From Bradyrhizobium sp. LHD-71 (lineage in GTDB: Bacteria > Pseudomonadota > Alphaproteobacteria > Rhizobiales > Xanthobacteraceae): a stretch of 64,000 nucleotides of DNA. The notes beneath the pieces were generated by a model that saw nothing but the letters and a program-made list of their open reading frames with translations, had not been told where the DNA came from and ran no database searches. The position numbers and the translations under genes are program-made. Shown here in pieces: positions 1 to 64,000 of this stretch. The stretch is from NCBI RefSeq assembly GCF_031157255.1, contig NZ_JAVIFX010000014.1, forward strand, positions 119,288 to 183,287. The letters run 5' to 3'. Every line of letters starts with the position of its first letter. The stretch's first letter is position 1.

Positions 1-1211
1 TCCGGATGGCCGGCGACGAAGTGTCCTTGCCCCGGCGGCATGTCGAACTCGTAGAACGCGCCGCGGCCGCCGGCCTTCTCGAAGGCGGCAAAGTTATCGC
101 GGCTGTGAGGTATCGAGTAGAACCTGTCGTTACGGCCGTACAACCAGATGGTCGGCCGTGGGTAAGCGGCGCCTCGTTCGAACAGTGTCTGATTGACAGT
201 GCCGGCAACCGGGCAACCGTCGCCAAGCCAGCCGCCGACAAAGTTGATGACTCCGAAAACCTGTGCTGGATGCCGTCCCGCATAGGCGACCGACAGGATG
301 CCGCCGCGCGAGATGCCGCCGATGAGGAGAGGAGTTGGAGCGACGTCTTGCCGACGCTGAAGCGCGGTGATCGCGCTTTCGATATCGCTTAAGGCCCGAT
401 CTGCGCCCCGCAGCGTAATGTCGGCGCAGATGTAACCGAGGCTGCGGTTTTCTGCGAAGCCTTCGTCATAGAGTCCATCGGACTTGCCGCGGCCCCGGCG
501 CTGCGGGAAAGCCACCATCCAGCCGCGCTCATTCAAAAAGTCGGCGAGGTCGGTCGCGACCCGTGTTTCGGTGAACAGCGCCGGGTTGCGACCCCCGCCG
601 GTCGACCCGTGGTTGATCACCGCGAGCGGGAAGGGCCCGGCTCCGGACGGCTTGAAGATCACCACCTCGAGGCGGACCGGCTTGCCGTGCTCGACGAAGT
701 CCGTCTGCAAGAATTCAGACTTGCCGCGGGTCCAGGCAACAACGGCGTCCGGATTTCGCAGGCTCGCAAGGTCGGCTTTCGCCATATGCGCGCGACTGGT
801 GCTGCCGCCGCGCTTGAATTCAGCTTTCAGCGCGCCGTCTTCCGTCATCTCGTAGGTCGCCGAGAAGCCGGCACCCGTCACCTTGAGCGTGCGCCCGGCT
901 GCTAGCGCTTGCGGGCGGGACCATCCGCGTTGAGCTCCGGGAGGACCGGCCCCGATTGCATAGACGACCCGCGCGGCGCCATCCGCGCCAACCGATTCCA
1001 CGAGCAGGATGTGCTTGCGACTGCCGCCCCAGGCGCCGACCCAGACGCCGCTCCATCGCTGCTGAATGTCCGTCGGTGATGCGACGGGCACTGCAATGCT
1101 TGCATCCGCCGGAAGCGGCACGCCGTCGATCAGAAGATCATCCATTGCACGCGCGTGCTGGGTGAGCGTCACGGATGCGAAAGTGAGGAGGACCAGTAGA
1201 TAACGGAACAT
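1..1211 (-). CDS. Secreted alpha/beta hydrolase (dienelactone hydrolase-like), C-terminus cut by window edge
   Basis: The reading frame stays open from an ATG at 1211 to the window edge, giving about 403 residues without a stop. It begins with a signal peptide: hydrophobic segment at residues 3-17 and a likely cleavage site after the HARA motif near residue 22. A G-x-S-x-G nucleophile motif (GISRGG, Ser about 301), an Asp in the YGRNDRF motif (about 361) and a His in GQGHF (about 396) form the triad of an alpha/beta hydrolase. Residues 25-150 precede the hydrolase fold and are not recognised. The natural substrate cannot be told; a periplasmic esterase or peptidase-like hydrolase is most likely. 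Confidence 0.85.
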   Translation of the reverse strand, partial: MFRYLLVLLTFASVTLTQHARAMDDLLIDGVPLPADASIAVPVASPTDIQQRWSGVWVGAWGGSRKHILLVESVGADGAARVVYAIGAGPPGAQRGWSRPQALAAGRTLKVTGAGFSATYEMTEDGALKAEFKRGGSTSRAHMAKADLASLRNPDAVVAWTRGKSEFLQTDFVEHGKPVRLEVVIFKPSGAGPFPLAVINHGSTGGGRNPALFTETRVATDLADFLNERGWMVAFPQRRGRGKSDGLYDEGFAENRSLGYICADITLRGADRALSDIESAITALQRRQDVAPTPLLIGGISRGGILSVAYAGRHPAQVFGVINFVGGWLGDGCPVAGTVNQTLFERGAAYPRPTIWLYGRNDRFYSIPHSRDNFAAFEKAGGRGAFYEFDMPPGQGHFVAGHP

Positions 1212-1318
1212 GGACCTGCACGGAGTTGCGTTGCTTCGCGATGATGCTCGTCGGCCTTCAAGGCAATTGCAAGGTCATCGCGCCTCACGCATTCAAGCTG
1301 CGGGCGGGGACACGTTCA

Positions 1319-1826
1319 TCATTGCGGGAGTCCAGTCGCTTTCCGCATCACCTGCGCAACGTAATCGGTCTTCGCTGTGGTGTAGGCTTCGCGGTCGATC
1401 CTGTGCTCGGCGGCGAGCCTGAGCTTCAGAGCTTCGTAGCGAAGGGCCTCATCGGGGTGGTCGCGCAGGTAGTCGCGAAACGTCAGGCGCTGGCTCGGTG
1501 ACATGCACATGGTGCGTGCGCCTTTCGCCATAGGGCGGCATGCCCTTGACGAAGAACAGCCGGTCGGCCTTCGGGTTGTCGGACCAGAATACGTAGTCAA
1601 GGACCTTCAGCTTTGCCGGAAAGTTCGCGCGTGCGGCCGCGAGCGTAGGAACGGCGATCAGGATGTCGATGATCGGCTTCGCGGCGAGGCCTGCGATCGC
1701 CGTGCTGCCGAAATGCTCCAGTCCCGTGATCGGCTCGCCGTTCAGGGCCGCGCGCAGCCGTGTCGCCTCGTGTTCGAACAATGCCGGCCAGTTCGGGTCG
1801 TAGGCAACGATCTCGATGTCATCCAT
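1319..1826 (-). pseudogene. GrpB family (UPF0157) nucleotidyltransferase-like gene, frameshifted
   Basis: The ATG at 1826 opens a typical GrpB N-terminus (YDPNWP, LEHFGSTAI, KPIIDI and THHVHVTEP). After VTEP the frame runs into a non-family tail and stops at 1449. The family C-terminus (LTFRDYLRDHP, then EALKLRLAAEH and a final TAKTDYV) continues in another frame down to 1319. The junction lies near position 1500, where about ten bases usually encoding the residues before FRDYL appear to be missing. Members are about 170 residues of GrpB-like nucleotidyltransferase fold, with unclear cellular role. A sequencing error is possible, but the missing residues favour a real deletion. Confidence 0.75.
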
Positions 1827-2437
1827 GTCGATATGCGGGCGTAACGATTCATTTCAGGCGAACACTCGGCGAAGCGTCGCATCGTCGCTCGTCAAAGCCC
1901 AGATGGGCAGGCGGGCATCAGGCAGGCGAAATCAAGGTCAGCACTGCCGCCCTATCTCAAGCCGCATCGCATTCAACTGCGGGTCGGCTTGTCGAACTTG
2001 CGCTCAACCTGACGCGCGCCTAGCATCCGGGTGCGGCCGACGAGGGGGCATGAGCACATGTCTTCACCGCGATCCATCACATTCAGGCTGCACGCTCTCG
2101 TCAACATTGCCCGCGCGCTGCCACGCATCGCGTCGAATGCCGCATTGCCGGATGTGATGGCGGCTGCGGACGATCGGCTAAATCTCATGGACGACCGGCC
2201 AACTGCGAACTCGTTTTTCGCCGAACCTTCCCGCGCGCGGTCGAGACGCAATCGATGCGGGCTTGATCTCAACGGGTTCTGACAGAGCCTTTGCGTCGTT
2301 GCGGCGGAGCAGCAACATGGACCAGACGCCACCTGATCGGTTCCGCCAAGGCCGTTGACAGAACAAGCCGAAAAACACGGCGGCCGAAGTCTGTGCCTTT
2401 GAAAATGCGCGAGCGACCTATCAAGGGAGGAACGACG
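1827..2437. other. Intergenic stretch, no convincing gene
   Basis: About 600 bases separate the GrpB relic from the FAD oxidase. Open frames exist on both strands (for example 1973-2536 on minus and 2031-2282 on plus), but their translations are rich in Arg, Ser and Cys, show no domain and lack a Shine-Dalgarno sequence. I see no RNA gene or clear repeat. The promoter of the downstream FAD oxidase should lie in its last part. Confidence 0.5.
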
Positions 2438-3856
2438 ATGGCGACCCCGGTTCTCAACGAAACCCCAACGCAAACAGTCGATGCCGGCGCGATCAGCGCG
2501 CTGCAGGCGGTCCTGCGCGGCAGCGTGCTCGATCAATCGACGTCAGGTTATGACGACGCGCGGTCGATCTGGAATGCGATGATCGATCGCCGGCCGGCGC
2601 TCATCGTCCGCTGCGCGGGCGCTGCAGACGTGGTCCAGGCGGTGCGCTTTGCGACCGCCAATGCGCTGCCGATCGCCGTTCGCGGCGGCGGCCACAACAT
2701 CGCCGGCAACGCCATGTGCGACGACGGCCTGGTGATCGACCTGTCGCAGATGAAATCCGTGCGCATCGATCGCGCCTCGCGACGGGCCTGGGTCGAGCCC
2801 GGCGCCACGCTCGCGGATCTCGACAAGGAAGCGCAGGCGTTCGGTCTCGTGGTGCCGACCGGCATCAATTCGACCACCGGCATCGCCGGCTTGACGCTGG
2901 GCGGCGGCTACGGCTGGCTCACCCGAAAGTTCGGCCTGACCATCGACAACCTTCTGTCCGCCGACGTCGTCACCGCGGATGGCGAACTGCGTCGCGCCAG
3001 CGCGACGGAGCAGCCGGACCTGTTCTGGGCGCTGCGCGGCGGCGGCGGCAATTTCGGCGTGGTGACCGCCTTCGAATTCCAGCTCCATCAGCTCGGACCG
3101 CAGGTGCTGGCCGGTCTGGTCGTGCATCCGTTCGACGACGCCGAGCGCGTGCTGCAGGACTATCGGCGGATCGTCGCCTCGGCACCGGATGAACTCACCT
3201 GCTGGGTGGTGATGCGCAAGGCGCCGCCGCTGCCGTTCCTGCCGGACGCGTGGCACGGGCGCGAGGTGCTGGTGCTCGCCATGTGCTACGCCGGCGATGT
3301 CGCCGAGGGCGAGAAGGCCACGGCCGAGCTGCGCAAGCTCGGCAATCCGATCGCCGATGTCGTCGCGCCTGTGCCGTTCGCCGCCTGGCAGCAGGCTTTC
3401 GATCCGCTGCTGACGCCGGGCGCGCGCAACTACTGGAAGAGCCACGACTTCATCGACCTGTCGGATGATGCGGTGGCGACGTTGCTGAAAGCCGTGCTCG
3501 AGCTGCCGGGGCCGGAATGCGAGATCTTCGTCGGCAATGTCGGCGGCGCCGCTGGCCGGGTTGCCGCCGACGCGACCGCGTTTCCGCAGCGGAATGCGCG
3601 CTTCGTCATGAACGCGCACGCGCGCTGGCGCGAGCCGTCGATGGACAATGCCTGCATTGGCTGGGCGCGGAAGCTGTTCGAAGCGGCGGCGCCGCACGCG
3701 GCCGGCACCGCCTACGTCAACTTCATGCCGGCCGACGAGACCGACCGCGTGGAGAAGGCGTACGGGCAGAACTACAGCCGCCTGTCGCAGACGAAGCGTC
3801 GCTACGACCCGTCGAATCTATTCCGGATGAACCAGAACGTTCGGCCCGCCAACTGA
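2438..3856 (+). CDS. FAD-binding oxidoreductase of the berberine-bridge-enzyme type
   Basis: This 472-residue protein has an FAD_binding_4 (PCMH) domain at about residues 45-215 and a C-terminal BBE segment in the last 45 residues (YDPSNLFRMNQN). In RGGGHNIAG, His86 sits where these enzymes bind the flavin covalently. The second anchoring cysteine of bicovalent members is absent: the GGGYGWLTRKFGL motif (155-167) carries no Cys. Such enzymes oxidise sugars or secondary metabolites with oxygen, producing peroxide; the substrate here is unknown. The ATG at 2438 is chosen because AGGGAGG ends 7 bases upstream; the longer open frame has no such site. No signal peptide is visible, so it is likely cytoplasmic. 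Confidence 0.9.
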   Translation: MATPVLNETPTQTVDAGAISALQAVLRGSVLDQSTSGYDDARSIWNAMIDRRPALIVRCAGAADVVQAVRFATANALPIAVRGGGHNIAGNAMCDDGLVIDLSQMKSVRIDRASRRAWVEPGATLADLDKEAQAFGLVVPTGINSTTGIAGLTLGGGYGWLTRKFGLTIDNLLSADVVTADGELRRASATEQPDLFWALRGGGGNFGVVTAFEFQLHQLGPQVLAGLVVHPFDDAERVLQDYRRIVASAPDELTCWVVMRKAPPLPFLPDAWHGREVLVLAMCYAGDVAEGEKATAELRKLGNPIADVVAPVPFAAWQQAFDPLLTPGARNYWKSHDFIDLSDDAVATLLKAVLELPGPECEIFVGNVGGAAGRVAADATAFPQRNARFVMNAHARWREPSMDNACIGWARKLFEAAAPHAAGTAYVNFMPADETDRVEKAYGQNYSRLSQTKRRYDPSNLFRMNQNVRPAN

Positions 3857-3878
3857 CCGGGCGGCCTGGTTCGGGCGA

Positions 3879-3925
3879 TCCTCATGGGCCTCCTGATCAA
3901 GGTCCATGAGGACGCTTTTTGTTTT
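3879..3925 (+). terminator. Rho-independent terminator after the FAD oxidase
   Basis: A 9-bp perfect stem (TCCTCATGG at 3879-3887 with CCATGAGGA at 3904-3912) is followed by CGCTTTTTGTTTT. It lies 23 bases after the oxidase stop codon and insulates it from the Fic gene. Confidence 0.75.
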
Positions 3926-3989
3926 GCCGGAACGCCTCGCGTTCGACCGGGACGGAGGATTCGAGGCAGAAATCGACCCTGACGATCGC

Positions 3990-4172
3990 TTTTCGATGCG
4001 GATTTGCGGTTTTCGGCCGAATTCGGCATGTTGGGGCAATTTTCGACACATATGCGGATTTTGACATGAAAATCGTCGGTTTCGATTGAATTTCGACGGA
4101 CGTGGTGATATGTATTTCGACAATATCCGGCTTCATAAGCCGCTTTTCGACCGTCACGAAGGATTTTCGACC
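3990..4172 (+). repeat. Array of TTTTCGA-type repeats phased near 10-bp multiples, upstream of the Fic gene
   Basis: TTTTCGA or one-base variants start at 3990, 4010, 4040, 4059, 4080, 4091, 4115, 4144 and 4164. Most intervals are close to 20 or 30 bases (20, 30, 19, 21, then 29 and 20 at the end), so most copies fall on the same face of the helix. The last two read TTTTCGACC. The array ends two bases before the chosen start of the Fic gene. It may be a multi-site operator or intrinsically curved DNA from phased T-tracts; which one cannot be decided from sequence. Confidence 0.6.
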
Positions 4173-4173
4173 G

Positions 4174-5727
4174 ATGCGCCTGGATTTGTCCGGGATCCGC
4201 ATGTTTCAGGACAGGCTGCTGACCGGCGAGACCAGGCCGGCCGGGCTGGCGGCGCTGGTCCATGCCCTGTCGGTGAAAGCGCCTGTCCGCCAGCCGAGCG
4301 CCGTCTCCGACAAGCACATCCGCGGCAGCCATCGCGACGAAGGCGGCTGGCGTCTCTACGACAAGCGATATTGGCCCGGCGAGACGTTCGCCGACCATCT
4401 CACCTTTGCCTTGCGCCATGAGAACCTGGACCTGCTGGTGCTCAAGCGGATTTTCCGTGCGGCGCCAAAAGCGGAGATCGAAGCCTTCGTGAGAGCCGCG
4501 CCGACGGGCGTGCCGGCGCGCCGCGCGTGGTTTCTCTACGAGCTGCTGACAGGCGACACGCTCGACATTGCCGACACGCCGAATGTCGCCGCGGTCGATC
4601 TTCTGGATGACAAGGCGTATTTCACCGGCAAGCCAAGGCTCTCCAAACGGCATCGCGTTCGCGACAACCTGCTCGGAACGAAAGACTTCGCGCCGGTGAT
4701 CAGGAGGACGCCCGCGCTTGCAGGCTTCACCGGCAGCGATCTTGCGGCCAAGGCCAGCGACACGGTCGGGCGGACGGGCGCGCATGTCATCTCGCGGGCC
4801 GCGAGTTTTCTTCTCCTGGCAGACAGCCGCGCCAGCTTCGCGATCGAAGGCGAGAGCCCGCCGAGAAACCGTCTCGAGCGCTGGGGACGTGCGGTCGTGC
4901 AGGCGGGCAGGCATCCGCTGACGGTCGACGAGATCGTGCGGCTGCACGGCGTGCTGATCGAGGACAACCGGCTGATTCATCCGGGGCTGAGGCCGGACGG
5001 TGTCTTCCTCGGCGAGCGCGATCACGAGAACAATCCGCTTCCCGAATTCATCGGCGCCAGACCCGGCGACCTCGACGGCCTCATGGCGGGCCTGATCGAC
5101 GCGAACGCGCGCATGCGCGAGGACGGTCTCGATCCGGTCCTGCAGGCGGCGGCCACGGCCTTCGGCTTCGTGTATGTGCATCCGTTTCAGGACGGCAACG
5201 GCCGTCTGCACCGGTGCCTGATCCATCATGTGCTGGCGGAACGCAAGTTCACGCCGCCCGGCCTGGTGTTCCCGGTCTCCTCGGTCATGCTCGACCGGAT
5301 CGACGACTACCGCACCACGCTGCAATCGCATTCGGGACCGTTGATGGAGTTCATCGACTGGAGGCCGACGCCTGAGCGGAACGTCGAGGTGCTGAACGAC
5401 ACGGCAGACCTCTATCGGTATTACGACTGCACCGAGGAGGCCGAGTTTCTTTACGGCTGCGTCAAGCGGACGGTCGAGCACGACCTGCCGCATGAGATCG
5501 ATTATCTGCGCCGCCATGACGAGGCGCGGCGCAAGATCATGGAGACGGTGGAGATGCCGGACCGTCTCGCCGACGATCTTTTGCTCTTCATCCGCCAGAA
5601 CAACGGCACGCTCTCGAAGAAGCGCCGCGAGAAGGAGTTCGAGGCTTTGACCAACGACGAGGTCGAACGCATCGAGCAGGTGGTCCGCGACGCGTTCGAC
5701 GGCTTCGAGAACGGCGCGCACGCGTAG
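4174..5727 (+). CDS. Fic family protein, self-inhibited (class II type)
   Basis: The 517-residue protein carries the Fic catalytic motif HPFQDGNGRLHR at residues 336-347; the His is the base in AMP (or other NMP) transfer to target hydroxyls. An inhibitory helix motif S221-F-A-I-E225-G226 matches (S/T)xxxE(G/N) and lies N-terminal to the Fic core, the arrangement of class II enzymes. A winged-helix-like C-terminal tail is plausible (residues 440-517, DLLLFIRQNNG) but unproven. I prefer the ATG at 4174, after GAAGGA with 10-base spacing; an in-frame ATG at 4102 would put the repeat array inside the coding region. The gene stands alone. Its target is unknown. Confidence 0.88.
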   Translation: MRLDLSGIRMFQDRLLTGETRPAGLAALVHALSVKAPVRQPSAVSDKHIRGSHRDEGGWRLYDKRYWPGETFADHLTFALRHENLDLLVLKRIFRAAPKAEIEAFVRAAPTGVPARRAWFLYELLTGDTLDIADTPNVAAVDLLDDKAYFTGKPRLSKRHRVRDNLLGTKDFAPVIRRTPALAGFTGSDLAAKASDTVGRTGAHVISRAASFLLLADSRASFAIEGESPPRNRLERWGRAVVQAGRHPLTVDEIVRLHGVLIEDNRLIHPGLRPDGVFLGERDHENNPLPEFIGARPGDLDGLMAGLIDANARMREDGLDPVLQAAATAFGFVYVHPFQDGNGRLHRCLIHHVLAERKFTPPGLVFPVSSVMLDRIDDYRTTLQSHSGPLMEFIDWRPTPERNVEVLNDTADLYRYYDCTEEAEFLYGCVKRTVEHDLPHEIDYLRRHDEARRKIMETVEMPDRLADDLLLFIRQNNGTLSKKRREKEFEALTNDEVERIEQVVRDAFDGFENGAHA

Positions 5728-5875
5728 GCGGGCCGCCGCCGTTCCGAAGCCGGTACCCGGTGGTTGGATGTTGAGGCCGGCATGCGACCCGACGCATCAT
5801 TGTCGGTCGCAAAGAGTTCATCCGTTCTCGGGAGTTTGCCGTACTCTTTCTTTTCAGATGCGCAGGGAGGGATAG

Positions 5876-6304
5876 ATGGCCGAAGCGATTGATATGGGCT
5901 CAATCCAATTGCGGTTCTTGCAAAGCAAGGACAGCACCGATGGCGCCGTCGATCTCTTCGAGATGACGCTGCAGCCCGACGCGCGGATGCCGGTGCCGCA
6001 CTACCACGACTCATGGGACGAGACCATCTACGGTATCAGCGGCGTCTCGACGTGGACCATTGATGCTCTGGAGACCGACGTGAACCCTGGCGACAGCGTC
6101 TTCATCAAGCGCGGGATCGTGCACGGCTTCGCCAACCGGTCGCCGGCGCCGACCACCTGCCTTTGCCTGCTGAGCCCGGGCGCCCTGGGGCCGCAGTATT
6201 TCAAGGAGATTGCCGCGCTGCTGCGCGGCGGCGCCCCGGATCCCGCGAAGATGAAGGACGTCATGCTGCGATACGGACTCGTTCCCGTGCCGCCGAAAAC
6301 CTGA
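5876..6304 (+). CDS. Cupin domain protein (single-domain, about 142 residues)
   Basis: A single cupin barrel: His42, His44 and Glu49 in the first cupin motif (HYHDSWDE) and His83 in the second (GDSVFIKRGIVHGFAN) are the usual metal ligands. There is no signal peptide, so it is cytoplasmic. GGGAGGG precedes the ATG by a few bases. Cupins of this size serve as small dioxygenases, isomerases or metabolite-binding proteins, and nothing nearby points to a substrate. It converges with the patatin gene. Confidence 0.8.
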   Translation: MAEAIDMGSIQLRFLQSKDSTDGAVDLFEMTLQPDARMPVPHYHDSWDETIYGISGVSTWTIDALETDVNPGDSVFIKRGIVHGFANRSPAPTTCLCLLSPGALGPQYFKEIAALLRGGAPDPAKMKDVMLRYGLVPVPPKT

Positions 6305-6389
6305 GCTGCCGCTCACGCCGGCTTCGCGGGCATGACGGTGGCGTTTGAATTTGGCTCCGAGATTCAGCGTCGCGCACGCGGCACGACGG

Positions 6390-7619
6390 TCACCCGCCGT
6401 CGGCGGTGCGCCCGGGTTGTGCTTGCAGGGCCTCGATGATCTTGCCGAGCTCGTCCTTGTGAGTGGCGATGTAGTCGCGGGCGAATTGCCTCAGGCGGGC
6501 AATGTTTTCCGCCGATCCGTTGAACTGGCTGTCATCCCAGGGGATTTCGGGGGCCATGCGAAATGCCTTGAGGTGATAGGACGTCCTGGCGTTCTGAAGC
6601 ACGTCGAGCGTCGATGTGCTGATGTCCTCCTGGCCGTTGATCACCATCGCGCGCATCGGCGCAAACCACTCCAGCGCACCGCCGCTGACACCGTCATGCA
6701 GGCTGACATCGCGCCGGTGCCGCGTGCCGAGCGAAACGACGACGAAATCGCCGTCCGGAAATTGTTGCAGAGCATGGAGAAAGGCGAGCTGGGCCGGATT
6801 GTCGACGATGAGTGCCGCGTCGGCATAAAGCCCGTCCCCCGCCGCGTTTCCCTGCAACTGCACGGCGGGAAAGTAGGTCGGAGCGCTGGTCGCAGCAGCA
6901 ACCGCGGGACCGATCAGCATGTTGGCGCCGCGCTCGGTCCAGTTGCGGAAGGTTTCGAGCCCGGACGCTTTGCGCGAGAACACCGGCAGCAGCGCTGGAC
7001 GGCTGAGGTCTGCAAGCCTCCTGTTCGCGAAGATGTCCTGGCCCATGACGATCCGCGCATGATTGAGCAGCCGCGGTCCCAGCAGGCCATTCAGGGTCAG
7101 AAGCCTGTGGTACAGCGGCGCATAAAGGATCTTCTGCGCGAGATCGCTGTATTCGGTGATCAATCTGTCCGCGGAATATTGCGGACGTCCCTTGCCGTCG
7201 GTCAGCAGCAGGCCGACCGTGATGATCGCGCCGGTGGAGGTCCCGCTGATGAAATCGAACTGCTTTGCGATCGGCTGGCCGGATTGCTCCTCAAGATACT
7301 TCAGGATCTCGAGCGTGACGATGCCGTCGACGCCGCCGCCGTCGATGGCAAGGACTCTGAGCTTGTTGGGGTTGTCGGGCTTCCATTGCACCGGCGCGAC
7401 GAACTGCGACTGCGGCGGCCAGGCGCGCAGCTCGGACTCATAATGCGCAAACTGATTGTAAAGGTAGGCGGAGACGGCGAATGCGAGCGCCAGCACACCG
7501 ACCGAAACAAAAGAAAACTTTAGGATTGTTCGAAGGAGGCTGGCGGGCGCAACGACGTCGGCATCGCCGGCCGATTTGCCGGCACCGCCCGTCATCTTAT
7601 CGAATGCAGGCCGCTTCAT
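6390..7619 (-). CDS. Membrane-anchored patatin-like phospholipase
   Basis: The 409-residue protein has one N-terminal membrane segment (about residues 31-54). A patatin domain follows: the glycine-rich oxyanion motif DGGGVDG (93-99) and the nucleophile elbow GTSTG with Ser128. The catalytic Asp normally sits in D-G-(G/A); here the matching place reads D267-A-A, followed by DNPA, a departure worth checking. Patatins are Ser-Asp dyad acyl hydrolases acting on phospholipids or other lipids. The topology suggests the domain faces the periplasm. It is followed on the same strand, upstream in transcription, by a serine hydrolase gene 28 bases away, so the two may be co-transcribed. Confidence 0.85.
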   Translation of the reverse strand: MKRPAFDKMTGGAGKSAGDADVVAPASLLRTILKFSFVSVGVLALAFAVSAYLYNQFAHYESELRAWPPQSQFVAPVQWKPDNPNKLRVLAIDGGGVDGIVTLEILKYLEEQSGQPIAKQFDFISGTSTGAIITVGLLLTDGKGRPQYSADRLITEYSDLAQKILYAPLYHRLLTLNGLLGPRLLNHARIVMGQDIFANRRLADLSRPALLPVFSRKASGLETFRNWTERGANMLIGPAVAAATSAPTYFPAVQLQGNAAGDGLYADAALIVDNPAQLAFLHALQQFPDGDFVVVSLGTRHRRDVSLHDGVSGGALEWFAPMRAMVINGQEDISTSTLDVLQNARTSYHLKAFRMAPEIPWDDSQFNGSAENIARLRQFARDYIATHKDELGKIIEALQAQPGRTADGG

Positions 7620-7647
7620 CTGCTCCAGCTCCCGACGGCGCCACTAA

Positions 7648-9354
7648 CTATTGCTGGCGAGAATCGTTCCTTCGGCAATGAACGCCGGCGCATCTCGTTT
7701 CGTGGACGAACGTGCCCATGCCGTGTTCATTCAGATATTCGATGGTCAGGCTGCCGAAGCCCGCGCGGCCTTCCGACTTGAACGTCGCAAGCGAGATCGA
7801 ACCGTTGGGTTCGTTCTCGCTGGACGGATGGAAGGTGAACGCATTTCCGTCCCAATGGGTCAGCGGATACGCGATGCCCGCCGGACCGATCTTCAGCACA
7901 AGGCCATCGCCGCGGCGGATGATCTCGGCCTTGCCGAAGTAATCGTTCGCGTAGCTTCCGAGGTAATCCGCAAGCCTTGCGGCCGGTGCCGGATTGGCCG
8001 GCTTCGGCTTGCCGACGAGACTGCCGACCGGCGCGATGAACGGCGCCAGCATCGGCGCATAGGCTGTGAACCAGTCGCGCTCGATCCTGCCGAACTGCAC
8101 GAGATCGGTGAACTCGGTCGCCAGCGTTTCCGCCACGCCGATCGGCCAGGCGTTGGTCACGACGACGATGCCGACCCCTGCCGAGGGGATGATCGCAAAA
8201 TTGGTGCCGGCTCCCATGGCGAACGCGCCGGAATGTTTGATCACCACGCGTCCTGCCGGGCTGACGCCGACATCGAAGCCGAATCCGTAGAAGCTCGCAC
8301 GGGCGTCGCTCGTCGACGCGTGCGCCGAGATCATCTGCGGCGAGATCGCCGGCAGCAGCGCCGGCGCGGCGATGATCTGCCGGCCGTCGAACGTGCCGTT
8401 CTGCAGGACCATCGCTATCCAGCGGGCGAGATCGTTCACCGACGAGCTGACGCCGCCGGCCGGCGACTGCGCGTCCGGCTGCCGTTGGTATTTCGGCTGA
8501 TACACGCCGTCGACCTTGACGTGGCCAGACGCGCGGTTGGTCCGTGCCGCGAAATCGGCAAAGCGCGAACTGGTCGAGGTCATGCCGAGCGGCTTGTAGA
8601 GAACGTCGTCGGCAAGCGTCGCCCAGGGCTTGCCTGAAGCTGCGGCGACCGCCGCAGCGCCGGCAGTGAAGCCGAAGTTGCTGTAGGCGTAGGTCGTGCG
8701 GAACGGCGCCAGCGGCAGGAAGCGCAGGCGTTCGAGCACCTGCCGCTGATTGTATCCGAGGTCTTCCAGCGCATCGCCGCCGTGATCGGGCAGGCCGGAG
8801 CGATGGCTGAGGAAGTCGGCGACGGTGACGTGGCTCGTCACCCAAGGATCCTTCAGCCGGAACCACGGCAGATGTTTTACCACCGGCGTGTCCCACGACA
8901 CCGTGCCGGCGCCGACCTCGTGCGCGACGATCGTGCCTGTGAGCGCTTTCGACAGCGACGCGATCTGAAACACCGTATCGGCATCGACCGGGCCCGGTTC
9001 GCCGGCTTTGCGCACGCCAAATCCCTTGGCATAGACGGTGCGTCCGTCGCGCACGACGGCGACCGCCATTCCCGGAATTCCCGACTTCGCCATCAGCCGA
9101 TCGGCGAGCGCATCGAGCTGGCCGATCGCCTGATCGATCTGGCCTGCGGGAATCGGAACGGCGGAAACCTGTGGCGGCGGCTTGTCGTCTGCTGTGACCT
9201 GCGCGCTGGTGAGGGTCACGGCCGCACTAACCGCCGCTGCGGTTAACGTGCGAGAGGTGAGGCCGCGCACGGTTCTTCGAAGCTGATGCATCGCCCGGTT
9301 CATGAATGCAGCACGCATGATCGCCGGCCCGCCTTGCCCCGGCGGCGCGATCAT
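7648..9354 (-). CDS. Secreted serine hydrolase with beta-lactamase (class C / PBP) fold
   Basis: The catalytic triplets of this fold are present: S133-L-S-K136 (SxxK), Y224-S-N226 (YxN) and an HSG motif near residue 370 in the KTG position. The C-terminal 130 residues form a lipocalin-like extension typical of DUF3471-containing relatives. A signal peptide spans roughly residues 30-54, ending near QVTA. The start is uncertain: 9354 is the longest, but ATGs at 9318, 9303 and 9291 would all keep the export signal, and none has a strong Shine-Dalgarno. Likely a periplasmic esterase or D-amino-acid peptidase rather than a resistance beta-lactamase. Confidence 0.85.
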   Translation of the reverse strand: MIAPPGQGGPAIMRAAFMNRAMHQLRRTVRGLTSRTLTAAAVSAAVTLTSAQVTADDKPPPQVSAVPIPAGQIDQAIGQLDALADRLMAKSGIPGMAVAVVRDGRTVYAKGFGVRKAGEPGPVDADTVFQIASLSKALTGTIVAHEVGAGTVSWDTPVVKHLPWFRLKDPWVTSHVTVADFLSHRSGLPDHGGDALEDLGYNQRQVLERLRFLPLAPFRTTYAYSNFGFTAGAAAVAAASGKPWATLADDVLYKPLGMTSTSSRFADFAARTNRASGHVKVDGVYQPKYQRQPDAQSPAGGVSSSVNDLARWIAMVLQNGTFDGRQIIAAPALLPAISPQMISAHASTSDARASFYGFGFDVGVSPAGRVVIKHSGAFAMGAGTNFAIIPSAGVGIVVVTNAWPIGVAETLATEFTDLVQFGRIERDWFTAYAPMLAPFIAPVGSLVGKPKPANPAPAARLADYLGSYANDYFGKAEIIRRGDGLVLKIGPAGIAYPLTHWDGNAFTFHPSSENEPNGSISLATFKSEGRAGFGSLTIEYLNEHGMGTFVHETRCAGVHCRRNDSRQQ

Positions 9355-9414
9355 AAGCGGACATTCGCGGATCGAATGTTAATGGAATGCGCTGCTTTTG
9401 CGCCGGCAGCGCCA

Positions 9415-10437
9415 TCAGCCGCCGGGCGCGCCTTGCGTGTTCACATAGAGTGAATAGAGCGAGTGGCTCGCGGCCATGAACAGGCGGTTGCGCTTGACGC
9501 CGCCGAAGCAGACGTTGGCGCATCGCTCCGGCAGCGCGATGAAGCCGATCGGCTTGCCGGTCGGGTCGAACACCTTGACGCCGTCCTGCTCCTCGTTGCC
9601 CATGCCCCAGCCGCACCACAGGTTGCCGTCGACGTCGACGCGAAAGCCGTCGGGCGTGCCGCCGGGCTCCGCGCTGATGAATGTGCGGCCGTTGGCGAGC
9701 TTCGTCCCGTTGTCCACCACGTCATAGACGCGGATCACCCGCGGGGTGACGTTCGCCTCGACGATGTACATTTTCGATTCATCGGGTGAGAACGCGAGCC
9801 CGTTCGGCCTGTCGATGTCGCCGGCGGCCACCGTCGCGCGGCCGGTTTTCGGATCGAGCCGATAGACGTTGGTCGGCAGCTCCGGCGTCGCCGTGTGTCC
9901 TTCATAATTGCCGAGGATGCCGAACGGCGGATCGGTGAACCAGATCGTGTCGTCGGACTTGACCACGACGTCGTTCGGCGAATTGAGCGGCTTGCCGTCG
10001 AACTTGTCCATGAGCACCGTGACGGTCCCGTCGTGCTCGGTGCGGGTGACGCGGCGCGCGTCGTGCTCGCAGGTCACCAGACGCCCCTGGCGATCGCGGG
10101 TGTTGCCGTTGGAATTGTTCGACGGCTCGCGAAACACGCTGACGCGGCCGGTTTCCTCCTGCCATCGCATCATGCGGTTGTTGGGAATGTCGCTCCACAC
10201 GAGGTAACGGCCGCCGCCGAACCAGGCCGGCCCCTCGCACCAGCGCATGCCGGTGGCGAGGCGCTCCACGCTTGCCAGCACGAGACGGTATTTGGCAAAG
10301 CTCGGATCGAGCAGCCTGATCGCGGGATCCGGATAGCGCTCGCTCGGCCGCCACTGGCCGAATGCGCTCGGCGCCACCGCGGCGCTTGCCAGCGCTGCGC
10401 CTGACGTCGTCATGAATGCACGGCGGTCCTGCGTCAT
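9415..10437 (-). CDS. SMP-30/gluconolactonase family protein with Tat signal
   Basis: This 340-residue beta-propeller protein belongs to the SMP-30/LRE family of Ca/Zn lactonases that open sugar lactones. The metal-binding signatures are visible: a Glu in WCEGPAW, an Asn in NSPNDVVV and the Asn/Asp pair in RPNGLAFSPDE. A twin-arginine signal (DRRAFMTTS followed by an Ala-rich hydrophobic stretch) sends it folded to the periplasm. I chose the ATG at 10437 because AGGGAGG lies just upstream; the longer frame to 10515 has no such site. It diverges from the FKBP gene and sits in a group of exported hydrolases. Confidence 0.9.
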   Translation of the reverse strand: MTQDRRAFMTTSGAALASAAVAPSAFGQWRPSERYPDPAIRLLDPSFAKYRLVLASVERLATGMRWCEGPAWFGGGRYLVWSDIPNNRMMRWQEETGRVSVFREPSNNSNGNTRDRQGRLVTCEHDARRVTRTEHDGTVTVLMDKFDGKPLNSPNDVVVKSDDTIWFTDPPFGILGNYEGHTATPELPTNVYRLDPKTGRATVAAGDIDRPNGLAFSPDESKMYIVEANVTPRVIRVYDVVDNGTKLANGRTFISAEPGGTPDGFRVDVDGNLWCGWGMGNEEQDGVKVFDPTGKPIGFIALPERCANVCFGGVKRNRLFMAASHSLYSLYVNTQGAPGG

Positions 10438-10623
10438 GTGTCCCTCCCTGGACAACGTATCGTTTCTGGTCCGACCCCAGCTCCGGACTTTGTTTGGTTG
10501 GTCGCAGAGGTCCACGTTAAGGCGCGCAGTGTCGGGACGATTTAAGGCGAGCGTTGGACAGACGATCTATAATTTGACAAGGAAAGCCGCTAATAGTCCG
10601 CGCCGCTCAACAAACAGACGGAA

Positions 10624-11100
10624 ATGATGATGCCCATTCGCCGGAAGGAATTCGTCCTCGCTGCAGCACTTGCCTGCGCAGGGATCGTGTCGAGCAACCA
10701 TCCTGTCGTCGCTCAGGCCTCCGACAAGGCCAAGACCCAGGCCCAGACCAAGACCCTGCCGTCGGGCCTGCAGGTGATCGATACGGTGGTCGGCACCGGC
10801 GCGTCGCCGAAGGCGGGCGAGACCTGCATCATGCATTACACGGGCTGGATCTACGAGAACGGCCAGAAGGGAAAGAAATTCGATTCTTCGGTCGACCGCG
10901 GCCAGCCGTTCGAATTCCCGATCGGCGTCGGACGCGTGATCAAGGGCTGGGACGAGGGCGTTTCGACCATGAAGGTGGGCGGCAAGCGCACGCTGATCAT
11001 TCCGGCCTCGCTCGGATACGGCGCACGCGGCGCCGGCGGCGTCATTCCGCCGAACGCAACGTTGATCTTCGACGTCGAGCTGCTCGGCACCAAGCGCTGA
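10624..11100 (+). CDS. Exported FKBP-type peptidyl-prolyl cis-trans isomerase
   Basis: The 158-residue protein has a signal peptide (hydrophobic residues 10-23, cleavage near VVAQA) and one complete FKBP domain (about 48-157). The active-site residues of the fold are seen in HYTGW, the FDSS loop, VIKGWDEG and ASLGYG, ending in FDVELLG. It should speed proline isomerisation of exported proteins in the periplasm. Three ATGs in a row begin the frame (10624, 10627, 10630). A TATAAT box lies at 10568-10573, but no matching -35 is visible. Confidence 0.92.
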   Translation: MMMPIRRKEFVLAAALACAGIVSSNHPVVAQASDKAKTQAQTKTLPSGLQVIDTVVGTGASPKAGETCIMHYTGWIYENGQKGKKFDSSVDRGQPFEFPIGVGRVIKGWDEGVSTMKVGGKRTLIIPASLGYGARGAGGVIPPNATLIFDVELLGTKR

Positions 11101-11196
11101 ACGAAGGCCTGAATGCGCGGCGCCGGCGCCGTGGACAGGTGCCGGCGCAACTGCCATCCTTCGCTATCCTCACAACAACGACAAGAGCAGGACCAG

Positions 11197-11544
11197 ATGG
11201 CACGTGTGCGCTGTATCACCGAGATGGGCATGGGCGTCGATGTTCACGGACGCGACGCCACCAAGGCCGCGAGGCGCGCGGTCTCCGACGCGATCCGCCA
11301 CTCGAGCCTTAGCTTCGTGCGGATGATGGGCAAGACGCCGCACGACATGATCGTCGATGTGACGATCGGCGTGCCGGACCCCGGCGCCGTCGACACCGCC
11401 GCAGTCGCCAAGGAACTGCCCTACGGCACAGTCACCGTCACCGCCGTGAAGGGCGGCCTCGAGATTCCCGCCGAAACCGGCACCGACGCCATCACCATCG
11501 CCAACGCCGCCGTCATCGTCAGCCTCGACGACGGCAAGGCGTAG
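11197..11544 (+). CDS. Lin0512 family protein
   Basis: A 115-residue cytoplasmic protein matching the Lin0512 family of unknown function, with hallmark stretches EMGMGVDVHG, ATKAARRAVSDAI and a C-terminal VSLDDG. The ATG at 11197 follows AGAGCAGGA. It lies 96 bases after the FKBP gene and could share its transcript. No catalytic motif is apparent; the fold resembles small trimeric ring proteins, but the function is not known. Confidence 0.8.
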   Translation: MARVRCITEMGMGVDVHGRDATKAARRAVSDAIRHSSLSFVRMMGKTPHDMIVDVTIGVPDPGAVDTAAVAKELPYGTVTVTAVKGGLEIPAETGTDAITIANAAVIVSLDDGKA

Positions 11545-11637
11545 GGTGGGGGCGGTTCCTTGTGGTGGTAGTGCCACTTGCTCGATCGTCGTCGGAGGGT
11601 AAGGCCATCGCGCATTTGAGCAGAGGCCGCCACGCAT

Positions 11638-12030
11638 TCAGCCTTGTCCCCTCTCCCCAGCGGGGAGAGGGTTAGGGTGAGGGGGCTCCGGCGGTAGCGT
11701 TGCGATGATCTCTTCCAGCACGCCATCGATGTTGCTGAGCACATCGTTGTTCCAGAAGCGAAGCACGAGATATCCTGCCGCTTCGAGAACCTCCGTACGC
11801 TTCGCGTCGGCTGCGACTCGAACGGCGTGCTGTCCACCATCCACTTCGATGATCAGGCGCGCGTCGGCGCACAGGAAGTCGACGACGTATCCGGCGACGG
11901 GAACCTGACGCTTGAACTTCCAGCCATCGAGTCGACGATCGCGGATGTGGTGCCACAACGCTCGCTCGGCATCGGTCAAATCGCGACGGAGCCGTCTGGC
12001 TATGTTGGTGGGGCGCTGCGTTCCCGCCAT
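11638..12030 (-). CDS. DUF559 endonuclease-like protein
   Basis: The 130-residue protein is a DUF559 (very-short-patch-repair-like) nuclease of the PD-(D/E)xK fold: YVVDFLCADARLIIEVDGGQH contributes the Asp, Glu and His positions in spaced form (VDF, IIEVDG, GQH). The start ATG lies just inside one palindromic repeat, and the last 13 residues plus stop are encoded by a second, inverted copy. The gene is thus boxed by 40-bp inverted repeats. DUF559 genes are widespread and often carried on small mobile segments; the role is unknown. The C-terminal tail PHPNPLPAGERG is repeat-derived and probably not functional. Confidence 0.85.
   Translation of the reverse strand: MAGTQRPTNIARRLRRDLTDAERALWHHIRDRRLDGWKFKRQVPVAGYVVDFLCADARLIIEVDGGQHAVRVAADAKRTEVLEAAGYLVLRFWNNDVLSNIDGVLEEIIATLPPEPPHPNPLPAGERGQG
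11646..11685. repeat. Palindromic CTCTCCCC repeat, left copy flanking DUF559
   Basis: A 40-bp element with a CCTCTCCCC...GGGGAGAGG stem and a GTTAGGGTGAGGGGG tail. It is the inverted twin of the copy at 12042-12081, differing only in the loop centre. It encodes the C-terminus of the DUF559 protein. Confidence 0.9.
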
Positions 12031-12041
12031 TGGCGCCGAGT

Positions 12042-12081
12042 CCCCCTCACCCTAACCCTCTCCCCGGCGGGGAGAGGGGAC
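12042..12081. repeat. Palindromic CTCTCCCC repeat, right copy flanking DUF559
   Basis: Inverted partner of 11646-11685, identical apart from the loop bases. Related elements occur as a pair at 36134-36334, so at least four copies are in this window. Confidence 0.9.
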
Positions 12082-12259
12082 TTGCTGTGCTCGCTGCAAT
12101 CTCTGAGATCTAACATGCTGCTTATCATGAATTCGGAGATCATATGCGAGAGCTCCTCGTATGACCGACCCCCACAAACTTGCGACCAGTGAAACGGCCG
12201 CGTGACCTCGGGGCGAAGCTGCGCTAGCCTGCTTGGATAAAAACAAGGGGAAACGCCAA

Positions 12260-13957
12260 GTGTACGACACTATTATCATTGGTGGCGGCTCGGCTGGCTC
12301 GGTCATGGCCCACCGCCTTTCGGCCAAAAGCTCCGACAAGGTGCTGCTTTGCGAAGCGGGGCAGGATACGCCGCCCGGCAATGAGCCGCCGGAAATCCGC
12401 GACAGCTATTCCGGTCTCGCCTATTTCGATCCGCGCTTCCACTGGACGGAGCTGCGCGTCACCACCCAGGTGGTCAGCCACAACAATCCGGATGCGGACC
12501 GGCCGCCGCTGCGCAAGTACGAGCAGGCGCGCGTGCTGGGCGGCGGATCGTCGATCAACGGGCAGATGGCCAATCGCGGCGCACCGACCGACTACGACGA
12601 GTGGGAGGCGCGCGGCGCTGCCGGCTGGAGCTGGAAGGACGTGCTGCCTTACTTCAAGAAGGTCGAGCGCGATCTCGATTTCGACGGACCGTTCCACGGC
12701 AAGGACGGCCGCATTCCCGTGCGCCGCATTCCGGAAGCGCACTGGACGCGGCACTCGCAGGCCGTCGCCGAGGCCTGCAAGCTTGCCGGCTATCCCTATC
12801 TGCCGGACCAGAACGGCGAGTTCACCGAAGGCTACTTCCCGGTGACGCATTCCAATCAGGCCGAGCAGCGCGTCTCGGCGGCGATGGGCTATCTCGATCG
12901 CGAGACCCGCAAGCGCCCCAACCTGACGATCTCGACCGAGACGCAGGTGAAGGAGCTGCTGTTCGAGGGCACGCGCTGCGTCGGCGTGAAGGCGCTGGTG
13001 CGCGGCCAGGAGCAGGAGTTCCGCGGCCGCGAGATCATTCTGTCATGCGGCGCGATCCACTCGCCGGCGCATCTGATGCGCGCCGGCATCGGCCCGGTCG
13101 GTCACCTGAAGGACATGGGCATCCCGGTGCTGATGGGTCTTCCGGGCGTCGGTCAGCGGCTGATGGATCATCCCTCGATCGCGCTGTCGTCCTACATCCG
13201 CCGCGGCGCGCGCATGAACACGCACACCCGCCGCCACATCCAGATGGGCCTGCGTTACTCCTCGGGCCTGCCGGGCATACCGCGCGGCGACATGTTCGTC
13301 GCGGTGCTGTCGAAGTCGGCCTGGCATGCGGTCGGCGAACAGATCGCCTCGCTGCTCACCTTCGTCAACAAGACCTACTCCGAAACCGGGCAGGTCAAGC
13401 TCGTCTCGCGCGATCCGCGGACGGAGCCGAATGTCGAGTTCAACCTGTTGTCCGACCGGCGCGACCTCGACCGGCTGATGACCGGCTTCCGCAAGATGGC
13501 GACGCTGCAGATGAGTGAGCCGCTGAAGGCCGTGACCGACAAGCCGTTCCCGGCCTCGTACTCCGACCGCGTGCGCAAGATCGGCGTGGTGAACACCAAG
13601 AACAAGATGCTCACCGCGATCGCCGCCACCTTGCTCGACGGACCGGCGGCGCTGCGCCGCTACATGATCGACACGTTCGTGGTCGAAGGATTCACGTTCG
13701 AGCAGGTCATGACCGACGACGAGGCGCTGGAAGCGTTCGTGCGCAAGGCGGCGATCGGCGTCTGGCACGCCTCGTGCTCATGCCGCATGGGCCGGGACGA
13801 CGATCCGATGGCGGTGGTCGACGGCCAGGGCCGCGTCAGGGGCGTACAAGGCCTGCGCGTCGTCGACGCCTCGATCTTCCCCGTGGTGCCGTGCGCCAAC
13901 ACCAATTTCCCGGTGCTGATGACAGCGGAGAAGATCGCAGACACGATGCTGCAGTGA
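12260..13957 (+). CDS. GMC family FAD-dependent oxidoreductase
   Basis: The 565-residue protein opens with an FAD dinucleotide fold (YDTIIIGGGSAGSVMAHRLS) and has the GMC signature ARVLGGGSSINGQM. The catalytic His is H503 in WHASCSCRMG, and an Asn-rich motif PCANTNFP (about 545-552) gives the second active-site residue. GMC enzymes oxidise alcohols such as choline, glucose or aryl alcohols. I chose the GTG start at 12260, since AAGGGG lies 9 bases upstream; a TTG at 12233 is the alternative. Two long elements follow it: an inverted repeat and the convergent TPR gene. It heads the catabolic block that runs to 24.8 kb. Confidence 0.9.
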   Translation: MYDTIIIGGGSAGSVMAHRLSAKSSDKVLLCEAGQDTPPGNEPPEIRDSYSGLAYFDPRFHWTELRVTTQVVSHNNPDADRPPLRKYEQARVLGGGSSINGQMANRGAPTDYDEWEARGAAGWSWKDVLPYFKKVERDLDFDGPFHGKDGRIPVRRIPEAHWTRHSQAVAEACKLAGYPYLPDQNGEFTEGYFPVTHSNQAEQRVSAAMGYLDRETRKRPNLTISTETQVKELLFEGTRCVGVKALVRGQEQEFRGREIILSCGAIHSPAHLMRAGIGPVGHLKDMGIPVLMGLPGVGQRLMDHPSIALSSYIRRGARMNTHTRRHIQMGLRYSSGLPGIPRGDMFVAVLSKSAWHAVGEQIASLLTFVNKTYSETGQVKLVSRDPRTEPNVEFNLLSDRRDLDRLMTGFRKMATLQMSEPLKAVTDKPFPASYSDRVRKIGVVNTKNKMLTAIAATLLDGPAALRRYMIDTFVVEGFTFEQVMTDDEALEAFVRKAAIGVWHASCSCRMGRDDDPMAVVDGQGRVRGVQGLRVVDASIFPVVPCANTNFPVLMTAEKIADTMLQ

Positions 13958-14006
13958 AGGGGCTCGAACCATTGACGATCGTTGGTGGCGAAATCGGCCA
14001 CCACGC

Positions 14007-14090
14007 CGTCATTGCGAGCGCAGCGAAGCAATCCAGCGCGGCATCCGCGGCGGACTCAGACTGGATTGCTTCGCTGCGCTCGCAATGACG
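14007..14090. repeat. Perfect 30-bp inverted repeat (hairpin element)
   Basis: Arms 14007-14036 and 14061-14090 are exact reverse complements of 30 bases each (CGTCATTGCGAGCGCAGCGA and 10 more), around a 24-base loop. It sits between two convergent genes, where it can act as a bidirectional terminator. A relative is at 21275-21364. This family is common between genes in Bradyrhizobium-type genomes. Confidence 0.92.
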
Positions 14091-14111
14091 AGTTTGGCGC
14101 TTTGCCCGCGA

Positions 14112-15374
14112 TCAGAATCCCAGCGTGCGGAGATATTGCTTGCTGATGCGGTCGGCGGCGTCGATTGATTGGGCCTTGCGGAAGTCTTCGATCGCCTCGG
14201 TGCGGCGGCCCAGGACTTCATGGGAGAGGCCGCGGTTGTTGTAGGCCTCGACATACGACGGATCGAGCTGGAGCGCCTGCGTGAAATCCGTGATCGCGCG
14301 GTTGCTGTCGCCCTTGGCCACGTAGGCTTTGCCGCGGGAGTTGAAGGCGTTGAAGTCCTTGGGGTTGATCGCGATCGCCTGGTCATAGTCGGCGATCGCC
14401 TCATCGGTCTTGCGCAGCGCCATATGGGCGTTGCCGCGATTCCAGTACGCCACGCCGTTCTTTGGATTGATGTCGATCGAGCGGTCATAGTCGGCGATCG
14501 CGCGGCGATAGTTCCGCTGGCCTTCGAAGGCGACGCCGCGGCAATTGTAGCCGCTGGGATTGCCGGGCTCGCGCCTGATCACCTCGCTGCAATCCGCAAC
14601 GGCGAGGTCATATTGGCGGTTGTTGCTGTAGGCAACGCCGCGCGAACTGTAGAGCCAGAGCAGACTTGGATCGAGCCTGATCGCCTCGCTCAGGTCTGCG
14701 ATCGCCGGCTCCCATCCGCCTTTCTTGGTGATCAGCCTCTTCCTGAAATGCGCCTGACCCCTCTGGCCGAAACCAAAGGCGTAGGTCGGATCGATGGTGA
14801 TCGCCTCGGTGAGATCGCCAATGGCCTGGTCGAACTCACCCTTTTCGATCCGCGCCATGCCGCGGCGGGCAAGGGCCCACACGTCGCTGGAATTAAGCCG
14901 GACGGCCTCGCTGTGGTCGGCCAGCGCGGCGTCGTAGTCGTGCAGGCCATGATGGGCGACGCCACGGTTGACGTAGGCCCAGCCATATTTCGGATCGATC
15001 CTGATCGCCTCGGTGCAATCCGCAACGGCGGCACGGTGATCGTCCTTGCCCGCAAAGGCCTGACAGCGATGGGCAAAGGCCACCGCGTCGTTCGGGCCGA
15101 GCTTGATGGCCTCGCCATAATCGGCAATCGCCGCCTCGTAATCCTTGCGGTTGAAGGCGTCGCGACCGCGGGTCTTGAAGGCCTTGGCGCGTTCCGTTGC
15201 CGGCTCGCCCGCATCGTCGATGATGCGACTGCAGGCGGCGACACCGACGTCGGGCTTGTCGGCACTGGCGCACGCGCGCCGGTCGGCCGGCGTCGCGGCC
15301 AGCGCCGGCATCGCCAGCAAAAGACTCACGCAAAGAAGCGGAACTCCCGATCCGCTCGTTGCGATGAGTTTCAT
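14112..15374 (-). CDS. Exported tetratricopeptide repeat protein
   Basis: The 420-residue protein has a signal peptide (VPLLCVSLLLAMPALA, residues about 11-27) and then about ten consecutive TPR units, each with the A-x-x-D-x-x-E/Q-A-I-x-L/I-x-P pattern (for example IADYGEAIKLGPN, ITDFTQALQLDPS). It should be a periplasmic protein-protein interaction scaffold. Cys pairs near residues 42 and 54 may form a disulfide. The start at 15374 follows AGGGA and shares its A with the stop codon of the upstream LLM gene (TGATG), so translation is coupled. The frame extends far upstream without a stop, but that part is a shadow of the LLM gene. Confidence 0.88.
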   Translation of the reverse strand: MKLIATSGSGVPLLCVSLLLAMPALAATPADRRACASADKPDVGVAACSRIIDDAGEPATERAKAFKTRGRDAFNRKDYEAAIADYGEAIKLGPNDAVAFAHRCQAFAGKDDHRAAVADCTEAIRIDPKYGWAYVNRGVAHHGLHDYDAALADHSEAVRLNSSDVWALARRGMARIEKGEFDQAIGDLTEAITIDPTYAFGFGQRGQAHFRKRLITKKGGWEPAIADLSEAIRLDPSLLWLYSSRGVAYSNNRQYDLAVADCSEVIRREPGNPSGYNCRGVAFEGQRNYRRAIADYDRSIDINPKNGVAYWNRGNAHMALRKTDEAIADYDQAIAINPKDFNAFNSRGKAYVAKGDSNRAITDFTQALQLDPSYVEAYNNRGLSHEVLGRRTEAIEDFRKAQSIDAADRISKQYLRTLGF

Positions 15375-16537
15375 CACGTCCCTGTCTTTGCCTTGCGCGC
15401 AGCCTGCTTTTCGATTTCGGAAGCGACGGCGGCGGCGGACTCCTTGGTGAATTCCTGAAAGTGCGCGGCGGCGTGCGTATAGGCTTCGACGCGCGGTGCG
15501 AAGCTCTTCTGGAAATGCGGGTGCACGTAGCGGGCCATCAGCTCGTAGTGCCTGCGCGTCGCGTCCCAGTCGGCCCAGTTGTGGGCGAGCTCCATGATGA
15601 CGCCGAAGCCGCCCGAGCCCTGCAGCAGCTTGTCGATATACTCGATCGCGTCGTCGGGTGTGCCGATACAGGCGGCGCCGGTCTCGATCAGCCAGTCGCA
15701 ATCGTCGGACACATCCGGCGGAACGATCGGGAAGGTGGCGATCTCGCGGAAATAGTCGCAGAACGCCTTGAGCCCGAACCTGACGTTCTTGCGCGCCTGC
15801 TCGCGCGTCTCGGCCACATGCATCAGCGTCACGACGCGCCATTTGTTGCGGTCCGGCACATGGCCGGCGCGCCGCGCCTCTTCCTCGTACAGGCCCCAGT
15901 TGGCGGTGTGGTGGGCGATCGAGGTCGGCGTTGCGCCGCCGATCGACAACATGCCGATGCCGTGGCGGGCGGCGGCAAGCGCGCCTGCCGGCGACTTCGA
16001 GCTCGCGACCGCCATCTCGATCATCGGCCGGGTGTAGCAGTTGAGCTGCAGCCTGGCGTCGCGGACCTTGAACCAGTCGGTGTCCTTGTTGACGGTCTCG
16101 CCCTTGAACAGCGCGACGATGACGTCCAGCGACTCGTTCATCATGCGCCGCTGGTCGGCCGCGGCGACGCCGATCTTGTAGGCGTCGTAGACCAGGGCGC
16201 CGGGGCCGACGCCGAACATGGCGCGGCCGCGGGTCATGTGGTCGAGCTGGACGATGCGGCTCGCGAGCATGAAGGGGTTGTGGTAGGGCAGCGAGGAGAC
16301 GCCGGTGCCGAGACGAATGTGCCTCGTGCGCTCGGCCGCAGCGGCAATGAACATCTCCGGCGCGGCGATGATCTCGACGCCGCCGGAGTGATGCTCGCCG
16401 ATCCAGGCCTCGTGATAGTTCAGCTTGTCGAGATGCTGCAGCAGCTCGAAATCGCGTTCGAGGGCGAGCGTCGGGTTTTCGCTCTTGGCGTGGAACGGCG
16501 CCAGGAAGATGCCACTGCGAAGCTGAGACACGCTCAT
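15374..16537 (-). CDS. LLM class flavin-dependent oxidoreductase
   Basis: A 387-residue luciferase-like monooxygenase with the TIM-barrel family motifs EAWIGEHH, IRLGTGVSSLPYHNP and GRAMFGVGPG. These enzymes use FMNH2 supplied by a separate reductase to oxygenate substrates such as aldehydes, sulfonates or limonene. GGGAGG precedes the ATG. It is the first gene of a two-gene operon with the TPR protein and diverges from a CoA transferase, suggesting a role in degrading an organic compound imported by the TRAP system next door. Confidence 0.9.
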   Translation of the reverse strand: MSVSQLRSGIFLAPFHAKSENPTLALERDFELLQHLDKLNYHEAWIGEHHSGGVEIIAAPEMFIAAAAERTRHIRLGTGVSSLPYHNPFMLASRIVQLDHMTRGRAMFGVGPGALVYDAYKIGVAAADQRRMMNESLDVIVALFKGETVNKDTDWFKVRDARLQLNCYTRPMIEMAVASSKSPAGALAAARHGIGMLSIGGATPTSIAHHTANWGLYEEEARRAGHVPDRNKWRVVTLMHVAETREQARKNVRFGLKAFCDYFREIATFPIVPPDVSDDCDWLIETGAACIGTPDDAIEYIDKLLQGSGGFGVIMELAHNWADWDATRRHYELMARYVHPHFQKSFAPRVEAYTHAAAHFQEFTKESAAAVASEIEKQAARKAKTGT

Positions 16538-16570
16538 TGAGCCTCCCGATCAGTTTGTTTGTTTGAGTCA

Positions 16571-16599
16571 AGCATAGGCCCGCGGTCTCATGACTTCAA
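16571..16599 (-). promoter_or_regulatory. Sigma-70-like promoter of the LLM-TPR operon
   Basis: On the minus strand, TTGAAG (16599-16594) and TATGCT (16576-16571) are separated by 17 bases, about 34 bases before the LLM start codon. Spacing and both boxes fit a housekeeping promoter. Confidence 0.55.
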
Positions 16600-16686
16600 C
16601 GCATAGCGGAATCTTTGTCGGCTAGTGGACTTTATGAGGCCCAGCCGACAGAAAGAAATCGAAACAAAAACAAGAGGAATGTCTCG

Positions 16687-17967
16687 ATGCCTGTCAGACC
16701 GGAACTGCCGGAGCGTACGCCACGCGCCAAGGGCGAGCCGACCGCGCTCGATGGTCTGCTGGTGGTCGATTTCACCCGGGTGGTCGCGGGGCCGGCCTGC
16801 ACGCAAACGCTCGCCGATTTCGGCGCCGAGGTCATCAAGATCGAAAATCCGGATGGCGGCGACGACACGAGGGCGTACGACCATGCGGAAATCGGCGGCG
16901 AGAGCGCGGCCTTCCTGAGCCTGAACCGAAACAAGCGGGGGATTGCGCTGGACTTCACCAATCCGGCGGCGCTCGAGGTTGTGCGGGAGCTGATCGCCAA
17001 GGCGGACGTCGTGGTGGAGAATTTCTCCGGTGGCGTGATGAAGAAGTTCGGTCTCGACTATGCGTCGGTCCAGCCGACCAATCCGCGCCTCGTCTACTGC
17101 TCGATCTCGGCCTATGGCCGAGAGGGGGCGTACGCCCTGCGCCCGGGCTTCGACCCGATCACCCAGGCCGAAAGCGGCTTCATGTCGCTGAACGGCTTTG
17201 CGGACGGGCCGCCGGTGCGCACCGGGCCGCCGATCGTCGACCTCGCGACCGGCATGTCGGCCTGCAACGCCATCCTGCTTGCGCTGATGGCGCGCGAGAA
17301 GCTCGGCCGCGGCCAGCATGTCGAGGTCGCCTTGTTCGATATCGCCATGGCCATGACCGCCTTCTACGGCATGGCCTATCTCATCAGCGGCGAGAATCCG
17401 GGCCGGTTCGGCAACTCGCCGAACGGCTCGCCGACCGTCGGCCTGTTCGAGGCATCCGACGGCCCGCTCTACATGGCCTGCGCCAATGACCGGCTGGTCC
17501 GCCGCCTGCTGGTGGAGGTGTTCGAGCGGCCGGATCTCGTCACCGATCCAAGGTTCGACTCGCGCAAGACACGCACCGCCAACAAGGATGAGCTGCGCTC
17601 CGTCATCGCCGGCATCTTCAAGCAGGACAAGCTGGAGAACTGGATGGCGAAGATGAAAAAGGCCAACGTCCCCGTCGGTTACCTTCGCACGGTGGAGCAG
17701 GGCTTCAACGCTCCCGAAGCGCGCGACCGCCGCCGCCTGAGCCAGATCCCGCATCCGACCGCGGGCTCGGTCCCGAACATCGAGCCGCCGGTGCAGATGC
17801 GCTCCACCCCGGTGGTCGACCCGGTGGCCGCGCCGCTGCTCGGCCAGCATACGAACGAGGTCTTGCGCCGAACGCTGCGCTACGACGATCGCCGTCTCGC
17901 GGCATTGGCCGAGGCGGGTGCTTTCGGCAAGGCCCCGTCCAAAGGCGCAGGTCAGGACGAGCCGTGA
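16687..17967 (+). CDS. Type III (CaiB/BaiF) CoA transferase
   Basis: The 426-residue protein is a formyl-CoA transferase-type enzyme that moves CoA between carboxylic acids. The N-terminal DGLLVVDFTRVVAGP and the GAEVIKIENPDGGDDTR stretch form the CoA-binding half, and Asp156 in PGFDPITQAESGF is the acid that forms the mixed anhydride with substrate. Length and motif order are normal. The ATG at 16687 follows AAGAGGA. It lies just ahead of the TRAP importer genes and not far from an acyl-CoA ligase and dehydrogenase, so it probably activates the imported acid. Confidence 0.92.
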   Translation: MPVRPELPERTPRAKGEPTALDGLLVVDFTRVVAGPACTQTLADFGAEVIKIENPDGGDDTRAYDHAEIGGESAAFLSLNRNKRGIALDFTNPAALEVVRELIAKADVVVENFSGGVMKKFGLDYASVQPTNPRLVYCSISAYGREGAYALRPGFDPITQAESGFMSLNGFADGPPVRTGPPIVDLATGMSACNAILLALMAREKLGRGQHVEVALFDIAMAMTAFYGMAYLISGENPGRFGNSPNGSPTVGLFEASDGPLYMACANDRLVRRLLVEVFERPDLVTDPRFDSRKTRTANKDELRSVIAGIFKQDKLENWMAKMKKANVPVGYLRTVEQGFNAPEARDRRRLSQIPHPTAGSVPNIEPPVQMRSTPVVDPVAAPLLGQHTNEVLRRTLRYDDRRLAALAEAGAFGKAPSKGAGQDEP

Positions 17968-18117
17968 GCTGCCTGCGGCGTTAAGCCGGGGCGCAACGAA
18001 CAACCAAGATGACAAGCCGAGGCCGTGGTGGCAGACTTGCCCTCACGCCTCGGCGCGACAAAAAAATCGAACAAAGCATTTCCGCCCGGGCCACGCGTCA
18101 AAGGGAGGAGATGGCTC

Positions 18118-19224
18118 ATGAAACGCTTGTTTCTGAGAGTGATGGCTGGTGCCGTCATGGCATCGGCACTTGTCGCATCGACGACAGCAGCTACGGCACA
18201 GACGAAAACGCTGAAGATGCAAGCCACTTGGCCGGCATCGCAAACGCTCTACGAGAACTTCACCTACTTCGTCGAACGTGTGAACAAGCTCTCCGGCGGC
18301 ACGCTGAAGATCGAAGCGATGCCCGCCGGCCAGGTCGTGCCGGCATTCGAGGTGCTGGATGCGACCCATAAGAAAGTGCTCGACGGAGCGCACGCCTGGG
18401 CCGGCTACTGGACCGGCAAGAACAAGACCGCGATCCTGTTCACCGGCGGACCGGGCGGCACCTTCGGCATGGACTACATGGACGTGATGGGCTGGTTCTA
18501 TCACGGCGGCGGGCTGGAGTATTACAACGAGTTCTACCAGAAGGAGCTCAAGCTCAACGTCGTCGTGTTCCCGATCTTGCCGTCAGGCCCGCAAGCGTTC
18601 GGCTGGTTCAACCGGCCGATCCAGACCGTGGATGACATGAAGGGCATGAAATGCCGCCAGACCGGCATGGCCGGCGAGGTGTGGCAGGCGCTCGGCTTCA
18701 CCGTCGTCAACATGCCGGGCGGCGAGATCATTCCCTCCGCCCAGCGCGGCGTGATCGATTGCGCCGAGTGGGTCGGCGGCGTCGAGGACCTGCGGCTCGG
18801 CTTCCACAATGTCTGGAAGTACCACTATTCGCCCGGCCTGCATGAGAACGTGACGGTCGGCGAGTTGCTGATCAACGGCGATGTATGGAAGGAGCTGACG
18901 CCGCAGCAGCAGGAGATCATCAAGTCGGCGGCGAACGAAACCTTCCTCGTCTGGTGGACCAAGTGGCAGCGCCAGAACGCCGACGCGCTGATCGAGTTGC
19001 AGGAGAAGCACGGCGTGCAGATCCTGCGCACGCCGCCTGAGATCCTGATGGCCTTCATCAAGAAGTGGGACGAGATTGCCGAGGCCGAAAGCGCCAGGAA
19101 TCCGTTCTTCAAGAAGGTGCACGAGTCGCAGAAGGCCTATGCCAGCGCGGTGGTGCCGTACAAGCGGTCGTACTTCCCGCCGTACTCGTTCATGGCGAAC
19201 TACTACTTCCCCGACAAGAAATAG
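18118..19224 (+). CDS. TRAP transporter periplasmic binding protein (DctP/FcbT1-like)
   Basis: The 368-residue protein starts with a signal peptide (residues 1-28, ending ATAQ) and is a TRAP-type solute-binding protein. GGTFGMDYMDVMGWFYHGGG and FPILPSGPQAFGWF, in separate blocks, resemble the group annotated for mannitol/chloroaromatic or keto-acid uptake, and the Arg in MKCRQTGM is in the place of the carboxylate-binding arginine. The ATG follows AGGGAGG. It is the first gene of a complete importer; ligand identity is unknown but an organic acid is likely. Confidence 0.92.
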   Translation: MKRLFLRVMAGAVMASALVASTTAATAQTKTLKMQATWPASQTLYENFTYFVERVNKLSGGTLKIEAMPAGQVVPAFEVLDATHKKVLDGAHAWAGYWTGKNKTAILFTGGPGGTFGMDYMDVMGWFYHGGGLEYYNEFYQKELKLNVVVFPILPSGPQAFGWFNRPIQTVDDMKGMKCRQTGMAGEVWQALGFTVVNMPGGEIIPSAQRGVIDCAEWVGGVEDLRLGFHNVWKYHYSPGLHENVTVGELLINGDVWKELTPQQQEIIKSAANETFLVWWTKWQRQNADALIELQEKHGVQILRTPPEILMAFIKKWDEIAEAESARNPFFKKVHESQKAYASAVVPYKRSYFPPYSFMANYYFPDKK

Positions 19225-19231
19225 GTCTCCT

Positions 19232-19254
19232 GGGGCGGCCAACCCGGCCGCCCC
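19232..19254 (+). promoter_or_regulatory. GC-rich hairpin between binding-protein and membrane-subunit genes
   Basis: GGGGCGGCC (19232-19240) and GGCCGCCCC (19246-19254) form a 9-bp stem with a 5-base loop, 8 bases after the binding-protein stop. No T-tract follows. It is placed where partial termination or 3' end protection would make much more binding protein than membrane subunits. Confidence 0.7.
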
Positions 19255-19276
19255 CGGATTCCAGCAGGGGAAGCGG

Positions 19277-19840
19277 ATGGTCAAAATAACCGACAGGCCG
19301 TCGCCGGCGCTGCTGACCGCGATCCGGCTGATCGACGGCTTCACGGACAGGACAGGCACGATCATCTCGTGGCTGTCGCTGCCGCTGGTTCTCGGCGTCG
19401 CTTACGAGGTCGCCGCGCGCTACCTCTTCAATGCGCCGACCGTGTGGGTCTACGACATGACCTACATGCTCTACGGCTCGCTGTTCATGCTCGGCGCGGC
19501 CTACGCCCTGCACAAGGGCGCGCACATCCGCACCGACTTCTTCTGGGAGAAGTTCTCCATCCGCCGGCGGGGCTGGATCGACTCCATCTCCTATGTCGTC
19601 TTCTTCTTTCCGAGCCTGATCATGCTGCTGCTGATCAGCTGGAACGAGTTTCACTACGCCTTTCAGATCAACGAGACCTCGGACCAGACGCCGTGGCGGC
19701 CGGTGCTGTGGCCGTTCAAGTTCGTCGTTCCGGCCGCCTGCCTGCTGTTGCTTATCCAGGGTGTCTCCGAACTGATCAAGAGCATCTACATGGCGCGCAC
19801 GGGCATCGAGCTCGAGCACAAGGAGAAGGTCGAGGTATGA
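19277..19840 (+). CDS. TRAP transporter small membrane subunit (DctQ family)
   Basis: The 187-residue protein has four predicted membrane helices (about 27-48, 60-83, 105-127 and 146-167) and the DctQ-type patterns AARYLFNAPTVWVYD and HKGAHIRTDF. It pairs with the large subunit in sodium-driven uptake of the ligand bound by the periplasmic protein. AGGGGAAG precedes the ATG. It overlaps the next gene by 4 bases (ATGA), so the two subunits are translated together. Confidence 0.92.
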   Translation: MVKITDRPSPALLTAIRLIDGFTDRTGTIISWLSLPLVLGVAYEVAARYLFNAPTVWVYDMTYMLYGSLFMLGAAYALHKGAHIRTDFFWEKFSIRRRGWIDSISYVVFFFPSLIMLLLISWNEFHYAFQINETSDQTPWRPVLWPFKFVVPAACLLLLIQGVSELIKSIYMARTGIELEHKEKVEV

Positions 19841-21258
19841 CCGCAGAAGCGCTCATCGGCCTGATCATGCTCCTGGTGCTGCTGGGTGCGATCTTCATCG
19901 GCGTGCCGATCTCATTCACGCTGCTGTTTCTCGCCTTCGCATTCGGATACCTCGGCATGGGAGCCACGGTGTTCGACCTGGCCTATTTCCAGACCATCGG
20001 CCTGATGAAGGAGGAACTGCTGGCCGCGGTGCCGCTGTTCATCTTCATGGGGTTCATCACCGAGCAGGCGGGGCTGATGGAGCGCCTGTTCATGGCGTTC
20101 CGGATGCTGTTCGCGCCGGTGCGCGGCGCGCTCTACCTCGTCGTCATCCTGACCTCGACCGTGTTCGCGATGGCGACCGGCATCGTCGGCGCGGCAGTCA
20201 CCGTGCTCGGCATCATGGCCTCGCCGATCATGGTGAAGTCGGGCTACGACGCGAAGCTCTCGGCGGGGACCATCACCGCGGGCGGCACGCTCGGCATCCT
20301 CATTCCACCATCGGTGATGCTGGTGGTGATGGGACCGGTGCTCGGCGTGTCGGTGGCCGATCTCTATGCGGCAGCGTTGGGGCCGGGCTTTCTGCTGGCC
20401 GGCATCTACATCATCTACCTGATGGGCCGCGCCTTCCTCGACCCGCGTCTCGGACCGCCGGTGCCGATCGACCAGCGCGTCCATTCAGCCGGCAAGATCG
20501 TGCGTGAGGTGATCGTCGGCACGGTGCCGCTGCTCGGGCTGATCACCGCGACGCTGGGCTCGATCATTGGCGGGCTGGCGACGCCGACCGAGGCCGCCGG
20601 CATCGGCAGCGTCGGCGCACTCGTGCTCGCCATCGCCTATGGCAAGCTGTCGCTTCCCGGACTGCAGCGGGCGATGATCTCGACCATGGCGACGTCGAGC
20701 ATGGTGCTGTTGCTGGCGGTCACGTCGAACATTTTCGGCGCGGTGTTCGCCCGTCTGGGCTCGGCGAACTGGATCACCCAGACGATGCTCGGCCTCGAGA
20801 TACCGCCGGGCCTGATGCTGGTGCTGGTGCTGGCGCTGATCTTCCTTCTGGGATGGCCGTTCGAGTGGCCGGCCATCATCCTGGTGTTCCTGCCGATCTT
20901 CTATCCGGTGGTGAAGGGGCTCGGCATCGATCTCGTGTGGTTCGGCGCGCTGGTGGCAGTGGTGCTGCAGACCGCGTTCCTGTCGCCGCCGGTGGCGATG
21001 TCGGCCTACTACCTCAAACAGGTGGTCAAGGCCTGGAGCCTCGGCACCATCTATTCCGGCATGTTCCAGTTCATGATCCTGCAGGTGATCTGTGTCGGGC
21101 TGATGCTCGCTTTCCCCGCCATCGCCACCTGGTTTCCAGAGCGGCTGCAGGAAGCGTCCCGCAACCAGCCGATCCCCGACGAGTACAAGAAGATCCTCGA
21201 ACAGCAGAAGCGCGCCCCCTCGCTCGAAGACGACGACTGGACGACGCCGAAGAAGTAG
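19837..21258 (+). CDS. TRAP transporter large membrane subunit (DctM family)
   Basis: The 473-residue protein is a 12- to 13-helix transporter with DctM signatures, including GTLGILIPPSVMLVV, a second helical-hairpin loop around GLATPTEAAGIG and the C-terminal FLSPPVAMSAYYL. It forms the sodium-coupled translocation channel of the importer. The ATG overlaps the stop codon of the small subunit. A charged C-terminal tail of about 35 residues lies in the cytoplasm. A hairpin repeat follows 16 bases after the stop. Confidence 0.94.
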   Translation: MTAEALIGLIMLLVLLGAIFIGVPISFTLLFLAFAFGYLGMGATVFDLAYFQTIGLMKEELLAAVPLFIFMGFITEQAGLMERLFMAFRMLFAPVRGALYLVVILTSTVFAMATGIVGAAVTVLGIMASPIMVKSGYDAKLSAGTITAGGTLGILIPPSVMLVVMGPVLGVSVADLYAAALGPGFLLAGIYIIYLMGRAFLDPRLGPPVPIDQRVHSAGKIVREVIVGTVPLLGLITATLGSIIGGLATPTEAAGIGSVGALVLAIAYGKLSLPGLQRAMISTMATSSMVLLLAVTSNIFGAVFARLGSANWITQTMLGLEIPPGLMLVLVLALIFLLGWPFEWPAIILVFLPIFYPVVKGLGIDLVWFGALVAVVLQTAFLSPPVAMSAYYLKQVVKAWSLGTIYSGMFQFMILQVICVGLMLAFPAIATWFPERLQEASRNQPIPDEYKKILEQQKRAPSLEDDDWTTPKK

Positions 21259-21274
21259 CGGACAGGCGACGACA

Positions 21275-21364
21275 CGTCATTGCGCGGAGCGCAGGGACGA
21301 AGCAATCCAGCGCGGCGATTGCGGCAGATTCAGACTGGATTGCTTCGCTTCGCTCGCAATGACG
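21275..21364. repeat. Hairpin element, second member of the 14007-14090 family
   Basis: Arms 21275-21310 and 21335-21364 pair over about 30 bases with a 6-base insertion in the left arm, and the loop ends in the same TTCAGA/CTCAGA bases as the first copy. It follows the TRAP operon and may end its transcript. Confidence 0.88.
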
Positions 21365-21481
21365 GTTGGGGAAGCCCATTACAACTCGCCGCCGTCATGC
21401 CCGCCTGTGCTTTCAGCCCTTTACGCTCGCCGCATGATCCTGGAAAATCTCGCCGTCTTTCAAGCTTCTGTGGAGTGCCTG

Positions 21482-22990
21482 ATGAACATTGCGACCTGGC
21501 TCGAACGCGCAGGCCTCAGCCATCCTGACCGGCCGGCGATCGGCTACGGGACGCGTGTGGCGCGCAGCTATGGCGAGCTCAGCGGCCGTGCGGGGAGGCT
21601 TGCCGGTGCGCTGCGCGCGCAGTGCGGGCTGTCGCCGGGCGAACGGGTCGCGATCTTCGCCAAGAACTCGCCCGACTACATGGAGGCGCTCTATGCGATC
21701 TGGCATGCGGGGCTTGCCGCCGTGCCGGTCAACGCCAAGCTGCACGGACGCGAGCTCGCCTATATCCTGGAGCAGTCCGGCGCCCGCGTGTGTTTCGTCT
21801 CCAAGGATCTCGAGACCGCGGCCGCCGCGCACGCGCCGGCGACGCTGCAGCGGCTGATCACCATCGGTTCGCGCGAGCACGAGCAGCTGTTCGCGGCCGA
21901 TCGCGTCGCAGTCGCTGCGCGCAGCGACGATGATCTCGCCTGGCTGTTCTACACCTCCGGCACCACCGGGCGGCCGAAGGGGGCGATGCTGACGCACAAG
22001 GTGCTCGCCTGGGCGAGCCACGCCTATCTCGGCGAGGTCGACCAGACGGTCGCCGGCGACGCGGTGCTGCATGCGGCGCCGATGAGTCATGGTTCGGGCA
22101 TGTACATCATGCCGCACGTGGCGCGGCTCGGCATCAACGTGATTCCCGAATCCGGCGCGTTCGAGCCCGACGAGATCTTCGAGCTCGTGCGCCGCTGGCC
22201 GCGCACCTCGATGTTCGCGGCGCCGACCATGATCAAGCGGCTCACCGAAAGTGCTGCGGACTGCGATCCGGCCAACATCCGCACCATCATCTGGGGCGGC
22301 GCGCCGATGTATGTGGAGGACGCGGTCAGGGCGCTCGACCGGTTCGGGCCGCGCTTCGCGCAGATCTACGGGCAGGGCGAAGCGCCGATGACCATCACGA
22401 CGCTGACCAAGGAAGACATCGCCGACCGCAACGATCCGCGCTGGGCCGAGCGGCTCGGCTCCGCGGGACGGCCCTATGCCTGCGTCGAGGTGATGGTGGC
22501 GGACGGCGAGGGCCGGCCGCTGCCTGTCGGCGAAACCGGCGAGATCTGCGCCCGTGGCGACGTGGTGATGCCGGGCTACTGGCAGAACCCGGACGCCACC
22601 GCCAAGGCGCTGCAGAACGGCTGGCTCCTGACCGGCGATGTCGGCGCGTTCGACGCGCAGGGCTACCTGACGCTCAAGGATCGCTCCAAGGATGTGATCA
22701 TCTCCGGCGGCTCCAACGTCTATCCGCGCGAAGTGGAGGAGGTGCTGCTCAAGCACGATCGGGTGCGCGAGGTGTCGGTGATCGGCCGGCCCGATACGGA
22801 GTGGGGCGAGATCGTCGTCGCCTATGTGGTCGGCGACGTCGGCGCCGAAGACCTCGACCGGCTCTGTCTCGACGAAATCGCCCGCTTCAAGCGGCCGAAG
22901 GACTACGTGTTCGTCGAGCAGCTTCCGAAGAACAACTACGGCAAGATCCTGAAGACCGAGTTGCGCGAAAAGGACACGCGACGGGCCTGA
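21482..22990 (+). CDS. AMP-dependent acyl-CoA synthetase / ligase
   Basis: The 502-residue protein has the ATP-binding P-loop YTSGTTGRPKG at residues 157-167, the YGQGEAPM adenine motif, the LLTGDVG motif and the catalytic Lys488 in NNYGKILK. It should adenylate a carboxylic acid and pass it to CoA. The ATG at 21482 is preferred, with GGAG 6 bases upstream; the longer frame covers a repeat. Together with the CoA transferase, TRAP importer and acyl-CoA dehydrogenase it makes up an organic-acid catabolic block. The fatty or aromatic acid used cannot be told. Confidence 0.92.
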   Translation: MNIATWLERAGLSHPDRPAIGYGTRVARSYGELSGRAGRLAGALRAQCGLSPGERVAIFAKNSPDYMEALYAIWHAGLAAVPVNAKLHGRELAYILEQSGARVCFVSKDLETAAAAHAPATLQRLITIGSREHEQLFAADRVAVAARSDDDLAWLFYTSGTTGRPKGAMLTHKVLAWASHAYLGEVDQTVAGDAVLHAAPMSHGSGMYIMPHVARLGINVIPESGAFEPDEIFELVRRWPRTSMFAAPTMIKRLTESAADCDPANIRTIIWGGAPMYVEDAVRALDRFGPRFAQIYGQGEAPMTITTLTKEDIADRNDPRWAERLGSAGRPYACVEVMVADGEGRPLPVGETGEICARGDVVMPGYWQNPDATAKALQNGWLLTGDVGAFDAQGYLTLKDRSKDVIISGGSNVYPREVEEVLLKHDRVREVSVIGRPDTEWGEIVVAYVVGDVGAEDLDRLCLDEIARFKRPKDYVFVEQLPKNNYGKILKTELREKDTRRA

Positions 22991-23017
22991 TTCCTGGGGA
23001 AAAGCTGAGGCCCGCGC

Positions 23018-23042
23018 GGAACCCGCGCCTTGCCGCTTTGTT
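23018..23042 (+). promoter_or_regulatory. Candidate EcfG-type promoter of the PsiF-like gene
   Basis: GGAAC (23018-23022) and TGTT (23039-23042) are 16 bases apart, close to the EcfG consensus GGAAC-N16/17-CGTT with one change in the -10 box. The start codon lies 35 bases downstream. Confidence 0.4.
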
Positions 23043-23077
23043 CTGGTTGTGGCGCCAACCGCCCAGAGGAGAGATAC

Positions 23078-23407
23078 ATGAGAAGCGTCATACTTGCAGG
23101 CGCGATCGCGATGATCTGCACGGCCGTGGTCGCGCAGACGCCCGCGCCGACCACGCAGGCCCCGAAGGCTCCGCCCGCTGCCGCCGCGCCTGCGCCGGCT
23201 CCGACAAGCCCGACGGCTGCGACCGGCACGTGCTCGTCCCAGGCGGCGGAGAAGCGGCTCGCGGGTGCCGCGAAGAACAGCTTCATGAAGAAGTGCCAGA
23301 CCGACGCCTCGAAAGTCTGCGACGCCGACAGCAAGGCGAAAAACCTCAAGGGCGCCGCCAAGAACTCGCACATGAAGAAGTGCGTCAACGACGCCGTGGG
23401 CACGTAG
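23078..23407 (+). CDS. Small exported PsiF-repeat-like protein
   Basis: The 109-residue protein has a signal peptide (cleavage near VVAQ, residue 20), an Ala/Pro-rich linker (residues 21-50) and two copies of a PsiF-type repeat: LAGAAKNSFMKKC and LKGAAKNSHMKKC. PsiF of enteric bacteria is a periplasmic phosphate-starvation-induced protein of unknown role. AGAGGAGAG precedes the ATG. Four Cys residues suggest disulfides. The role here is not known. Confidence 0.78.
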   Translation: MRSVILAGAIAMICTAVVAQTPAPTTQAPKAPPAAAAPAPAPTSPTAATGTCSSQAAEKRLAGAAKNSFMKKCQTDASKVCDADSKAKNLKGAAKNSHMKKCVNDAVGT

Positions 23408-23428
23408 GCTCAGTCTGAAGCTCAGCCT

Positions 23429-23511
23429 GTAGCCCGGTTGAGCGAAGCGACATCCGGGGACCCAGTGACCACAGAGTCAGCCCCGGATATCGCTGCGCTC
23501 ATCCGGGCTAC
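23429..23511. repeat. Imperfect inverted repeat of the GTAGCCCGG family
   Basis: Arms 23429-23459 and 23481-23511 (31 bases, three mismatches, GTAGCCCGGTTGAGCGAAGC at the left end) surround a 21-base loop. It lies between the PsiF-like gene and the acyl-CoA dehydrogenase. Confidence 0.88.
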
Positions 23512-23593
23512 GGTCGTGCTTGCCCTTGCCTCGCCGCGCCGTAAAGGCGAAAACGCGTCGTCCGACGTGGCGCAGGCAGGAGCGAAAGAGCAC

Positions 23594-24763
23594 ATGAACC
23601 ATCCATCATCCCGGGCGGACGAGATCGCCTCAAGGGTCGAGGCATTCGTTCGCGGCACGATCATTCCCTATGAACGCGATCCGCGCCGATCGAGCCACGG
23701 GCCGAGCGACGATCTCGTCACCGAGATGCGGTCGAAGGCGCGGGCGGCGGGTGTGCTGACGCCGCACATCCTGCCGGACGGCAGCCATCTCACCCAGCGC
23801 GAGACGGCGCATGTGCTGAAGAAGACCGGGCTGTCGCCGCTCGGGCCGCTCGCCTGCAACACCGCGGCGCCGGACGAAGGCAACATGTATCTTCTCGGCA
23901 AGGTCGGCAGCCCGGAGCAGAAGAAACGCTTTCTCGATCCGCTGGTGAAAGGCGAGGCGCGCTCGGCGTTCTTCATGACCGAACCCGCCGAGACCGGCGG
24001 CGCGGGCTCCGATCCCTCGATGATGCAGTCGACTGCCGAGCGCAGCGGCAACCACTGGGTCATCAACGGCCGCAAGGCATTCATCACCGGCGCCGACGGG
24101 GCCAAGGTCGGCATCGTCATGGCGAAGTCGGCGGAGGGCGCCTGCCTGTTCCTCGTCGATCTGCCCAATCCCGCCATCCGCATCGAGCGCGTGCTCGACA
24201 CCATCGATTCATCGATGCCGGGTGGTCATGCCGTGGTGACGATCGACAACCTGCGCGTCGCCGCCGATCAGATGCTCGGCGAAAGCGGCGAAGGTTTCAA
24301 ATATGCGCAGGTGCGCTTGAGCCCGGCGCGGCTGTCGCACTGCATGCGCTGGCATGGTGCTGCGACACGCGCGCAGGAGATCGCCACCAACTATGTCTGC
24401 CAGCGGCAGGCCTTCGGCAAGCTGCTGATCGATCATGAAGGCGTCGGCTTCCAGCTCGCCGACAACCTGATCGACCTCAAGCAGGCTGAACTGATGATCG
24501 ACTGGTGCGCGGATGTGCTCGATACCGGCTCGCTCGGCACGGCGGAAAGCTCGATGGCGAAGGTCGCGGTCTCCGACGCGCTGTTTCGCGTCGCCGATCG
24601 CTGCGTCCAGGTGATGGGCGGCACCGGCGTGACCCAGGACACGATCGTCGAGCAGGTGTTTCGCGAGATCCGCGCGTTCCGCATCTATGACGGACCGACC
24701 GAAGTTCACAAATGGTCGCTCGCAAGGAAGATCAAGCGGGACTTCACCCACGGTTCAAAGTGA
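23594..24763 (+). CDS. Acyl-CoA dehydrogenase (ACAD10/11-like)
   Basis: The 389-residue protein has the three-domain acyl-CoA dehydrogenase layout: helical N-terminus, a beta domain with FFMTEPAETGGAGSDP (flavin contact) and a helical C-terminus with RQAFGKLLIDHEG and QVMGGTGVTQD. The catalytic base motif reads IYDGPTEVH with Asp366 where most short- and medium-chain enzymes have Glu in YEG, as in ACAD10/11-type members. It oxidises an acyl-CoA to the enoyl-CoA and hands electrons to ETF. The ATG at 23594 avoids the repeat that the longer frame would translate. Confidence 0.9.
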   Translation: MNHPSSRADEIASRVEAFVRGTIIPYERDPRRSSHGPSDDLVTEMRSKARAAGVLTPHILPDGSHLTQRETAHVLKKTGLSPLGPLACNTAAPDEGNMYLLGKVGSPEQKKRFLDPLVKGEARSAFFMTEPAETGGAGSDPSMMQSTAERSGNHWVINGRKAFITGADGAKVGIVMAKSAEGACLFLVDLPNPAIRIERVLDTIDSSMPGGHAVVTIDNLRVAADQMLGESGEGFKYAQVRLSPARLSHCMRWHGAATRAQEIATNYVCQRQAFGKLLIDHEGVGFQLADNLIDLKQAELMIDWCADVLDTGSLGTAESSMAKVAVSDALFRVADRCVQVMGGTGVTQDTIVEQVFREIRAFRIYDGPTEVHKWSLARKIKRDFTHGSK

Positions 24764-24814
24764 TCAGCCGCGCCGCGCGACACTGATCCTGATCTGAGCG
24801 GGCCGCGGCCACGA

Positions 24815-25435
24815 TCAGGTGGTCGGGCTCCGATCGGGATCGTCGAGGTCGGCGAAGGACGATCGCGCGCGTTTGGCGATCAGGTAGACCATCAGCGCGC
24901 TGGTCACGACGCCGGCGACGATCATCGCCTCGCCGAGGATCGAGGAGGAATCGCGGAGCAGGGCGGCGCGGCCGGCGGCGCCGAGACACACAAAGAGAAT
25001 GACCTGCGGCGCGCAGAAGATGAAGGTCGCCCAGGTGTAGGGCCAAAGCCCGATGTTGGTCATGCCGAACAGATAGTTCGAGGCGAAGCCCGGTACCGGT
25101 CCCGCAAACCGCATCAGCGCGACGATGCGCCAGCCTTCCTGATCCACGGCCTTGGAAATCTGCCGCAGCAATCGTTTGCGTCCGATCAGTCTTTGGACAT
25201 GCTGGGCGGCGATATAGCGTGCGGCGAGAAAGGCGATCACTGCGCCCACGGTCGCGGCCGGAACGGCGATCGGGATCGCCGCCACGCCGTAGGCCGCGCC
25301 GGCCAGCACGCACACCGCCGCGCGCGGAACGGGGAGGAGTCCGGAGACCAGAAACGCCAGCATCACGACCGCGACGGAGAAAGGCGTCAACTCGTGGCTT
25401 GTCTTCAGGTATTCCGTGATGGCTTCGATGAACAT
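24815..25435 (-). CDS. VTT-domain (TVP38/TMEM64, DedA-like) membrane protein
   Basis: The 206-residue protein has five to six membrane helices and a VTT core: the re-entrant stretch VSGLLPVPRAAVCVLAG and the FAGPVPGFASNYLFGM motif are typical. Proteins of this superfamily move or scramble phospholipids across the inner membrane; the exact substrate is unknown. It is convergent with the acyl-CoA dehydrogenase gene, 51 bases away, and appears monocistronic. Confidence 0.85.
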   Translation of the reverse strand: MFIEAITEYLKTSHELTPFSVAVVMLAFLVSGLLPVPRAAVCVLAGAAYGVAAIPIAVPAATVGAVIAFLAARYIAAQHVQRLIGRKRLLRQISKAVDQEGWRIVALMRFAGPVPGFASNYLFGMTNIGLWPYTWATFIFCAPQVILFVCLGAAGRAALLRDSSSILGEAMIVAGVVTSALMVYLIAKRARSSFADLDDPDRSPTT

Positions 25436-25613
25436 GCGCCCCGTTTAGCACGCCGTGCCCGATGCGCAACGAATATGCTGCGCGGCCAACCGGTCTTGGC
25501 CGCCGCGCTGATTGCAGCCGACACTGGCGCCGAACGATGAACGTGCTAACGTGAGCCGCCGCAAGCGGCCAAACGCACTCAAGGACGTCAACCTGCTGGA
25601 AGGAAATGCTGGG

Positions 25614-25985
25614 ATGTTTTCGCACGTGATGATCGGCACCAACGACCTGGAGAAAGCCAAGTCATTCTACGATACCCTGCTCGGGACGCTCGGCGTTCCG
25701 CCCGGACGCGTCGATCGCCATCGTGTTTTCTACAGAACCCCGACCGGCGTCTTTGCCGTCAGCAAGCCGATCAATGGTGAGCCGGCGGTCGCAGCCAATG
25801 GCGGCACCATCGGCTTCACCTGCACCTCGACTGAACAGGCCGCGGCATGGCATGCGGCCGGCGTCGCCAATGGCGGCACCTCCTGCGAAGATCCCCCCGG
25901 CGTGCGCGAAGGCGGCAAGTCGTATCTCGCCTACCTGCGCGATCCCGACGGCAACAAGCTCTGCGCCGTCGCGCGCGTAGGCTAG
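25614..25985 (+). CDS. VOC family (glyoxalase/bleomycin-resistance-like) protein
   Basis: A 123-residue vicinal-oxygen-chelate protein: two beta-alpha-beta-beta-beta modules, opening with FSHVMIGTNDLEKAKSFYD and closing with LAYLRDPDGNKLCAV. His4 and the closing region supply the usual metal-site positions, though the C-terminal Glu ligand is replaced in NKLCAV. The ATG at 25614 follows GGAAGGA. Its substrate is unknown. Confidence 0.85.
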   Translation: MFSHVMIGTNDLEKAKSFYDTLLGTLGVPPGRVDRHRVFYRTPTGVFAVSKPINGEPAVAANGGTIGFTCTSTEQAAAWHAAGVANGGTSCEDPPGVREGGKSYLAYLRDPDGNKLCAVARVG

Positions 25986-26063
25986 GCCGACGCGACGACT
26001 ATCTCACCGCGAGGACATCGTCCTCGCGGCTGTTGCGCGTATGACACCCGCGAGTGGATCGTG

Positions 26064-26489
26064 TCAGGGCTTCCTGGTGTTTGTCGTTTTTGCGCGACTT
26101 GCGGGCCGGCTCTTGTTGTCCGGCTTCTCCGCCGCAGCCGGCCTGGTCTCTTTGGCCGTCGATGCAAATGAACTCAGCGCTTCGAACTTCTGGCCGAGCG
26201 CCTGCAGCTCTCCCCTGAGCTTCGTGATTTCCGCGTCCTGCGCCGTGACCCGGTCCTGCAGAAGCTGAAGGTCGTCAACCAGCACCTGTTGCGCGCCCTC
26301 GAGCTGGTTGAGCGCTGCTGAGGAATCGACGACCGGGGCAGGGGGAGGTGCAGTGGCCGGAGTGGAGCTGACAGTCTTCGCGATCGCCGGTCTTGGGCTC
26401 TCGCCGGTGAAATATCTCCATCCAGCGAGGCCAAACACGACAGCGATGCCGCAGATCACCGCGATTGCAACTCGTCGACCGGTCAGCAA
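26064..26489 (-). CDS. Single-pass membrane protein with coiled coil, unknown function
   Basis: The 141-residue protein begins with a membrane helix (about residues 7-25), then an Ala/Pro/Thr-rich linker (40-58), a heptad-rich coiled coil (60-105: LEGAQQVLVDDLQLLQDR and LRGELQALGQKFEAL) and a basic C-tail ending RAKTTNTRKP. Most of it probably faces the periplasm. The frame starts with TTG at 26489, as no ATG fits and an upstream stop closes the frame. I do not recognise the family. Confidence 0.6.
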   Translation of the reverse strand: MLTGRRVAIAVICGIAVVFGLAGWRYFTGESPRPAIAKTVSSTPATAPPPAPVVDSSAALNQLEGAQQVLVDDLQLLQDRVTAQDAEITKLRGELQALGQKFEALSSFASTAKETRPAAAEKPDNKSRPASRAKTTNTRKP

Positions 26490-26846
26490 GAGCGCACCAA
26501 TCTTTTCGGATCAGCTTATGACTTACTTCCTACTTGTAAGCCTTTTCCCGGATTTGCAAGCAACGAAAAGTTGTCTCCGCATCCGGAACAACTTTAGCCA
26601 TGCCTGAGCACGGCCTGATACGCCGGCAGCCTAGCAGATTGCCACCGCGTTTTGAGCCGGACGGGCAGGTTATCCTCCTGTTCCGTGACGATTGAACGGC
26701 AGTATGGCGGTCGAACCATGCCGCAACGGCGGTGCATGTTCGGCGCTGCGCCGGTCCGAACATGGTGAGCGTCTTCATAAGACGATCCGTACAATCGTTT
26801 GAAAGCGACCTGCGCAGCAGAACGCAACGCACCTTGCGGATGCGAG
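26490..26846. other. Intergenic stretch without a convincing gene
   Basis: About 350 bases. Open frames on both strands give low-complexity Arg/Cys-rich translations without ribosome sites. An 8-bp inverted repeat AAAGTTGT (26567-26574) / ACAACTTT (26588-26595) with a 13-base loop is the only structure noted. Confidence 0.4.
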
Positions 26847-27179
26847 CTACGGTCCGTGCGCAAGCGACCAGGGCGCGACGTAGGCGATCAGCGTGTGCGG
26901 CATCGCTTCTTCCACACGCCGCAGCTCTTCAAGCTGGTCGCTCCCCAGCACGGCCGCTTTCACGCTCCGGCACAAGTGACGCGCGATGGTGCGCGGCTGC
27001 GGTCGCGCGTAAGCGACCACATGACATCGAAGTCCATGACGTCCAAGTCTCTGTGTCAGCCGATGGAGCTGCATCCGCTCGGCTTCCGACAGCGTCGCGA
27101 ACTGTGCAGGGTCGAGCGGACCAATTCGTTCGATCAGGCGGGCAAGGTCGGGATCGTTCAGCATGCGCGAGTTCAACAT
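26847..27179 (-). CDS. Hypothetical protein, 110 residues
   Basis: From the ATG at 27179 the translation has protein-like composition, with an acidic helical start (LNDPDLARLIERIGPLDP) and SEAERMQLHRLTQRLGRHG in the middle. No domain or export signal is recognised and no strong Shine-Dalgarno is present. The opposite strand also has long frames but with shadow-like Arg/Ser composition. A longer start at 27347 is possible. Support is moderate only. Confidence 0.4.
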   Translation of the reverse strand: MLNSRMLNDPDLARLIERIGPLDPAQFATLSEAERMQLHRLTQRLGRHGLRCHVVAYARPQPRTIARHLCRSVKAAVLGSDQLEELRRVEEAMPHTLIAYVAPWSLAHGP

Positions 27180-27334
27180 GGCGCCGCTTGCTATTTCAAG
27201 CGCGCGTCGGGTGACGATCGCGCGCGGTTGCACCGGTTGCAGTCGGCGTGTGTGGAAGCCGCGGCCGGCGTGACGTTCATCACCGGCAACGATATGGTGC
27301 GATACCTGCGCAAGAACGTGAAGGTCCGCGCTGC

Positions 27335-27844
27335 ATGCGAAAGACATTGTACGAAGGCAAGTTCATCCGGCTCATGGATGACGACGGCTGGGAATTTGCC
27401 GATCGCGTCGTCGGCGACGGCGTGGTCTGCATTGTCGCCATCGACGACGGGCATGTCATTCTCGTCGAGGAGTTTCGGCGCGCGGTGCAGGCGCCGGTGA
27501 TCTCGCTGCCCGCCGGACTGATCGATCGCGCGGAAGCGGGAAGGACGCAGGAGACCGCCATCGAGGCGGCGGTCAGGGAGTTGCGCGAAGAGACCGGATA
27601 CACCGCCCGCAGGATCGAACAGGTCGCGAGCGGGCCGATCTCCGCCGGCATGACCACCGAGCGGCTGACGTTCTTCCTCGCGCAGGATCTTGTGGCCGGG
27701 CCGTCGGAGCCGGACGAAAGTGAAGACATCAAGGTGCACAGGGTGCCGCTTGAGCGCCTGTCCGGATGGCTCGCCGAATGCACGGCGCGAGGGGCCGAAA
27801 TCGATCCGAAGATTTTCGCGGGCCTTTACTTCGCGAAACCGTAA
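27335..27844 (+). CDS. Nudix hydrolase (ADP-ribose pyrophosphatase-like)
   Basis: The 169-residue protein contains a Nudix box at about residues 66-92 with the metal-binding core AAVRELREETGY; the preceding Glu spacing is correct, while the first Gly of the box is replaced. The N-terminal beta strand region and the SLPAGLID lead-in resemble ADP-ribose pyrophosphatases. It should split nucleoside diphosphate derivatives in the cytoplasm. The ATG at 27335 follows GAAGG. It ends just before the AT-rich control region of the mystery A/B pair. Confidence 0.85.
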   Translation: MRKTLYEGKFIRLMDDDGWEFADRVVGDGVVCIVAIDDGHVILVEEFRRAVQAPVISLPAGLIDRAEAGRTQETAIEAAVRELREETGYTARRIEQVASGPISAGMTTERLTFFLAQDLVAGPSEPDESEDIKVHRVPLERLSGWLAECTARGAEIDPKIFAGLYFAKP

Positions 27845-27854
27845 CGCAATTTTC

Positions 27855-27938
27855 TATAGGGTAAATCCTATTATTTTATACGATCTCAATAGGATATATC
27901 CTATTGACTAAGGGCATTTGAATAGGGTATATCTTATG
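27855..27938 (+). promoter_or_regulatory. Three palindromic operators at exact 33-bp spacing, controlling mystery A/B
   Basis: Copies lie at 27855-27872 (TATAGGGTAAATCCTATT), 27888-27905 (AATAGGATATATCCTATT) and 27921-27938 (AATAGGGTATATCTTATG). The middle one extends to a perfect 20-bp palindrome, CAATAGGATATATCCTATTG, at 27887-27906. Centre-to-centre distances are 33 and 33 bases, three helical turns. The third ends two bases before the start codon at 27941. The HTH protein encoded next is the likely ligand, giving autorepression. Confidence 0.85.
27904..27933 (+). promoter_or_regulatory. Promoter of mystery A/B, overlapping operators 2 and 3
   Basis: TTGACT (27904-27909) and TATATC (27928-27933) are 18 bases apart. 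The -35 touches the end of operator 2 and the -10 lies inside operator 3, so repressor binding would block RNA polymerase. The predicted start of RNA falls at or next to the ATG at 27941, implying a leaderless message. Confidence 0.55.
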
Positions 27939-27940
27939 GC

Positions 27941-28393
27941 ATGAATGATGCCATTCGCCATCTGGACAAGCGCTTTGTCACTCTTCGACCCTTGGCCAAT
28001 ACCCCGCTTCCGCCAAGGGGATGGCTCAGGGCCATTCGCGACGCCCTCGGTATGACCACCGCACAAATGGGGCGGCGGCTTCAGGTTTCTCAGCCGAGGA
28101 TTGTCGAACTCGAGCAATCGGAAATGAGCGGCAGCGTTACACTGAATACGCTGCAGCGTGCGGCGGAGGCGCTCGGTTGCCGGCTCGTGTATGCGCTTGT
28201 GCCGGAGCGTCCGCTTGTGGACTTCGTTCACGAGCGCGCTGACCTGATCGCAGCGCGCCGGACCAAAGCTGTCGCGCAGAGCATGCGCCTTGAAGATCAG
28301 GAGGTGAAAAGCGGGGATGCCGCGAAGCAACTGCATCGCCGCGAGGTCGAGCGGCTTCTCAACCGTCCCGCAAGGCTTTGGGATGAGGAATGA
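27941..28393 (+). CDS. Mobile mystery protein A (HTH regulator, partner of Fic protein)
   Basis: The 150-residue protein matches the mobile mystery protein A family: an XRE-type helix-turn-helix at about residues 33-60 (MTTAQMGRRLQVSQPRIVELE in two parts) and a conserved helical C-terminal half. It presumably represses its own operon through the three operators upstream. In the C-terminal half S114-M-R-L-E118-D119 is close to the (S/T)xxxE(G/N) inhibitory motif of Fic antitoxins, so it might also inhibit the Fic partner directly. No Shine-Dalgarno is present. The gene overlaps the next by 4 bases. Confidence 0.88.
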   Translation: MNDAIRHLDKRFVTLRPLANTPLPPRGWLRAIRDALGMTTAQMGRRLQVSQPRIVELEQSEMSGSVTLNTLQRAAEALGCRLVYALVPERPLVDFVHERADLIAARRTKAVAQSMRLEDQEVKSGDAAKQLHRREVERLLNRPARLWDEE

Positions 28394-28974
28394 AAGACCT
28401 GTTCGGTGCGGACGATTTCGCGACACCGATCGGACCGGCGGAACGGGAAGGACTTATTCCGACGCATGTTGCCCTGCGTGGTGAGTTGAACGAACTTGAG
28501 CAGTTCAATATCGCCGATGCGAGTGGCTGGGCGTTCGAGCGCAAGCGCAACGTGCTGGACGAACGCTTCCTGCGTCGACTGCACGGCCGCATGTTCAATA
28601 AGGTGTGGCGCTGGGCGGGCGAATATCGAAAGACCGAACGCAATCTCGGCGTACAACCTCATCTGATTCAGCCCGGCCTGATACAAGCGATCGACGATGC
28701 GCGGAGCTGGATTGAATATAAATCCTACGAGAGTGATGAGTTGGCAGTTCGCTTTCATCACAAGCTCGTTTTGGTGCATCCGTTTCCAAACGGCAACGGT
28801 CGATGGTCGCGGCTGGCAGCGGATTTGTTGGTCGTCGCGCGAGGTGTCCCCCGGTTCAGTTGGGGAGGTGCCAACCTTCAGGCGTCTGGCAACGTCCGAA
28901 AGGACTACATCAACGCGCTCCGTGCGGCCGACAATCATGATTTCTCAATGCTCGTCACATTTGCAAGATCGTAG
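28390..28974 (+). CDS. Mobile mystery protein B (Fic domain enzyme)
   Basis: The 194-residue protein has a Fic/DOC fold with the full active-site motif HPFPNGNGRWSR at residues 130-141, so nucleotide transfer (usually AMP) onto a target hydroxyl is expected. It has no (S/T)xxxE(G/N) inhibitory motif of its own, consistent with control by protein A. The ATGA overlap couples its translation to protein A. A/B pairs occur sporadically in bacteria, often near mobile DNA, and behave in arrangement like a toxin-antitoxin unit, although this has not been shown. It ends 6 bases from the convergent EamA gene. Confidence 0.9.
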   Translation: MKDLFGADDFATPIGPAEREGLIPTHVALRGELNELEQFNIADASGWAFERKRNVLDERFLRRLHGRMFNKVWRWAGEYRKTERNLGVQPHLIQPGLIQAIDDARSWIEYKSYESDELAVRFHHKLVLVHPFPNGNGRWSRLAADLLVVARGVPRFSWGGANLQASGNVRKDYINALRAADNHDFSMLVTFARS

Positions 28975-28980
28975 CGTCAC

Positions 28981-29859
28981 TCACCGTTTGATCGCCAGCG
29001 CCACGCCGCCGAGCGTCAGCGCTGCGGCGAGGATCTCGCGTGTGCCGAGCGGCTCGCCGAGCAGGAGCGCGGCGGCGACGACGCCGATGAGGGGGACGAT
29101 CAGGGTGCCCATTGCCGCGGTGGACGCGGGCAGGCGCTGCAGCGCCGCGAACCAGGTGAGGTAGCAGAGCCCCATCGGCACGAGCGTCATGTAGATCAGC
29201 ACCGTGAGGCCGGTCCGGCTCAACGCAGCGACGTCCGGCTGCTCGAAGGCGAGGCCGAACAGCACCATCGGCGCGCAGCCGAGCCCGACCTGCCACGCCA
29301 CCAGCGCGATCGGGTCGATCGGCAGCGGCGCCCGGGTCCGCACGCTGCCGAGCGCGAACAGGATCGCGGAGGACAGCGCCAGCGCAATACCGCCGAGCTT
29401 GCCGGCGCTGAACGCGAACTGGCCGCCTGCGAACAGCACGAGGATGCCCGCCAGGCCCAGCAGCAGCGCCACGACGTCGCGCGCCCGCGGACGGGCGCCG
29501 AGCAGCGGCCAGGCGAACAGCATCGCCCAGATCGGCATGGTGTAGACGAGCAGGGTGCCTTCGCTGATCGAAAGATCGACCATCGCCGCGGTGCCAAAGC
29601 CCATCCATGCAAAGACGTTGGTGAACGCGGCCACGAGCAGGGCCGGCACCACGCTGCGCGGCACCTTCAGGCTTTCGCCGCGCGCGCTGGCGACGGCCGC
29701 CAGGATCACCGCGGCGGCGACCCCGGACACGCCGCGCGAAAACAGCGGCGGCCAGTCACGCAGCAGCAGCTTGATGAAGGCCCAGTTCAGCCCCCAGCCC
29801 ACGGCGGTGACGGCGAGCAGGACGAAGCCGGCCCAGCGTGCGTCAGTTCGATTCTGCAT
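28981..29859 (-). CDS. EamA/DMT family transporter
   Basis: The 292-residue protein has ten membrane helices arranged as two EamA repeats (about residues 10-140 and 150-290), the second ending LLGEPLGTREILAAALTLGG. Such transporters export amino acids, metabolites or drugs. The ATG at 29859 follows GAAAGG; the longer frame to 30021 adds an unlikely Arg-rich leader. It is monocistronic and the substrate cannot be inferred. Confidence 0.9.
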   Translation of the reverse strand: MQNRTDARWAGFVLLAVTAVGWGLNWAFIKLLLRDWPPLFSRGVSGVAAAVILAAVASARGESLKVPRSVVPALLVAAFTNVFAWMGFGTAAMVDLSISEGTLLVYTMPIWAMLFAWPLLGARPRARDVVALLLGLAGILVLFAGGQFAFSAGKLGGIALALSSAILFALGSVRTRAPLPIDPIALVAWQVGLGCAPMVLFGLAFEQPDVAALSRTGLTVLIYMTLVPMGLCYLTWFAALQRLPASTAAMGTLIVPLIGVVAAALLLGEPLGTREILAAALTLGGVALAIKR

Positions 29860-30079
29860 TCCGCGCCTTTCATAACAGACACGCCGGGCAGGGGCAGTCC
29901 GTTCGACGGAAGATGCCACGCGGAAACCGTGCGGAAGCGCGTTTCGATGCGGGCCGGGCCGGAAGCCTTCCGGTTTTCCACACCGGCGATGCGCATCGTC
30001 GCTTCGCATTGAAATTTTCATCGAACCTTTATGTGACGAACGCTTTAACCCCGAATTGACTCAACGGGGGAGGCCGTCC

Positions 30080-30430
30080 ATGTCTGAGGTTCCTCAGCTC
30101 GCTCTCATCGTCGAGGACGATCAATTGCAGCGCGAGATCCTGAGTGACCTGCTAACCAGCGAGAACATGGACGTCATCCAGTGCGAGAGTGCCGAAGCGG
30201 GCGAGCTCGTGCTCGCCCTGGTCGGGCTGGAACTGTCAGTGATGGTGACCGACGTGGCTCTGGCCGGCGCCAAGAACGGCCTGGAGCTCGCCCAATCGGC
30301 ACTCGAGCGGTTTCCGCATCTGAAGGTCGTGATCGTTTCGGGGCAGGATGGCCTGGTCATTCCGCCGGGCGCCTGCTGGCTGCGCAAGCCATGGCAGCCG
30401 CTCGACATGCTGCGCGAGACTGCGCGCTGA
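30080..30430 (+). CDS. Single-domain response regulator
   Basis: A stand-alone 116-residue receiver: acidic pocket E12-D13-D14, phospho-acceptor Asp58 in MVTDVAL, and Lys103 in WLRKPW. No output domain is attached, so it likely shuttles phosphate or signals by protein contact. GGGGGAGG precedes the ATG. It is followed by a DUF3072 gene with its own candidate stress promoter; readthrough could link them. No cognate kinase is adjacent. Confidence 0.9.
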   Translation: MSEVPQLALIVEDDQLQREILSDLLTSENMDVIQCESAEAGELVLALVGLELSVMVTDVALAGAKNGLELAQSALERFPHLKVVIVSGQDGLVIPPGACWLRKPWQPLDMLRETAR

Positions 30431-30493
30431 CGGTACGGTCGATCCCCGGGCATTGCGTTCCGCCACTCGAAAGTGGAAGCGCGAACGGCATAA

Positions 30494-30518
30494 GGAACGC
30501 CGTTCGGGCTCCCGCGTT
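30494..30518 (+). promoter_or_regulatory. EcfG-type promoter of the DUF3072 gene
   Basis: GGAAC (30494-30498), 16 bases, CGTT (30515-30518): an exact match to the general-stress sigma factor EcfG consensus of alphaproteobacteria, 34 bases before the start codon. Confidence 0.65.
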
Positions 30519-30548
30519 CGGCGACAGATGGAACGCGGAAGGGAGCCC
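30506..30548 (+). promoter_or_regulatory. Hairpin overlapping promoter and ribosome site of the DUF3072 gene
   Basis: GGGCTCCCGCGTTC (30506-30519) pairs with 30531-30548 (GAACGCGG, AA bulge region, GGGAGCCC), 14 pairs with a 4-base bulge. The right arm contains the GAAGGGAG ribosome site. The left arm lies upstream of the start of RNA expected from the EcfG promoter, so only transcripts reading through from the response regulator gene would fold it. Confidence 0.6.
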
Positions 30549-30551
30549 GCA

Positions 30552-30716
30552 ATGCCTCAGAACCAGACGACCGAACAGATCACGACGGCGCAGCGTCAGG
30601 AAATCCGCAGGCTCTGCCAGGAAGCACGCGTGCCGGACAGGTCCGCCGAGCCGGTAACGCAGGATGACTACCAGCGCATCGTCGCCGACCTGAAAGAGAA
30701 GGCGCGGATGGAGTAG
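30552..30716 (+). CDS. Small DUF3072-like protein
   Basis: The 54-residue acidic/basic helical protein (TAQRQEIRRLCQEARVP, then DDYQRIVADLKEKAR) resembles DUF3072, short proteins thought to fold as a SAP-like helical unit. AAGGGAG lies 7 bases before the ATG. The exact EcfG promoter match suggests it is made in the general stress response. Function unknown. Confidence 0.7.
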   Translation: MPQNQTTEQITTAQRQEIRRLCQEARVPDRSAEPVTQDDYQRIVADLKEKARME

Positions 30717-30925
30717 TCCCGAGCCGCCGCCTTTCCAGCCCGACGATCGTCGATCTCGCGGGCGAGCCGCACAAGCTGCCACGGCAGCGGAACGGCCGAC
30801 ATGCTGCTGTCAACCTCCATCGATAGCGAGAGGCGCTCACCGGAGTCGGCGTTGTGCTCTCCGGCGCAAAGCTTCGCAAGCGGCAACGCGCCGGCGCCCG
30901 TGTCGGAACGAGGGGATGGGAATCG

Positions 30926-32533
30926 ATGAACGCACACTGGTGGCAGACCGCGGTGATCTATCAGATCTATCCGCGCTCGTTTCAGGATGGCGATGGCGAC
31001 GGCGTCGGCGACCTGCGCGGCATCATGCGACGGCTGCCGCATCTCGTCGAGCTCGGCGTCGACGCGTTGTGGCTGTCGCCGATCTTTCGCTCGCCGATGG
31101 CGGATTTCGGCTACGACGTCGCCGACTACACCGCGATCGATCCGCTGTTCGGCACGCTCGATGATTTCGACGCGCTCGCACACGCCGCGCACGCGCTCGG
31201 ACTGAAGATCATCCTCGACCTCGTGCCGAACCATACGTCGGACCAGCATCCCTGGTTCATCGAAAGCCGGGCGTCCCGCGACAACCCGAAACGGGACTGG
31301 TACATCTGGCGCGACGGTGCCGCTGACGGCGGTCCGCCGAACAACTGGCAATCCGACTTCGGCGGCAGCGCCTGGCAGCGCGACGATGCGACCGGCCAGT
31401 ACTACTACCATGCGTTCCTGTCGGCACAGCCGGATCTGAACTGGCGCAAGGCGGACGTTCGCGCCGCGATCTATGACGCCATGCGCTTCTGGATGCGGCG
31501 CGGCGTCGACGGCTTTCGCGTCGACGTGATCTGGCACCTGATCAAGGACGCTGAGTTTCGCGACAACCCGCCGAATCCCGATTTTCGTCCCGACCGCCCG
31601 TCGCACGAGGCGGTGCTGCCGCTCTACACCACCGACCGGCCGGAGGTTCACGACATCATCAAGGAGATGCGCGCGGTCACCGACGAGTTTCCGGAGCGTC
31701 TGCTGATCGGCGAGATCTATCTGCCGATCGAACGCCTGATGGCGTATTACGGCCGCGACCTCGACGGTCTGCATCTGCCGTTCAACTTCGCGCTGATCTC
31801 GGCGCCGTGGAATGCGCGCGGCCTTGCGACGCTGATCGGCGAGTACGAGAAGGCGCTGCCGCCGGGCGGATGGCCGAACTGGGTGCTCGGCAATCACGAC
31901 CGGCCGCGCATCACGAGCCGCGCCGGCGCCGACCAGGCCGGCGTCGCGGCGATGCTGCTGCTCACCCTGCGCGGTACGCCGACGATCTACTATGGCGACG
32001 AGATCGGCATGGAGCAGGTGCCGATCGCCAGGGAACAGGTGCGTGATCCGCTCGAGCGCAATGTGCCGGGCATCGGCGTCGGCCGTGACGGATGCCGCAC
32101 GCCCATGCAATGGGAGGAGGCGCCGAACGCAGGCTTCTCCATAAGCGATCCGTGGCTGCCGCTGGACGATGCGCACCCGATGCGCAACGTCGCTGTCCAG
32201 CGTGAGGACAAGGCCTCGATCTATAACCTCTATCGACGGCTGATCGCGCTACGACGCGCGCACCGCGCGCTGAACTCCGGGACCTACCGTTCGGTCGCGG
32301 CCGATGGCGATCTCTTGCTGTTCATTCGCGAATACGAACACGAGCGGATGCTGGTCGCGCTCAACCTCGGGGACGAGCCCGCGCAGGTGAGCTTTCCGGG
32401 ACATCCGCTGACCGGCCGGCTGGTCCTGTCGACGTTCGGCGATCGCACAGGCGAGCCGCTGGACGGCGATGTCGCCCTTCGCGGCAATGAAGGGGCGATC
32501 TTCGCGCTCAGTGGCGACAGCCATGTGCCCTAG
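30926..32533 (+). CDS. GH13 alpha-glucosidase / alpha-amylase family enzyme
   Basis: The 535-residue protein is a TIM-barrel GH13 enzyme of the oligo-1,6-/alpha-glucosidase group, opening WWQTAVIYQIYPRSFQD. Catalytic residues are Asp200 (GFRVDVIWH, nucleophile), Glu263 (LIGEIY, acid/base) and Asp325 (GNHDRPR). The calcium-type loop DGDGDGVGDL is present near residue 21. It lacks a signal peptide and acts in the cytoplasm on alpha-glucosides or malto-oligosaccharides. The ATG at 30926 follows AGGGGA. It leads a three-gene alpha-glucan cassette. Confidence 0.93.
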   Translation: MNAHWWQTAVIYQIYPRSFQDGDGDGVGDLRGIMRRLPHLVELGVDALWLSPIFRSPMADFGYDVADYTAIDPLFGTLDDFDALAHAAHALGLKIILDLVPNHTSDQHPWFIESRASRDNPKRDWYIWRDGAADGGPPNNWQSDFGGSAWQRDDATGQYYYHAFLSAQPDLNWRKADVRAAIYDAMRFWMRRGVDGFRVDVIWHLIKDAEFRDNPPNPDFRPDRPSHEAVLPLYTTDRPEVHDIIKEMRAVTDEFPERLLIGEIYLPIERLMAYYGRDLDGLHLPFNFALISAPWNARGLATLIGEYEKALPPGGWPNWVLGNHDRPRITSRAGADQAGVAAMLLLTLRGTPTIYYGDEIGMEQVPIAREQVRDPLERNVPGIGVGRDGCRTPMQWEEAPNAGFSISDPWLPLDDAHPMRNVAVQREDKASIYNLYRRLIALRRAHRALNSGTYRSVAADGDLLLFIREYEHERMLVALNLGDEPAQVSFPGHPLTGRLVLSTFGDRTGEPLDGDVALRGNEGAIFALSGDSHVP

Positions 32534-32603
32534 CCGCGGCACGCTGCCTGCGAAATCGGCATCTGCGCCAATTGCATGCGCGTACGCAATCAATTGGGAT
32601 TCA

Positions 32604-32636
32604 TTCGCCAAATATTTGGCGAAAAGCCAAGTTTTT
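32604..32636 (+). promoter_or_regulatory. Perfect 20-bp palindrome overlapping a terminator-like hairpin
   Basis: TTCGCCAAATATTTGGCGAA (32604-32623) is a perfect palindrome in the spacer between the GH13 and GT4 genes. Its right half also pairs with the following GCCAA (TTGGC, loop GAAAA, GCCAA, then GTTTTT to 32636), a short terminator. The palindrome looks like a repressor operator ahead of the GT4 gene. The gap from 32534 to 32732 holds no gene. Confidence 0.65.
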
Positions 32637-32732
32637 CTGAACCGCCCGGCATTCCGGACGTTGGGGTGCGGGGACTTCGTTTCATCTCATCACTGACCGG
32701 CTGACAGTGTTGTTTACAGGAGTGCGACACAC

Positions 32733-33881
32733 ATGCGTATCGCCCAGGTGGCCCCGATTGCCGAGGCCGTGCCGCCAAAACTCTACGGCGGTACCGAACG
32801 GGTGGTATCGTGGCTGACTGAGGAACTGGTACGCCAGGGACATGAGGTTACGCTGTTTGCCAGCGGCGACTCCGTCACCGCGGCCGAACTGGTGCCGGTG
32901 ATACCGGAGGGGCTGCGCCTTGCGGGCATCCGCGATCACGTAGCAAGCACCCTCGTCATGCTGGATCAGCTTCACAAGCGCGCGAGCGAGTTCGACATGA
33001 TCCACTTTCATGTCGACCTTCTGCACTTCCCAATGTTTCAGAAACTCTTCCACAAATGCATCACAACGCTGCATGGCCGGCTGGACCTGAAGGATTTCCA
33101 TCCGATCTATCGCGCCTTTCCCGATATGCCGCTGGTGTCGATTTCTGCCGCGCAACGCGCGCCGATGCCGAAAGCCGTCAACTGGCACGCGACCGTCCAT
33201 CACGGGCTGCCTCCGGATCTCCATCCATACAACCCGAAGGGAGGCGACTACCTGGTCTTTCTCGGCCGCATCGCGCCGGAGAAGCGGCCGGACCGCGCCA
33301 TCGAGATCGCCAAGCAGGCGGGCCTGCCGCTGAAAATCGCCGCCAAGGTCGATGCGGCCGACGCGAAATACTTCCGTGACACCATCGAGCCGATGCTCAA
33401 GCACCCGCTCGTCGAGTTCATCGGCGAGGTGAATGATGCGGCCAAGCGCGAACTGCTCGGGAACGCGCTGGCGCTGCTGTTTCCGATCGACTGGCCCGAG
33501 CCGTTCGGCCTCGTCGTGATCGAGGCGATGGCATGCGGGACCCCGATCATCGCCTGGAACAACGGCTCGGTGCCCGAGATCGTCGACGACGGTGTCAATG
33601 GTGCGATCGTCGATTCGATCGAACAGGCTGTGGACGCGATCGACCGCGTGCGCAGGTTGAGTCGGCGGACCATCCGGCATAGCTTCGAGCGTCGCTTCAC
33701 GGTGGCGCGCATGGCGAGAAACTATGTCGCGGCCTATCAGGAGATTCTGTCCATGTCCGACAAGCCGTCACAAACAGCGAGAACCGCGAGCGAGCGGCAG
33801 CGTGCGATCGCCGCGCCCGCACCGGTGGTGCCCGATGCGGGGCTCCTGCTCACACAGCAGCCGGCTGCGGCCGCGAAGTGA
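32733..33881 (+). CDS. GT4 family glycosyltransferase
   Basis: The 382-residue protein is a GT-B retaining glycosyltransferase: N-terminal RIAQVAPIAEAVPPKLYGGTERVV, a second Rossmann half from about residue 165 (DYLVFLGRIAPEKRPDRAI), and the E-x7-E motif with Glu256 and Glu264 in PEPFGLVVIEAM. The donor is probably UDP- or ADP-glucose. The last 45 residues are a Ser/Ala/Pro-rich tail not usual for the family. It ends 10 bases before the debranching enzyme gene. Together with its neighbours it should remodel an alpha-glucan or glucoside. Confidence 0.9.
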   Translation: MRIAQVAPIAEAVPPKLYGGTERVVSWLTEELVRQGHEVTLFASGDSVTAAELVPVIPEGLRLAGIRDHVASTLVMLDQLHKRASEFDMIHFHVDLLHFPMFQKLFHKCITTLHGRLDLKDFHPIYRAFPDMPLVSISAAQRAPMPKAVNWHATVHHGLPPDLHPYNPKGGDYLVFLGRIAPEKRPDRAIEIAKQAGLPLKIAAKVDAADAKYFRDTIEPMLKHPLVEFIGEVNDAAKRELLGNALALLFPIDWPEPFGLVVIEAMACGTPIIAWNNGSVPEIVDDGVNGAIVDSIEQAVDAIDRVRRLSRRTIRHSFERRFTVARMARNYVAAYQEILSMSDKPSQTARTASERQRAIAAPAPVVPDAGLLLTQQPAAAAK

Positions 33882-33891
33882 GCGAGGACCA

Positions 33892-36102
33892 ATGGTGGAT
33901 CAAGTCCGGTCGATCAAGCGGAAGGATGAGTCCCAGCCGCGTGGTCCCAATCTCTGGTCAGAGTACGAGATCGAAGCCAAGAGCTCGCTGACCGATCGCA
34001 CTCTGCGCAATCTCAAATACGGCGATGCCTTCGCCGTGATGGATGACCATGGCGACATCGGCACGCTGAAGGAGACCGCCGAGGGTCTCTATTATCGTGA
34101 CACCCGCTATCTCTCCAAGTTCGAGCTGTGGCTGGAGGGCAAGCGGCCGCTGCTGTTGAGCTCCGCGGTGCACGAGGACAAGGCGGCCCTGTCGGTCGAG
34201 CTGACGAATCCGGATGTCGAACGGGGCGCGGAGGAGCGGCTCGGGCGCGATACGATTTTCGTGCAGCGGACGAAGTTTCTCTATGGCCCGTGCAGCCACG
34301 AGCGCATCGGCATCAAGAGCTTCGCGCCGGTGCGCCGACGCCTGCTGATCGATTTTCTCTACGAGGCCGACTTCTCCGACATGTTCGAGGTGCGCGGCAC
34401 GCGGCGGCTGCGGCACGGGCAGATCAAGGCAAGTGTGACCGACAAGGGCACGGTGGAGTTCGTGTATCGCGGCCTCGACCGGGTCGAGCGGCGCACGGTG
34501 ATCGAGTTCAGTCCGGCTCCCCTGGTCGTCGATGAGGGCCGCGCGACAATCGAGGTCGAACTTGCACCTTACGAGCACACGTCGATCTTCGTGACGGTCT
34601 CCTGCCTGGACTCGGAGGTGAAGCCGCTGGTTGCGAGCAGCTTCCTGTCCGCCTATCGCGGCATCCGCAAGGCGCGCCGCAGGGCGACCGAAGACATCGC
34701 CACAGTCCGAAGCTCGACCGTCTCGCTGAACGACATCGTCTGCCGCGCCACCGCCGACGCCTACACGCTGATCTCGTATGGCGAGTATGGGCCGTACCCT
34801 TATGCCGGCATTCCGTGGTTCAACACGATCTTCGGCCGCGACGGCATCATCACCGCGATACTCATGCTGTGGACCGACCCGTCGATTGCCCGCGGCGTGC
34901 TGCGGACACTTGCGGCGACGCAGGCCAAGGAGGTCGATCCCTACTCGGACGCCCAGCCCGGAAAGATCATCCACGAGATGCGGCATGGCGAAATGGCGAG
35001 ACTGCGCGAGGTCCCGTTCGCCCATTACTACGGCACGATCGACGCGACGCCGCTGTTCGTCGTGCTCGCCGGCATGTATCTGGAGCGCACCGGGGATCTG
35101 AAGACGATCCGCGAGATCTGGCCCAACATCTACGCCGCGATCGGCTGGATCGACAATTACGGCGATCTCGACGGTGACGGGTTCGTCGAATACGCGCGCG
35201 CGGAGGAGAGCGGTCTCGCCAACCAGGGCTGGAAGGATTCGCACGACGCGATCTTCCACGCGGACGGATCTGACGCTGTCGGGCCGATCGCGCTGTGCGA
35301 GGTGCAGGGATACGTGTTCGCCGCGCGAAACCATGCCTCTCGCATTGCCGTCAGGCTGGGACTGCTCGACCTGGCGGAGACTTTGTCGTCGCAGGCCGAA
35401 CGGCTGCGCGCGGATTTCGAGCAGGCCTTCTGGTGTGACGAACTGGGCACCTATGCGCTGGCGCTGGACGGCGAGAAGCGCCCCTGCCGCGTGGTCGCCT
35501 CGAACGCCGGCCAGGCGCTGTTCTCAGGCATCGCCTCGCCCGAGCGTGCGCGCAGCGTTGCCGCCAATCTTTTGACCGCCGACGCCTTCAGCGGATGGGG
35601 AATCCGTACCCTGGCAGTCGGCCAGCCGCGCTACAATCCGCTGTCGTATCACAACGGGTCGGTGTGGCCGCACGACAATGCGCTGATCGCCATGGGATTT
35701 TCGCGTTACGGGTTGCAGGCGGACGCCTCGCGCGTGTTCGCCGGCATCTTCGACGCGGCGCGGCATCAGGATCTCAGCCGGCTGCCGGAGCTGTTCTGCG
35801 GCTTCAACCGGTCGCCACACCGCGCGCCGACACCTTACCCTGTTGCCTGCGCGCCGCAGGCCTGGGCCGCGACCTCGATCTTCGGATTGCTGGGCGCCTG
35901 CCTCGGCCTGGAACTGGTGCATGACGAATGCGAGATCCGCTTCCGCAACCCGGTGCTGCCGGAGTTCGTGGACGAACTCATCATTCGCAATCTGCGCCTG
36001 AAGGACTCGCGGGTGGACATCCGCGTTCACCGCTACGGTCACGATGTCACGGCCAACGTGCTGTCGCGCGAAGGCCAGGCGAAGATCGCCATCCTGAAGT
36101 AG
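33892..36102 (+). CDS. Amylo-alpha-1,6-glucosidase (glycogen debranching-type)
   Basis: The 736-residue protein has an N-terminal GDE-type beta domain (about residues 45-245, opening YGDAFAVMDDHGDIG) and a C-terminal (alpha/alpha)6-barrel of the GH15/GH133-like group (about 290-720) with PWFNTIFGRDGIIT, the acidic NQGWKDSHDAI and LSYHNGSVWPHDN motifs. It should hydrolyse alpha-1,6 branch residues. There is no signal peptide. The ATG at 33892 is favoured by GAGG close upstream and by its position just after the GT4 stop. A pair of palindromic repeats follows. Confidence 0.92.
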   Translation: MVDQVRSIKRKDESQPRGPNLWSEYEIEAKSSLTDRTLRNLKYGDAFAVMDDHGDIGTLKETAEGLYYRDTRYLSKFELWLEGKRPLLLSSAVHEDKAALSVELTNPDVERGAEERLGRDTIFVQRTKFLYGPCSHERIGIKSFAPVRRRLLIDFLYEADFSDMFEVRGTRRLRHGQIKASVTDKGTVEFVYRGLDRVERRTVIEFSPAPLVVDEGRATIEVELAPYEHTSIFVTVSCLDSEVKPLVASSFLSAYRGIRKARRRATEDIATVRSSTVSLNDIVCRATADAYTLISYGEYGPYPYAGIPWFNTIFGRDGIITAILMLWTDPSIARGVLRTLAATQAKEVDPYSDAQPGKIIHEMRHGEMARLREVPFAHYYGTIDATPLFVVLAGMYLERTGDLKTIREIWPNIYAAIGWIDNYGDLDGDGFVEYARAEESGLANQGWKDSHDAIFHADGSDAVGPIALCEVQGYVFAARNHASRIAVRLGLLDLAETLSSQAERLRADFEQAFWCDELGTYALALDGEKRPCRVVASNAGQALFSGIASPERARSVAANLLTADAFSGWGIRTLAVGQPRYNPLSYHNGSVWPHDNALIAMGFSRYGLQADASRVFAGIFDAARHQDLSRLPELFCGFNRSPHRAPTPYPVACAPQAWAATSIFGLLGACLGLELVHDECEIRFRNPVLPEFVDELIIRNLRLKDSRVDIRVHRYGHDVTANVLSREGQAKIAILK

Positions 36103-36133
36103 ACCGCCGCGGGACTTGTCCCGAGAGAGCACG

Positions 36134-36334
36134 CGAACTCGGCGCGCTCCCTCTCCCGCTTGCGGGAGAGGGTTGGGGTGAGGGGCAGTAGCACGGATGG
36201 TGTTGCACAGCCGTCCGCAGAGCATGCTTCGCTAATTATGTCGAAGCCTCGGCCTTCGCGGTATCACCACTGCGCGTGCCACGGCCCCTCACCCCAACCC
36301 TCTCCCCGCCGGGGAGAGGGGCGCGCCGAGTTCG
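36134..36334. repeat. Inverted doublet of CTCTCCCC palindromic elements
   Basis: Two elements of the family seen at 11646 face each other: arm 36134-36186 and arm 36284-36334 (about 51 bases each), beginning CGAACTCGGCGCGC at the outside and ending GTTGGGGTGAGGGGC inside, around a 97-base spacer without a gene. The shared outer flanks suggest they moved or duplicated as one unit. They fill most of the gap between the debranching enzyme and DUF1236. Confidence 0.88.
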
Positions 36335-36377
36335 TGGCCGCCTCTTATATTTCAAATGGATAGTCCGTCCCCGCTCT

Positions 36378-36402
36378 GGAACAGACTGCACCCGCCGCTG
36401 TT
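36378..36402 (+). promoter_or_regulatory. Candidate EcfG-type promoter of DUF1236 gene
   Basis: GGAAC (36378-36382), 16 bases, TGTT (36399-36402), one base from the EcfG consensus, 22 bases before the start codon. Confidence 0.45.
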
Positions 36403-36424
36403 TCATCCTGTTGGAGGAAACGCC

Positions 36425-36745
36425 ATGACGAAACTGTTCCTGGTTTCGGGCATTCTCGCCGCATTGACGGTCGGCGCACAGGCTCAGATGGCGACAGTGA
36501 AGTTGACCGCCGAGGACAATCACACGATCAAAGAGATCGTCCTTAACGAAATGAAAACGCCGAAGGCGGCCTCCGGCGATTACAAGATCGGCGAGAAAGT
36601 CCCTGAAGGTATTGAGCTGCGGGCGTTTCCGGCATCGGTCGGAAGCAAGGTGTCTGCCGTCAAGTCGCATCGCTTCTTCGTCAGCGGCGAAAGAATTATC
36701 GTCGTCCACCCCAAGGACAACACAATCGCCGAAATAATCGAGTGA
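36425..36745 (+). CDS. Exported DUF1236 domain protein
   Basis: The 106-residue protein has a signal peptide (cleavage near AQAQ, residue 20) and one DUF1236 unit with the IGEKVPEGIELRAFP and HRFFVSGERIIVVHPKD segments typical of Rhizobiales periplasmic proteins of unknown function. GGAGG precedes the ATG. A tiny membrane peptide frame starts on its stop codon. Confidence 0.85.
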   Translation: MTKLFLVSGILAALTVGAQAQMATVKLTAEDNHTIKEIVLNEMKTPKAASGDYKIGEKVPEGIELRAFPASVGSKVSAVKSHRFFVSGERIIVVHPKDNTIAEIIE

Positions 36746-36825
36746 TGGCCCAGACGTTTCTCGCAGTCGCGCTCGCAGGAATGGTGATCTTGATCGGAAC
36801 CCTTTGCTGGGCGGTTCTGTTGTAG
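36745..36825 (+). CDS. Possible 26-residue single-pass membrane peptide
   Basis: The ATG at 36745 shares its A with the stop codon of the DUF1236 gene (TGATG). The frame encodes a peptide that is almost wholly one membrane helix (LAVALAGMVILIGTLCWAVLL is its body, broken by Gly13). The coupling and composition are suggestive, but no family is known and such short frames arise by chance. Confidence 0.35.
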   Translation: MAQTFLAVALAGMVILIGTLCWAVLL

Positions 36826-36977
36826 CGGGCCGAACGGCGATCATCTTGGCATCTGACATTTCCAGCATAGGTGTTGTAAGTCGCATGAGTGCCGTCAGCG
36901 GTCGGACGCGGTCACTCATGGTTCGGCCACGATATGATGACACGAGAGATCGCTTCCGTACGCATTGAGGGGGACCA

Positions 36978-37208
36978 ATGAGTCGCTTGCAGAAGTTCAT
37001 CGAGCTGAGAGCGGATGCCGGACGCAGTTCGGGACGGACCGCCTACGTGCTCGACGCCACGCGCCTGCCGCCGCCGTCGGAGAATTGCACCTGGAAGCTT
37101 GCGATGAACTTCAACGCCGCCGAAGAGATCCTTGCCAATCCAGACCTCAAGAGCGCGTACAAGCAGGCGCTCGGCGAGGGCTGTTCAGTGGTCACCACGT
37201 CGCGGTGA
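36978..37208 (+). CDS. Hypothetical small protein, 76 residues
   Basis: The ATG at 36978 follows GAGGGGGACC. The protein is cytoplasmic and unrecognised, with DATRLPPPSENC and a helical FNAAEEILANPDLKSAYKQAL part. Its stop codon overlaps the GTG start of the next gene (GTGA), so the two are coupled. Confidence 0.6.
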   Translation: MSRLQKFIELRADAGRSSGRTAYVLDATRLPPPSENCTWKLAMNFNAAEEILANPDLKSAYKQALGEGCSVVTTSR

Positions 37209-37621
37209 GATCAATCTGCGTCCTCGCCGTCGCGGTATCGATGTCGGTTACGACATTCCTGCCGGCCGCGTCTGCCCAGGATGTTGCCACGTTCGGGGCC
37301 GGCCTCGCAGAGGCCGAGATGCCTCCGCAGCGCTCGGCGGAGTGCCGCGAACTGCGGCCGACGCTCGACCGCTTGCCGGAATTCGATCGGCGCATCGATC
37401 TCTGGGTGGTCGGAAATGCCGTCGGCGTGCAGACCGATGGCGCGCTCTGGTATGTGGTGTTATGCGCGTCGCCAGACATCCGCGTTCTGTGCGTGACGTA
37501 TGAGGGCAACGGAATCCAGAACGATCATCGTGTGCAGGCACGCGGCGCCTATTCGAGGCGCGATGACAATCACGTGCTCCTGGATCCCTGCCTGGCGAAC
37601 ATCGATGAGGAGGGGCGTTAG
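37205..37621 (+). CDS. Hypothetical exported protein, 138 residues
   Basis: A GTG start overlapping the previous stop gives a clear signal peptide (SICVLAVAVSMSVTTFLP, cleavage after PAASA near residue 24). The mature part has four Cys (positions near 43, 89, 98 and 131) and no known domain. The open frame extends upstream but that part is a shadow of the previous gene. A small cytoplasmic protein coupled to an exported one may form a functional pair. Confidence 0.65.
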   Translation: MRSICVLAVAVSMSVTTFLPAASAQDVATFGAGLAEAEMPPQRSAECRELRPTLDRLPEFDRRIDLWVVGNAVGVQTDGALWYVVLCASPDIRVLCVTYEGNGIQNDHRVQARGAYSRRDDNHVLLDPCLANIDEEGR

Positions 37622-37660
37622 CCACCCTTCACGCCGGGCGGTCGCCCGCGCGATGTCGAT

Positions 37661-38188
37661 CTATCGATGCCGGTGCGCCGGATGGTGGCCGGCACCGTAG
37701 CCGCGCAACTCGGCATATTTCTGCTTCTGCACAGCGCTCAGTTTCTCGGCCGCAGCAAGGTGGTATTTGAGGTGCGCTTCCCGCAGCGCGCCTTGCGTCG
37801 CGGCCACTGCAGCGGTCGCCGCCTTCAGGCTTGCCGGCGTCACCGCGCGGCTGGCGAAGAGGCGATCGAGCTCGGCCTCCTGTTCGATGAGCCTGTCGCC
37901 GAGCGCAATCGCCTCAGCCTTCATGGCGGTGAACATCGCCTGCATCGTCGTGCGCTGCTCCGCGGACAGCTCCAGTTTCTCCGAAAGCTCCAGAACGTGC
38001 AGCGGTCCCGGATAGCCGTTCAGTTCGGCCGGCAGCGCGAGGCCCATGCCGCGACCCGCCTTCAGGTCCGCCAGTTGCTGACCTGACAGTGACGTGATGG
38101 CACGCGACTGCATTCCAGCGTAGGGCGATTGTGCAACAACCGCGGTGGAGGCAAGCAGCATGGCGGACAGAATGACGGCGCGGATCAT
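37661..38188 (-). CDS. Exported Spy/CpxP-like protein
   Basis: The 175-residue protein has a signal peptide (ending VVAQ, residue 20) and a helical body with LTPA/LSAEQ-type repeats: LSAEQRTTMQAMFTAMKAEA and LSAVQKQKYAELRGYG resemble the LTxxQ motifs of the Spy/CpxP and heavy-metal-resistance families, periplasmic chaperones and sensors. A His-rich tail (GHHPAHRHR) could bind metal. It is transcribed alone. Confidence 0.7.
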   Translation of the reverse strand: MIRAVILSAMLLASTAVVAQSPYAGMQSRAITSLSGQQLADLKAGRGMGLALPAELNGYPGPLHVLELSEKLELSAEQRTTMQAMFTAMKAEAIALGDRLIEQEAELDRLFASRAVTPASLKAATAAVAATQGALREAHLKYHLAAAEKLSAVQKQKYAELRGYGAGHHPAHRHR

Positions 38189-38290
38189 GGAACGACCATC
38201 TGAGATTGCGGGAAGCGTCGATCGCGCAGCATCTCTCCGGGCTCGAGCATAAGCTCGCAGCTTGAATGCTGCCTTAGAACATCGGCTGAC

Positions 38291-38488
38291 TTATTTGTGC
38301 TGCAGCGGCATCGGCTCTGCGTCGGCCCAGCGTTTGACGCTTGCATACATGCGGAGCTGAGCAACTTCCTTCAACACGGATTGCCTGGTTGCGCCGGGTG
38401 GCAGCAATGCGGCGTCGGCCTCACGCTCCTTGATGCGCACCTCGAGTTCGTCGGAAGACTGATAGGTTGTCCTTGGGATTTTCTTCAT
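38291..38488 (-). CDS. Hypothetical small protein, 65 residues
   Basis: The ATG at 38488 follows AGGAGG. The protein is charged, with a DELEVRIKEREADAALLPPG stretch and a helical C-terminus; no domain recognised. The strong ribosome site supports it. Confidence 0.6.
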   Translation of the reverse strand: MKKIPRTTYQSSDELEVRIKEREADAALLPPGATRQSVLKEVAQLRMYASVKRWADAEPMPLQHK

Positions 38489-38727
38489 CGCACGCCTCCT
38501 ACACCCTGCCCGGAGAGGTGACACCATACACCAGTGCGGCATGCCTTCGCTTCAAAGTCATGAGGCGGGCTTCGTTTTTTCGGTCCGCTCCGCGACGGAC
38601 GGGCGCGCCTCCTTGGCGGACAGGCGGCCGCTGCTCTTGACGGACGAGGTGCCGGTTCCCATCTCGTTTCGCGGTTCCGCGAACATTCAAGGCTACGCGA
38701 CCGGATGTTCTTGGGAGAAGGCGACAC

Positions 38728-38913
38728 ATGAGTGCGAAACAACCGCCCCCGCCCGATATACCGATTGTCTTCTGCAAAGCCTGCAATAAGGCGCCGATGA
38801 TCGCCAAGACCATCAGGGAGCATGCGCATGGGGCCGACATCGAACTTACGTGTCCGAACTGCGGCGCGACCATCGCCGAGAAACTTCCTGCCTCGACAAA
38901 GCCCGATAGCTAG
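38728..38913 (+). CDS. Small zinc-ribbon-like protein, 61 residues
   Basis: Two CxxC pairs (FCKACNK and LTCPNCGA, residues about 16-19 and 42-45) indicate a zinc ribbon. GGGAGAAGG lies before the ATG. The family is not recognised and no partner is evident. Confidence 0.65.
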   Translation: MSAKQPPPPDIPIVFCKACNKAPMIAKTIREHAHGADIELTCPNCGATIAEKLPASTKPDS

Positions 38914-38979
38914 AGCGTGGCCCGCACGCCTCACTGAAACGTTCGTGCGGATTTTTGCGTGCTAAAGTGAACGCAGCCC

Positions 38980-39004
38980 GGAACGAAATACCGCGCTATG
39001 CGTA
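38980..39004 (+). promoter_or_regulatory. Candidate EcfG-type promoter of the 39035 gene
   Basis: GGAAC (38980-38984), 16 bases, CGTA (39001-39004), one base from consensus, 31 bases before the start codon. Confidence 0.5.
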
Positions 39005-39034
39005 ACCGGACGTGGACCCACGCGAGGGGAAAGC

Positions 39035-39244
39035 ATGGTTCCGGGGATGATCGATAAAGACTATTTCAGACGGCAGGCGAAAACGCTCCGCAAGATGGTG
39101 AAGGTCGCACAGGATCGGACGGTCGCAGATCGCCTGAGCGAGATGGCTGCCGACTTCGAGGAAAGAGCGAAAGACCGCTCCGATGATCTTCCCAGATTTC
39201 GTCCGACGCTTTTGGAAGCCGACGGCGATGAGGGGCACGGATAA
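39035..39244 (+). CDS. Hypothetical small helical protein, 69 residues
   Basis: AGGGGAAAG precedes the ATG. The protein is a charged helix-rich polypeptide (DYFRRQAKTLRKMVKVA, DRLSEMAADFEERAKDR). Similar short proteins are frequent in Bradyrhizobium-type genomes without known function. The candidate EcfG promoter suggests stress expression. Confidence 0.65.
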   Translation: MVPGMIDKDYFRRQAKTLRKMVKVAQDRTVADRLSEMAADFEERAKDRSDDLPRFRPTLLEADGDEGHG

Positions 39245-39325
39245 GCAGGCTTTCGATCATCTCCGTCCGCGCGACGACGGTCGTCGTCGCGCAAGACGTG
39301 TCAATCGCGCAGTGCTTTCATGCGG

Positions 39326-39404
39326 CTAGTGTCGTGGATCAGAAGTTCGCGCCATCGTTGCCGCGAGTCCATCGTGCGAATTTCTGATCCATAAACGACA
39401 CTAG
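39326..39404. repeat. CTAG-bounded palindromic element, copy A
   Basis: A 79-base element begins CTAGTGTCGT and ends ACGACACTAG, its arms pairing over about 25 bases. Copy B lies at 63929-64000 with three differences in 72 bases. It has the shape of a miniature inverted-repeat element with possible CTAG target duplication. Confidence 0.85.
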
Positions 39405-39417
39405 AATCATAAACTTG

Positions 39418-39493
39418 CTAGTGTCCTGATCGAATCCGAAGTTCGCTCTGAGCTCGCTGCAAAGTACGGCGAACTTCGGATTCGGGACACTAG
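39418..39493. repeat. Second CTAG-bounded palindromic element, unrelated core
   Basis: A 76-base element begins CTAGTGTCC and ends GGACACTAG; the arms pair around GAATCCGAAGTTCGC with a 4-base insertion in the left arm. Ends resemble the neighbouring element 14 bases away but the core differs. Together the two fill the gap between the 39035 and 39543 genes. Confidence 0.82.
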
Positions 39494-39542
39494 AACGATC
39501 TCGGGCGAGGAACTCGGTTCCCGCTCGGCGATTTGTTCGCGT

Positions 39543-39764
39543 ATGGTTACCCGTGCCTCAACGCCGTCCACTTTGAAGGCCGGAGACCGCGTGCGATTGT
39601 CCGAACTCGGCCAAAGCCGCAGTCCGCTCATGGTCCGAACCGGGGTGATTGTTTCGGGCTCGCGAACCGGGACGACGTATCAAGTCCTGCTGGACGGCCG
39701 CAAGCGACCGGTGCTGCTGCACTGGACCTACATCGAGCCGGTCATGCAGTCAGATCGATCCTAG
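39543..39764 (+). CDS. Hypothetical small protein, 73 residues
   Basis: The translation has an SH3-like, beta-rich look: LKAGDRVRLSELGQSR, then TGVIVSGSRTGTTYQVLLDG and a final WTYIEP. Such proteins recur in Rhizobiales with no known role. It overlaps the convergent small gene by four bases at its 3' end. The ribosome site is weak. Confidence 0.6.
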   Translation: MVTRASTPSTLKAGDRVRLSELGQSRSPLMVRTGVIVSGSRTGTTYQVLLDGRKRPVLLHWTYIEPVMQSDRS

Positions 39765-39964
39765 CGCTTCGCCCTTTTCGCCTTCGGTGCGACAGGCTCG
39801 GCCTCGGCCGCAGCACGTTCTGCGGCTTCCTTCGCAAGCCGCAATTCGCGCAAGCGTAGCGTGTTCTTTTCGACGAAGGCCTCCCGCGCTGCGCGTTCGG
39901 CCATGGCGATGCGTCCTTCGGCGGCCGCCCGCTCGCGTTTTTCAGCCTGCGATTCCTTGCTCAC
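39761..39964 (-). CDS. Hypothetical Ala/Arg-rich helical protein, 67 residues
   Basis: A GTG start at 39964 follows AAAGGAA with 6-base spacing. The protein is one long charged helix (AEKRERAAAEGRIAMAERA, LRLRELRLAKEAAERA) with a basic tail KAKRAKR, possibly nucleic-acid binding. A longer frame to 40069 lacks a ribosome site. Confidence 0.55.
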   Translation of the reverse strand: MSKESQAEKRERAAAEGRIAMAERAAREAFVEKNTLRLRELRLAKEAAERAAAEAEPVAPKAKRAKR

Positions 39965-40082
39965 GCTAATTCCTTTGACGCCATTGAACCTTGCAAACAA
40001 CATAGCTGCCAACAACATATAGGTATTCGCCGGCCCGAAGGAAACCCCACCTGGCCCCCGCGAATACAACCGGCCTTGGCCG

Positions 40083-40805
40083 CTACACCAGCGCTCTCAG
40101 GCGCATGGCGTCCCTCGGCGCGGCGCTTTTCTGGTCATTGTCGAAAAACACGAACACGTCCCGGCGCTGCCGTTTCCAGGCAGCGATTTTTCGCGCCCAG
40201 CTCTCCAGGGTCTTCGTTGTGTAGTGTCCCTTGTAGCGGCCGCCCGGTCCGTGTCCCCGGACGTAAACAAAATCGGCGGTTCGCTCCCACGGTGCCGGCG
40301 CGTCGTGATGATCCGACAGGCACAGGGCGATATTCGCATCCGACAGGATCCGCAGCACCTTCGTGTCGTACCAGCTCGGATGGCGGAATTCGAACGCGTA
40401 GCGCCGCTTGCGCATCAAAAGCTTGACGAAGCCCGCGAGCCGCTCGGCATCCGCCTCGAACTGCGGCGGCAGCTGAAACAGCACAGGTCCGGCCTTGCCG
40501 CGCAAAATCGCGAGCCGTTCCTCCATCAGCTGCAAGCTGTTGCGGGACGCGTCCGACAGCCGCTTCCAGTGGGTGATGAATTTCGAAGCCTTCCACGCGA
40601 ACACGAAATCATCGCAGGTGGTATCGCGCCAGGCGGCGACGCTTTCCTTGCTGGGCGTCCGGTAGAACACGCCGTTCAGCTCGGCCGTGGAGAACTGGGT
40701 CGCGTAGTACTGCAGCTGATGCTTGACCATCAGCTTCGGCGGGAAGAACGGTCCGCGCCACGACGCGTAGTGCCAACCGGAGGTGCCGATCAGAATTCTC
40801 GCCAT
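40083..40805 (-). CDS. DUF72 domain protein
   Basis: The 240-residue protein matches the DUF72 family (TIM-barrel): ILIGTSGWHYASWRG at the start, FSTAELNGVFYRTPS, and the GPVLFQLPPQF and FEFRHPSWY segments. The family is conserved and lacks an assigned reaction, though relatives sit with iron-sulfur and DNA-repair genes. Full length, cytoplasmic. Confidence 0.9.
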   Translation of the reverse strand: MARILIGTSGWHYASWRGPFFPPKLMVKHQLQYYATQFSTAELNGVFYRTPSKESVAAWRDTTCDDFVFAWKASKFITHWKRLSDASRNSLQLMEERLAILRGKAGPVLFQLPPQFEADAERLAGFVKLLMRKRRYAFEFRHPSWYDTKVLRILSDANIALCLSDHHDAPAPWERTADFVYVRGHGPGGRYKGHYTTKTLESWARKIAAWKRQRRDVFVFFDNDQKSAAPRDAMRLRALV

Positions 40806-40882
40806 CGATCGGTCGCGACCTCAGGTCCTCGACAGAACAATTCTCTGCGCTCGCGAACCGGTCGCCCGTTGCGCCACGTGGC

Positions 40883-41113
40883 TTACTTCTTGTCCGGCGC
40901 GGGAGCCGGTGCTGTCGCGGGCGGCGCCATGCGCGTCGTGTTCGGGCTTTGGCCGGTGGTCATGCCGGATTTGCCGTCGCCGGCGAGATGCAGGCTACCC
41001 CACGGCGCCCAAAGGAAGAGTGCCGCGGCCAGGAAAACGGCGGCCAGCATCGCTGCGATCACGCCAGGCGTGAAGAAGGCTTCGTCCCGGGGATTATGGA
41101 TGTCGTCTCTCAT
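40883..41113 (-). CDS. Small single-pass membrane protein, 76 residues
   Basis: The ATG at 41113 gives a short N-terminus, one membrane helix (about residues 16-36, GVIAAMLAAVFLAAALFLW in part) and a Pro/Ala-rich tail ending PAPDKK. Same build as the proteins at 47868, 48132 and 63094. Function unknown. Confidence 0.6.
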   Translation of the reverse strand: MRDDIHNPRDEAFFTPGVIAAMLAAVFLAAALFLWAPWGSLHLAGDGKSGMTTGQSPNTTRMAPPATAPAPAPDKK

Positions 41114-41138
41114 GATCAACCCCATACGTGTCGGTTCC

Positions 41139-41164
41139 AACATCGGATCGAGTCGGTTGGTTCC
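41139..41164 (-). promoter_or_regulatory. Candidate EcfG-type promoter of the 41113 gene
   Basis: On the minus strand GGAAC (41164-41160), 17 bases, TGTT (41142-41139), 26 bases before the start codon; one base from consensus. Confidence 0.4.
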
Positions 41165-41165
41165 T

Positions 41166-41375
41166 TCAACGATGCGCTCCCTCGGCGCCGGGTCGACCTT
41201 CCGGGGTCTCGTTCTCCCGCGGTGGTTCGATCGGCCTCGCACCTTCGGGCACCACCGGATGGGCCTGCTTCAAGCGCTGCGCCTTGGCATGGAAACTTTC
41301 GGCCGCCTGCGCTGCGCGCGCGGACCAGCGCTCTTCGAACCGTTTCTGGATATCCCGCGGCAGTATCAAGGTCAT
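41166..41375 (-). CDS. Hypothetical small protein, 69 residues
   Basis: GGAGG lies 6 bases before the ATG. The first half is helical (DIQKRFEERWSARAAQAAES), the second half Pro/Glu-rich. No family recognised. Confidence 0.55.
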   Translation of the reverse strand: MTLILPRDIQKRFEERWSARAAQAAESFHAKAQRLKQAHPVVPEGARPIEPPRENETPEGRPGAEGAHR

Positions 41376-41473
41376 CTTGACCTCCGGCGGTGCCGCACGA
41401 ATGCAGGCAGTTCGTGCGAGCCTTCAATGCCCCGCCCCCGCACGCGTTCCTCAGCGATCGGAGAATTATTCTT

Positions 41474-41716
41474 TCACCGGGGCCGGCGCGCCCGATCACG
41501 CGCCTTGCGCAGCGCCGCGGCGATCGATGCCATCCACGAATGGGAAGCCAGCGATATCGAGGGCGGCGGGGCGTTTTCGTCATCCGATCCGGACCTGGCC
41601 TGCGAAGCCTGGCGGGCGGCCCGGTGCATCAGGAAGCTCGCGGTCAGCGACCGCCTTGTCCAGGGGGATATCTTCACGTTCCGCAGCAGTCCGTGGAAAC
41701 CGCTCCGCCCGATCAT
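41474..41716 (-). CDS. Hypothetical basic protein, 80 residues
   Basis: The ATG at 41716 has GGAG 5 bases upstream. The translation ends in a basic helix (LASHSWMASIAAALRKARDR). Overlapping frames on both strands make the call uncertain. The remaining sequence from 41717 to 41920 holds no convincing gene. Confidence 0.4.
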   Translation of the reverse strand: MIGRSGFHGLLRNVKISPWTRRSLTASFLMHRAARQASQARSGSDDENAPPPSISLASHSWMASIAAALRKARDRARRPR

Positions 41717-41920
41717 CGCTGCTCCGCCTCCAATTCGGGTCGCGGATCCGTTGCGGGATGCGAGCCCAGAATTGACAGGCGGGATTCGTCGTGGGCGACC
41801 TTCGGCTGTTGTTCGATTTCCATGGCGACCTTCCCGGAAAAAGAACACTTGCGCGAGGCGAGCGTTCCTCACGGGCGGACGGCCTCACGCTTTAAGTCGC
41901 GCTCCGCGAGCCCGGCACCG

Positions 41921-42130
41921 TCAATACCGGTCCAGGCCCTCGCTCGGAACGTGAAAATCTGAACGTCCCGCCGGAAGGGTCATCCGGCAGACCCGGTATC
42001 TCGGCGCGCCGAGCCGAGTCATCAGTCGCCCGCAGACCGCGCACGTGAACTCGGAAGGGTCGCCTTCGAGCGTGGTGGATTCAGCGACGTCGTATGTGGC
42101 GCCGCATTCGTTGCAGGTTAGATCGAACAT
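41921..42130 (-). CDS. Small zinc-ribbon protein, 69 residues
   Basis: Two CxxC pairs (LTCNECGA and FTCAVCGR) form a zinc ribbon. Start 42130 is favoured because GGAG lies 9 bases upstream; 42136 is the alternative, adding two residues. The C-terminus is unremarkable. Role unknown. Confidence 0.65.
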   Translation of the reverse strand: MFDLTCNECGATYDVAESTTLEGDPSEFTCAVCGRLMTRLGAPRYRVCRMTLPAGRSDFHVPSEGLDRY

Positions 42131-42144
42131 CCTCATTCGCTCCA

Positions 42145-42169
42145 AACGCCGCCATCGCGAGAGCGTTTC
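42145..42169 (-). promoter_or_regulatory. Candidate EcfG-type promoter of the zinc-ribbon gene
   Basis: On the minus strand GAAAC (42169-42165), 16 bases, CGTT (42148-42145): exact -10, one change in the -35. It lies very close to the start codon. Confidence 0.35.
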
Positions 42170-42302
42170 CGGAACGAAGCAAAAAAATCTCGCCCCAAAA
42201 TTGTCGGTGCTCAATCAATGATCGTTGGTGCGAAGTATTCTGCTGCCGCCAATTTGTCGTCTTTCGCGATCGTACTCTGGCTGCACACCAAAGGGGCACT
42301 TC

Positions 42303-42932
42303 ATGAACAAGATCGCACTGCGTTTCGCACCGCTGCTGCTCATCGCCTCCATCGGCCCGGCATGGGCGATCGATCCTGCAAGTTTTGCATCACTGAAGCA
42401 GGGCGGGCACGTCATCATCTTCCGACATGTCGCGACCGATGACAGCCAGAAGGACATTTATCCGTTTCGTTTCGATGACATGAAGGCGCAGCGACAGCTG
42501 AGCGACAAGGGGCGTAGCGCGGCGCGCGCGATCGGTGCGTCCCTCAAGACGCTGGGAGTTCCGCTCGGCGAGATCTACACAAGCAGGCTCAACCGCGCCG
42601 TCGAGACCGGCAAGCTTCTTGCCGACAAGGATGTGATCCCCCGGGATGAACTGACCGATAGCGGCGCGGGCAGCGCGTCGAAGATGGCGAACCCGGACGG
42701 TGACAACGAGAAGATCGGACGCGCGATCCGCGATCTCGTGAACAACGCGCCCAAGGCGGGCGCGAACAATGTCGTCGTCACCCACAAGACCAATGTTGCC
42801 GACGCGTTCGGCAAGGATTTTGCGGATGTCCAGGAAGGAGAGGCATTGGTCTACCGGCCGGCCGCATCGGGCCCGGTGCTCGTCGTACGCGTCAAGGCCG
42901 ATGCGTGGCAAACGGACGTCGCCAGCAAGTAG
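42303..42932 (+). CDS. Exported histidine phosphatase family protein
   Basis: The 209-residue protein has a signal peptide (cleavage after PAWA, residue 22) and a histidine-phosphatase core: the nucleophile motif reads FRHVATD with Arg41-His42 (RHV rather than RHG), and a second His in VVTHKTN. LSDKGRSAARAIG and YTSRLNRAVETGKLL are family segments. It probably removes phosphate from a periplasmic substrate. AAAGGGG precedes the ATG. Confidence 0.88.
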   Translation: MNKIALRFAPLLLIASIGPAWAIDPASFASLKQGGHVIIFRHVATDDSQKDIYPFRFDDMKAQRQLSDKGRSAARAIGASLKTLGVPLGEIYTSRLNRAVETGKLLADKDVIPRDELTDSGAGSASKMANPDGDNEKIGRAIRDLVNNAPKAGANNVVVTHKTNVADAFGKDFADVQEGEALVYRPAASGPVLVVRVKADAWQTDVASK

Positions 42933-42952
42933 CCGTACCCCTTGGGCCCACC

Positions 42953-43088
42953 CGTCATGCCCGCCCCCGGGTCCGCGCAAAGCGCGACCCGAGGACAGGC
43001 TCCGGCGGGCATCCAGTAACCCGCAGCGTCTGCGCTCAAGCTTTAACGTTCTGGAATACTAGGGTCCCCGCCTGCGCGGGGACGACGC
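42953..43088. repeat. Composite intergenic repeat with terminal hairpins
   Basis: The stretch opens CGTCATGCCCGCCCCCGGGT and closes with the hairpin GTCCCCGCCTGCGCGGGGAC (43065-43084). Similar CGTCATGCCCGGG...GCATCCAG elements are common between genes in Bradyrhizobium-type genomes. It lies between convergent genes and can end both transcripts. Confidence 0.7.
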
Positions 43089-43109
43089 CGAGTATGTATT
43101 GGTCATGCC

Positions 43110-43697
43110 TTAGCGTGCATCGCACCAGGGGCGGGGCGGGCGGCAGTTGCCGCCGACGCATGATGTGCGCTCGGCCAGCCCTTCGGCGATCAGCCGTTCG
43201 CCGACGTCCCAGCCGTTGGCGCGCAGGATGCCGCAGCGTTGGCCGGGATTGCACGCCTCGGTGTCCTCGGTGTTCGACGTGCAGGCGCAAGGCGCGGCCT
43301 GAAATTCCAGGTCGGCGCTCGCGATAATGGCGCGCAGCCGGCGCATCGCTGTGTAGCCGCGCTCGCGCTCCGCGTCGCAGCGCGCACGCGCGGTCTCGGG
43401 CGTGTTGAAACCGATCAGGCGGATTTCGTCCTGCCGGCCGTGCAGCCGGATCGTGTCGCCATCGACGACCTGCACCTGGTGGGCGGACAGTTGCTCGGGC
43501 GCCCCGGCCTTCGGCTTAAGGGCGGCTGCCAGATCGTGCCGCAGGTAAACCGCGGCAAAGGCGAGCGCCATGAGGATCGCGACCAGCACCCAGAACCATG
43601 GCGCGCCGCGCGGCTTCGGCGGCTCGTCGAGCAGCATCCGAAGCTTCTCGGGCTCGCCCCATTTGGTCGTTCTGACCTGGCGGATGTGACCGGACAT
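43110..43697 (-). CDS. Membrane-anchored thermonuclease (SNase-like) family protein
   Basis: The 195-residue protein has one membrane helix (residues about 33-51) followed by a staphylococcal-nuclease-type OB fold: VVDGDTIRLHG with Asp79 and Asp81, Arg93 in IRLIG and Glu101 in NTPETARA, the usual calcium and catalytic positions. Six Cys in the C-terminal half suggest disulfides and periplasmic location. It should degrade nucleic acid outside the cytoplasm. Confidence 0.85.
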   Translation of the reverse strand: MSGHIRQVRTTKWGEPEKLRMLLDEPPKPRGAPWFWVLVAILMALAFAAVYLRHDLAAALKPKAGAPEQLSAHQVQVVDGDTIRLHGRQDEIRLIGFNTPETARARCDAERERGYTAMRRLRAIIASADLEFQAAPCACTSNTEDTEACNPGQRCGILRANGWDVGERLIAEGLAERTSCVGGNCRPPRPWCDAR

Positions 43698-43797
43698 GCC
43701 GCGATATTGGACAAGCCCGGTTAATGTCAGGTGACCTGATGGTCTCGCGTTTCCCGACGGTCGGCAGGCGCGTCACGCGGGCTGCGTCTGCTATCGC

Positions 43798-44118
43798 TTA
43801 CCAGTATGGCTTGAAGTGGAAGGGCGGCCACGCGCGGTCGCCGGGGTCAGGTCCATAACCCCAGCCCGGCTGGATGCCGCGATAGTAGCCTTGACCATAA
43901 TAGCCGCGGCGATAGGGCCGGTCGTAGCCGTAGGAGTAACGGTAACCGCGATAGGCCTGCGGCTGACGGCGCACCTTCTTGCGCGCGCTTGCATCCGTTG
44001 CGGCGCCGGCTTCCGACGTTGCCTGCGCAGTCACGGTCCTGTCGGAGGCTGCGCTTGCCGAGCTGCTGATGAGCATCGGCGGCACGGCGAGCGCGAGCAC
44101 GAGGGCAATCGTCTTCAT
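43798..44118 (-). CDS. Exported Tyr/Gly/Arg-rich protein, 106 residues
   Basis: The ATG at 44118 follows GGAG with 8-base spacing. A signal peptide (to about residue 24, SSSASA) is followed by a basic linker and a repeat-like RGYRYSYGYDRPYRRGYYG segment with a WPPFHFKPYW end. Such proteins are common in Rhizobiales envelopes; role unknown. Confidence 0.7.
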   Translation of the reverse strand: MKTIALVLALAVPPMLISSSASAASDRTVTAQATSEAGAATDASARKKVRRQPQAYRGYRYSYGYDRPYRRGYYGQGYYRGIQPGWGYGPDPGDRAWPPFHFKPYW

Positions 44119-44148
44119 TCGAAATCTCCGTCGCATTTTCACAACCTC

Positions 44149-44174
44149 AACAAGGCGTTGCACCGGAATGTTCC
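44149..44174 (-). promoter_or_regulatory. Candidate EcfG-type promoter of the Tyr/Gly-rich protein gene
   Basis: On the minus strand GGAAC (44174-44170), 17 bases, TGTT (44152-44149), 31 bases before the start codon; one base from consensus. Confidence 0.4.
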
Positions 44175-44297
44175 GGAGAGCCTGAACACGAAGCTCAACA
44201 AAAAGGTGAGGTATCCTGGCTCATGAGGAACGTCTTGCGGCGCGAATGATTCCCGCATCGGACCTCCTGAGGAGGCTCGAGCGGAGGAGCATTCGAA

Positions 44298-44636
44298 ATG
44301 AAGGCCGTAACTGTCTCGCTCGCCGTGCTCGCCATCGTCATTACGTTTGGCGGCGCGAATGCGCAGAGCTCCGGACTCGATCAGCAAGACCGCAGCGCCG
44401 ATACCTTGTGCTGGGACACGCTGCAGAACATTGCACGCGAGAAGTTCCCGGGCAAAGGAACGCTTGGCGCGAGCGGTGACCCGCAAGGCCGAACCACCGG
44501 CAGTTCGGCGGGGGACGACGTGCAGGGAGCTGGCGGAGGGGCGAAAGACTCCAACCGCGTGACCAGCGGCGTGACGAGCGAGGGTCGCATGACGAGCGGC
44601 GGCCCGGTGCGCCCCGCCGGCATCCCGGATTGCTGA
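44298..44636 (+). CDS. Hypothetical exported protein, 112 residues
   Basis: GGAGGAG lies 9 bases before the ATG. A signal peptide (cleavage near ANAQ, residue 23) precedes a short DTLCWDTLQNIAREKFPGKG segment and a low-complexity Gly/Ser/Thr tail (residues 55-112) ending in Cys. No family recognised. Confidence 0.65.
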   Translation: MKAVTVSLAVLAIVITFGGANAQSSGLDQQDRSADTLCWDTLQNIAREKFPGKGTLGASGDPQGRTTGSSAGDDVQGAGGGAKDSNRVTSGVTSEGRMTSGGPVRPAGIPDC

Positions 44637-44716
44637 TTCTGGCAGGCCAGCAGCAAACCATGGTACTGTCCGGCGTCTGAATACCGGCTCCCTTGGGATA
44701 GGGAACCGGAGGTGGA

Positions 44717-44738
44717 GTGGCGTGTGAGTGGCGTGTGA
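44717..44738 (+). repeat. 11-bp tandem duplication in the leader of the 44742 gene
   Basis: GTGGCGTGTGA occurs twice head to tail. It separates a GGAGGTGGAG purine tract from the start codon by about 25 bases. Confidence 0.8.
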
Positions 44739-44741
44739 GTG

Positions 44742-44993
44742 ATGGACATCGAGCCGAACGATTTTTCCAGTTTTATTGTGCGAACGGTCGATGGCCTGCG
44801 CGTTGCGGTTGCCGGATTGCCGCAGACAATGCCGGTCGACGTGACCGGGGTCGTCCTTGATGCGATGACGATCGAGGACCTGCGCGCGCTGACGACCTTG
44901 CCGCACCCGCTCAGCGTGCTCATTCCCCACCGCCTGGCGGACGACAGCCGTGTCCAGGTCGGTGCAGCCGAGGAGAGTGAGCGCGACCCCTGA
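44742..44993 (+). CDS. Hypothetical small protein, 83 residues
   Basis: The protein is acidic and beta-rich (FSSFIVRTVDGLRVAVAG, VTGVVLDAMTIEDLRALT). No domain recognised. A GTG immediately before the ATG is an alternative start. The ribosome site is distant because of a tandem duplication. No gene is evident from 44994 to 45240. Confidence 0.5.
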   Translation: MDIEPNDFSSFIVRTVDGLRVAVAGLPQTMPVDVTGVVLDAMTIEDLRALTTLPHPLSVLIPHRLADDSRVQVGAAEESERDP

Positions 44994-45240
44994 GGGGGTC
45001 GGTCTCATTTGGCCTCGCGCAATGCCGCAGGGCGACGGACCGCGGTTCCGTGTCGGAGGCCCGGCGAGCGCGTGCGATTTGTCCCCGGACTCTTGCTGCT
45101 TCCCAAGTTACGATTGGGCAAAGGGAAATGCCCGTCCGCGCCTGTTCTCATCCGGCCGCGAAATCCCTATAGGATGAGCGACGATTGGCCGTCCCCCGCG
45201 AGGGTGCTCCTGATCGTCAACGAGCCTCAGCTGACGCCGC

Positions 45241-47694
45241 ATGACCAGTCCTTCCGGTTCCGCTTCGGACCCACTGCGCAGCCTCGATGCCGAAGAGCTG
45301 CATCAGCATCTTGCTGAGCTGGCGCACGAGCGCGACGAAGCGTATCGGGTGTTGCAGGAGCGCGAGGCCGAGCTTGCGCTGATCCAGCGCATCGGCCGTG
45401 TCGGTGGCGTCGAGGTCGATCTGCGCGAGGGTTTTCGCAATCGCCGGCGCTCACCCGAATATCTCATCATCCACGGGTTGCCGCCGAGTGCGGCGAATGA
45501 AACCCATCAGGACTGGCTCAACCGGATCCATCCCGCGGACAGGGCGCGCGCCGAAAGGCAGTTCCTCGACGCGATCGGAGGCACGGTCGAACACTACCAC
45601 GCCGAATACCGGATCATCCGCCCGAGTGATGGCGAGGTGCGTTGGATCGGTGTCACCGCCAGGATCGAGCGCGACGACGAGGGGCGGGCGCTGCGGCTGG
45701 TCGGCGCGCATATCGACATCACCGAGCGCATGCAGGCGCAGGAAAGCTTGCGCGAAAGCGAGGAGCGCTTCCGTCAGATCGCCAACAGCGCCCCGGTGCC
45801 GATGTGGGTCACCAAGCTCGACCGCACCCGCGCTTTCGCCAACCAGGCCTATCTCGATTTCCTCGGGCTGCCTTACGACGAGGCCGTCGTGTTCGACTGG
45901 CGCAAGGCGCTGCATCCGGACGACCTGGCGCGCATTCTCAAGGAGCAGATCGCCGGCGAGTCGTCGCTGAAGCCTTTCGTGCTGGAAGCGCGCTATCGAC
46001 GCGCCGATGGCGAATGGCGCTGGCTTCGTTCGGAATCGCAGCCGCGCTTCGATCCTTTCGGAAACCACATCGGCTTCATCGGTCTCGCCCACGACATCAC
46101 CGTGGCGAAGCAGGCGGAAACCGGGCTGCGGCAACTCAACGAAACCCTGGAAAGCCGCATCAGAGAGCGCACCGCGCAGCTCGAAACGCAGCAGGCGCAG
46201 ATGCTGGCGATCCTCGACACGACGCACCTCTACCAGACCCTGCTCGATCTCAACGGCAACGTCATCCACGCGAACAAGACAGCGCTCGCAGGAATCGGCG
46301 CGGACGCGTCCGATGTGCTGGGCAAGCCGTTCTGGGAGATGTCGTGGTTTACCGGCACGGAAGCGATGCCGAGTTTCGTGCGCGATGCGTTCGGCATGGT
46401 GCTGCGCGGCGAAAGCGTGCGGGAGGAGGTGATGCTGCATCTGTCGATCGGCGACCGCTTCTTCGATTTCGCGATGCGGCCGGTGTTCGACCGCCACGGC
46501 AAGGTATCGGCGGCGCTGTCGGAGGCGGTGGACATCACCGAGCGCCGCGCGGCCGAGGAAGTGCTGCGGCAGTCGCAGAAGATGGAGGCGGTGGGCCAGC
46601 TCACCGGCGGCGTCGCGCATGACTTCAACAATCTCTTGACCATCATCCGTTCGGCCACCGATTTCCTGCGCCGGCGCGATCTGCCCGAGGAGCGCCATCG
46701 CCGCTACATCAATGCCATCACCGAAACCGTCGATCGCGCCGCGAAGCTGATCGGCCAGCTGCTCGCGTTCGCAAGGCGTCAACCGTTGAAGCCGCAGGTC
46801 TTCAACGTGGGCGAACAGGTCGAGAGTATCGCACAGCTGATCCGGCCGCTGGTCGGCAAGGGAATCGAGATCAAGGTCGGCGTCGAGGGCGGCGGGTATT
46901 TCGCCGTTGCGGATATCGGACAGTTTGAAACCGCGATCATCAACCTCGCCGTCAACGCGCGCGATGCGATGGCGGGCGAGGGCAGCCTCGAAATCCACGT
47001 CGCCAAGGTTCTGGAGATTCCGCCGCTGCGCGGCCAGTCGCGCCGTGCGGGCGAGTTTGTGGCGGTCTCGGTCGCTGACACCGGCACAGGCATTGCGGCC
47101 GAGAAGCTCGATATGATCTTCGAACCGTTTTTCACCACGAAGGAGGTCGGCAAGGGCACGGGCCTTGGCCTGTCGCAGGCGTTTGGTTTTTCCAAACAGT
47201 CAGGCGGTGACGTCGAGGTGAAGAGCGCCCTCGGCAAGGGCGCCACGTTCGTGATCTATCTGCCGCAAGCCGTCGCGCCCCGAAGGGTCCGGGGCAACTC
47301 GGCGAAGTCCGCGGAACCTGCGGTGAGCGGCCGCGGCTATTCCGTGCTCGTGGTCGAGGACAACGTTGAGATCGGCCGGGTGTCCACCGAGGTCCTGCAC
47401 GATCTCGGCTACGCGACCGCCTGGGTCACCGATGCGCGCGCTGCGCTCGCGGCGCTGGAGAGCAGCGAGTTCGATCTCGTGTTCTCGGACATCGTCATGC
47501 CCGGAATGAACGGCGTCGAACTCGCGGCGATCATCCGCGAGCGCCGCCCGAACCTGCCGATCGTGCTGACGTCAGGTTACAGCAACGTGCTCGCCGAAAA
47601 CGCGCATCACGGGTTCGAACTGATTCAGAAGCCTTACTCGATCGAGGTGCTCTCGCGCGCCTTGCGGAACGCGATCGCGGCCAGGCAACCGTGA
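45241..47694 (+). CDS. Hybrid PAS sensor histidine kinase with C-terminal receiver
   Basis: The 817-residue protein has an N-terminal coiled coil, three PAS domains (about residues 50-165, 175-290 and 320-440), a HisKA dimerisation domain with His460 (GGVAHDFNNLL), a HATPase domain with the NLAVNARDAM, DTGTGI and GTGLGLS boxes, and a receiver with Asp750 (VFSDIVMPG). There is no membrane segment, so it senses a cytoplasmic signal. The family resembles large soluble hybrid kinases of the FixL/ethanolamine type only in layout. The target of its phosphorelay is not adjacent; the lone receiver at 30080 is one candidate. Confidence 0.92.
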   Translation: MTSPSGSASDPLRSLDAEELHQHLAELAHERDEAYRVLQEREAELALIQRIGRVGGVEVDLREGFRNRRRSPEYLIIHGLPPSAANETHQDWLNRIHPADRARAERQFLDAIGGTVEHYHAEYRIIRPSDGEVRWIGVTARIERDDEGRALRLVGAHIDITERMQAQESLRESEERFRQIANSAPVPMWVTKLDRTRAFANQAYLDFLGLPYDEAVVFDWRKALHPDDLARILKEQIAGESSLKPFVLEARYRRADGEWRWLRSESQPRFDPFGNHIGFIGLAHDITVAKQAETGLRQLNETLESRIRERTAQLETQQAQMLAILDTTHLYQTLLDLNGNVIHANKTALAGIGADASDVLGKPFWEMSWFTGTEAMPSFVRDAFGMVLRGESVREEVMLHLSIGDRFFDFAMRPVFDRHGKVSAALSEAVDITERRAAEEVLRQSQKMEAVGQLTGGVAHDFNNLLTIIRSATDFLRRRDLPEERHRRYINAITETVDRAAKLIGQLLAFARRQPLKPQVFNVGEQVESIAQLIRPLVGKGIEIKVGVEGGGYFAVADIGQFETAIINLAVNARDAMAGEGSLEIHVAKVLEIPPLRGQSRRAGEFVAVSVADTGTGIAAEKLDMIFEPFFTTKEVGKGTGLGLSQAFGFSKQSGGDVEVKSALGKGATFVIYLPQAVAPRRVRGNSAKSAEPAVSGRGYSVLVVEDNVEIGRVSTEVLHDLGYATAWVTDARAALAALESSEFDLVFSDIVMPGMNGVELAAIIRERRPNLPIVLTSGYSNVLAENAHHGFELIQKPYSIEVLSRALRNAIAARQP

Positions 47695-47821
47695 GATCGT
47701 GGACATTGCGGCCGCCACATATGCGGCGGAACCGAACTTAATTGGCGGCGGTAAAATCACGCCGGGAAGTCGCTGCAACAATAGGTCGCGACCTGTTGAA
47801 ACATCGCCACATTTTGGTCCC

Positions 47822-47846
47822 GGAACCATCTCTCTTCGCCCGCGTT
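47822..47846 (+). promoter_or_regulatory. EcfG-type promoter of the two small membrane protein genes
   Basis: GGAAC (47822-47826), 16 bases, CGTT (47843-47846): an exact EcfG consensus match, 21 bases before the start codon at 47868. Confidence 0.65.
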
Positions 47847-47867
47847 TTTCAGCGAAGGATTCCGCCC

Positions 47868-48122
47868 ATGCGCGAAAAGGACGAAACCCATAAGAATGGA
47901 TTGCCGCCGCGTGAGCGCAACGCGGACGTGACGGAGCGTGGAAGCAACCCGATCGCTTGGACGGCGGGCCTGATCATCGCTTGTGCGATCGCGGCTCTGG
48001 CATTGTTCGGCACCACACGCACGAACGACACTACGACGGCATCCGATCCAACCCTGAACACGGCACCGGGAACTACGACCGGTTCGGTTCCCGCACCGCC
48101 ATCGAAGGGCGCAGAACAGTAA
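47868..48122 (+). CDS. Small single-pass membrane protein, 84 residues
   Basis: GAAGGA precedes the ATG. A charged N-terminus (residues 1-28) leads into one helix (AWTAGLIIACAIAALALFG) and a Thr/Pro-rich tail. Followed 9 bases later by a protein of the same build; both would be driven by the EcfG-like promoter. Function unknown. Confidence 0.68.
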   Translation: MREKDETHKNGLPPRERNADVTERGSNPIAWTAGLIIACAIAALALFGTTRTNDTTTASDPTLNTAPGTTTGSVPAPPSKGAEQ

Positions 48123-48131
48123 GAGCACGAA

Positions 48132-48320
48132 ATGCCGACAGACTTCGACTCCAACTCGCCGCCGCCGAATCGCAAGTGGATCGCGCCGCTCGTCATCGCG
48201 ATCGTGTTCAGTGTGGCGATTGCGCTTGCCAATCGGCAGGTCGACCGTACGACGGCAATGGCGCCCGACAAGGCGCCATCGGAAAAGACGGTCGGTTTGG
48301 CGCCGCAAGGGTCGCGCTAG
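48132..48320 (+). CDS. Small single-pass membrane protein, 62 residues
   Basis: N-terminal Pro/Asn-rich segment, one helix (WIAPLVIAIVFSVAIALA) and a polar tail. Nine bases after the preceding membrane protein gene and likely in the same transcript. No family recognised. Confidence 0.62.
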   Translation: MPTDFDSNSPPPNRKWIAPLVIAIVFSVAIALANRQVDRTTAMAPDKAPSEKTVGLAPQGSR

Positions 48321-48460
48321 GCTCATTGGATCGCAGGCGAATCGCGGCTTCCGCGTCATTCAACGCGGCAGCCGGTGCGTTCCCGCGCGCCGGCATTAAA
48401 GACGATTAAAGACAAAGTAACCGAACTTGGTAACGCGGGCTCTACCTGTGGGGCATAATC

Positions 48461-51133
48461 ATGCCGCGCGGAGCAGGGTCCATGGCGCGCGGACTTTCGA
48501 GTGATCACTTGCGGCGAGGACCGATCCTGGCGCTTGCGCTGGGCGGTGCGATTCTGGTTGCGGCCATCGCGGTCGCGACCGCCGCCGCCGTGTTTGCATC
48601 GCGCGATCGCGCGATTTCGGCCAGCGAGCGCGAGCTGGAAAACAATGCGCGACTCCTGTCGCGACATATCGAGCAGACTCTCACCGATTTCGTGTTTCTG
48701 CAGAAGGTGATCGTAGCCGAGCTCGAACTCGAGCAGATCGAGTCGCCCGAGACGTTCAAGGGCGCCATGGGAACCCAGTTCATCCATCGCATGCTCGCTT
48801 CGAAGGTCATGAGTGCACGCGACCTCGTCGGCGTGAGTCTCTGGACCGCCGATGGTGAGTGGCTGAACTCGTCGCAGACATGGCCGGTCGGCGAGCGCTC
48901 GATCGCCCAGCGCAATTATTTCAGGGCATTGAAGTCCAACAGCGCTGGAACGCCGCTGCTGATCGAGCTGATCCGAAGCCAGTTCATCGAAGGTCACGCG
49001 ATCATCTTCGCGCAAAGGATCGTCTCGCCCAACGGCGTGTTCCTCGGGCTGACCACCCGGGCACTGTCGCCAAAATCGTTTGAGCATTTCTTTGCCTCGG
49101 TCGCGCTCGACAGCGATGCTGCATTCTCGCTGTTTCATTCCGACGGAACGCTGATTACGCGCTTTCCCCACGCCGATCCTCTTCCCCAGCCGTCGCAAAA
49201 CCCCGACAACACCGCTGCCGTCGCGCTGTGGAGCTCCACTGCCGACGAAGAGGCGCGTTTCGCCGCGCCGGCCCAGGTCGGCAATTTTCCGCTGCGGGTT
49301 GTCGTCTCGACCAGCGCCGATTCCGCACTCGGCGAATGGCGGAAGCAGACCAGGCTGCTGGTCGTCGCCGCGTTGCTGTCATCGCTGGTGATCTCGCTCA
49401 CGCTGTTCATGATCATCCGTCAGCTCAAGCGTCAATACGACGCCAGCCGCCAACGGCTTACCCTCGAGAAGCAGCGTCTCGACACGGCCGTGAACAACAT
49501 GACGCACGGGTTGCTCCTGTTCGACTCCAACCAGCGGCTGGTGCTGAGCAACGATCGCTACATCGAGATGTTCGATGTCTCGCGCGACGTGGTCAAGCCA
49601 GGCTGCACGCTGCGCGAGCTGATTCAGCATCGCAAGGACAGGGGCAGCTTTCACGGCGACGTGGACCAGTACTGCGCCTTGTTCATCGACGGCGCGCGCG
49701 AGGGAAAGACGAAGCGCGCAACCATCACCGGTGTCGCCGGTCGGATCGTCGAAGTGACTTTCCAGCCGCTGCCGCAGGGCGGCTGGGTGACGACGCTGGA
49801 GGACATCACCGATCGTCGCCGCTCCGAGGAACGCATCGCGCATCTCGCGCACTACGATCCATTGACCGAGCTGCCCAATCGGCTCTTGTTCCGCGAGCGC
49901 CTCGGTGAGGCGCTGCGCCAGATCGGGCGTGATTCGAAAATCGCCGTGCTCTACATCGACATCGACGGCTTCAAGACCGTCAACGACTCGCTCGGTCATT
50001 CGGTCGGCGACGAACTGCTGAAAGGCATTGCCGGGCGGCTTCGCGAATGCCTGGATGACGACGGCGTGGTCGCGCGCCTCGGCGGCGACGAGTTTGCCAT
50101 CATCCGGACCGGCGTGACGAGCGAGACCGAGCTGACCGGGCTGATCGAACGGATCTATCAGGCGCTGCATGAACCGTTCGAATGCATGGGGCATCGGCTC
50201 ATGACCGGAGCGAGCATCGGCATCGCGCTCGGCTCCGCCAGCGACAACGACCTCGAGCAGCTGGTGAAGAACGCGGATCTTGCGATGTACGACGCGAAGG
50301 CCGGCGGCCGCCGTACCTTCCGCTTCTTCGATCCCGCGCTCGAGGCGCGCGCCAAGGCCCGTCATCTGCTCGAGCGCGACCTGCGGCAGGCGGTGGCTGA
50401 AGGGAGCCTGGACGTCTACTATCAGCCGGTCGTCGACCTTCGCTCCGAAAGAATTGTCGGATGCGAGGCGCTTGTCCGGTGGTTTCATCCGGAACGAGGT
50501 TGCGTCTCGCCTGCCGAGTTCATTCCGATCGCCGAGGACATCGGCCTGATCGACGAAATCGGCGAATGGGTGCTGAACACCGCCTGCATCGAGGCGACGG
50601 GCTGGCCCGCTCATGTGAAGATCGCGGTCAACGTCTCGCCGATGCAGTTTCGCAGCCGGACGCTGCCGTTGAAGGTCGCAAGCGTGCTGGCGCGATCGGG
50701 GCTGCCGGCGGAGCGGCTCGAACTCGAGATCACCGAAGCGGTGCTGATCCACGACCATGACACCGCGTTCGATATGCTCGACAAGCTCCGTTCGCTCGGC
50801 GTGAGCATCGCGCTCGACGACTTCGGCACCGGCTATTCATCGTTGAGCTATCTGCACCGGTTCAGGTTCGACAAGATCAAGATCGACCGCAGCTTCATCT
50901 CGAGCCTGTCGGAGGACAAGAGCCTGCCGATCCTGCAGGCTGCACTCGGCATTGCCGCCTCGCAACGCATGATCACGACGGCGGAAGGGGTCGAGACCGA
51001 GGCGCAGCGGCGGCTGTTGCGCGAGCTCGGCTGCGCGCAGATGCAGGGCCACCTGTTCAGCCCGGCGCGGACGGTGACCGAAATCCGGAAGCTCCTGCGC
51101 GACGACCCAAAGCGCATCGCAGCCTCGGCCTGA
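48461..51133 (+). CDS. Membrane-bound GGDEF-EAL protein with Cache-like sensor
   Basis: The 890-residue protein has two membrane helices (about 21-43 and 297-318) flanking a periplasmic Cache-like domain, then a PAS domain (about 340-440), GGDEF with an intact GGDEF signature at 541-545, and EAL with E669-A-L, the Asn of VNVSP, ITEAVL, DDFGTG, KIDRSF and AEGVE, all the metal and catalytic positions. Both synthesis and breakdown of cyclic di-GMP are therefore possible. The inhibitory RxxD site before GGDEF is absent. A Met 21 bases downstream is an alternative start. Confidence 0.94.
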   Translation: MPRGAGSMARGLSSDHLRRGPILALALGGAILVAAIAVATAAAVFASRDRAISASERELENNARLLSRHIEQTLTDFVFLQKVIVAELELEQIESPETFKGAMGTQFIHRMLASKVMSARDLVGVSLWTADGEWLNSSQTWPVGERSIAQRNYFRALKSNSAGTPLLIELIRSQFIEGHAIIFAQRIVSPNGVFLGLTTRALSPKSFEHFFASVALDSDAAFSLFHSDGTLITRFPHADPLPQPSQNPDNTAAVALWSSTADEEARFAAPAQVGNFPLRVVVSTSADSALGEWRKQTRLLVVAALLSSLVISLTLFMIIRQLKRQYDASRQRLTLEKQRLDTAVNNMTHGLLLFDSNQRLVLSNDRYIEMFDVSRDVVKPGCTLRELIQHRKDRGSFHGDVDQYCALFIDGAREGKTKRATITGVAGRIVEVTFQPLPQGGWVTTLEDITDRRRSEERIAHLAHYDPLTELPNRLLFRERLGEALRQIGRDSKIAVLYIDIDGFKTVNDSLGHSVGDELLKGIAGRLRECLDDDGVVARLGGDEFAIIRTGVTSETELTGLIERIYQALHEPFECMGHRLMTGASIGIALGSASDNDLEQLVKNADLAMYDAKAGGRRTFRFFDPALEARAKARHLLERDLRQAVAEGSLDVYYQPVVDLRSERIVGCEALVRWFHPERGCVSPAEFIPIAEDIGLIDEIGEWVLNTACIEATGWPAHVKIAVNVSPMQFRSRTLPLKVASVLARSGLPAERLELEITEAVLIHDHDTAFDMLDKLRSLGVSIALDDFGTGYSSLSYLHRFRFDKIKIDRSFISSLSEDKSLPILQAALGIAASQRMITTAEGVETEAQRRLLRELGCAQMQGHLFSPARTVTEIRKLLRDDPKRIAASA

Positions 51134-51197
51134 TCCCGCGAACAGCCGGCCTGGATTGAGAGGGCCGGGCGCTTGCCGCTTGGCTGTCGATCGTCGT

Positions 51198-52706
51198 CTA
51201 CTGAAAGGCGACCTCGGCGAGCGTTCTGAGCTTGCGCGAGTGCAGGCGCTCCCGTTCCTGCGACTTGAGCTTTTCAATCGCCTTGAGACCGATTTCGAGA
51301 TGCTGCCCGACGCGCTGGCGATAGAAATCGCCGGCCATGCCGGCAAGCTTGAGCTCGCCGTGCAGGGGTTTGTCGGACACGCAGAGCAGTGTCCCGTAAG
51401 GGACGCGGAAGCGGAAACCATTGGCGGCAATCGCCGCCGACTCCATATCGAGCGCAATGGCCCGTGACAGCGACAGGCGGCGAAGCACGGCGGCGTGATC
51501 GCCAAGCTCCCAGTTGCGATTGTCGACGCTCGCCACCGTTCCGGTCCGCATGACGCGCTTCAACTCATAGCCGGTCAGGCCCGTGACCTCGCCGACGGAC
51601 TGTTCGAGCGCCACCTGCATCTCGGCCAGCGCCGGAACGGGAACCCACAGCGGCAACTCCTCGTCGAGCACATGATCTTCCCGCACATAACCGTGCGCCA
51701 GCACGTAGTCGCCGAGCTTCTGGCTGTTGCGCAATCCTGCACAGTGGCCGAGCATCAGCCAGGCATGCGGTCGCAGCACCGCGACGTGGTCGGTGATGTT
51801 GCGCGCGTTCGAAGGACCCGTGCCGATATTGATCATCGTGATCCCGCGATGATCGGGCGCAACGAAATGAAACGCCGGCATTTGCGGCATGCGCTCCAGA
51901 GGAGCGCCGCCGCCAGGGCGCATCTTCGTCGTGATCAGATTGCCCGGTTCAACGAACGCTTCATAGTCTGTGTCGCCCGCCGCCAGCCGCTCGCGACAGA
52001 TGCGGGCGAACGCATCCACATAGAACTGGTAATTCGTGAAGATCACGAAGTTCTGGAAATGGTCGGGGTCAGTGCCCGTATAGTGGTAGAGCCGATGCAG
52101 TGAATAATCGACGCGGGATGCCCGGAACATCGCCAGCGGCTGCGGCGCGCCGGCCGGCAGCCGCAATGTGCCGTCGACGATCGCGTCGTCGATGGTGGCC
52201 AGGTCGGGTGTATCGAAAACGTCGCGCAGCGGGCGATCGAACTGCGGGACGCCGCCGCCGGCAAGCGCCGCCTCGATATTGATATTGGATCGATAGGCAA
52301 AGTGGATCGGGATGGGTTCGTTGGACTGCCCGATCTCCACCGGCAGGCCGTGATTGGTGATCAGGAGGTCGATCTGCTCGGTCAGATAGTCGCGAAACAG
52401 ATCGGGCCGTGTCACCGCGGTTTCATGAATGCCGGGACCGAAAACGAAGCCGTATGCGAGGCGTGAGTCGACGCGGGCGTGCGTATCCGTCGCAATGCGC
52501 ACGAAAGGGTAGGTGGCGCGCACGCGCCCACCGAGCGGCTCGCCACCGGCATACGCTTCAAAACGGGATCTGAGAAAGCCGACGTTACGCTCGTAGATCT
52601 CTTCGAGCCTTGCGACCGCGGCCGCTGCATCTGTGAAGGCCTCGGTTTCGATCGGTTTCGGTGACAGGACCTTGTCGGCGACGGAGGGGCGAGGTGTCAT
52701 CGGCAT
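51198..52706 (-). CDS. amn: AMP nucleosidase
   Basis: The 502-residue protein matches bacterial AMP nucleosidase, which splits AMP to adenine and ribose 5-phosphate. An N-terminal regulatory half (YPFVRIATDTHARVDSRLAYG, residues about 65-90) precedes a nucleoside-phosphorylase-like catalytic half with INIGTGPSNARN, MLGHCAGLR, and LDMESAAIAANG, where the Glu/Asp bind ribose and base. I chose the ATG at 52706, with AGGAG 12 bases upstream; a GTG at 52730 and an ATG at 52700 are alternatives. It is transcribed alone. Confidence 0.93.
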   Translation of the reverse strand: MPMTPRPSVADKVLSPKPIETEAFTDAAAAVARLEEIYERNVGFLRSRFEAYAGGEPLGGRVRATYPFVRIATDTHARVDSRLAYGFVFGPGIHETAVTRPDLFRDYLTEQIDLLITNHGLPVEIGQSNEPIPIHFAYRSNINIEAALAGGGVPQFDRPLRDVFDTPDLATIDDAIVDGTLRLPAGAPQPLAMFRASRVDYSLHRLYHYTGTDPDHFQNFVIFTNYQFYVDAFARICRERLAAGDTDYEAFVEPGNLITTKMRPGGGAPLERMPQMPAFHFVAPDHRGITMINIGTGPSNARNITDHVAVLRPHAWLMLGHCAGLRNSQKLGDYVLAHGYVREDHVLDEELPLWVPVPALAEMQVALEQSVGEVTGLTGYELKRVMRTGTVASVDNRNWELGDHAAVLRRLSLSRAIALDMESAAIAANGFRFRVPYGTLLCVSDKPLHGELKLAGMAGDFYRQRVGQHLEIGLKAIEKLKSQERERLHSRKLRTLAEVAFQ

Positions 52707-52987
52707 AAGCCGAGGTTTCTCCTGTGTCACCGCGAAGTCAAGGCCGCTGTGCGCAGCGGATGCGGAATGAATGCTACGTTATTTCGTCACCGGCGCGCGC
52801 GGTGACCAAACATTTCTCCATTATGATCATTCGATGATTATTCGCGGCTTTGTTCACGCTCCGCCCATGTGGCGGAGCGAAAGCAGAACCGGCGCGCAGG
52901 CTGCGCCGGGCCCGACCGCGCCCACGCATTCTCCCTCTTTGTATGGCAGGATGGCCGGAGATCACTTTCGAGCGCCGGGGGCAACGC

Positions 52988-54790
52988 ATGAACCGGAGAC
53001 ATCTGCTTGAATTCATCGCAGCCGTGTTCAGTCAGGCCTCCTGGCCGTTGACGTCGGCGCAGGCGTCGTCGCGATCCTCGCGCGTTCGACCATCGGATCC
53101 ATCCTGGCCGTCGGCGGCGGATTGGCAGCAGCTCGATCGCGCGACCGCAGGACAATTGATCAGGCTGCAGTCGCCGTTCGACGCGTGCGCCACCGATCCG
53201 TCCGGGCAGGCCTGCGCGGACCTCTTCAGGCGGCTGAAGAATCCGTACTTTCTTGGCGACGATGCCGCGCTGACGCAGACCCTCGGCTGGGTCGGCGCCT
53301 GGACGTCGAGGCCGAGCGTGTATGCGGTGAATGCGCATCGCACCGACGACGTTGTCGCGGCGGTGAACTTCGCGCGCGAGCACAATCTTCGGCTCGTCGT
53401 CAAAGGCGGCGGGCACAGCTATCAGGGCACGTCCTGCTCCGCCGACTCGCTTCTGATCTGGACGCGAAAGATGAACGCGATCGTGTTGGACGATGCGTTC
53501 GTCGGCGCGGGGTGCGCCGGCCGCGTCGCGCCGCTGCCCGCGGTCACGATCGGTGCCGGCGCGATGTGGGGACAGGTTTACGACGCGGTCACGACGAAGG
53601 GCGGCCGCTACGTGCAGGGAGGCGGCTGTCTGACAGTCGGCGTGGCAGGTCTGATCCAGAGCGGCGGGTTCGGCAGCTTCAGCAAGGCGTATGGATTGGC
53701 TGCTGCAAGCCTGCTTGAAGCCGAGATCGTGACGGCGAACGGCGAAGTGCGAATGGCCAATGCATGCACGAACCCGGATCTGTTCTGGGCGATCAAGGGC
53801 GGTGGCGGTGGCAGTTTTGGCGTGGTGACGCGGCTGACGTTGCGAACGCATGATCTGCCGGATGTCTTCGGTGCCGTGTTCCTGTCGGTTCGCGCGGAGT
53901 CGGAGACGGCTTTTCGGCGGCTGATCGAAAGGACGATCGAATTCTACCGGAGCGCGCTTTTCAATCCGCACTGGGGTGAGCAGATCACCTTTCGACCCGG
54001 CCATGTCATGTCGGTCGCCATGGTGTTTCAAGGGCTCACGCAGCAACAGGCGCAGGTGACCTGGCAGCCGTTGTTCGCATGGCTCGAAGCATCGCCACGG
54101 GACTTCACCATCATCGAGGCACCGCAGGTCATGGCGCTTCCCGCCGGCCGGCTCTGGGATGTCGACACGCTGAAGCAGGTGCCGGGACTGGTGCTTGCCG
54201 ACGATCGTGCGCATGCGCCGGCGACCAACGTGTTCTGGGCCAGCAATCTGGGGGAGGCCGGGCGGGTGCTGCACAGCTATCAGTCGGCCTGGCTGCCGGC
54301 CGCGCTGCTCGCCGACGATCGCCGCGGCGACCTTGTCGATGCGCTGGTTGCCGGCGCGAAACACTGGAGCCTCTCGCTGCACATCAACAAGGGCCTCGCC
54401 GGTGCGCCGAAGGCCGTGATCGATGCGGCGAAAGACACGCCGATGAACGGCGCGATGCGCGATGCCTTTGCGCTGGTGATCTGCGCTGCGCAACAGCAAC
54501 CCGCGTATCCCGGCATCACCGGCCGCGAGCCCGATCCGGCACTCGCGCGCCGTCACGCACAGGCGGTCGAGGACGCAATGCGGGAGCTGCGCAGGCTGGC
54601 GCCGGACGCCGGATCGTATGTGTCCGAGAGCGACTTCTTCGAGAAGGACTGGCAGCGATCGTTCTGGGGCGAGCACTATCCGCGGCTGCTGGTGACGAAG
54701 GACGTTTACGATCCCGACGGCCTGTTCATCGTGCATCACGGCGTCGGCAGCGAGCGCTGGAGCAGTGATGGGTTTACGAGGGTGACCTAG
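52988..54790 (+). CDS. Exported FAD-linked oxidase (BBE-like)
   Basis: The 600-residue protein has an N-terminal export signal (NRRHLLEFIAAVFSQ..., with an Arg pair that could use the Tat route) and an FAD_binding_4 domain: GGGHSYQGTSCSADSL holds the His for covalent flavin, and GGGCLTVGVAGLIQSGGFG the second loop. A BBE-like C-terminus (YDPDGLFIVHHGVG) ends the fold. It oxidises an unknown metabolite. An upstream ATG at 52943 is possible. It converges with the SDR at the end of the operon described below. Confidence 0.88.
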   Translation: MNRRHLLEFIAAVFSQASWPLTSAQASSRSSRVRPSDPSWPSAADWQQLDRATAGQLIRLQSPFDACATDPSGQACADLFRRLKNPYFLGDDAALTQTLGWVGAWTSRPSVYAVNAHRTDDVVAAVNFAREHNLRLVVKGGGHSYQGTSCSADSLLIWTRKMNAIVLDDAFVGAGCAGRVAPLPAVTIGAGAMWGQVYDAVTTKGGRYVQGGGCLTVGVAGLIQSGGFGSFSKAYGLAAASLLEAEIVTANGEVRMANACTNPDLFWAIKGGGGGSFGVVTRLTLRTHDLPDVFGAVFLSVRAESETAFRRLIERTIEFYRSALFNPHWGEQITFRPGHVMSVAMVFQGLTQQQAQVTWQPLFAWLEASPRDFTIIEAPQVMALPAGRLWDVDTLKQVPGLVLADDRAHAPATNVFWASNLGEAGRVLHSYQSAWLPAALLADDRRGDLVDALVAGAKHWSLSLHINKGLAGAPKAVIDAAKDTPMNGAMRDAFALVICAAQQQPAYPGITGREPDPALARRHAQAVEDAMRELRRLAPDAGSYVSESDFFEKDWQRSFWGEHYPRLLVTKDVYDPDGLFIVHHGVGSERWSSDGFTRVT

Positions 54791-54877
54791 CTGGCGTGAT
54801 GAAATCAGGTTCGGTGTCGATCACACTCTGCGTCACTCGGAGCGGCATGCGTCCCCGAACGATCGGATGCGCGGAGA

Positions 54878-55630
54878 TCAAGCCAGCCCCAGGCCGCCAT
54901 CGACGGCGACAACCTGGCCCGTGATCCATTGCGAGCCGGGGCCTGCGAGCTGGACGATCCATTGTGCGATGTCGTCGGGAACGCCGCGCCGGCCGAGCGG
55001 GATCCGTGCGCGCTCCTCTTCCTCGACGGCTTCTGCCATGTCCGCGGACAGCCCCATCATTCCGGTCAAGGCGCCGGATTCCGTCGGGCCGGCTGCGACC
55101 GCATTCACCCTTATTCCGAGCTGCGCGAGCTCGAGCGCCCAGCAGCGGGTCAGGTGCTCGAGCGCCGCCTTGCTGGCGGCATAGTGGGATAGTCCCGCGG
55201 CCGGCCGGTGACCGAAAGTCGAGGAGATGTTGACGATGGTGCCCTGCGTCGCTTTCAGGTGCGGAAGGGCGGCTCGGGCCAGCAGGGTTGGGCCGACCAC
55301 GTTGACGGAAAAGATGTCTGCGATCCGATCGGCCGTTGCATCCGATAACGGAAGGATGGCTCCTGCGCCGGCGTTGTTGACGAGCGTGTCCAGCCGGCCC
55401 CATTTGCCGACCGCCTCGGCAATGGTCCGCTCGGCGTCTTCGGCGGAGGCGGTATCCGCAATCAAGCCCGCGATATTCTTATGCTCCGCCATGGTTTGCT
55501 CGAGAGGGCCGGCGCGGCGGCCGGTGATGAGCACCTTGTCGCCCTGGTCGGCGAAACGGAGCGCGGCGGCCCGGCCGATGCCGGAGCTTCCGCCCGTTAT
55601 GATCACGACTTTCTCGTTCTGCATGTTCAT
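54878..55630 (-). CDS. Short-chain dehydrogenase/reductase (last gene of operon)
   Basis: A classical 250-residue SDR: TGGSSGIG (residues 12-19) for NAD(P), NNAGAG, ISS, and Y-A-A-S-K as the catalytic Tyr-Lys. It is the last of four minus-strand genes running from the small exported peptide at 58423 through a flavoprotein and a metallo-hydrolase. No strong ribosome site is seen at 55630; the first Met of MNMQN is chosen. The longer frame upstream is a shadow. Confidence 0.9.
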   Translation of the reverse strand: MNMQNEKVVIITGGSSGIGRAAALRFADQGDKVLITGRRAGPLEQTMAEHKNIAGLIADTASAEDAERTIAEAVGKWGRLDTLVNNAGAGAILPLSDATADRIADIFSVNVVGPTLLARAALPHLKATQGTIVNISSTFGHRPAAGLSHYAASKAALEHLTRCWALELAQLGIRVNAVAAGPTESGALTGMMGLSADMAEAVEEEERARIPLGRRGVPDDIAQWIVQLAGPGSQWITGQVVAVDGGLGLA

Positions 55631-55770
55631 TCGAATGTGTTGCGCCGTTCGAAGTCGTCCAAGCGAGCGTAAACCAGCGTGGCGGCTTCGACGGCTGAGT
55701 GGCTGGGAAGAATGAACCAGGACGTGCACCATGAGTGCGCGCCCTGGTTCGGGTTCAATCCAACAAGCGA

Positions 55771-56721
55771 TCAGTAGTCCCAGAAGACCGGCACCCAGCG
55801 AAAGGCGTCGCCTTCGACGGCCACGCGGCCGACGGACGGGAACGGCAGGTGGGTTGCCACCAGCATCTCGCCGGTCTCGGCCAGCTCCCGCAGAAGACGG
55901 ATGCGAACGCGGGCCGCCTCCTCGGGGTCGTGTTCGAAGCCGTTGAACCATTCGGGCTGCTCGAACCCGACCGCGAACACGGCGTCGCCGGCGAACGTCA
56001 GCGCGTCGCCGCCTGACGCCACGCGAACCACGCTGTGCCCGGGCGTGTGACCGCCGGTGCGACGGGCGACGACGCCCGGCGCAACTTCGTGCTGCTCATC
56101 GAACTGCCGGAGCTGACTGCCGAACTCCTTCACGAACCGCTTGGCGGTCGCCCGGAGCGCGTCGGGAAATCCCTGCGGCATGTCGGTGTGGGAGAAATCG
56201 GGCGCCTCCCAGAATTTCACCTCGGCGGCCGCCACGTGGATCCGCAGGTCCTTGCGCAGCCGCTCCTTCACACCGTCGACGAGCAGCCCGCCGATGTGGT
56301 CCATGTGCAAGTGGGTCAGCACCAGGTCGGTCACGGACGCGAGATCGATGCCGGCAGCTTCCAGTCGCCTGATCAACTGCCCGGCCCGCGGCAAGTTCAG
56401 GTTCGGGTCGGACCCCAGTCCGGCGTCGATGAGGATCTTCTTGTCGCCGCTTTGGACCATGACCGCATTCAGCGCCCAGTCGAAAGCGTCGGACGGCAGG
56501 AACATGTCGTCCAGCCAGGCCGCCCGCTCGGCCGGCGCGGCGTTGTGGGCCAACATCTTGGTTGGCAGCGGCAGCACGCCGTCGCTGACGATCAGCACGT
56601 CGATGTCGCCGACCCGTACCGCATAGCGCGACGGAACGAGTTCTTCGGGTTTCTGAGCGACGTGTGCAATATCCAGGCTCATGTTTGTCTCCTGTTGAGT
56701 GTTGCGGACCACGTGATTCAT
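55771..56721 (-). CDS. Metallo-beta-lactamase-fold hydrolase (MPH/lactonase-like)
   Basis: The 316-residue protein has the HxHxDH zinc motif THLHMDHIGG (His137, His139, Asp141, His142), a further His in TGGHTPGHS and the FAGDAV Asp, the full di-zinc set. The sequence resembles the methyl-parathion-hydrolase group, which includes lactonases. Two starts each have a ribosome site: ATG 56721 after GAGGAG and ATG 56682 after AGGAG; the longer form adds 13 residues. No signal peptide. It lies between the flavoprotein and the SDR in an operon. Confidence 0.9.
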   Translation of the reverse strand: MNHVVRNTQQETNMSLDIAHVAQKPEELVPSRYAVRVGDIDVLIVSDGVLPLPTKMLAHNAAPAERAAWLDDMFLPSDAFDWALNAVMVQSGDKKILIDAGLGSDPNLNLPRAGQLIRRLEAAGIDLASVTDLVLTHLHMDHIGGLLVDGVKERLRKDLRIHVAAAEVKFWEAPDFSHTDMPQGFPDALRATAKRFVKEFGSQLRQFDEQHEVAPGVVARRTGGHTPGHSVVRVASGGDALTFAGDAVFAVGFEQPEWFNGFEHDPEEAARVRIRLLRELAETGEMLVATHLPFPSVGRVAVEGDAFRWVPVFWDY

Positions 56722-56800
56722 CTTTCAGTTCTCCTCGCTGGTTGATTCTGAGTGACCGCGCTTGTCGCGGACGAAGGACGGTTTGTTGCTGGTGTGGTGA

Positions 56801-58006
56801 TCAGAGATCGGTGACACGCTCGGGATCGGCCGATGCCAGGGCAGCGGCACGCTCGGCCTTCGGCGGATAGATCCACACGGTGTTGATCTCCTGCTTGGTC
56901 TTCTTCGCGACGTCGCCGACCATCTCCACCTTGCGCTCCCAGCCGCGCGTGAACAGTGCGCCGGCATCGCCGAGGTCGAGACAGGTCACGTAGGCCTTCT
57001 GGTGGTAGGGTCTTGTCGCAACTCCGAGCAGCTCCGCAGCCGCGTTGTTGCCGGCGAAGGCGCCCATCCGTGTGGCGTGCTGACACGACATCAGCGAGTA
57101 GTTGCCGATATCATCGCAGGCGGCGCGAGCGGCGTCGCCGGTCGCGAAGACGCCGTCGACGCCCGGGACGCGCAGATCGCGGTCGACCAGCAGCCGGCCG
57201 AAATTGTCGCGCTCGGCTGGAATCTGCGTGGTCAATGGCGCGGCGCGAATGCCCGCCGCCCAGATCACCGTCTCGGTTTCGATGTGCTCGCCATTCGAGA
57301 GCGTGACGCCGGTTTTGTCGAGCGAGGCCACACCGGCGCCGAGACGCGTTTCCACGCCAAGCTTGTGCATGGCATCCTCGATGATCGGGCGGGGACCTGC
57401 GCCCATGTCGGGCGCTATCGCGCTGTTGCGGTCGACGATGATGACGCGGGTCTTGGCGTCCTTGCCGAAGATCTCGCGAAGCCGCGCCGGCATTTCGGTG
57501 GCCGCCTCGATGCCGGTGAAACCGCCGCCGGCAACGACAATCGTGTCGCGCCCGTTGGCGGCGGGCCGCTTGGCGAGGCCATGCAGGTGCTTGTCGAGGG
57601 CAATCGCATCGTCGAGCTGGTCGACGCTGAAGCTGTGCTCGGCAAGACCGGGAATGTTCGGACGAAACAGCCGGCTGCCGGTGGCCACGACCAGGCGGTC
57701 GTAAGACAGCGTCTTCCGCGCGCCTTTGCCGGTCGTGATCTGCACGGTGCGGGATTTGGTGTCGACCGTCTCGGCGCTGCCTTGCACATAGGTCACGTCG
57801 ACGGCCTTGAGCACATCGAGGAGTGGCGCGGTGAGGGTTTCGGGATGCGGCTCATACAGCCGGGGGCGAACCACCAGCGTCGGTTCAGGCGAGACCAGCG
57901 CGATCTCGAGTCTGCCGGCGTCGACGCCGTGGATTTCGCGCAAGCGCGCAGCGGAAAGGGCGGCATACATGCCGGCGAAGCCGGCGCCGATAATGACTAG
58001 TCGCAT
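56801..58006 (-). CDS. NAD(P)/FAD-dependent oxidoreductase, NDH-2-like
   Basis: The 401-residue protein has two dinucleotide folds: RLVIIGAGFAGMYAA at the start for FAD and IVVAGGGFTGIEAA (about 165) for NAD(P)H, with the FATGDAA motif near residue 295. It resembles type II NADH dehydrogenases, which pass electrons to quinones, but lacks an evident membrane anchor. GAGGAG precedes the ATG at 58006. It is the second gene of the four-gene operon facing the AraC regulator. Confidence 0.9.
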   Translation of the reverse strand: MRLVIIGAGFAGMYAALSAARLREIHGVDAGRLEIALVSPEPTLVVRPRLYEPHPETLTAPLLDVLKAVDVTYVQGSAETVDTKSRTVQITTGKGARKTLSYDRLVVATGSRLFRPNIPGLAEHSFSVDQLDDAIALDKHLHGLAKRPAANGRDTIVVAGGGFTGIEAATEMPARLREIFGKDAKTRVIIVDRNSAIAPDMGAGPRPIIEDAMHKLGVETRLGAGVASLDKTGVTLSNGEHIETETVIWAAGIRAAPLTTQIPAERDNFGRLLVDRDLRVPGVDGVFATGDAARAACDDIGNYSLMSCQHATRMGAFAGNNAAAELLGVATRPYHQKAYVTCLDLGDAGALFTRGWERKVEMVGDVAKKTKQEINTVWIYPPKAERAAALASADPERVTDL

Positions 58007-58129
58007 GTGATATTCTCCTCTTGTTGGGTCTTCTCGGGTACAGACGCGTTGCGACCGCCGCTGCCGGATTGCGGCAAGCCTTGTTGCGGGCAGCAACAGC
58101 GCAAGTTGGTAAAATGAACTCGCCGGTTC

Positions 58130-58423
58130 TCAGGGAGCGATGCAGCCGGGCGGTGACCAGCTCGGCTGCCAGCTCTGGCGAGAAACGATCGGCTGCGCAG
58201 ACCTGCGGTCCCATTCGTGAGAGGGATCGCGCGAGCTATCCCTGGTCATGATTGACAACTTCAGATGCGCAAGTTGTGCGGGAGGCGTCGAAATTTTCAT
58301 CTCTTCTCCCGCCGCAGAGGTGAAGCGGACGACCAGCGAAAGTCCGTACACCAGGGCGGTCACGAGGCCCCTTCGTGGTGACGGGATTGCCAGCCGGCCG
58401 ACGAAGTTCTTTCCGACCATCAT
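58130..58423 (-). CDS. Small exported peptide, paralogue of the one at 60867
   Basis: The 97-residue protein starts with two Met codons (58423, 58420) after CGGAGA. A basic N-terminus and hydrophobic stretch TALVYGLSLVVRFTSAA look like an export signal, followed by a polar region with SIMTRDSSRDP and SAQPI. It is a clear paralogue of 60867-61145: VYGLSL, VRFTSAA, SIMT, DSSR and SAQPI are shared. In the core the DNA differences are mostly in third positions, which supports real coding. It is first in an operon with the flavoprotein, hydrolase and SDR. No family is known to me. Confidence 0.75.
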   Translation of the reverse strand: MMVGKNFVGRLAIPSPRRGLVTALVYGLSLVVRFTSAAGEEMKISTPPAQLAHLKLSIMTRDSSRDPSHEWDRRSAQPIVSRQSWQPSWSPPGCIAP

Positions 58424-58606
58424 TTGTCTCCGTCCGTTCGACATGGTGATGGTCTAAATGATCAGGTCTGCCGCTGCGCCAGAGCGATTGCGGTCCTTGT
58501 AGAGCGATTGCTGCTAACGCCGGCGCGCCGCCAAGTCGCTGAAAATTGCCAGGATGGCCCGGCCGCTCATGTGCCTTCCGCGGATCACGGCCGCAGGTGT
58601 GGATCA

Positions 58607-58741
58607 CACTATCTTTAAGGATAGTGGACGTGCGCACATGTCCAATATATCTCCGTCAGCTCCAGAGCGATGCGGCTTGCTTGCGGGGCGCCATCGTGGC
58701 GGCCGAAGCGTCGTATAAACTACTTAAAGGTCGCATAAACT
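58607..58741 (+). promoter_or_regulatory. Control region of AraC regulator 1 with direct and inverted repeats
   Basis: Two direct repeats, GTCGTATAAACT (58710-58721) and GTCGCATAAACT (58730-58741), 20 bases apart, fit the layout of AraC-type half-sites; the second ends at the base before the start codon. Further upstream a 7-bp inverted repeat, CACTATC (58607-58613) / GATAGTG (58620-58626), lies in the gap between the divergent genes (58424-58741). Confidence 0.55.
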
Positions 58742-59689
58742 ATGAGTAAGTCGACCACGCGCGATCCGCTGCAGGAGACTCCGTCCACCGCGTCCGAGAC
58801 GCGGCAAAGCAACGTGCCGGATGCCGAGGGGCGTCCCGATGTGGAGATGGCACGCGTGCTTGGGACCACACCTTTTCACATGGCTTTGGATTCCTCCGGT
58901 GCGGGGATAGCGCACTGGAAGCATGAGCCATTGCACGACGTCGTCGCGCCGATGGCCCATCACGTCATCATGGCCTACAACGGCTCGGTGCAGCGCATGG
59001 AGCGGCGGTCAGGAAAGTCTGTCTCGATTGGCACGTTTCGTCCTGGAGTGGTGATCATCATTCCGGAAGGATCAAGCTCCCGATGGGATATTCCGAAACC
59101 CGTCGACGTCGTTCAGCTCTACCTCCCTCGCACAACGATCGAGCGGGTTGCCCGGGAAACAGACACGGGCACATCGGCCGAACTTCTGGAGCGAACAGCC
59201 TATCCTGACCCCATTACCTCCCGGCTGCTCGTGAGCGCGGCGGACGTTCTGGATGGCAACGAGGCCCTGGATGCGCTCTTCAGGCAGCAGCTGACGGATC
59301 TCCTGGCCACCCGGCTCCTGGCTGCGCACACTGGCTCGCCGCCCGCCATCCAGCCCGCCATGGGTGGGCTGTCGCCGAAGGTTCTACTCCGTGCCATCGA
59401 ACGCTTGCGCGCGGACAGCGTCGCCGACGTCTCTCTCTCGGCGCTGGCTTCGGATGCCGGCCTGTCGCACTTCCACTTCTGTCGTGCCTTCAAGCAAAGC
59501 ACGGGACTCTCACCTCATGCCTGGTTGCGCCAGCATCGCCTTGAGCAGGCCATGAACATGCTGCGCGACACTGACGAGTCGATCGTCTCGATCGCCGCAG
59601 CGCTCGGCTATTCCTCGCAAACGGCGTTCGCCGCGGCGTTCAGGAAGCTGACCGGACAAACGCCTGGCGACTGGCGGCGCAAGCGTTGA
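58742..59689 (+). CDS. AraC family transcriptional regulator 1
   Basis: The 315-residue protein has an N-terminal cupin-like ligand domain (about residues 30-200; GIAHWKHEPLHDVV, RPGVVIIIPEGSSSRWDIP) and a C-terminal double HTH (about 215-315; VSLSALASDAGLSHFHFCRAF and SIAAALGYSSQTAFAAAFRKL). It is divergent from the small peptide/flavoprotein operon and likely controls it and itself. It is closely similar, over its full length, to regulator 2 (same 315-residue size), evidence of tandem duplication. The start codon abuts a direct repeat and no ribosome site is clear. Confidence 0.9.
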   Translation: MSKSTTRDPLQETPSTASETRQSNVPDAEGRPDVEMARVLGTTPFHMALDSSGAGIAHWKHEPLHDVVAPMAHHVIMAYNGSVQRMERRSGKSVSIGTFRPGVVIIIPEGSSSRWDIPKPVDVVQLYLPRTTIERVARETDTGTSAELLERTAYPDPITSRLLVSAADVLDGNEALDALFRQQLTDLLATRLLAAHTGSPPAIQPAMGGLSPKVLLRAIERLRADSVADVSLSALASDAGLSHFHFCRAFKQSTGLSPHAWLRQHRLEQAMNMLRDTDESIVSIAAALGYSSQTAFAAAFRKLTGQTPGDWRRKR

Positions 59690-59820
59690 TTTGCGAGTTC
59701 AGGGTCCTGGGGCGCATATTCATAAATTCGACATGTCCGCGACGAATGACATACCGCCGCGCCGCAAATGCGCCGAACAAATCCAATTGAAGTGTCCCTG
59801 AACGGACGAAGTCATTGACC

Positions 59821-60768
59821 ATGAGTTGCGGGCCAATCCTGCGTGACATCTCGCAGCCGCCTCAGTCTTCCGAGGCGACTCAGCACCCTCTGCCGAACGG
59901 TGAGCCCCGTTCCGCCGATCTCGAAATGGCGCGCGTGCTGAAGACCGCGCCGGTCAGAATGGCCTCAGATCCGGACAGCGGAGCCATCGCTCACTGGAGA
60001 CATGGCGCCCTGCATGATGTCGTCGAGCCCATGGTGGACCACGTTATCATGACGTATCCAACCGGCGCGCAGCGGCTGGAGCGGCGCAACGGAAAATCAG
60101 TCGCGATTGGAACGGCACGCGCCGGGGTGGTAACGATTATTCCGGCCGGCTCAAGCGCGCGCTGGGACATTCGCGGGCCCGTCAATGTCGTTCAGCTTTA
60201 CCTTCCCCGCAGGACGCTCGAGCGCGTAGCCGACGAAGCCGGCAGATCGGCAGCGGAGCTGCTGGAGCGGACGGGGCATCCCGATCCCGTCACATCCGGT
60301 CTCCTCATGAGCGCATCGGATGCGATTGAAGGCAGCGCGACGCTGGATGCGCTGTTCAGGCACCAGCTCAATGATCTTCTTGCCACCCGCCTCCTGGCCG
60401 CGCATGCCGGCGCGCCTGCCGCGTTTCAGCCGAGCCTGGGAGGCCTTTCGCCAAATGCGCTGCGCCGCGCGATCGAGCGTCTGCATTCGAACGACGATAC
60501 GGACGTCTCCCTCGCCGCATTGGCTTCAGATGCCGGCTTATCGCGCTTCCACTTCTGCCGCGCCTTCAAGGAGAGCACCGGGCTTTCGCCGCATGCCTGG
60601 CTGCGACAGCACCGGCTCGAGAAGGCCATGAAGCTGCTGCGCGACACCGACCACTCGGTCGCCGCGATCGCCGCGGCGTTTGGCTACGCCTCCCAGACCG
60701 CCTTCGCTGCGGCCTTCAGGAAGCTGACCGGCGAAACTCCGAGCGACTGGCGGAGGCGCATGCGTTAG
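59821..60768 (+). CDS. AraC family transcriptional regulator 2 (paralogue)
   Basis: The 315-residue paralogue of the regulator just upstream. The cupin-like N-domain (GAIAHWRHGALHDVVEPM) and the HTH domain (VSLAALASDAGLSRFHFCRAF, AFGYASQTAFAAAFRKL) are conserved. I use the ATG at 59821 rather than a TTG at 59815. It lies 131 bases after regulator 1 on the same strand and 98 bases before the second small peptide gene, so it may share a transcript with that peptide. The spread of the duplicates suggests partly different inducers. Confidence 0.9.
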   Translation: MSCGPILRDISQPPQSSEATQHPLPNGEPRSADLEMARVLKTAPVRMASDPDSGAIAHWRHGALHDVVEPMVDHVIMTYPTGAQRLERRNGKSVAIGTARAGVVTIIPAGSSARWDIRGPVNVVQLYLPRRTLERVADEAGRSAAELLERTGHPDPVTSGLLMSASDAIEGSATLDALFRHQLNDLLATRLLAAHAGAPAAFQPSLGGLSPNALRRAIERLHSNDDTDVSLAALASDAGLSRFHFCRAFKESTGLSPHAWLRQHRLEKAMKLLRDTDHSVAAIAAAFGYASQTAFAAAFRKLTGETPSDWRRRMR

Positions 60769-60866
60769 CCGCAATCGCTCGATAGCCGCCGCAATCGCGC
60801 TCGCGCAGCGGCCGGCGTGACCAGCTAGACCACGATCATCATCTCCATGCCAACTGACGGAGACAG

Positions 60867-61145
60867 ATGATGATCAGCAGGAACTTCATCGCCCGGGCAA
60901 TCGCGCCACGAAGGCGCCTCATGACCGCCGTCGTGTACGGACTTTCTCTGGCGGTCCGCTTCACATCAGCGGCGGAAGAAGCGCCGCAATCCGCACAGCG
61001 CGCGCACCCGCCGATTTCGATCATGACCAGCGACAGCTCCCGCCTTCCGTATCAGCACGGGGGCGCCAATTCTGCGCAGCCGATCTTCTTTCGTCGTGGC
61101 TGGCCGAAGGCGGGTGATTCAGTATCCCAGAGCGCCAGAGTCTAG
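60867..61145 (+). CDS. Small exported peptide 2, paralogue of 58130-58423
   Basis: The 92-residue protein has two Met codons (60867, 60870) and a leader ACGGAGACAG nearly identical to that of its paralogue. It shares the hydrophobic TAVVYGLSLAVRFTSAA stretch and the SIMTSDSSR and SAQPI motifs. Placed on the same strand after AraC regulator 2, unlike copy 1, which diverges from AraC 1. Both copies lie beside an AraC gene. Function unknown. Confidence 0.75.
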   Translation: MMISRNFIARAIAPRRRLMTAVVYGLSLAVRFTSAAEEAPQSAQRAHPPISIMTSDSSRLPYQHGGANSAQPIFFRRGWPKAGDSVSQSARV

Positions 61146-61239
61146 ATCGCCAACGTTGCGGGGTACTTTCGCGGGCATGACGGTAGGGGCTCAGCTTAAA
61201 GTCATCACGACGAAATGAGATATGTGACGTCGATGCGAG

Positions 61240-61836
61240 CTAAGTGCTGGGGAGCGGCGTTTCGGTGGATGTGGCCCGACGGCGGACGTACACAAGGAGG
61301 GCGGCGTGGAAAAGCACCGCGACTGCAAGCCCGATGACGTGATCGCGTGCGTTCACGGTCGGGTCGTGCGACAGCACCCACAAGGTCCAAATCGTGAGCG
61401 GAAAGAACAGGACAACGGCGCTGCCGAGGCCGGGGTTGTAGCGGCGTAAAAGAGCGGAGGCGGCGACGTGCGTCAGCGCGTTGACGAGCATGAGGTAGAC
61501 AGCGATGAGCCCGAGGCCGAGCTCGACAAAACGCGCCAGGTATAGCGCAGCGAGGTTGACGCCCCACACGCCCGCAATGTTGACCCAGACGACCGCTGTG
61601 GTCGTCAGCGCCTCACGCCCGTGGCCGATCTGCTGGTTGACGAAGCGGCGAAATCGATCGCCTGCGTGCTCCTCCACCTGGTGCAGCATGTAGACGGGTC
61701 CGTGCAGATAGATGAGAAGCAGCGCGAGGCTCCAGTTCGCCGCGAGCAGCGGCACCAGAGCCAGCAGAAACAGGCCGGCGATGAGGCCGGCATACATCCA
61801 GTTGGCGAACAGCCATGTGCGGATGGGGGAGATCAT
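61240..61836 (-). CDS. HXXEE domain membrane protein
   Basis: The 198-residue protein has about six membrane helices and the HXXEE motif HQVEEH, with the second conserved stretch NALTHVAASALLRRYNPGL. The family is of unknown function. The start at 61836 has CGGAG 9 bases upstream; a Met at 61869 has no such site. It diverges from an SDR gene. Confidence 0.85.
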   Translation of the reverse strand: MISPIRTWLFANWMYAGLIAGLFLLALVPLLAANWSLALLLIYLHGPVYMLHQVEEHAGDRFRRFVNQQIGHGREALTTTAVVWVNIAGVWGVNLAALYLARFVELGLGLIAVYLMLVNALTHVAASALLRRYNPGLGSAVVLFFPLTIWTLWVLSHDPTVNARDHVIGLAVAVLFHAALLVYVRRRATSTETPLPST

Positions 61837-61882
61837 TGCGACAGCTCCGGGCGGCAGGCGTTGTTGCATATGATCTGTTCGC

Positions 61883-61914
61883 TTCGATTGGTTATGAAAC
61901 CGTTCGATCGGTAA
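61883..61914 (+). promoter_or_regulatory. Direct repeats in the divergent HXXEE-SDR gap
   Basis: TTCGATTGGTTA (61883-61894) and TTCGATCGGTAA (61903-61914) are 20 bases apart. The gap 61837-62164 between the divergent genes holds no other gene. A shared operator is possible. Confidence 0.4.
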
Positions 61915-62164
61915 CGCGTTTTATCGACGTGACCATCGATGCGATGGACTTTCTTAAATAAGTGCATACTGGCCCGCCTCGCTCCCCGCCCGGCGGGCGC
62001 TTTTTTGCCGGGGAACAAATCCTTCGCTCGCCGCATTACGGTCCGTGGTTTTTCGGCTCTTGCCCCGGCCAAACCGCTCTGAGCGACCTCGGATTCCATC
62101 CTTGGGGATTGCGACGCGGCGCCGATGTGCGTGAATCGGATCGCAGCGTACCGGGAGGATACCG

Positions 62165-62875
62165 ATGCCAGGCCCGCTCGTCGTCATCACCGGGGCAACC
62201 CGCGGCATCGGTCACGCGCTCGCATCGAAGTTCTCACAAGCCGGCCACGCGCTGCTGCTCGTGTCGCGCCATGCCGCTCCCGATGGCGATTTTCCCGACT
62301 GTCTGCACGCCGTTGCCGATGTCGCCGATTACAAGGCAATGAGCCTCGCCATTCAGCGCGCGGAGGAGGCGTACGGACCGGTCGAGTGCCTCGTGAACAA
62401 TGCAGGGTTCTTGAAGGTCGCGCCGCTGCAGGCGCGCGATGCCGGCGAGATGTCCTACGAGGTCGACGTTCTGCTCAAGGGCGTGCTGTACGGCGTGCGC
62501 CTGGTGCTCCCGGGCATGATCGAACGCAAACGCGGCACGATCATCAACATCAGCTCGATCGGCGATCGCACACCCGGACCTGACGGGGAGGTGTATCACG
62601 CCTGCAAGGCCGCGGTCCGCTCGCTGTCGCTCACGCTGCACAAGAGCCAGGCGCCGCACAATGTCCGCGTCGTCAACGTGGCGCCGGGCCTCGTGAAGAC
62701 GGACATCCACGAGGAGATGGGCATCTCGTTCGAGGAGTACAGCAAGCTGCTCGGCAATCCGACCTTCATCGAAGCGGCGGAGCTGGCAGACATCATCTTC
62801 TACTGCTGGCACCTGCCGCAACGGATCTGCGTTCGCGATCTCGTCGTCATGCCGACGGATTGCGCATTCGGATAG
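62165..62875 (+). CDS. Short-chain dehydrogenase/reductase
   Basis: A 236-residue SDR with TGATRGIG at residues 10-17, NNAG, INISS and Y-H-A-C-K as the catalytic Tyr-Lys. GGGAGGA precedes the ATG. It is shorter and different from the SDR at 54878. It diverges from the HXXEE gene. Substrate unknown. Confidence 0.9.
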   Translation: MPGPLVVITGATRGIGHALASKFSQAGHALLLVSRHAAPDGDFPDCLHAVADVADYKAMSLAIQRAEEAYGPVECLVNNAGFLKVAPLQARDAGEMSYEVDVLLKGVLYGVRLVLPGMIERKRGTIINISSIGDRTPGPDGEVYHACKAAVRSLSLTLHKSQAPHNVRVVNVAPGLVKTDIHEEMGISFEEYSKLLGNPTFIEAAELADIIFYCWHLPQRICVRDLVVMPTDCAFG

Positions 62876-63093
62876 CGCAAGGCGTGTCGCAAACCGGACG
62901 AAGTCGCGCTCTCAAGCTCGCCCGGCCACGTCAGGGCTGGAACAATCCTGCGGTCCCGGCGGTTCCTGAGTCGGTTCGACAGGAGGAGCAGCCGTTGCTG
63001 CTGGCGACGTTTCATGCGTCGGCGCACATCAACCGGGGCACGGTCGCGGCAACGCGCAGCCCGTGAACCGGGGACCTCCAAAGGAGTGATGCC

Positions 63094-63342
63094 ATGCAGG
63101 ACGATCAGGACTTGCGCGAGGACCAGGACGACCGGCGGAATGCGATGACGACCGGGGTCATCGTTTCAGTGCTGGCCATCTTCGGGGTGGTCGCACTGAC
63201 CATGTGGTACGGCGGCTGGTTCGGCGGAGCGGAGAGCGGAGGCTCAGCGTCGGCGCCCACTGCCAGTCAGACTGCACCGGCACCGTCCGGCTCCGTTGGC
63301 CAGGCGCCGCAGAATCCGGGACCGCCCCAGACCAATCGCTGA
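63094..63342 (+). CDS. Small single-pass membrane protein, 82 residues
   Basis: AAAGGAG precedes the ATG. An acidic N-terminus (QDDQDLREDQDD), one helix (TTGVIVSVLAIFGVVALTMW) and a Ser/Ala/Pro-rich tail. Same build as the proteins at 40883, 47868 and 48132. No function known. Confidence 0.65.
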   Translation: MQDDQDLREDQDDRRNAMTTGVIVSVLAIFGVVALTMWYGGWFGGAESGGSASAPTASQTAPAPSGSVGQAPQNPGPPQTNR

Positions 63343-63512
63343 GCCCGGCGCAGGGATCAGGCGTGCGGCCTCCGATGGAGGGGCCACCCATCTGTTTTAC
63401 TTGATCCGTGTTCGCTCTGCGTCCTCGCGGCTCGCGCGAGCGATGATTGGCGTTTCCAGCGGTTGTCGACGCGGTGCCCGCCATGCGACAGTGGCGCAGG
63501 TCAGCGCTATCC

Positions 63513-63932
63513 ATGAGGGCAGTCGTGAGCGAGCGGAAGTCCGGTTCGGCTTTTCAGGCCATTCGGGCGATCGACTACACCGTCATCTTCGTGCGCGATA
63601 TGGCGGCGATGCGCCGCTTCTATGAAGACATCCTCCGCTTTCCGCTGTTGCGGGAGCTTTCGCCCGGGTGGATCGAGTACCGGATCGGCGAGAACACCCT
63701 GGCGCTGGCGAGGCCAAGCCTGACGGCTGCAGATGCGCCGACGCCCGCCGGCAGCGCCGCGCTTCAGCTTGCCTTCAAGGTTTCCGCAGCGGAGGTCGAT
63801 CAGTGCGCCGACGAGCTCGCGCAGCAGGGCGCGAGTGTGCTCTCGCCGCCCACCGACCGGCCTTTCGGACACCGCACGCTGTTCTTCCGTGATCCGGATG
63901 GAAATCTGCTGGAGGTGTTCGCCGAGATCTAG
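63513..63932 (+). CDS. VOC family protein
   Basis: A 139-residue vicinal-oxygen-chelate protein: IDYTVIFVRDMAAMRRFYE opens the first module and FFRDPDGNLLEVFAEI closes the second, with Glu in the LLEVF position as metal ligand. ATG 63513 is used, but a GTG at 63525 has a better placed GAGGG. The stop codon TAG lies inside a repeat element, so the final codons may be recent. Confidence 0.85.
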   Translation: MRAVVSERKSGSAFQAIRAIDYTVIFVRDMAAMRRFYEDILRFPLLRELSPGWIEYRIGENTLALARPSLTAADAPTPAGSAALQLAFKVSAAEVDQCADELAQQGASVLSPPTDRPFGHRTLFFRDPDGNLLEVFAEI

Positions 63933-64000
63933 TGTCGTGGATCAGAAATTCGCACCATCGTCGCCGCGAGTCCATCGTGCGAATTTCTGATCCATAAACG
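63929..64000. repeat. CTAG-bounded palindromic element, copy B (cut by window edge)
   Basis: Matches copy A (39326-39404) at 69 of the 72 bases present. Its first bases CTAG contain the stop codon of the VOC gene. The element runs off the window before its right end. Confidence 0.88.

Follow-up and report, generated by a model that had tools for sequence, protein, structure and literature searches.

A chloroperoxidase-like hydrolase without its catalytic body: the retained segment, a predicted export signal, may work as a membrane-inserted, probably AraC-induced micropeptide in Bradyrhizobium

We analysed a 64,000-nt stretch of DNA from Bradyrhizobium sp. LHD-71 (the window), in which two short related genes, here termed stubs, lie beside two genes for AraC/XylS-type regulators. 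The features are as follows.

54878..55622, minus strand: short-chain dehydrogenase, which closes some related clusters
55771..56721, minus strand: MBL-fold metallo-hydrolase, nearest to AidB lactonases, under the curated cut-off
56801..58006, minus strand: NADH-dehydrogenase-like flavoprotein (Pyr_redox_2, E 2e-46), 123 nt downstream of stub copy 1
58130..58423, minus strand: stub copy 1, 97 aa, or 96 aa from a second ATG at 58420, with a predicted twin-arginine signal, a hydrolase-like core and the tail GCIAP
58301..58348, minus strand: conserved motif YGLSLVVRFTSAAGEE of copy 1, residues 26-41 (family dN/dS 0.10)
58484..58511, minus strand: likely AraC operator ahead of copy 1, formed by the tandem repeat GCAATCGC (period 20)
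58512..58541, minus strand: possible 3'-end remnant of a lost AraC gene, abutting the putative operator as in other loci
58742..59689, plus strand: AraC1, AraC/XylS-type regulator, 315 aa (HTH_18, E 2.5e-26)
59821..60768, plus strand: AraC2, AraC/XylS-type regulator, 315 aa (HTH_18, E 1.8e-28)
60771..60798, plus strand: likely AraC operator ahead of copy 2, formed by the tandem repeat GCAATCGC (period 20)
60867..61145, plus strand: stub copy 2, 92 aa, or 91 aa from a second ATG
60936..60980, plus strand: conserved motif YGLSLAVRFTSAAEE of copy 2

The start of copy 1 at 58423 or 58420, rather than 58444, was set by an alignment of 81 stubs, and a start at the TTG at 59815 would lengthen AraC2 to 317 aa. 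Both regulators carry a C-terminal double helix-turn-helix (HTH_18). The AraC-like remnant upstream of copy 1 is weak (about 29 nt; score 30 vs a shuffle maximum of 36). Copy 1 retains the downstream flavoprotein gene. Copy 2 has no flavoprotein gene downstream; it retains the motif minus one residue and has lost the family tail, including its Cys.

The original prediction described a duplicated module of two similar AraC genes of identical length, each next to a small exported peptide gene. Both AraC ORFs indeed encode 315 aa, with 67% identity over 302 aligned residues, and the small ORFs (58130-58444, minus strand; 60867-61145, plus strand) share 55% identity over 85 residues (E 1e-24). VYGLSL, VRFTSAA, SIMT, DSSR and SAQPI are common to both peptides, and the orientations were borne out, copy 1 being divergent from its AraC gene and copy 2 following its own. 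The stubs are thus related to each other, but the AraC genes belong to two separate clades, so that the module as a whole does not stand as a duplication. AraC1 fell in a 52-row clade at 100/100 (30 stub-proximal, 21 distal, 1 other) with L107 as its nearest relative (100/90), and AraC2 in a 25-row clade at 98/92 (22 stub-proximal) with L130 and L135 as its nearest relatives (100/100). By phylogeny the two are old paralogues of two clades, and a local duplication of the AraC genes was dropped because they are not mutual nearest relatives. A tandem AraC pair lies ahead of a single stub in 16 of 77 stub loci, and the stub tree placed neither window stub.

The peptides had been called real genes from a third-position bias between the two copies. 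This bias did not hold for the window pair, whose differences by codon position were 32/25/31 over 91 aligned codons; it was seen in the signal motif only (0/2/4), was weak in the core (6/8/11), and the tail gave 11/7/6. The stub ORFs are nonetheless real genes, because the dN/dS across the family was 0.44, and 0.10 in the motif (40 independent pairs among 81 stubs).

The search listed 150 matches (at least 150 exist). From these, 80 regions were read as L070-L149, 20 from the first 30 rows and 60 from rows 31-102, and the rows left out of reading include weaker stubs; 20 more regions (L152-L171) were chosen for an open frame of at least 334 aa, suggesting a full enzyme. Two sequences are excluded from the counts: in L090, a second copy of 62 aa that is degenerate, and in L080, a fragment of 92 aa that better matched the enzyme query; one alignment (A3) contains one row twice. 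The usual unit was AraC > peptide > NADH-dehydrogenase-like gene, with the flavoprotein gene directly behind the stub in 75/81 at a spacing of 97-158 nt, and 21/23 Bradyrhizobium enzyme loci read AraC > hydrolase > NADH-dehydrogenase-like flavoprotein, with the hydrolase in the stub's place; as the sample was chosen, both are sample counts rather than rates for the genus. The AraC neighbour that had been predicted for the peptide was usual in the Bradyrhizobium loci read.

No family had been recognised for the peptide in the original prediction. By homology, the stubs correspond to the beginning of an alpha/beta hydrolase of the non-heme chloroperoxidase type whose catalytic body is gone, and they contain a predicted twin-arginine signal and the first strands of the hydrolase. 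The stub family profile matched the solved chloroperoxidases/arylesterases 1a88 (E 5e-4), 4dgq (E 1.3e-3) and 1a8s (E 5.3e-3), with stub residues 57-89 aligning to the first ~30 residues of these enzymes. The N-terminal strands ..DG..Y.DWG...P.VF.HGWP are present in the stub family and loosened in many stubs, HGW often being changed. Full-length relatives at the same kind of locus carry a similar signal and begin similarly to the stubs (SRRK.LA...Y..S.TVR..SA.G). The nucleophile motif GHSTGG was found in 25/25 full enzymes, the set used for the enzyme dN/dS, which includes L036 and L032 although these stand outside the count of 23, whereas GHSTG was found in no stub ORF and nothing further of the fold is present in the stub. 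In addition, the tail of 6/10 stubs tested aligned to the 3' end of the hydrolase in a different frame; the cleanest match (L122) scored 88 vs a shuffle maximum of 31 in an alignment without the flavoprotein start, and the deletion from enzyme to stub is about 650 nt. No Pfam hydrolase family matched the window stubs or four relatives above cut-off, and Pfam and NCBIfam searches with the stub identified no family; an unknown family was dropped as a reading, since the chloroperoxidase profile matches and the enzyme loci supply a name. Full-length and gutted clusters occur together in single genomes, and in the stub tree the full enzymes form one clade amid stubs, with many forks open.

We then compared selection on the parts of stub and enzyme by simple counting with GC bias uncorrected, both being handled alike; the sums omit pairs less than 1% apart, and those for the stub, together with the third-position count in its motif, omit very distant pairs too. 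The results showed that the stub motif YGLSLAVRFTSATGEE is the strictest part, with a dN/dS of 0.10 (0.06-0.14; 40 pairs among 81 stubs), compared with 0.57 (0.49-0.67; 40 pairs) in the core and 0.48 in the tail. The enzyme was reversed, with 0.08 (0.06-0.10) in the core and 0.28 (0.19-0.40) in the motif (12 pairs). Third positions changed at 0.203 in the motif vs 0.204 over the whole stub, and were thus as free there as elsewhere, indicating that the protein is what is selected; selection on the motif at the DNA or RNA level was dropped on the same figures. The predicted export signal and the protein-level selection claimed for the small peptide are both supported. A twin arginine precedes the hydrophobic stretch as RR in 74/81 stubs and as RK in 6/81, with neither in 1/81; both window copies carry RR. 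Arg33 is present in 81/81. The invariant residues are contiguous (26-37) and not confined to one helix face, which is equally compatible with helix packing and with a sequence that is read linearly, and an AlphaFold2 model of the stub gave, at low confidence (pLDDT 55), one helix at residues 16-34 and nothing more. In the tail, only a final Pro (64/81) and a Cys among the last 6 residues (78/81) stand out, with no strictly conserved C-terminal stall sequence; presence of the flavoprotein gene was associated with neither the Cys (Fisher p 0.21) nor the final Pro (p 0.10). Since no other part is preserved as strictly among Bradyrhizobium relatives, the signal-like stretch likely has its own job.

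Upstream of 73/81 stubs lies a tandem repeat whose period is 20 and which has no more than 2 mismatches in 16. Three stubs at period 19 are excluded from this count; in two of them, L138 and L148, the match overlaps the end of the AraC-like sequence and may be fortuitous. One shuffle per upstream sequence never gave fewer than 4 mismatches. The repeat pattern given above, drafted after both window copies were known, occurs twice in the 7.48-Mb genome, once before each stub; a search of the window with the spacer widened from 9 to 10 bases gave one unrelated place. As a direct repeat whose period is close to two helical turns, it has the form of an AraC-type operator. The repeat is likely the AraC operator, and it is retained in the stub family together with the ribosome-binding site.

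The motif was kept in the 6 stubs without a flavoprotein gene directly behind, vs 72/75 with one. Two of the former, L126 and L121, matched the consensus at 16/16 and 15/16 motif positions and at 10/30 and 12/30 core positions. L035 and L129 are eroded (motif 11/16 each; core 11/30 and 15/30) although a flavoprotein gene follows. The motif persists in stubs that lie away from the flavoprotein gene, and this neighbour is therefore not needed in cis; the genome of L126 (G138) has a second stub and a flavoprotein gene at L129, so L126 does not prove that the cell can do without the flavoprotein. The flavoprotein tree mixes stub and enzyme loci, and its deep forks are too weak for stub origins to be counted. 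An MFS/HlyD efflux pump is encoded in two of the related clusters.

The homology, the position shared with the full-length enzyme, the frame-shifted tail (in 6/10 tested), the reversed selection and the conserved upstream repeat are established by sequence comparison. We propose, with a probability of roughly 50%, that the predicted export-signal segment kept by a hydrolase without its catalytic body works as a micropeptide inserted in the membrane, with AraC as its probable inducer. Deletion of the catalytic body of the chloroperoxidase-type hydrolase would have left the signal segment, which, once freed, would have come under stricter selection than within the enzyme. The neighbouring AraC regulator probably induces the stub via the upstream repeat, its putative operator. 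The segment would be a working twin-arginine signal that stays membrane-bound and acts in trans on a partner, for which the flavoprotein encoded adjacently or the MFS/HlyD efflux pump are candidates. That the selected product is the export signal itself, freed by the enzyme deletion to act in trans, as a membrane or signalling peptide under induction by the regulator, is plausible at somewhat less than even odds.

The stub might alternatively be a translated leader, the first ORF of an AraC-controlled mRNA, with a stall at the segment or at the terminal Cys-x-x-Pro setting expression of the next gene, as stalling does in the translated leaders SecM and MifM. Its length (about 96 aa), signal-like N-terminus and closely following gene resemble SecM, MifM and VemP, and the contiguous invariance and the terminal Pro and Cys would also suit a leader. 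Unlike in these arrest leaders, conservation lies in the signal and not at the end, and no clear constraint on intergenic RNA was seen: the rate of change in the stub-flavoprotein spacer is not clearly below that of third positions in the stub (0.189 vs 0.204), its consensus fold is weak (-3.01 vs -0.3 ± 0.7 in 30 column shuffles, lowest -3.56), and an Rfam search gave no family above chance, the one chance-level match being to an unrelated family. The motif is retained where the flavoprotein gene is absent behind the stub, which led us to drop leader of that gene as a sole role, and we consider a leader unlikely. Release of a linear piece by cleavage near Ala37, itself serving as a signal, would explain why the contiguous invariance stops at a possible signal-peptidase site and why the remainder evolves faster; enterococcal pheromones derive from lipoprotein signals, but we know of no signal-derived peptide pheromone with a twin-arginine signal and consider this quite improbable.

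A role confined to partnering the flavoprotein, such as that of a membrane anchor, fits the gene order and the flavoprotein gene at L129 in G138, yet L126 and L121 (the latter judged on this one locus of its genome) precede other genes with the motif intact, and we regard such a role as very unlikely. Least weight is given to a slowly decaying relic without function, its signal kept by chance or by nearness to the promoter. Core and tail are looser, and there are decaying copies, namely the second copy in L090, the fragment in L080, window copy 2, L035 and L129; however, the motif is held more strictly than in the full-length enzyme while its third positions are free, the core dN/dS is also below 1, an in-frame stop occurred in 2/150 among the matches listed (stubs and enzymes together), and the ribosome-binding site and upstream repeat are kept.

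The membrane-inserted micropeptide that we favour would share features with two known groups. Like Tat signals, the stub has the RR pair, a weakly hydrophobic stretch, an Arg before the likely cleavage region and an Ala there; unlike them, its hydrophobic and cleavage part is almost invariant, whereas this part of signal peptides is usually not invariant in sequence, and no cargo domain is left. Like CydX, AcrZ and KdpF, it is short, has one predicted helix and is encoded beside larger genes; unlike these, it is derived from an enzyme by deletion and has a twin-arginine-type start and a ~55-residue tail. A literature text search with the motif letters gave no match, literature searches on the stub and motif gave nothing relevant among the matches listed, and a term search of a paper on small ORFs in B. 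japonicum (PMC5082802) found none of the terms sought.

The gutted gene and the enzyme with its export-type signal form, within one genus, a before-and-after pair for the birth of a bacterial micropeptide, in which selection now weighs on the signal rather than on the catalytic core. As both clusters coexist in single genomes and Bradyrhizobium genetics is tractable, the function of a cargo-less signal is directly testable.

Three further loci were recorded. L036 (G027, outside Bradyrhizobium) has the order hydrolase > flavoprotein with a divergent MBL gene and no close AraC gene beside it. A scan of genome contigs yielded one locus, L031, and L032, in the window's genome, encodes a full-length hydrolase without AraC, flavoprotein or MBL neighbours.

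The locus carries two copies of a small gene of about 96 amino acids, here called the stub, which corresponds to the start of a non-heme chloroperoxidase-like alpha/beta hydrolase with its catalytic body gone and bears a predicted twin-arginine signal. From left to right, the genes are:

Left end of the locus, minus strand: short-chain dehydrogenase
55771–56721, minus strand: MBL-fold hydrolase
Between the MBL-fold gene and stub copy 1, minus strand: NADH-dehydrogenase-like flavoprotein
58130–58423, minus strand: stub copy 1
58742–59689, plus strand: AraC1
59821–60768, plus strand: AraC2
60867–61145, plus strand: stub copy 2
61240–61869, minus strand: HXXEE-family protein (Pfam PF13787), convergent with stub copy 2

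A protein search returned 270 relatives at E up to 1; the 120 listed measured 74–122 aa (mainly 94–97 aa), and all four among these with an organism label were from Bradyrhizobium. A 31-row profile, built from the two window stubs and 29 picked from the listed relatives, matched chloroperoxidases of solved structure over stub residues 57–89 (1a88, E 5e-4). Weaker matches of the window peptide fell within open frames of about 330 aa, and all four frames tested proved to be alpha/beta hydrolases, matching Pfam Abhydrolase_1 at E 7e-31 to 1e-35. The motif at stub residues 26–41, part of the predicted export signal, did not occur as any of six letter strings in the literature searched, and the papers listed by related literature searches likewise had no mention of it; to our knowledge, such a family has not been described.

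The stub tail aligned with the 3' end of a hydrolase gene in a different frame in six of the ten stubs tested (L081, L118, L128, L122, L133 and L117), so that, in at least these six, about 650 nt were lost from the middle of the gene with a frame shift behind. The alignment scored 88 in L122 (shuffle maximum 31), where the flavoprotein start lay outside it, and 101 in L081 (shuffle maximum 25), where that start contributed; the other four of the ten stubs matched solely around the flavoprotein gene start. This origin of the tail is supported for the six matching stubs, a set that includes none of the short-tailed ones such as the window copies. The tail retains a cysteine, the last one being placed exactly three residues before the C-terminus in 66/81 stubs.

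These 81 stubs comprised the two window copies, L034, L035 and 77 of 80 fetched Bradyrhizobium regions (L070–L149), the other three (L123, L124 and L127) holding only the full enzyme. A flavoprotein gene followed the stub in 75/81, at a gap of 97–158 nt, and 52 of 96 near-complete AraC matches ended 98–132 nt ahead of a stub match. L123, L124 and L127, together with 20 loci retrieved to examine the full enzyme, gave 23 Bradyrhizobium enzyme loci in all; 21 of them showed the order AraC, hydrolase, flavoprotein, the exceptions being L165, which begins at a contig end, and L170, with a dehydrogenase instead. Among the loci read, stub and enzyme clusters coexisted in single genomes (G027, G180, G181, G258 and G279), which indicates that the gutted cluster represents a paralogue rather than simply a lost enzyme. 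Five loci (L099, L107, L114, L116 and L122) held a stub with an adjoining signal-less hydrolase of about 276 aa, as though signal and enzyme had split into two genes. Degenerate second copies or fragments adjoined intact stubs in L090 (6608–6724) and L080 (173–514).

With stubs and full-length enzymes counted together, 171 of 265 Bradyrhizobium genomes matched at 1e-6, and a 40-row profile (E 1e-8 or better) matched 14 of 199 relatives, in 5 of 114 genera. Reading confirmed stubs in the window genome, in Bradyrhizobium and in G027, and three further genomes of the genus of G027 matched the 40-row profile. An internal stop was present in 2 of the 150 Bradyrhizobium matches listed.

Selection was strictest on different parts of stub and enzyme. 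Across 40 independent stub pairs, dN/dS was 0.10 (0.06–0.14) in the motif, 0.57 (0.49–0.67) in the hydrolase-like core and 0.48 in the tail; across 12 independent pairs from 25 full enzymes, it was 0.28 (0.19–0.40) in the motif and 0.08 (0.06–0.10) in the core. Third positions changed as often in the stub motif (0.203 per codon) as over all (0.204), indicating that the protein is what is kept. Y26, G27, L28, S29, L30, V32, R33, F34, T35, S36, A37 and G39 were each present in at least 76/81 stubs. In two stubs without a flavoprotein gene behind them, the core retained the consensus at 10/30 (L126) and 12/30 (L121) places and the motif at 16/16 and 15/16, respectively. As counter-cases, L035 and L129 possess the flavoprotein gene, yet their motif was reduced to 11/16; L129 is another stub of G138, the genome of L126.

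A tandem repeat, GCAATCGCTCT-N9-GCAATCGC, lies immediately 3' of the AraC stop codon and, in the stubs displayed, about 70 nt ahead of the start. Allowing a maximum of two mismatches over both 8-base sites, 73/81 stubs had the repeat at period 20, whereas the shuffled control (one per sequence) always had at least four. Three further stubs had period 19, two of them doubtfully; L092 had three mismatches, and the other four had an intervening hydrolase gene, with the repeat ahead of that gene in three. A stricter pattern was present in 5/23 enzyme loci (L123, L124, L167, L169 and L171). In the window genome, a pattern composed to fit both window copies was found twice, ahead of each stub, and its reversed control not at all. 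Because of its place and period, the repeat is a candidate AraC operator. HlyD and MFS efflux genes lie within or behind the AraC-stub clusters of L034 (2450–5217) and L121 (4471–7304; behind a stub with the repeat upstream), which suggests that the regulon responds to a toxic compound.

Tat signals have RR at the start and an arginine following the hydrophobic stretch; similarly, the stub start had RR in 74/81, and an invariant arginine follows its hydrophobic stretch. The AlphaFold2 model gave, at low confidence (pLDDT 55), a single helix at residues 16–34 and no further fold. We prefer the reading that the stub may be a micropeptide induced by AraC, which would act in trans at the membrane through the predicted signal segment. 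A stalling leader is less likely, since the spacer between stub and flavoprotein gene, with an overall change rate near that of third positions, was not clearly slower-changing than these, the RNA fold search showed no strong fold, and the motif was kept in all six stubs without a flavoprotein gene behind. Given the contiguous invariance of the motif, the stub may instead yield a cleaved signal-peptide messenger. The consensus of the spacer (window 58007–58129 and 75 stub loci) shows recurrent blocks, TTTCACCTCTTCGCGTCGTCG and GAGCGGCGGCGGTAGCGCGC among them.

AraC1 and AraC2 shared 67% identity over 302 residues, and the two stub copies 55% over 85 residues. The third-position bias that the original prediction described for the shared core did not hold over the whole stub pair (32/25/31 differences by codon position, 91 codons); it was confined to the signal motif (0/2/4) and, weakly, the core (6/8/11). 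AraC1 was placed beside the AraC of L107 in a 52-row clade (30 stub-proximal, 21 distal, 1 neither), and AraC2 beside those of L130 and L135 in a 25-row clade (22 proximal). Two near-complete AraC genes stood in tandem ahead of one stub in 16 of 77 stub loci (L073, L075, L077, L078, L080, L082, L083, L085, L086, L092, L111, L119, L131, L136, L143 and L149), and AraC1-AraC2-stub copy 2 therefore looks like such a cluster minus its flavoprotein gene. Stub copy 1 with the flavoprotein, MBL-fold and dehydrogenase genes looks like another such cluster minus its AraC; about 29 nt ahead of the stub copy 1 repeat are, at the expected place, similar to the 3' end of an AraC gene, although the score (30) does not exceed that of shuffles (maximum 36). 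The MBL-fold hydrolase, whose gene frequently belongs to the cluster, has its closest match in the AidB acyl-homoserine lactonases, at 124 bits against a cut-off of 360, and may have lactones as substrate.
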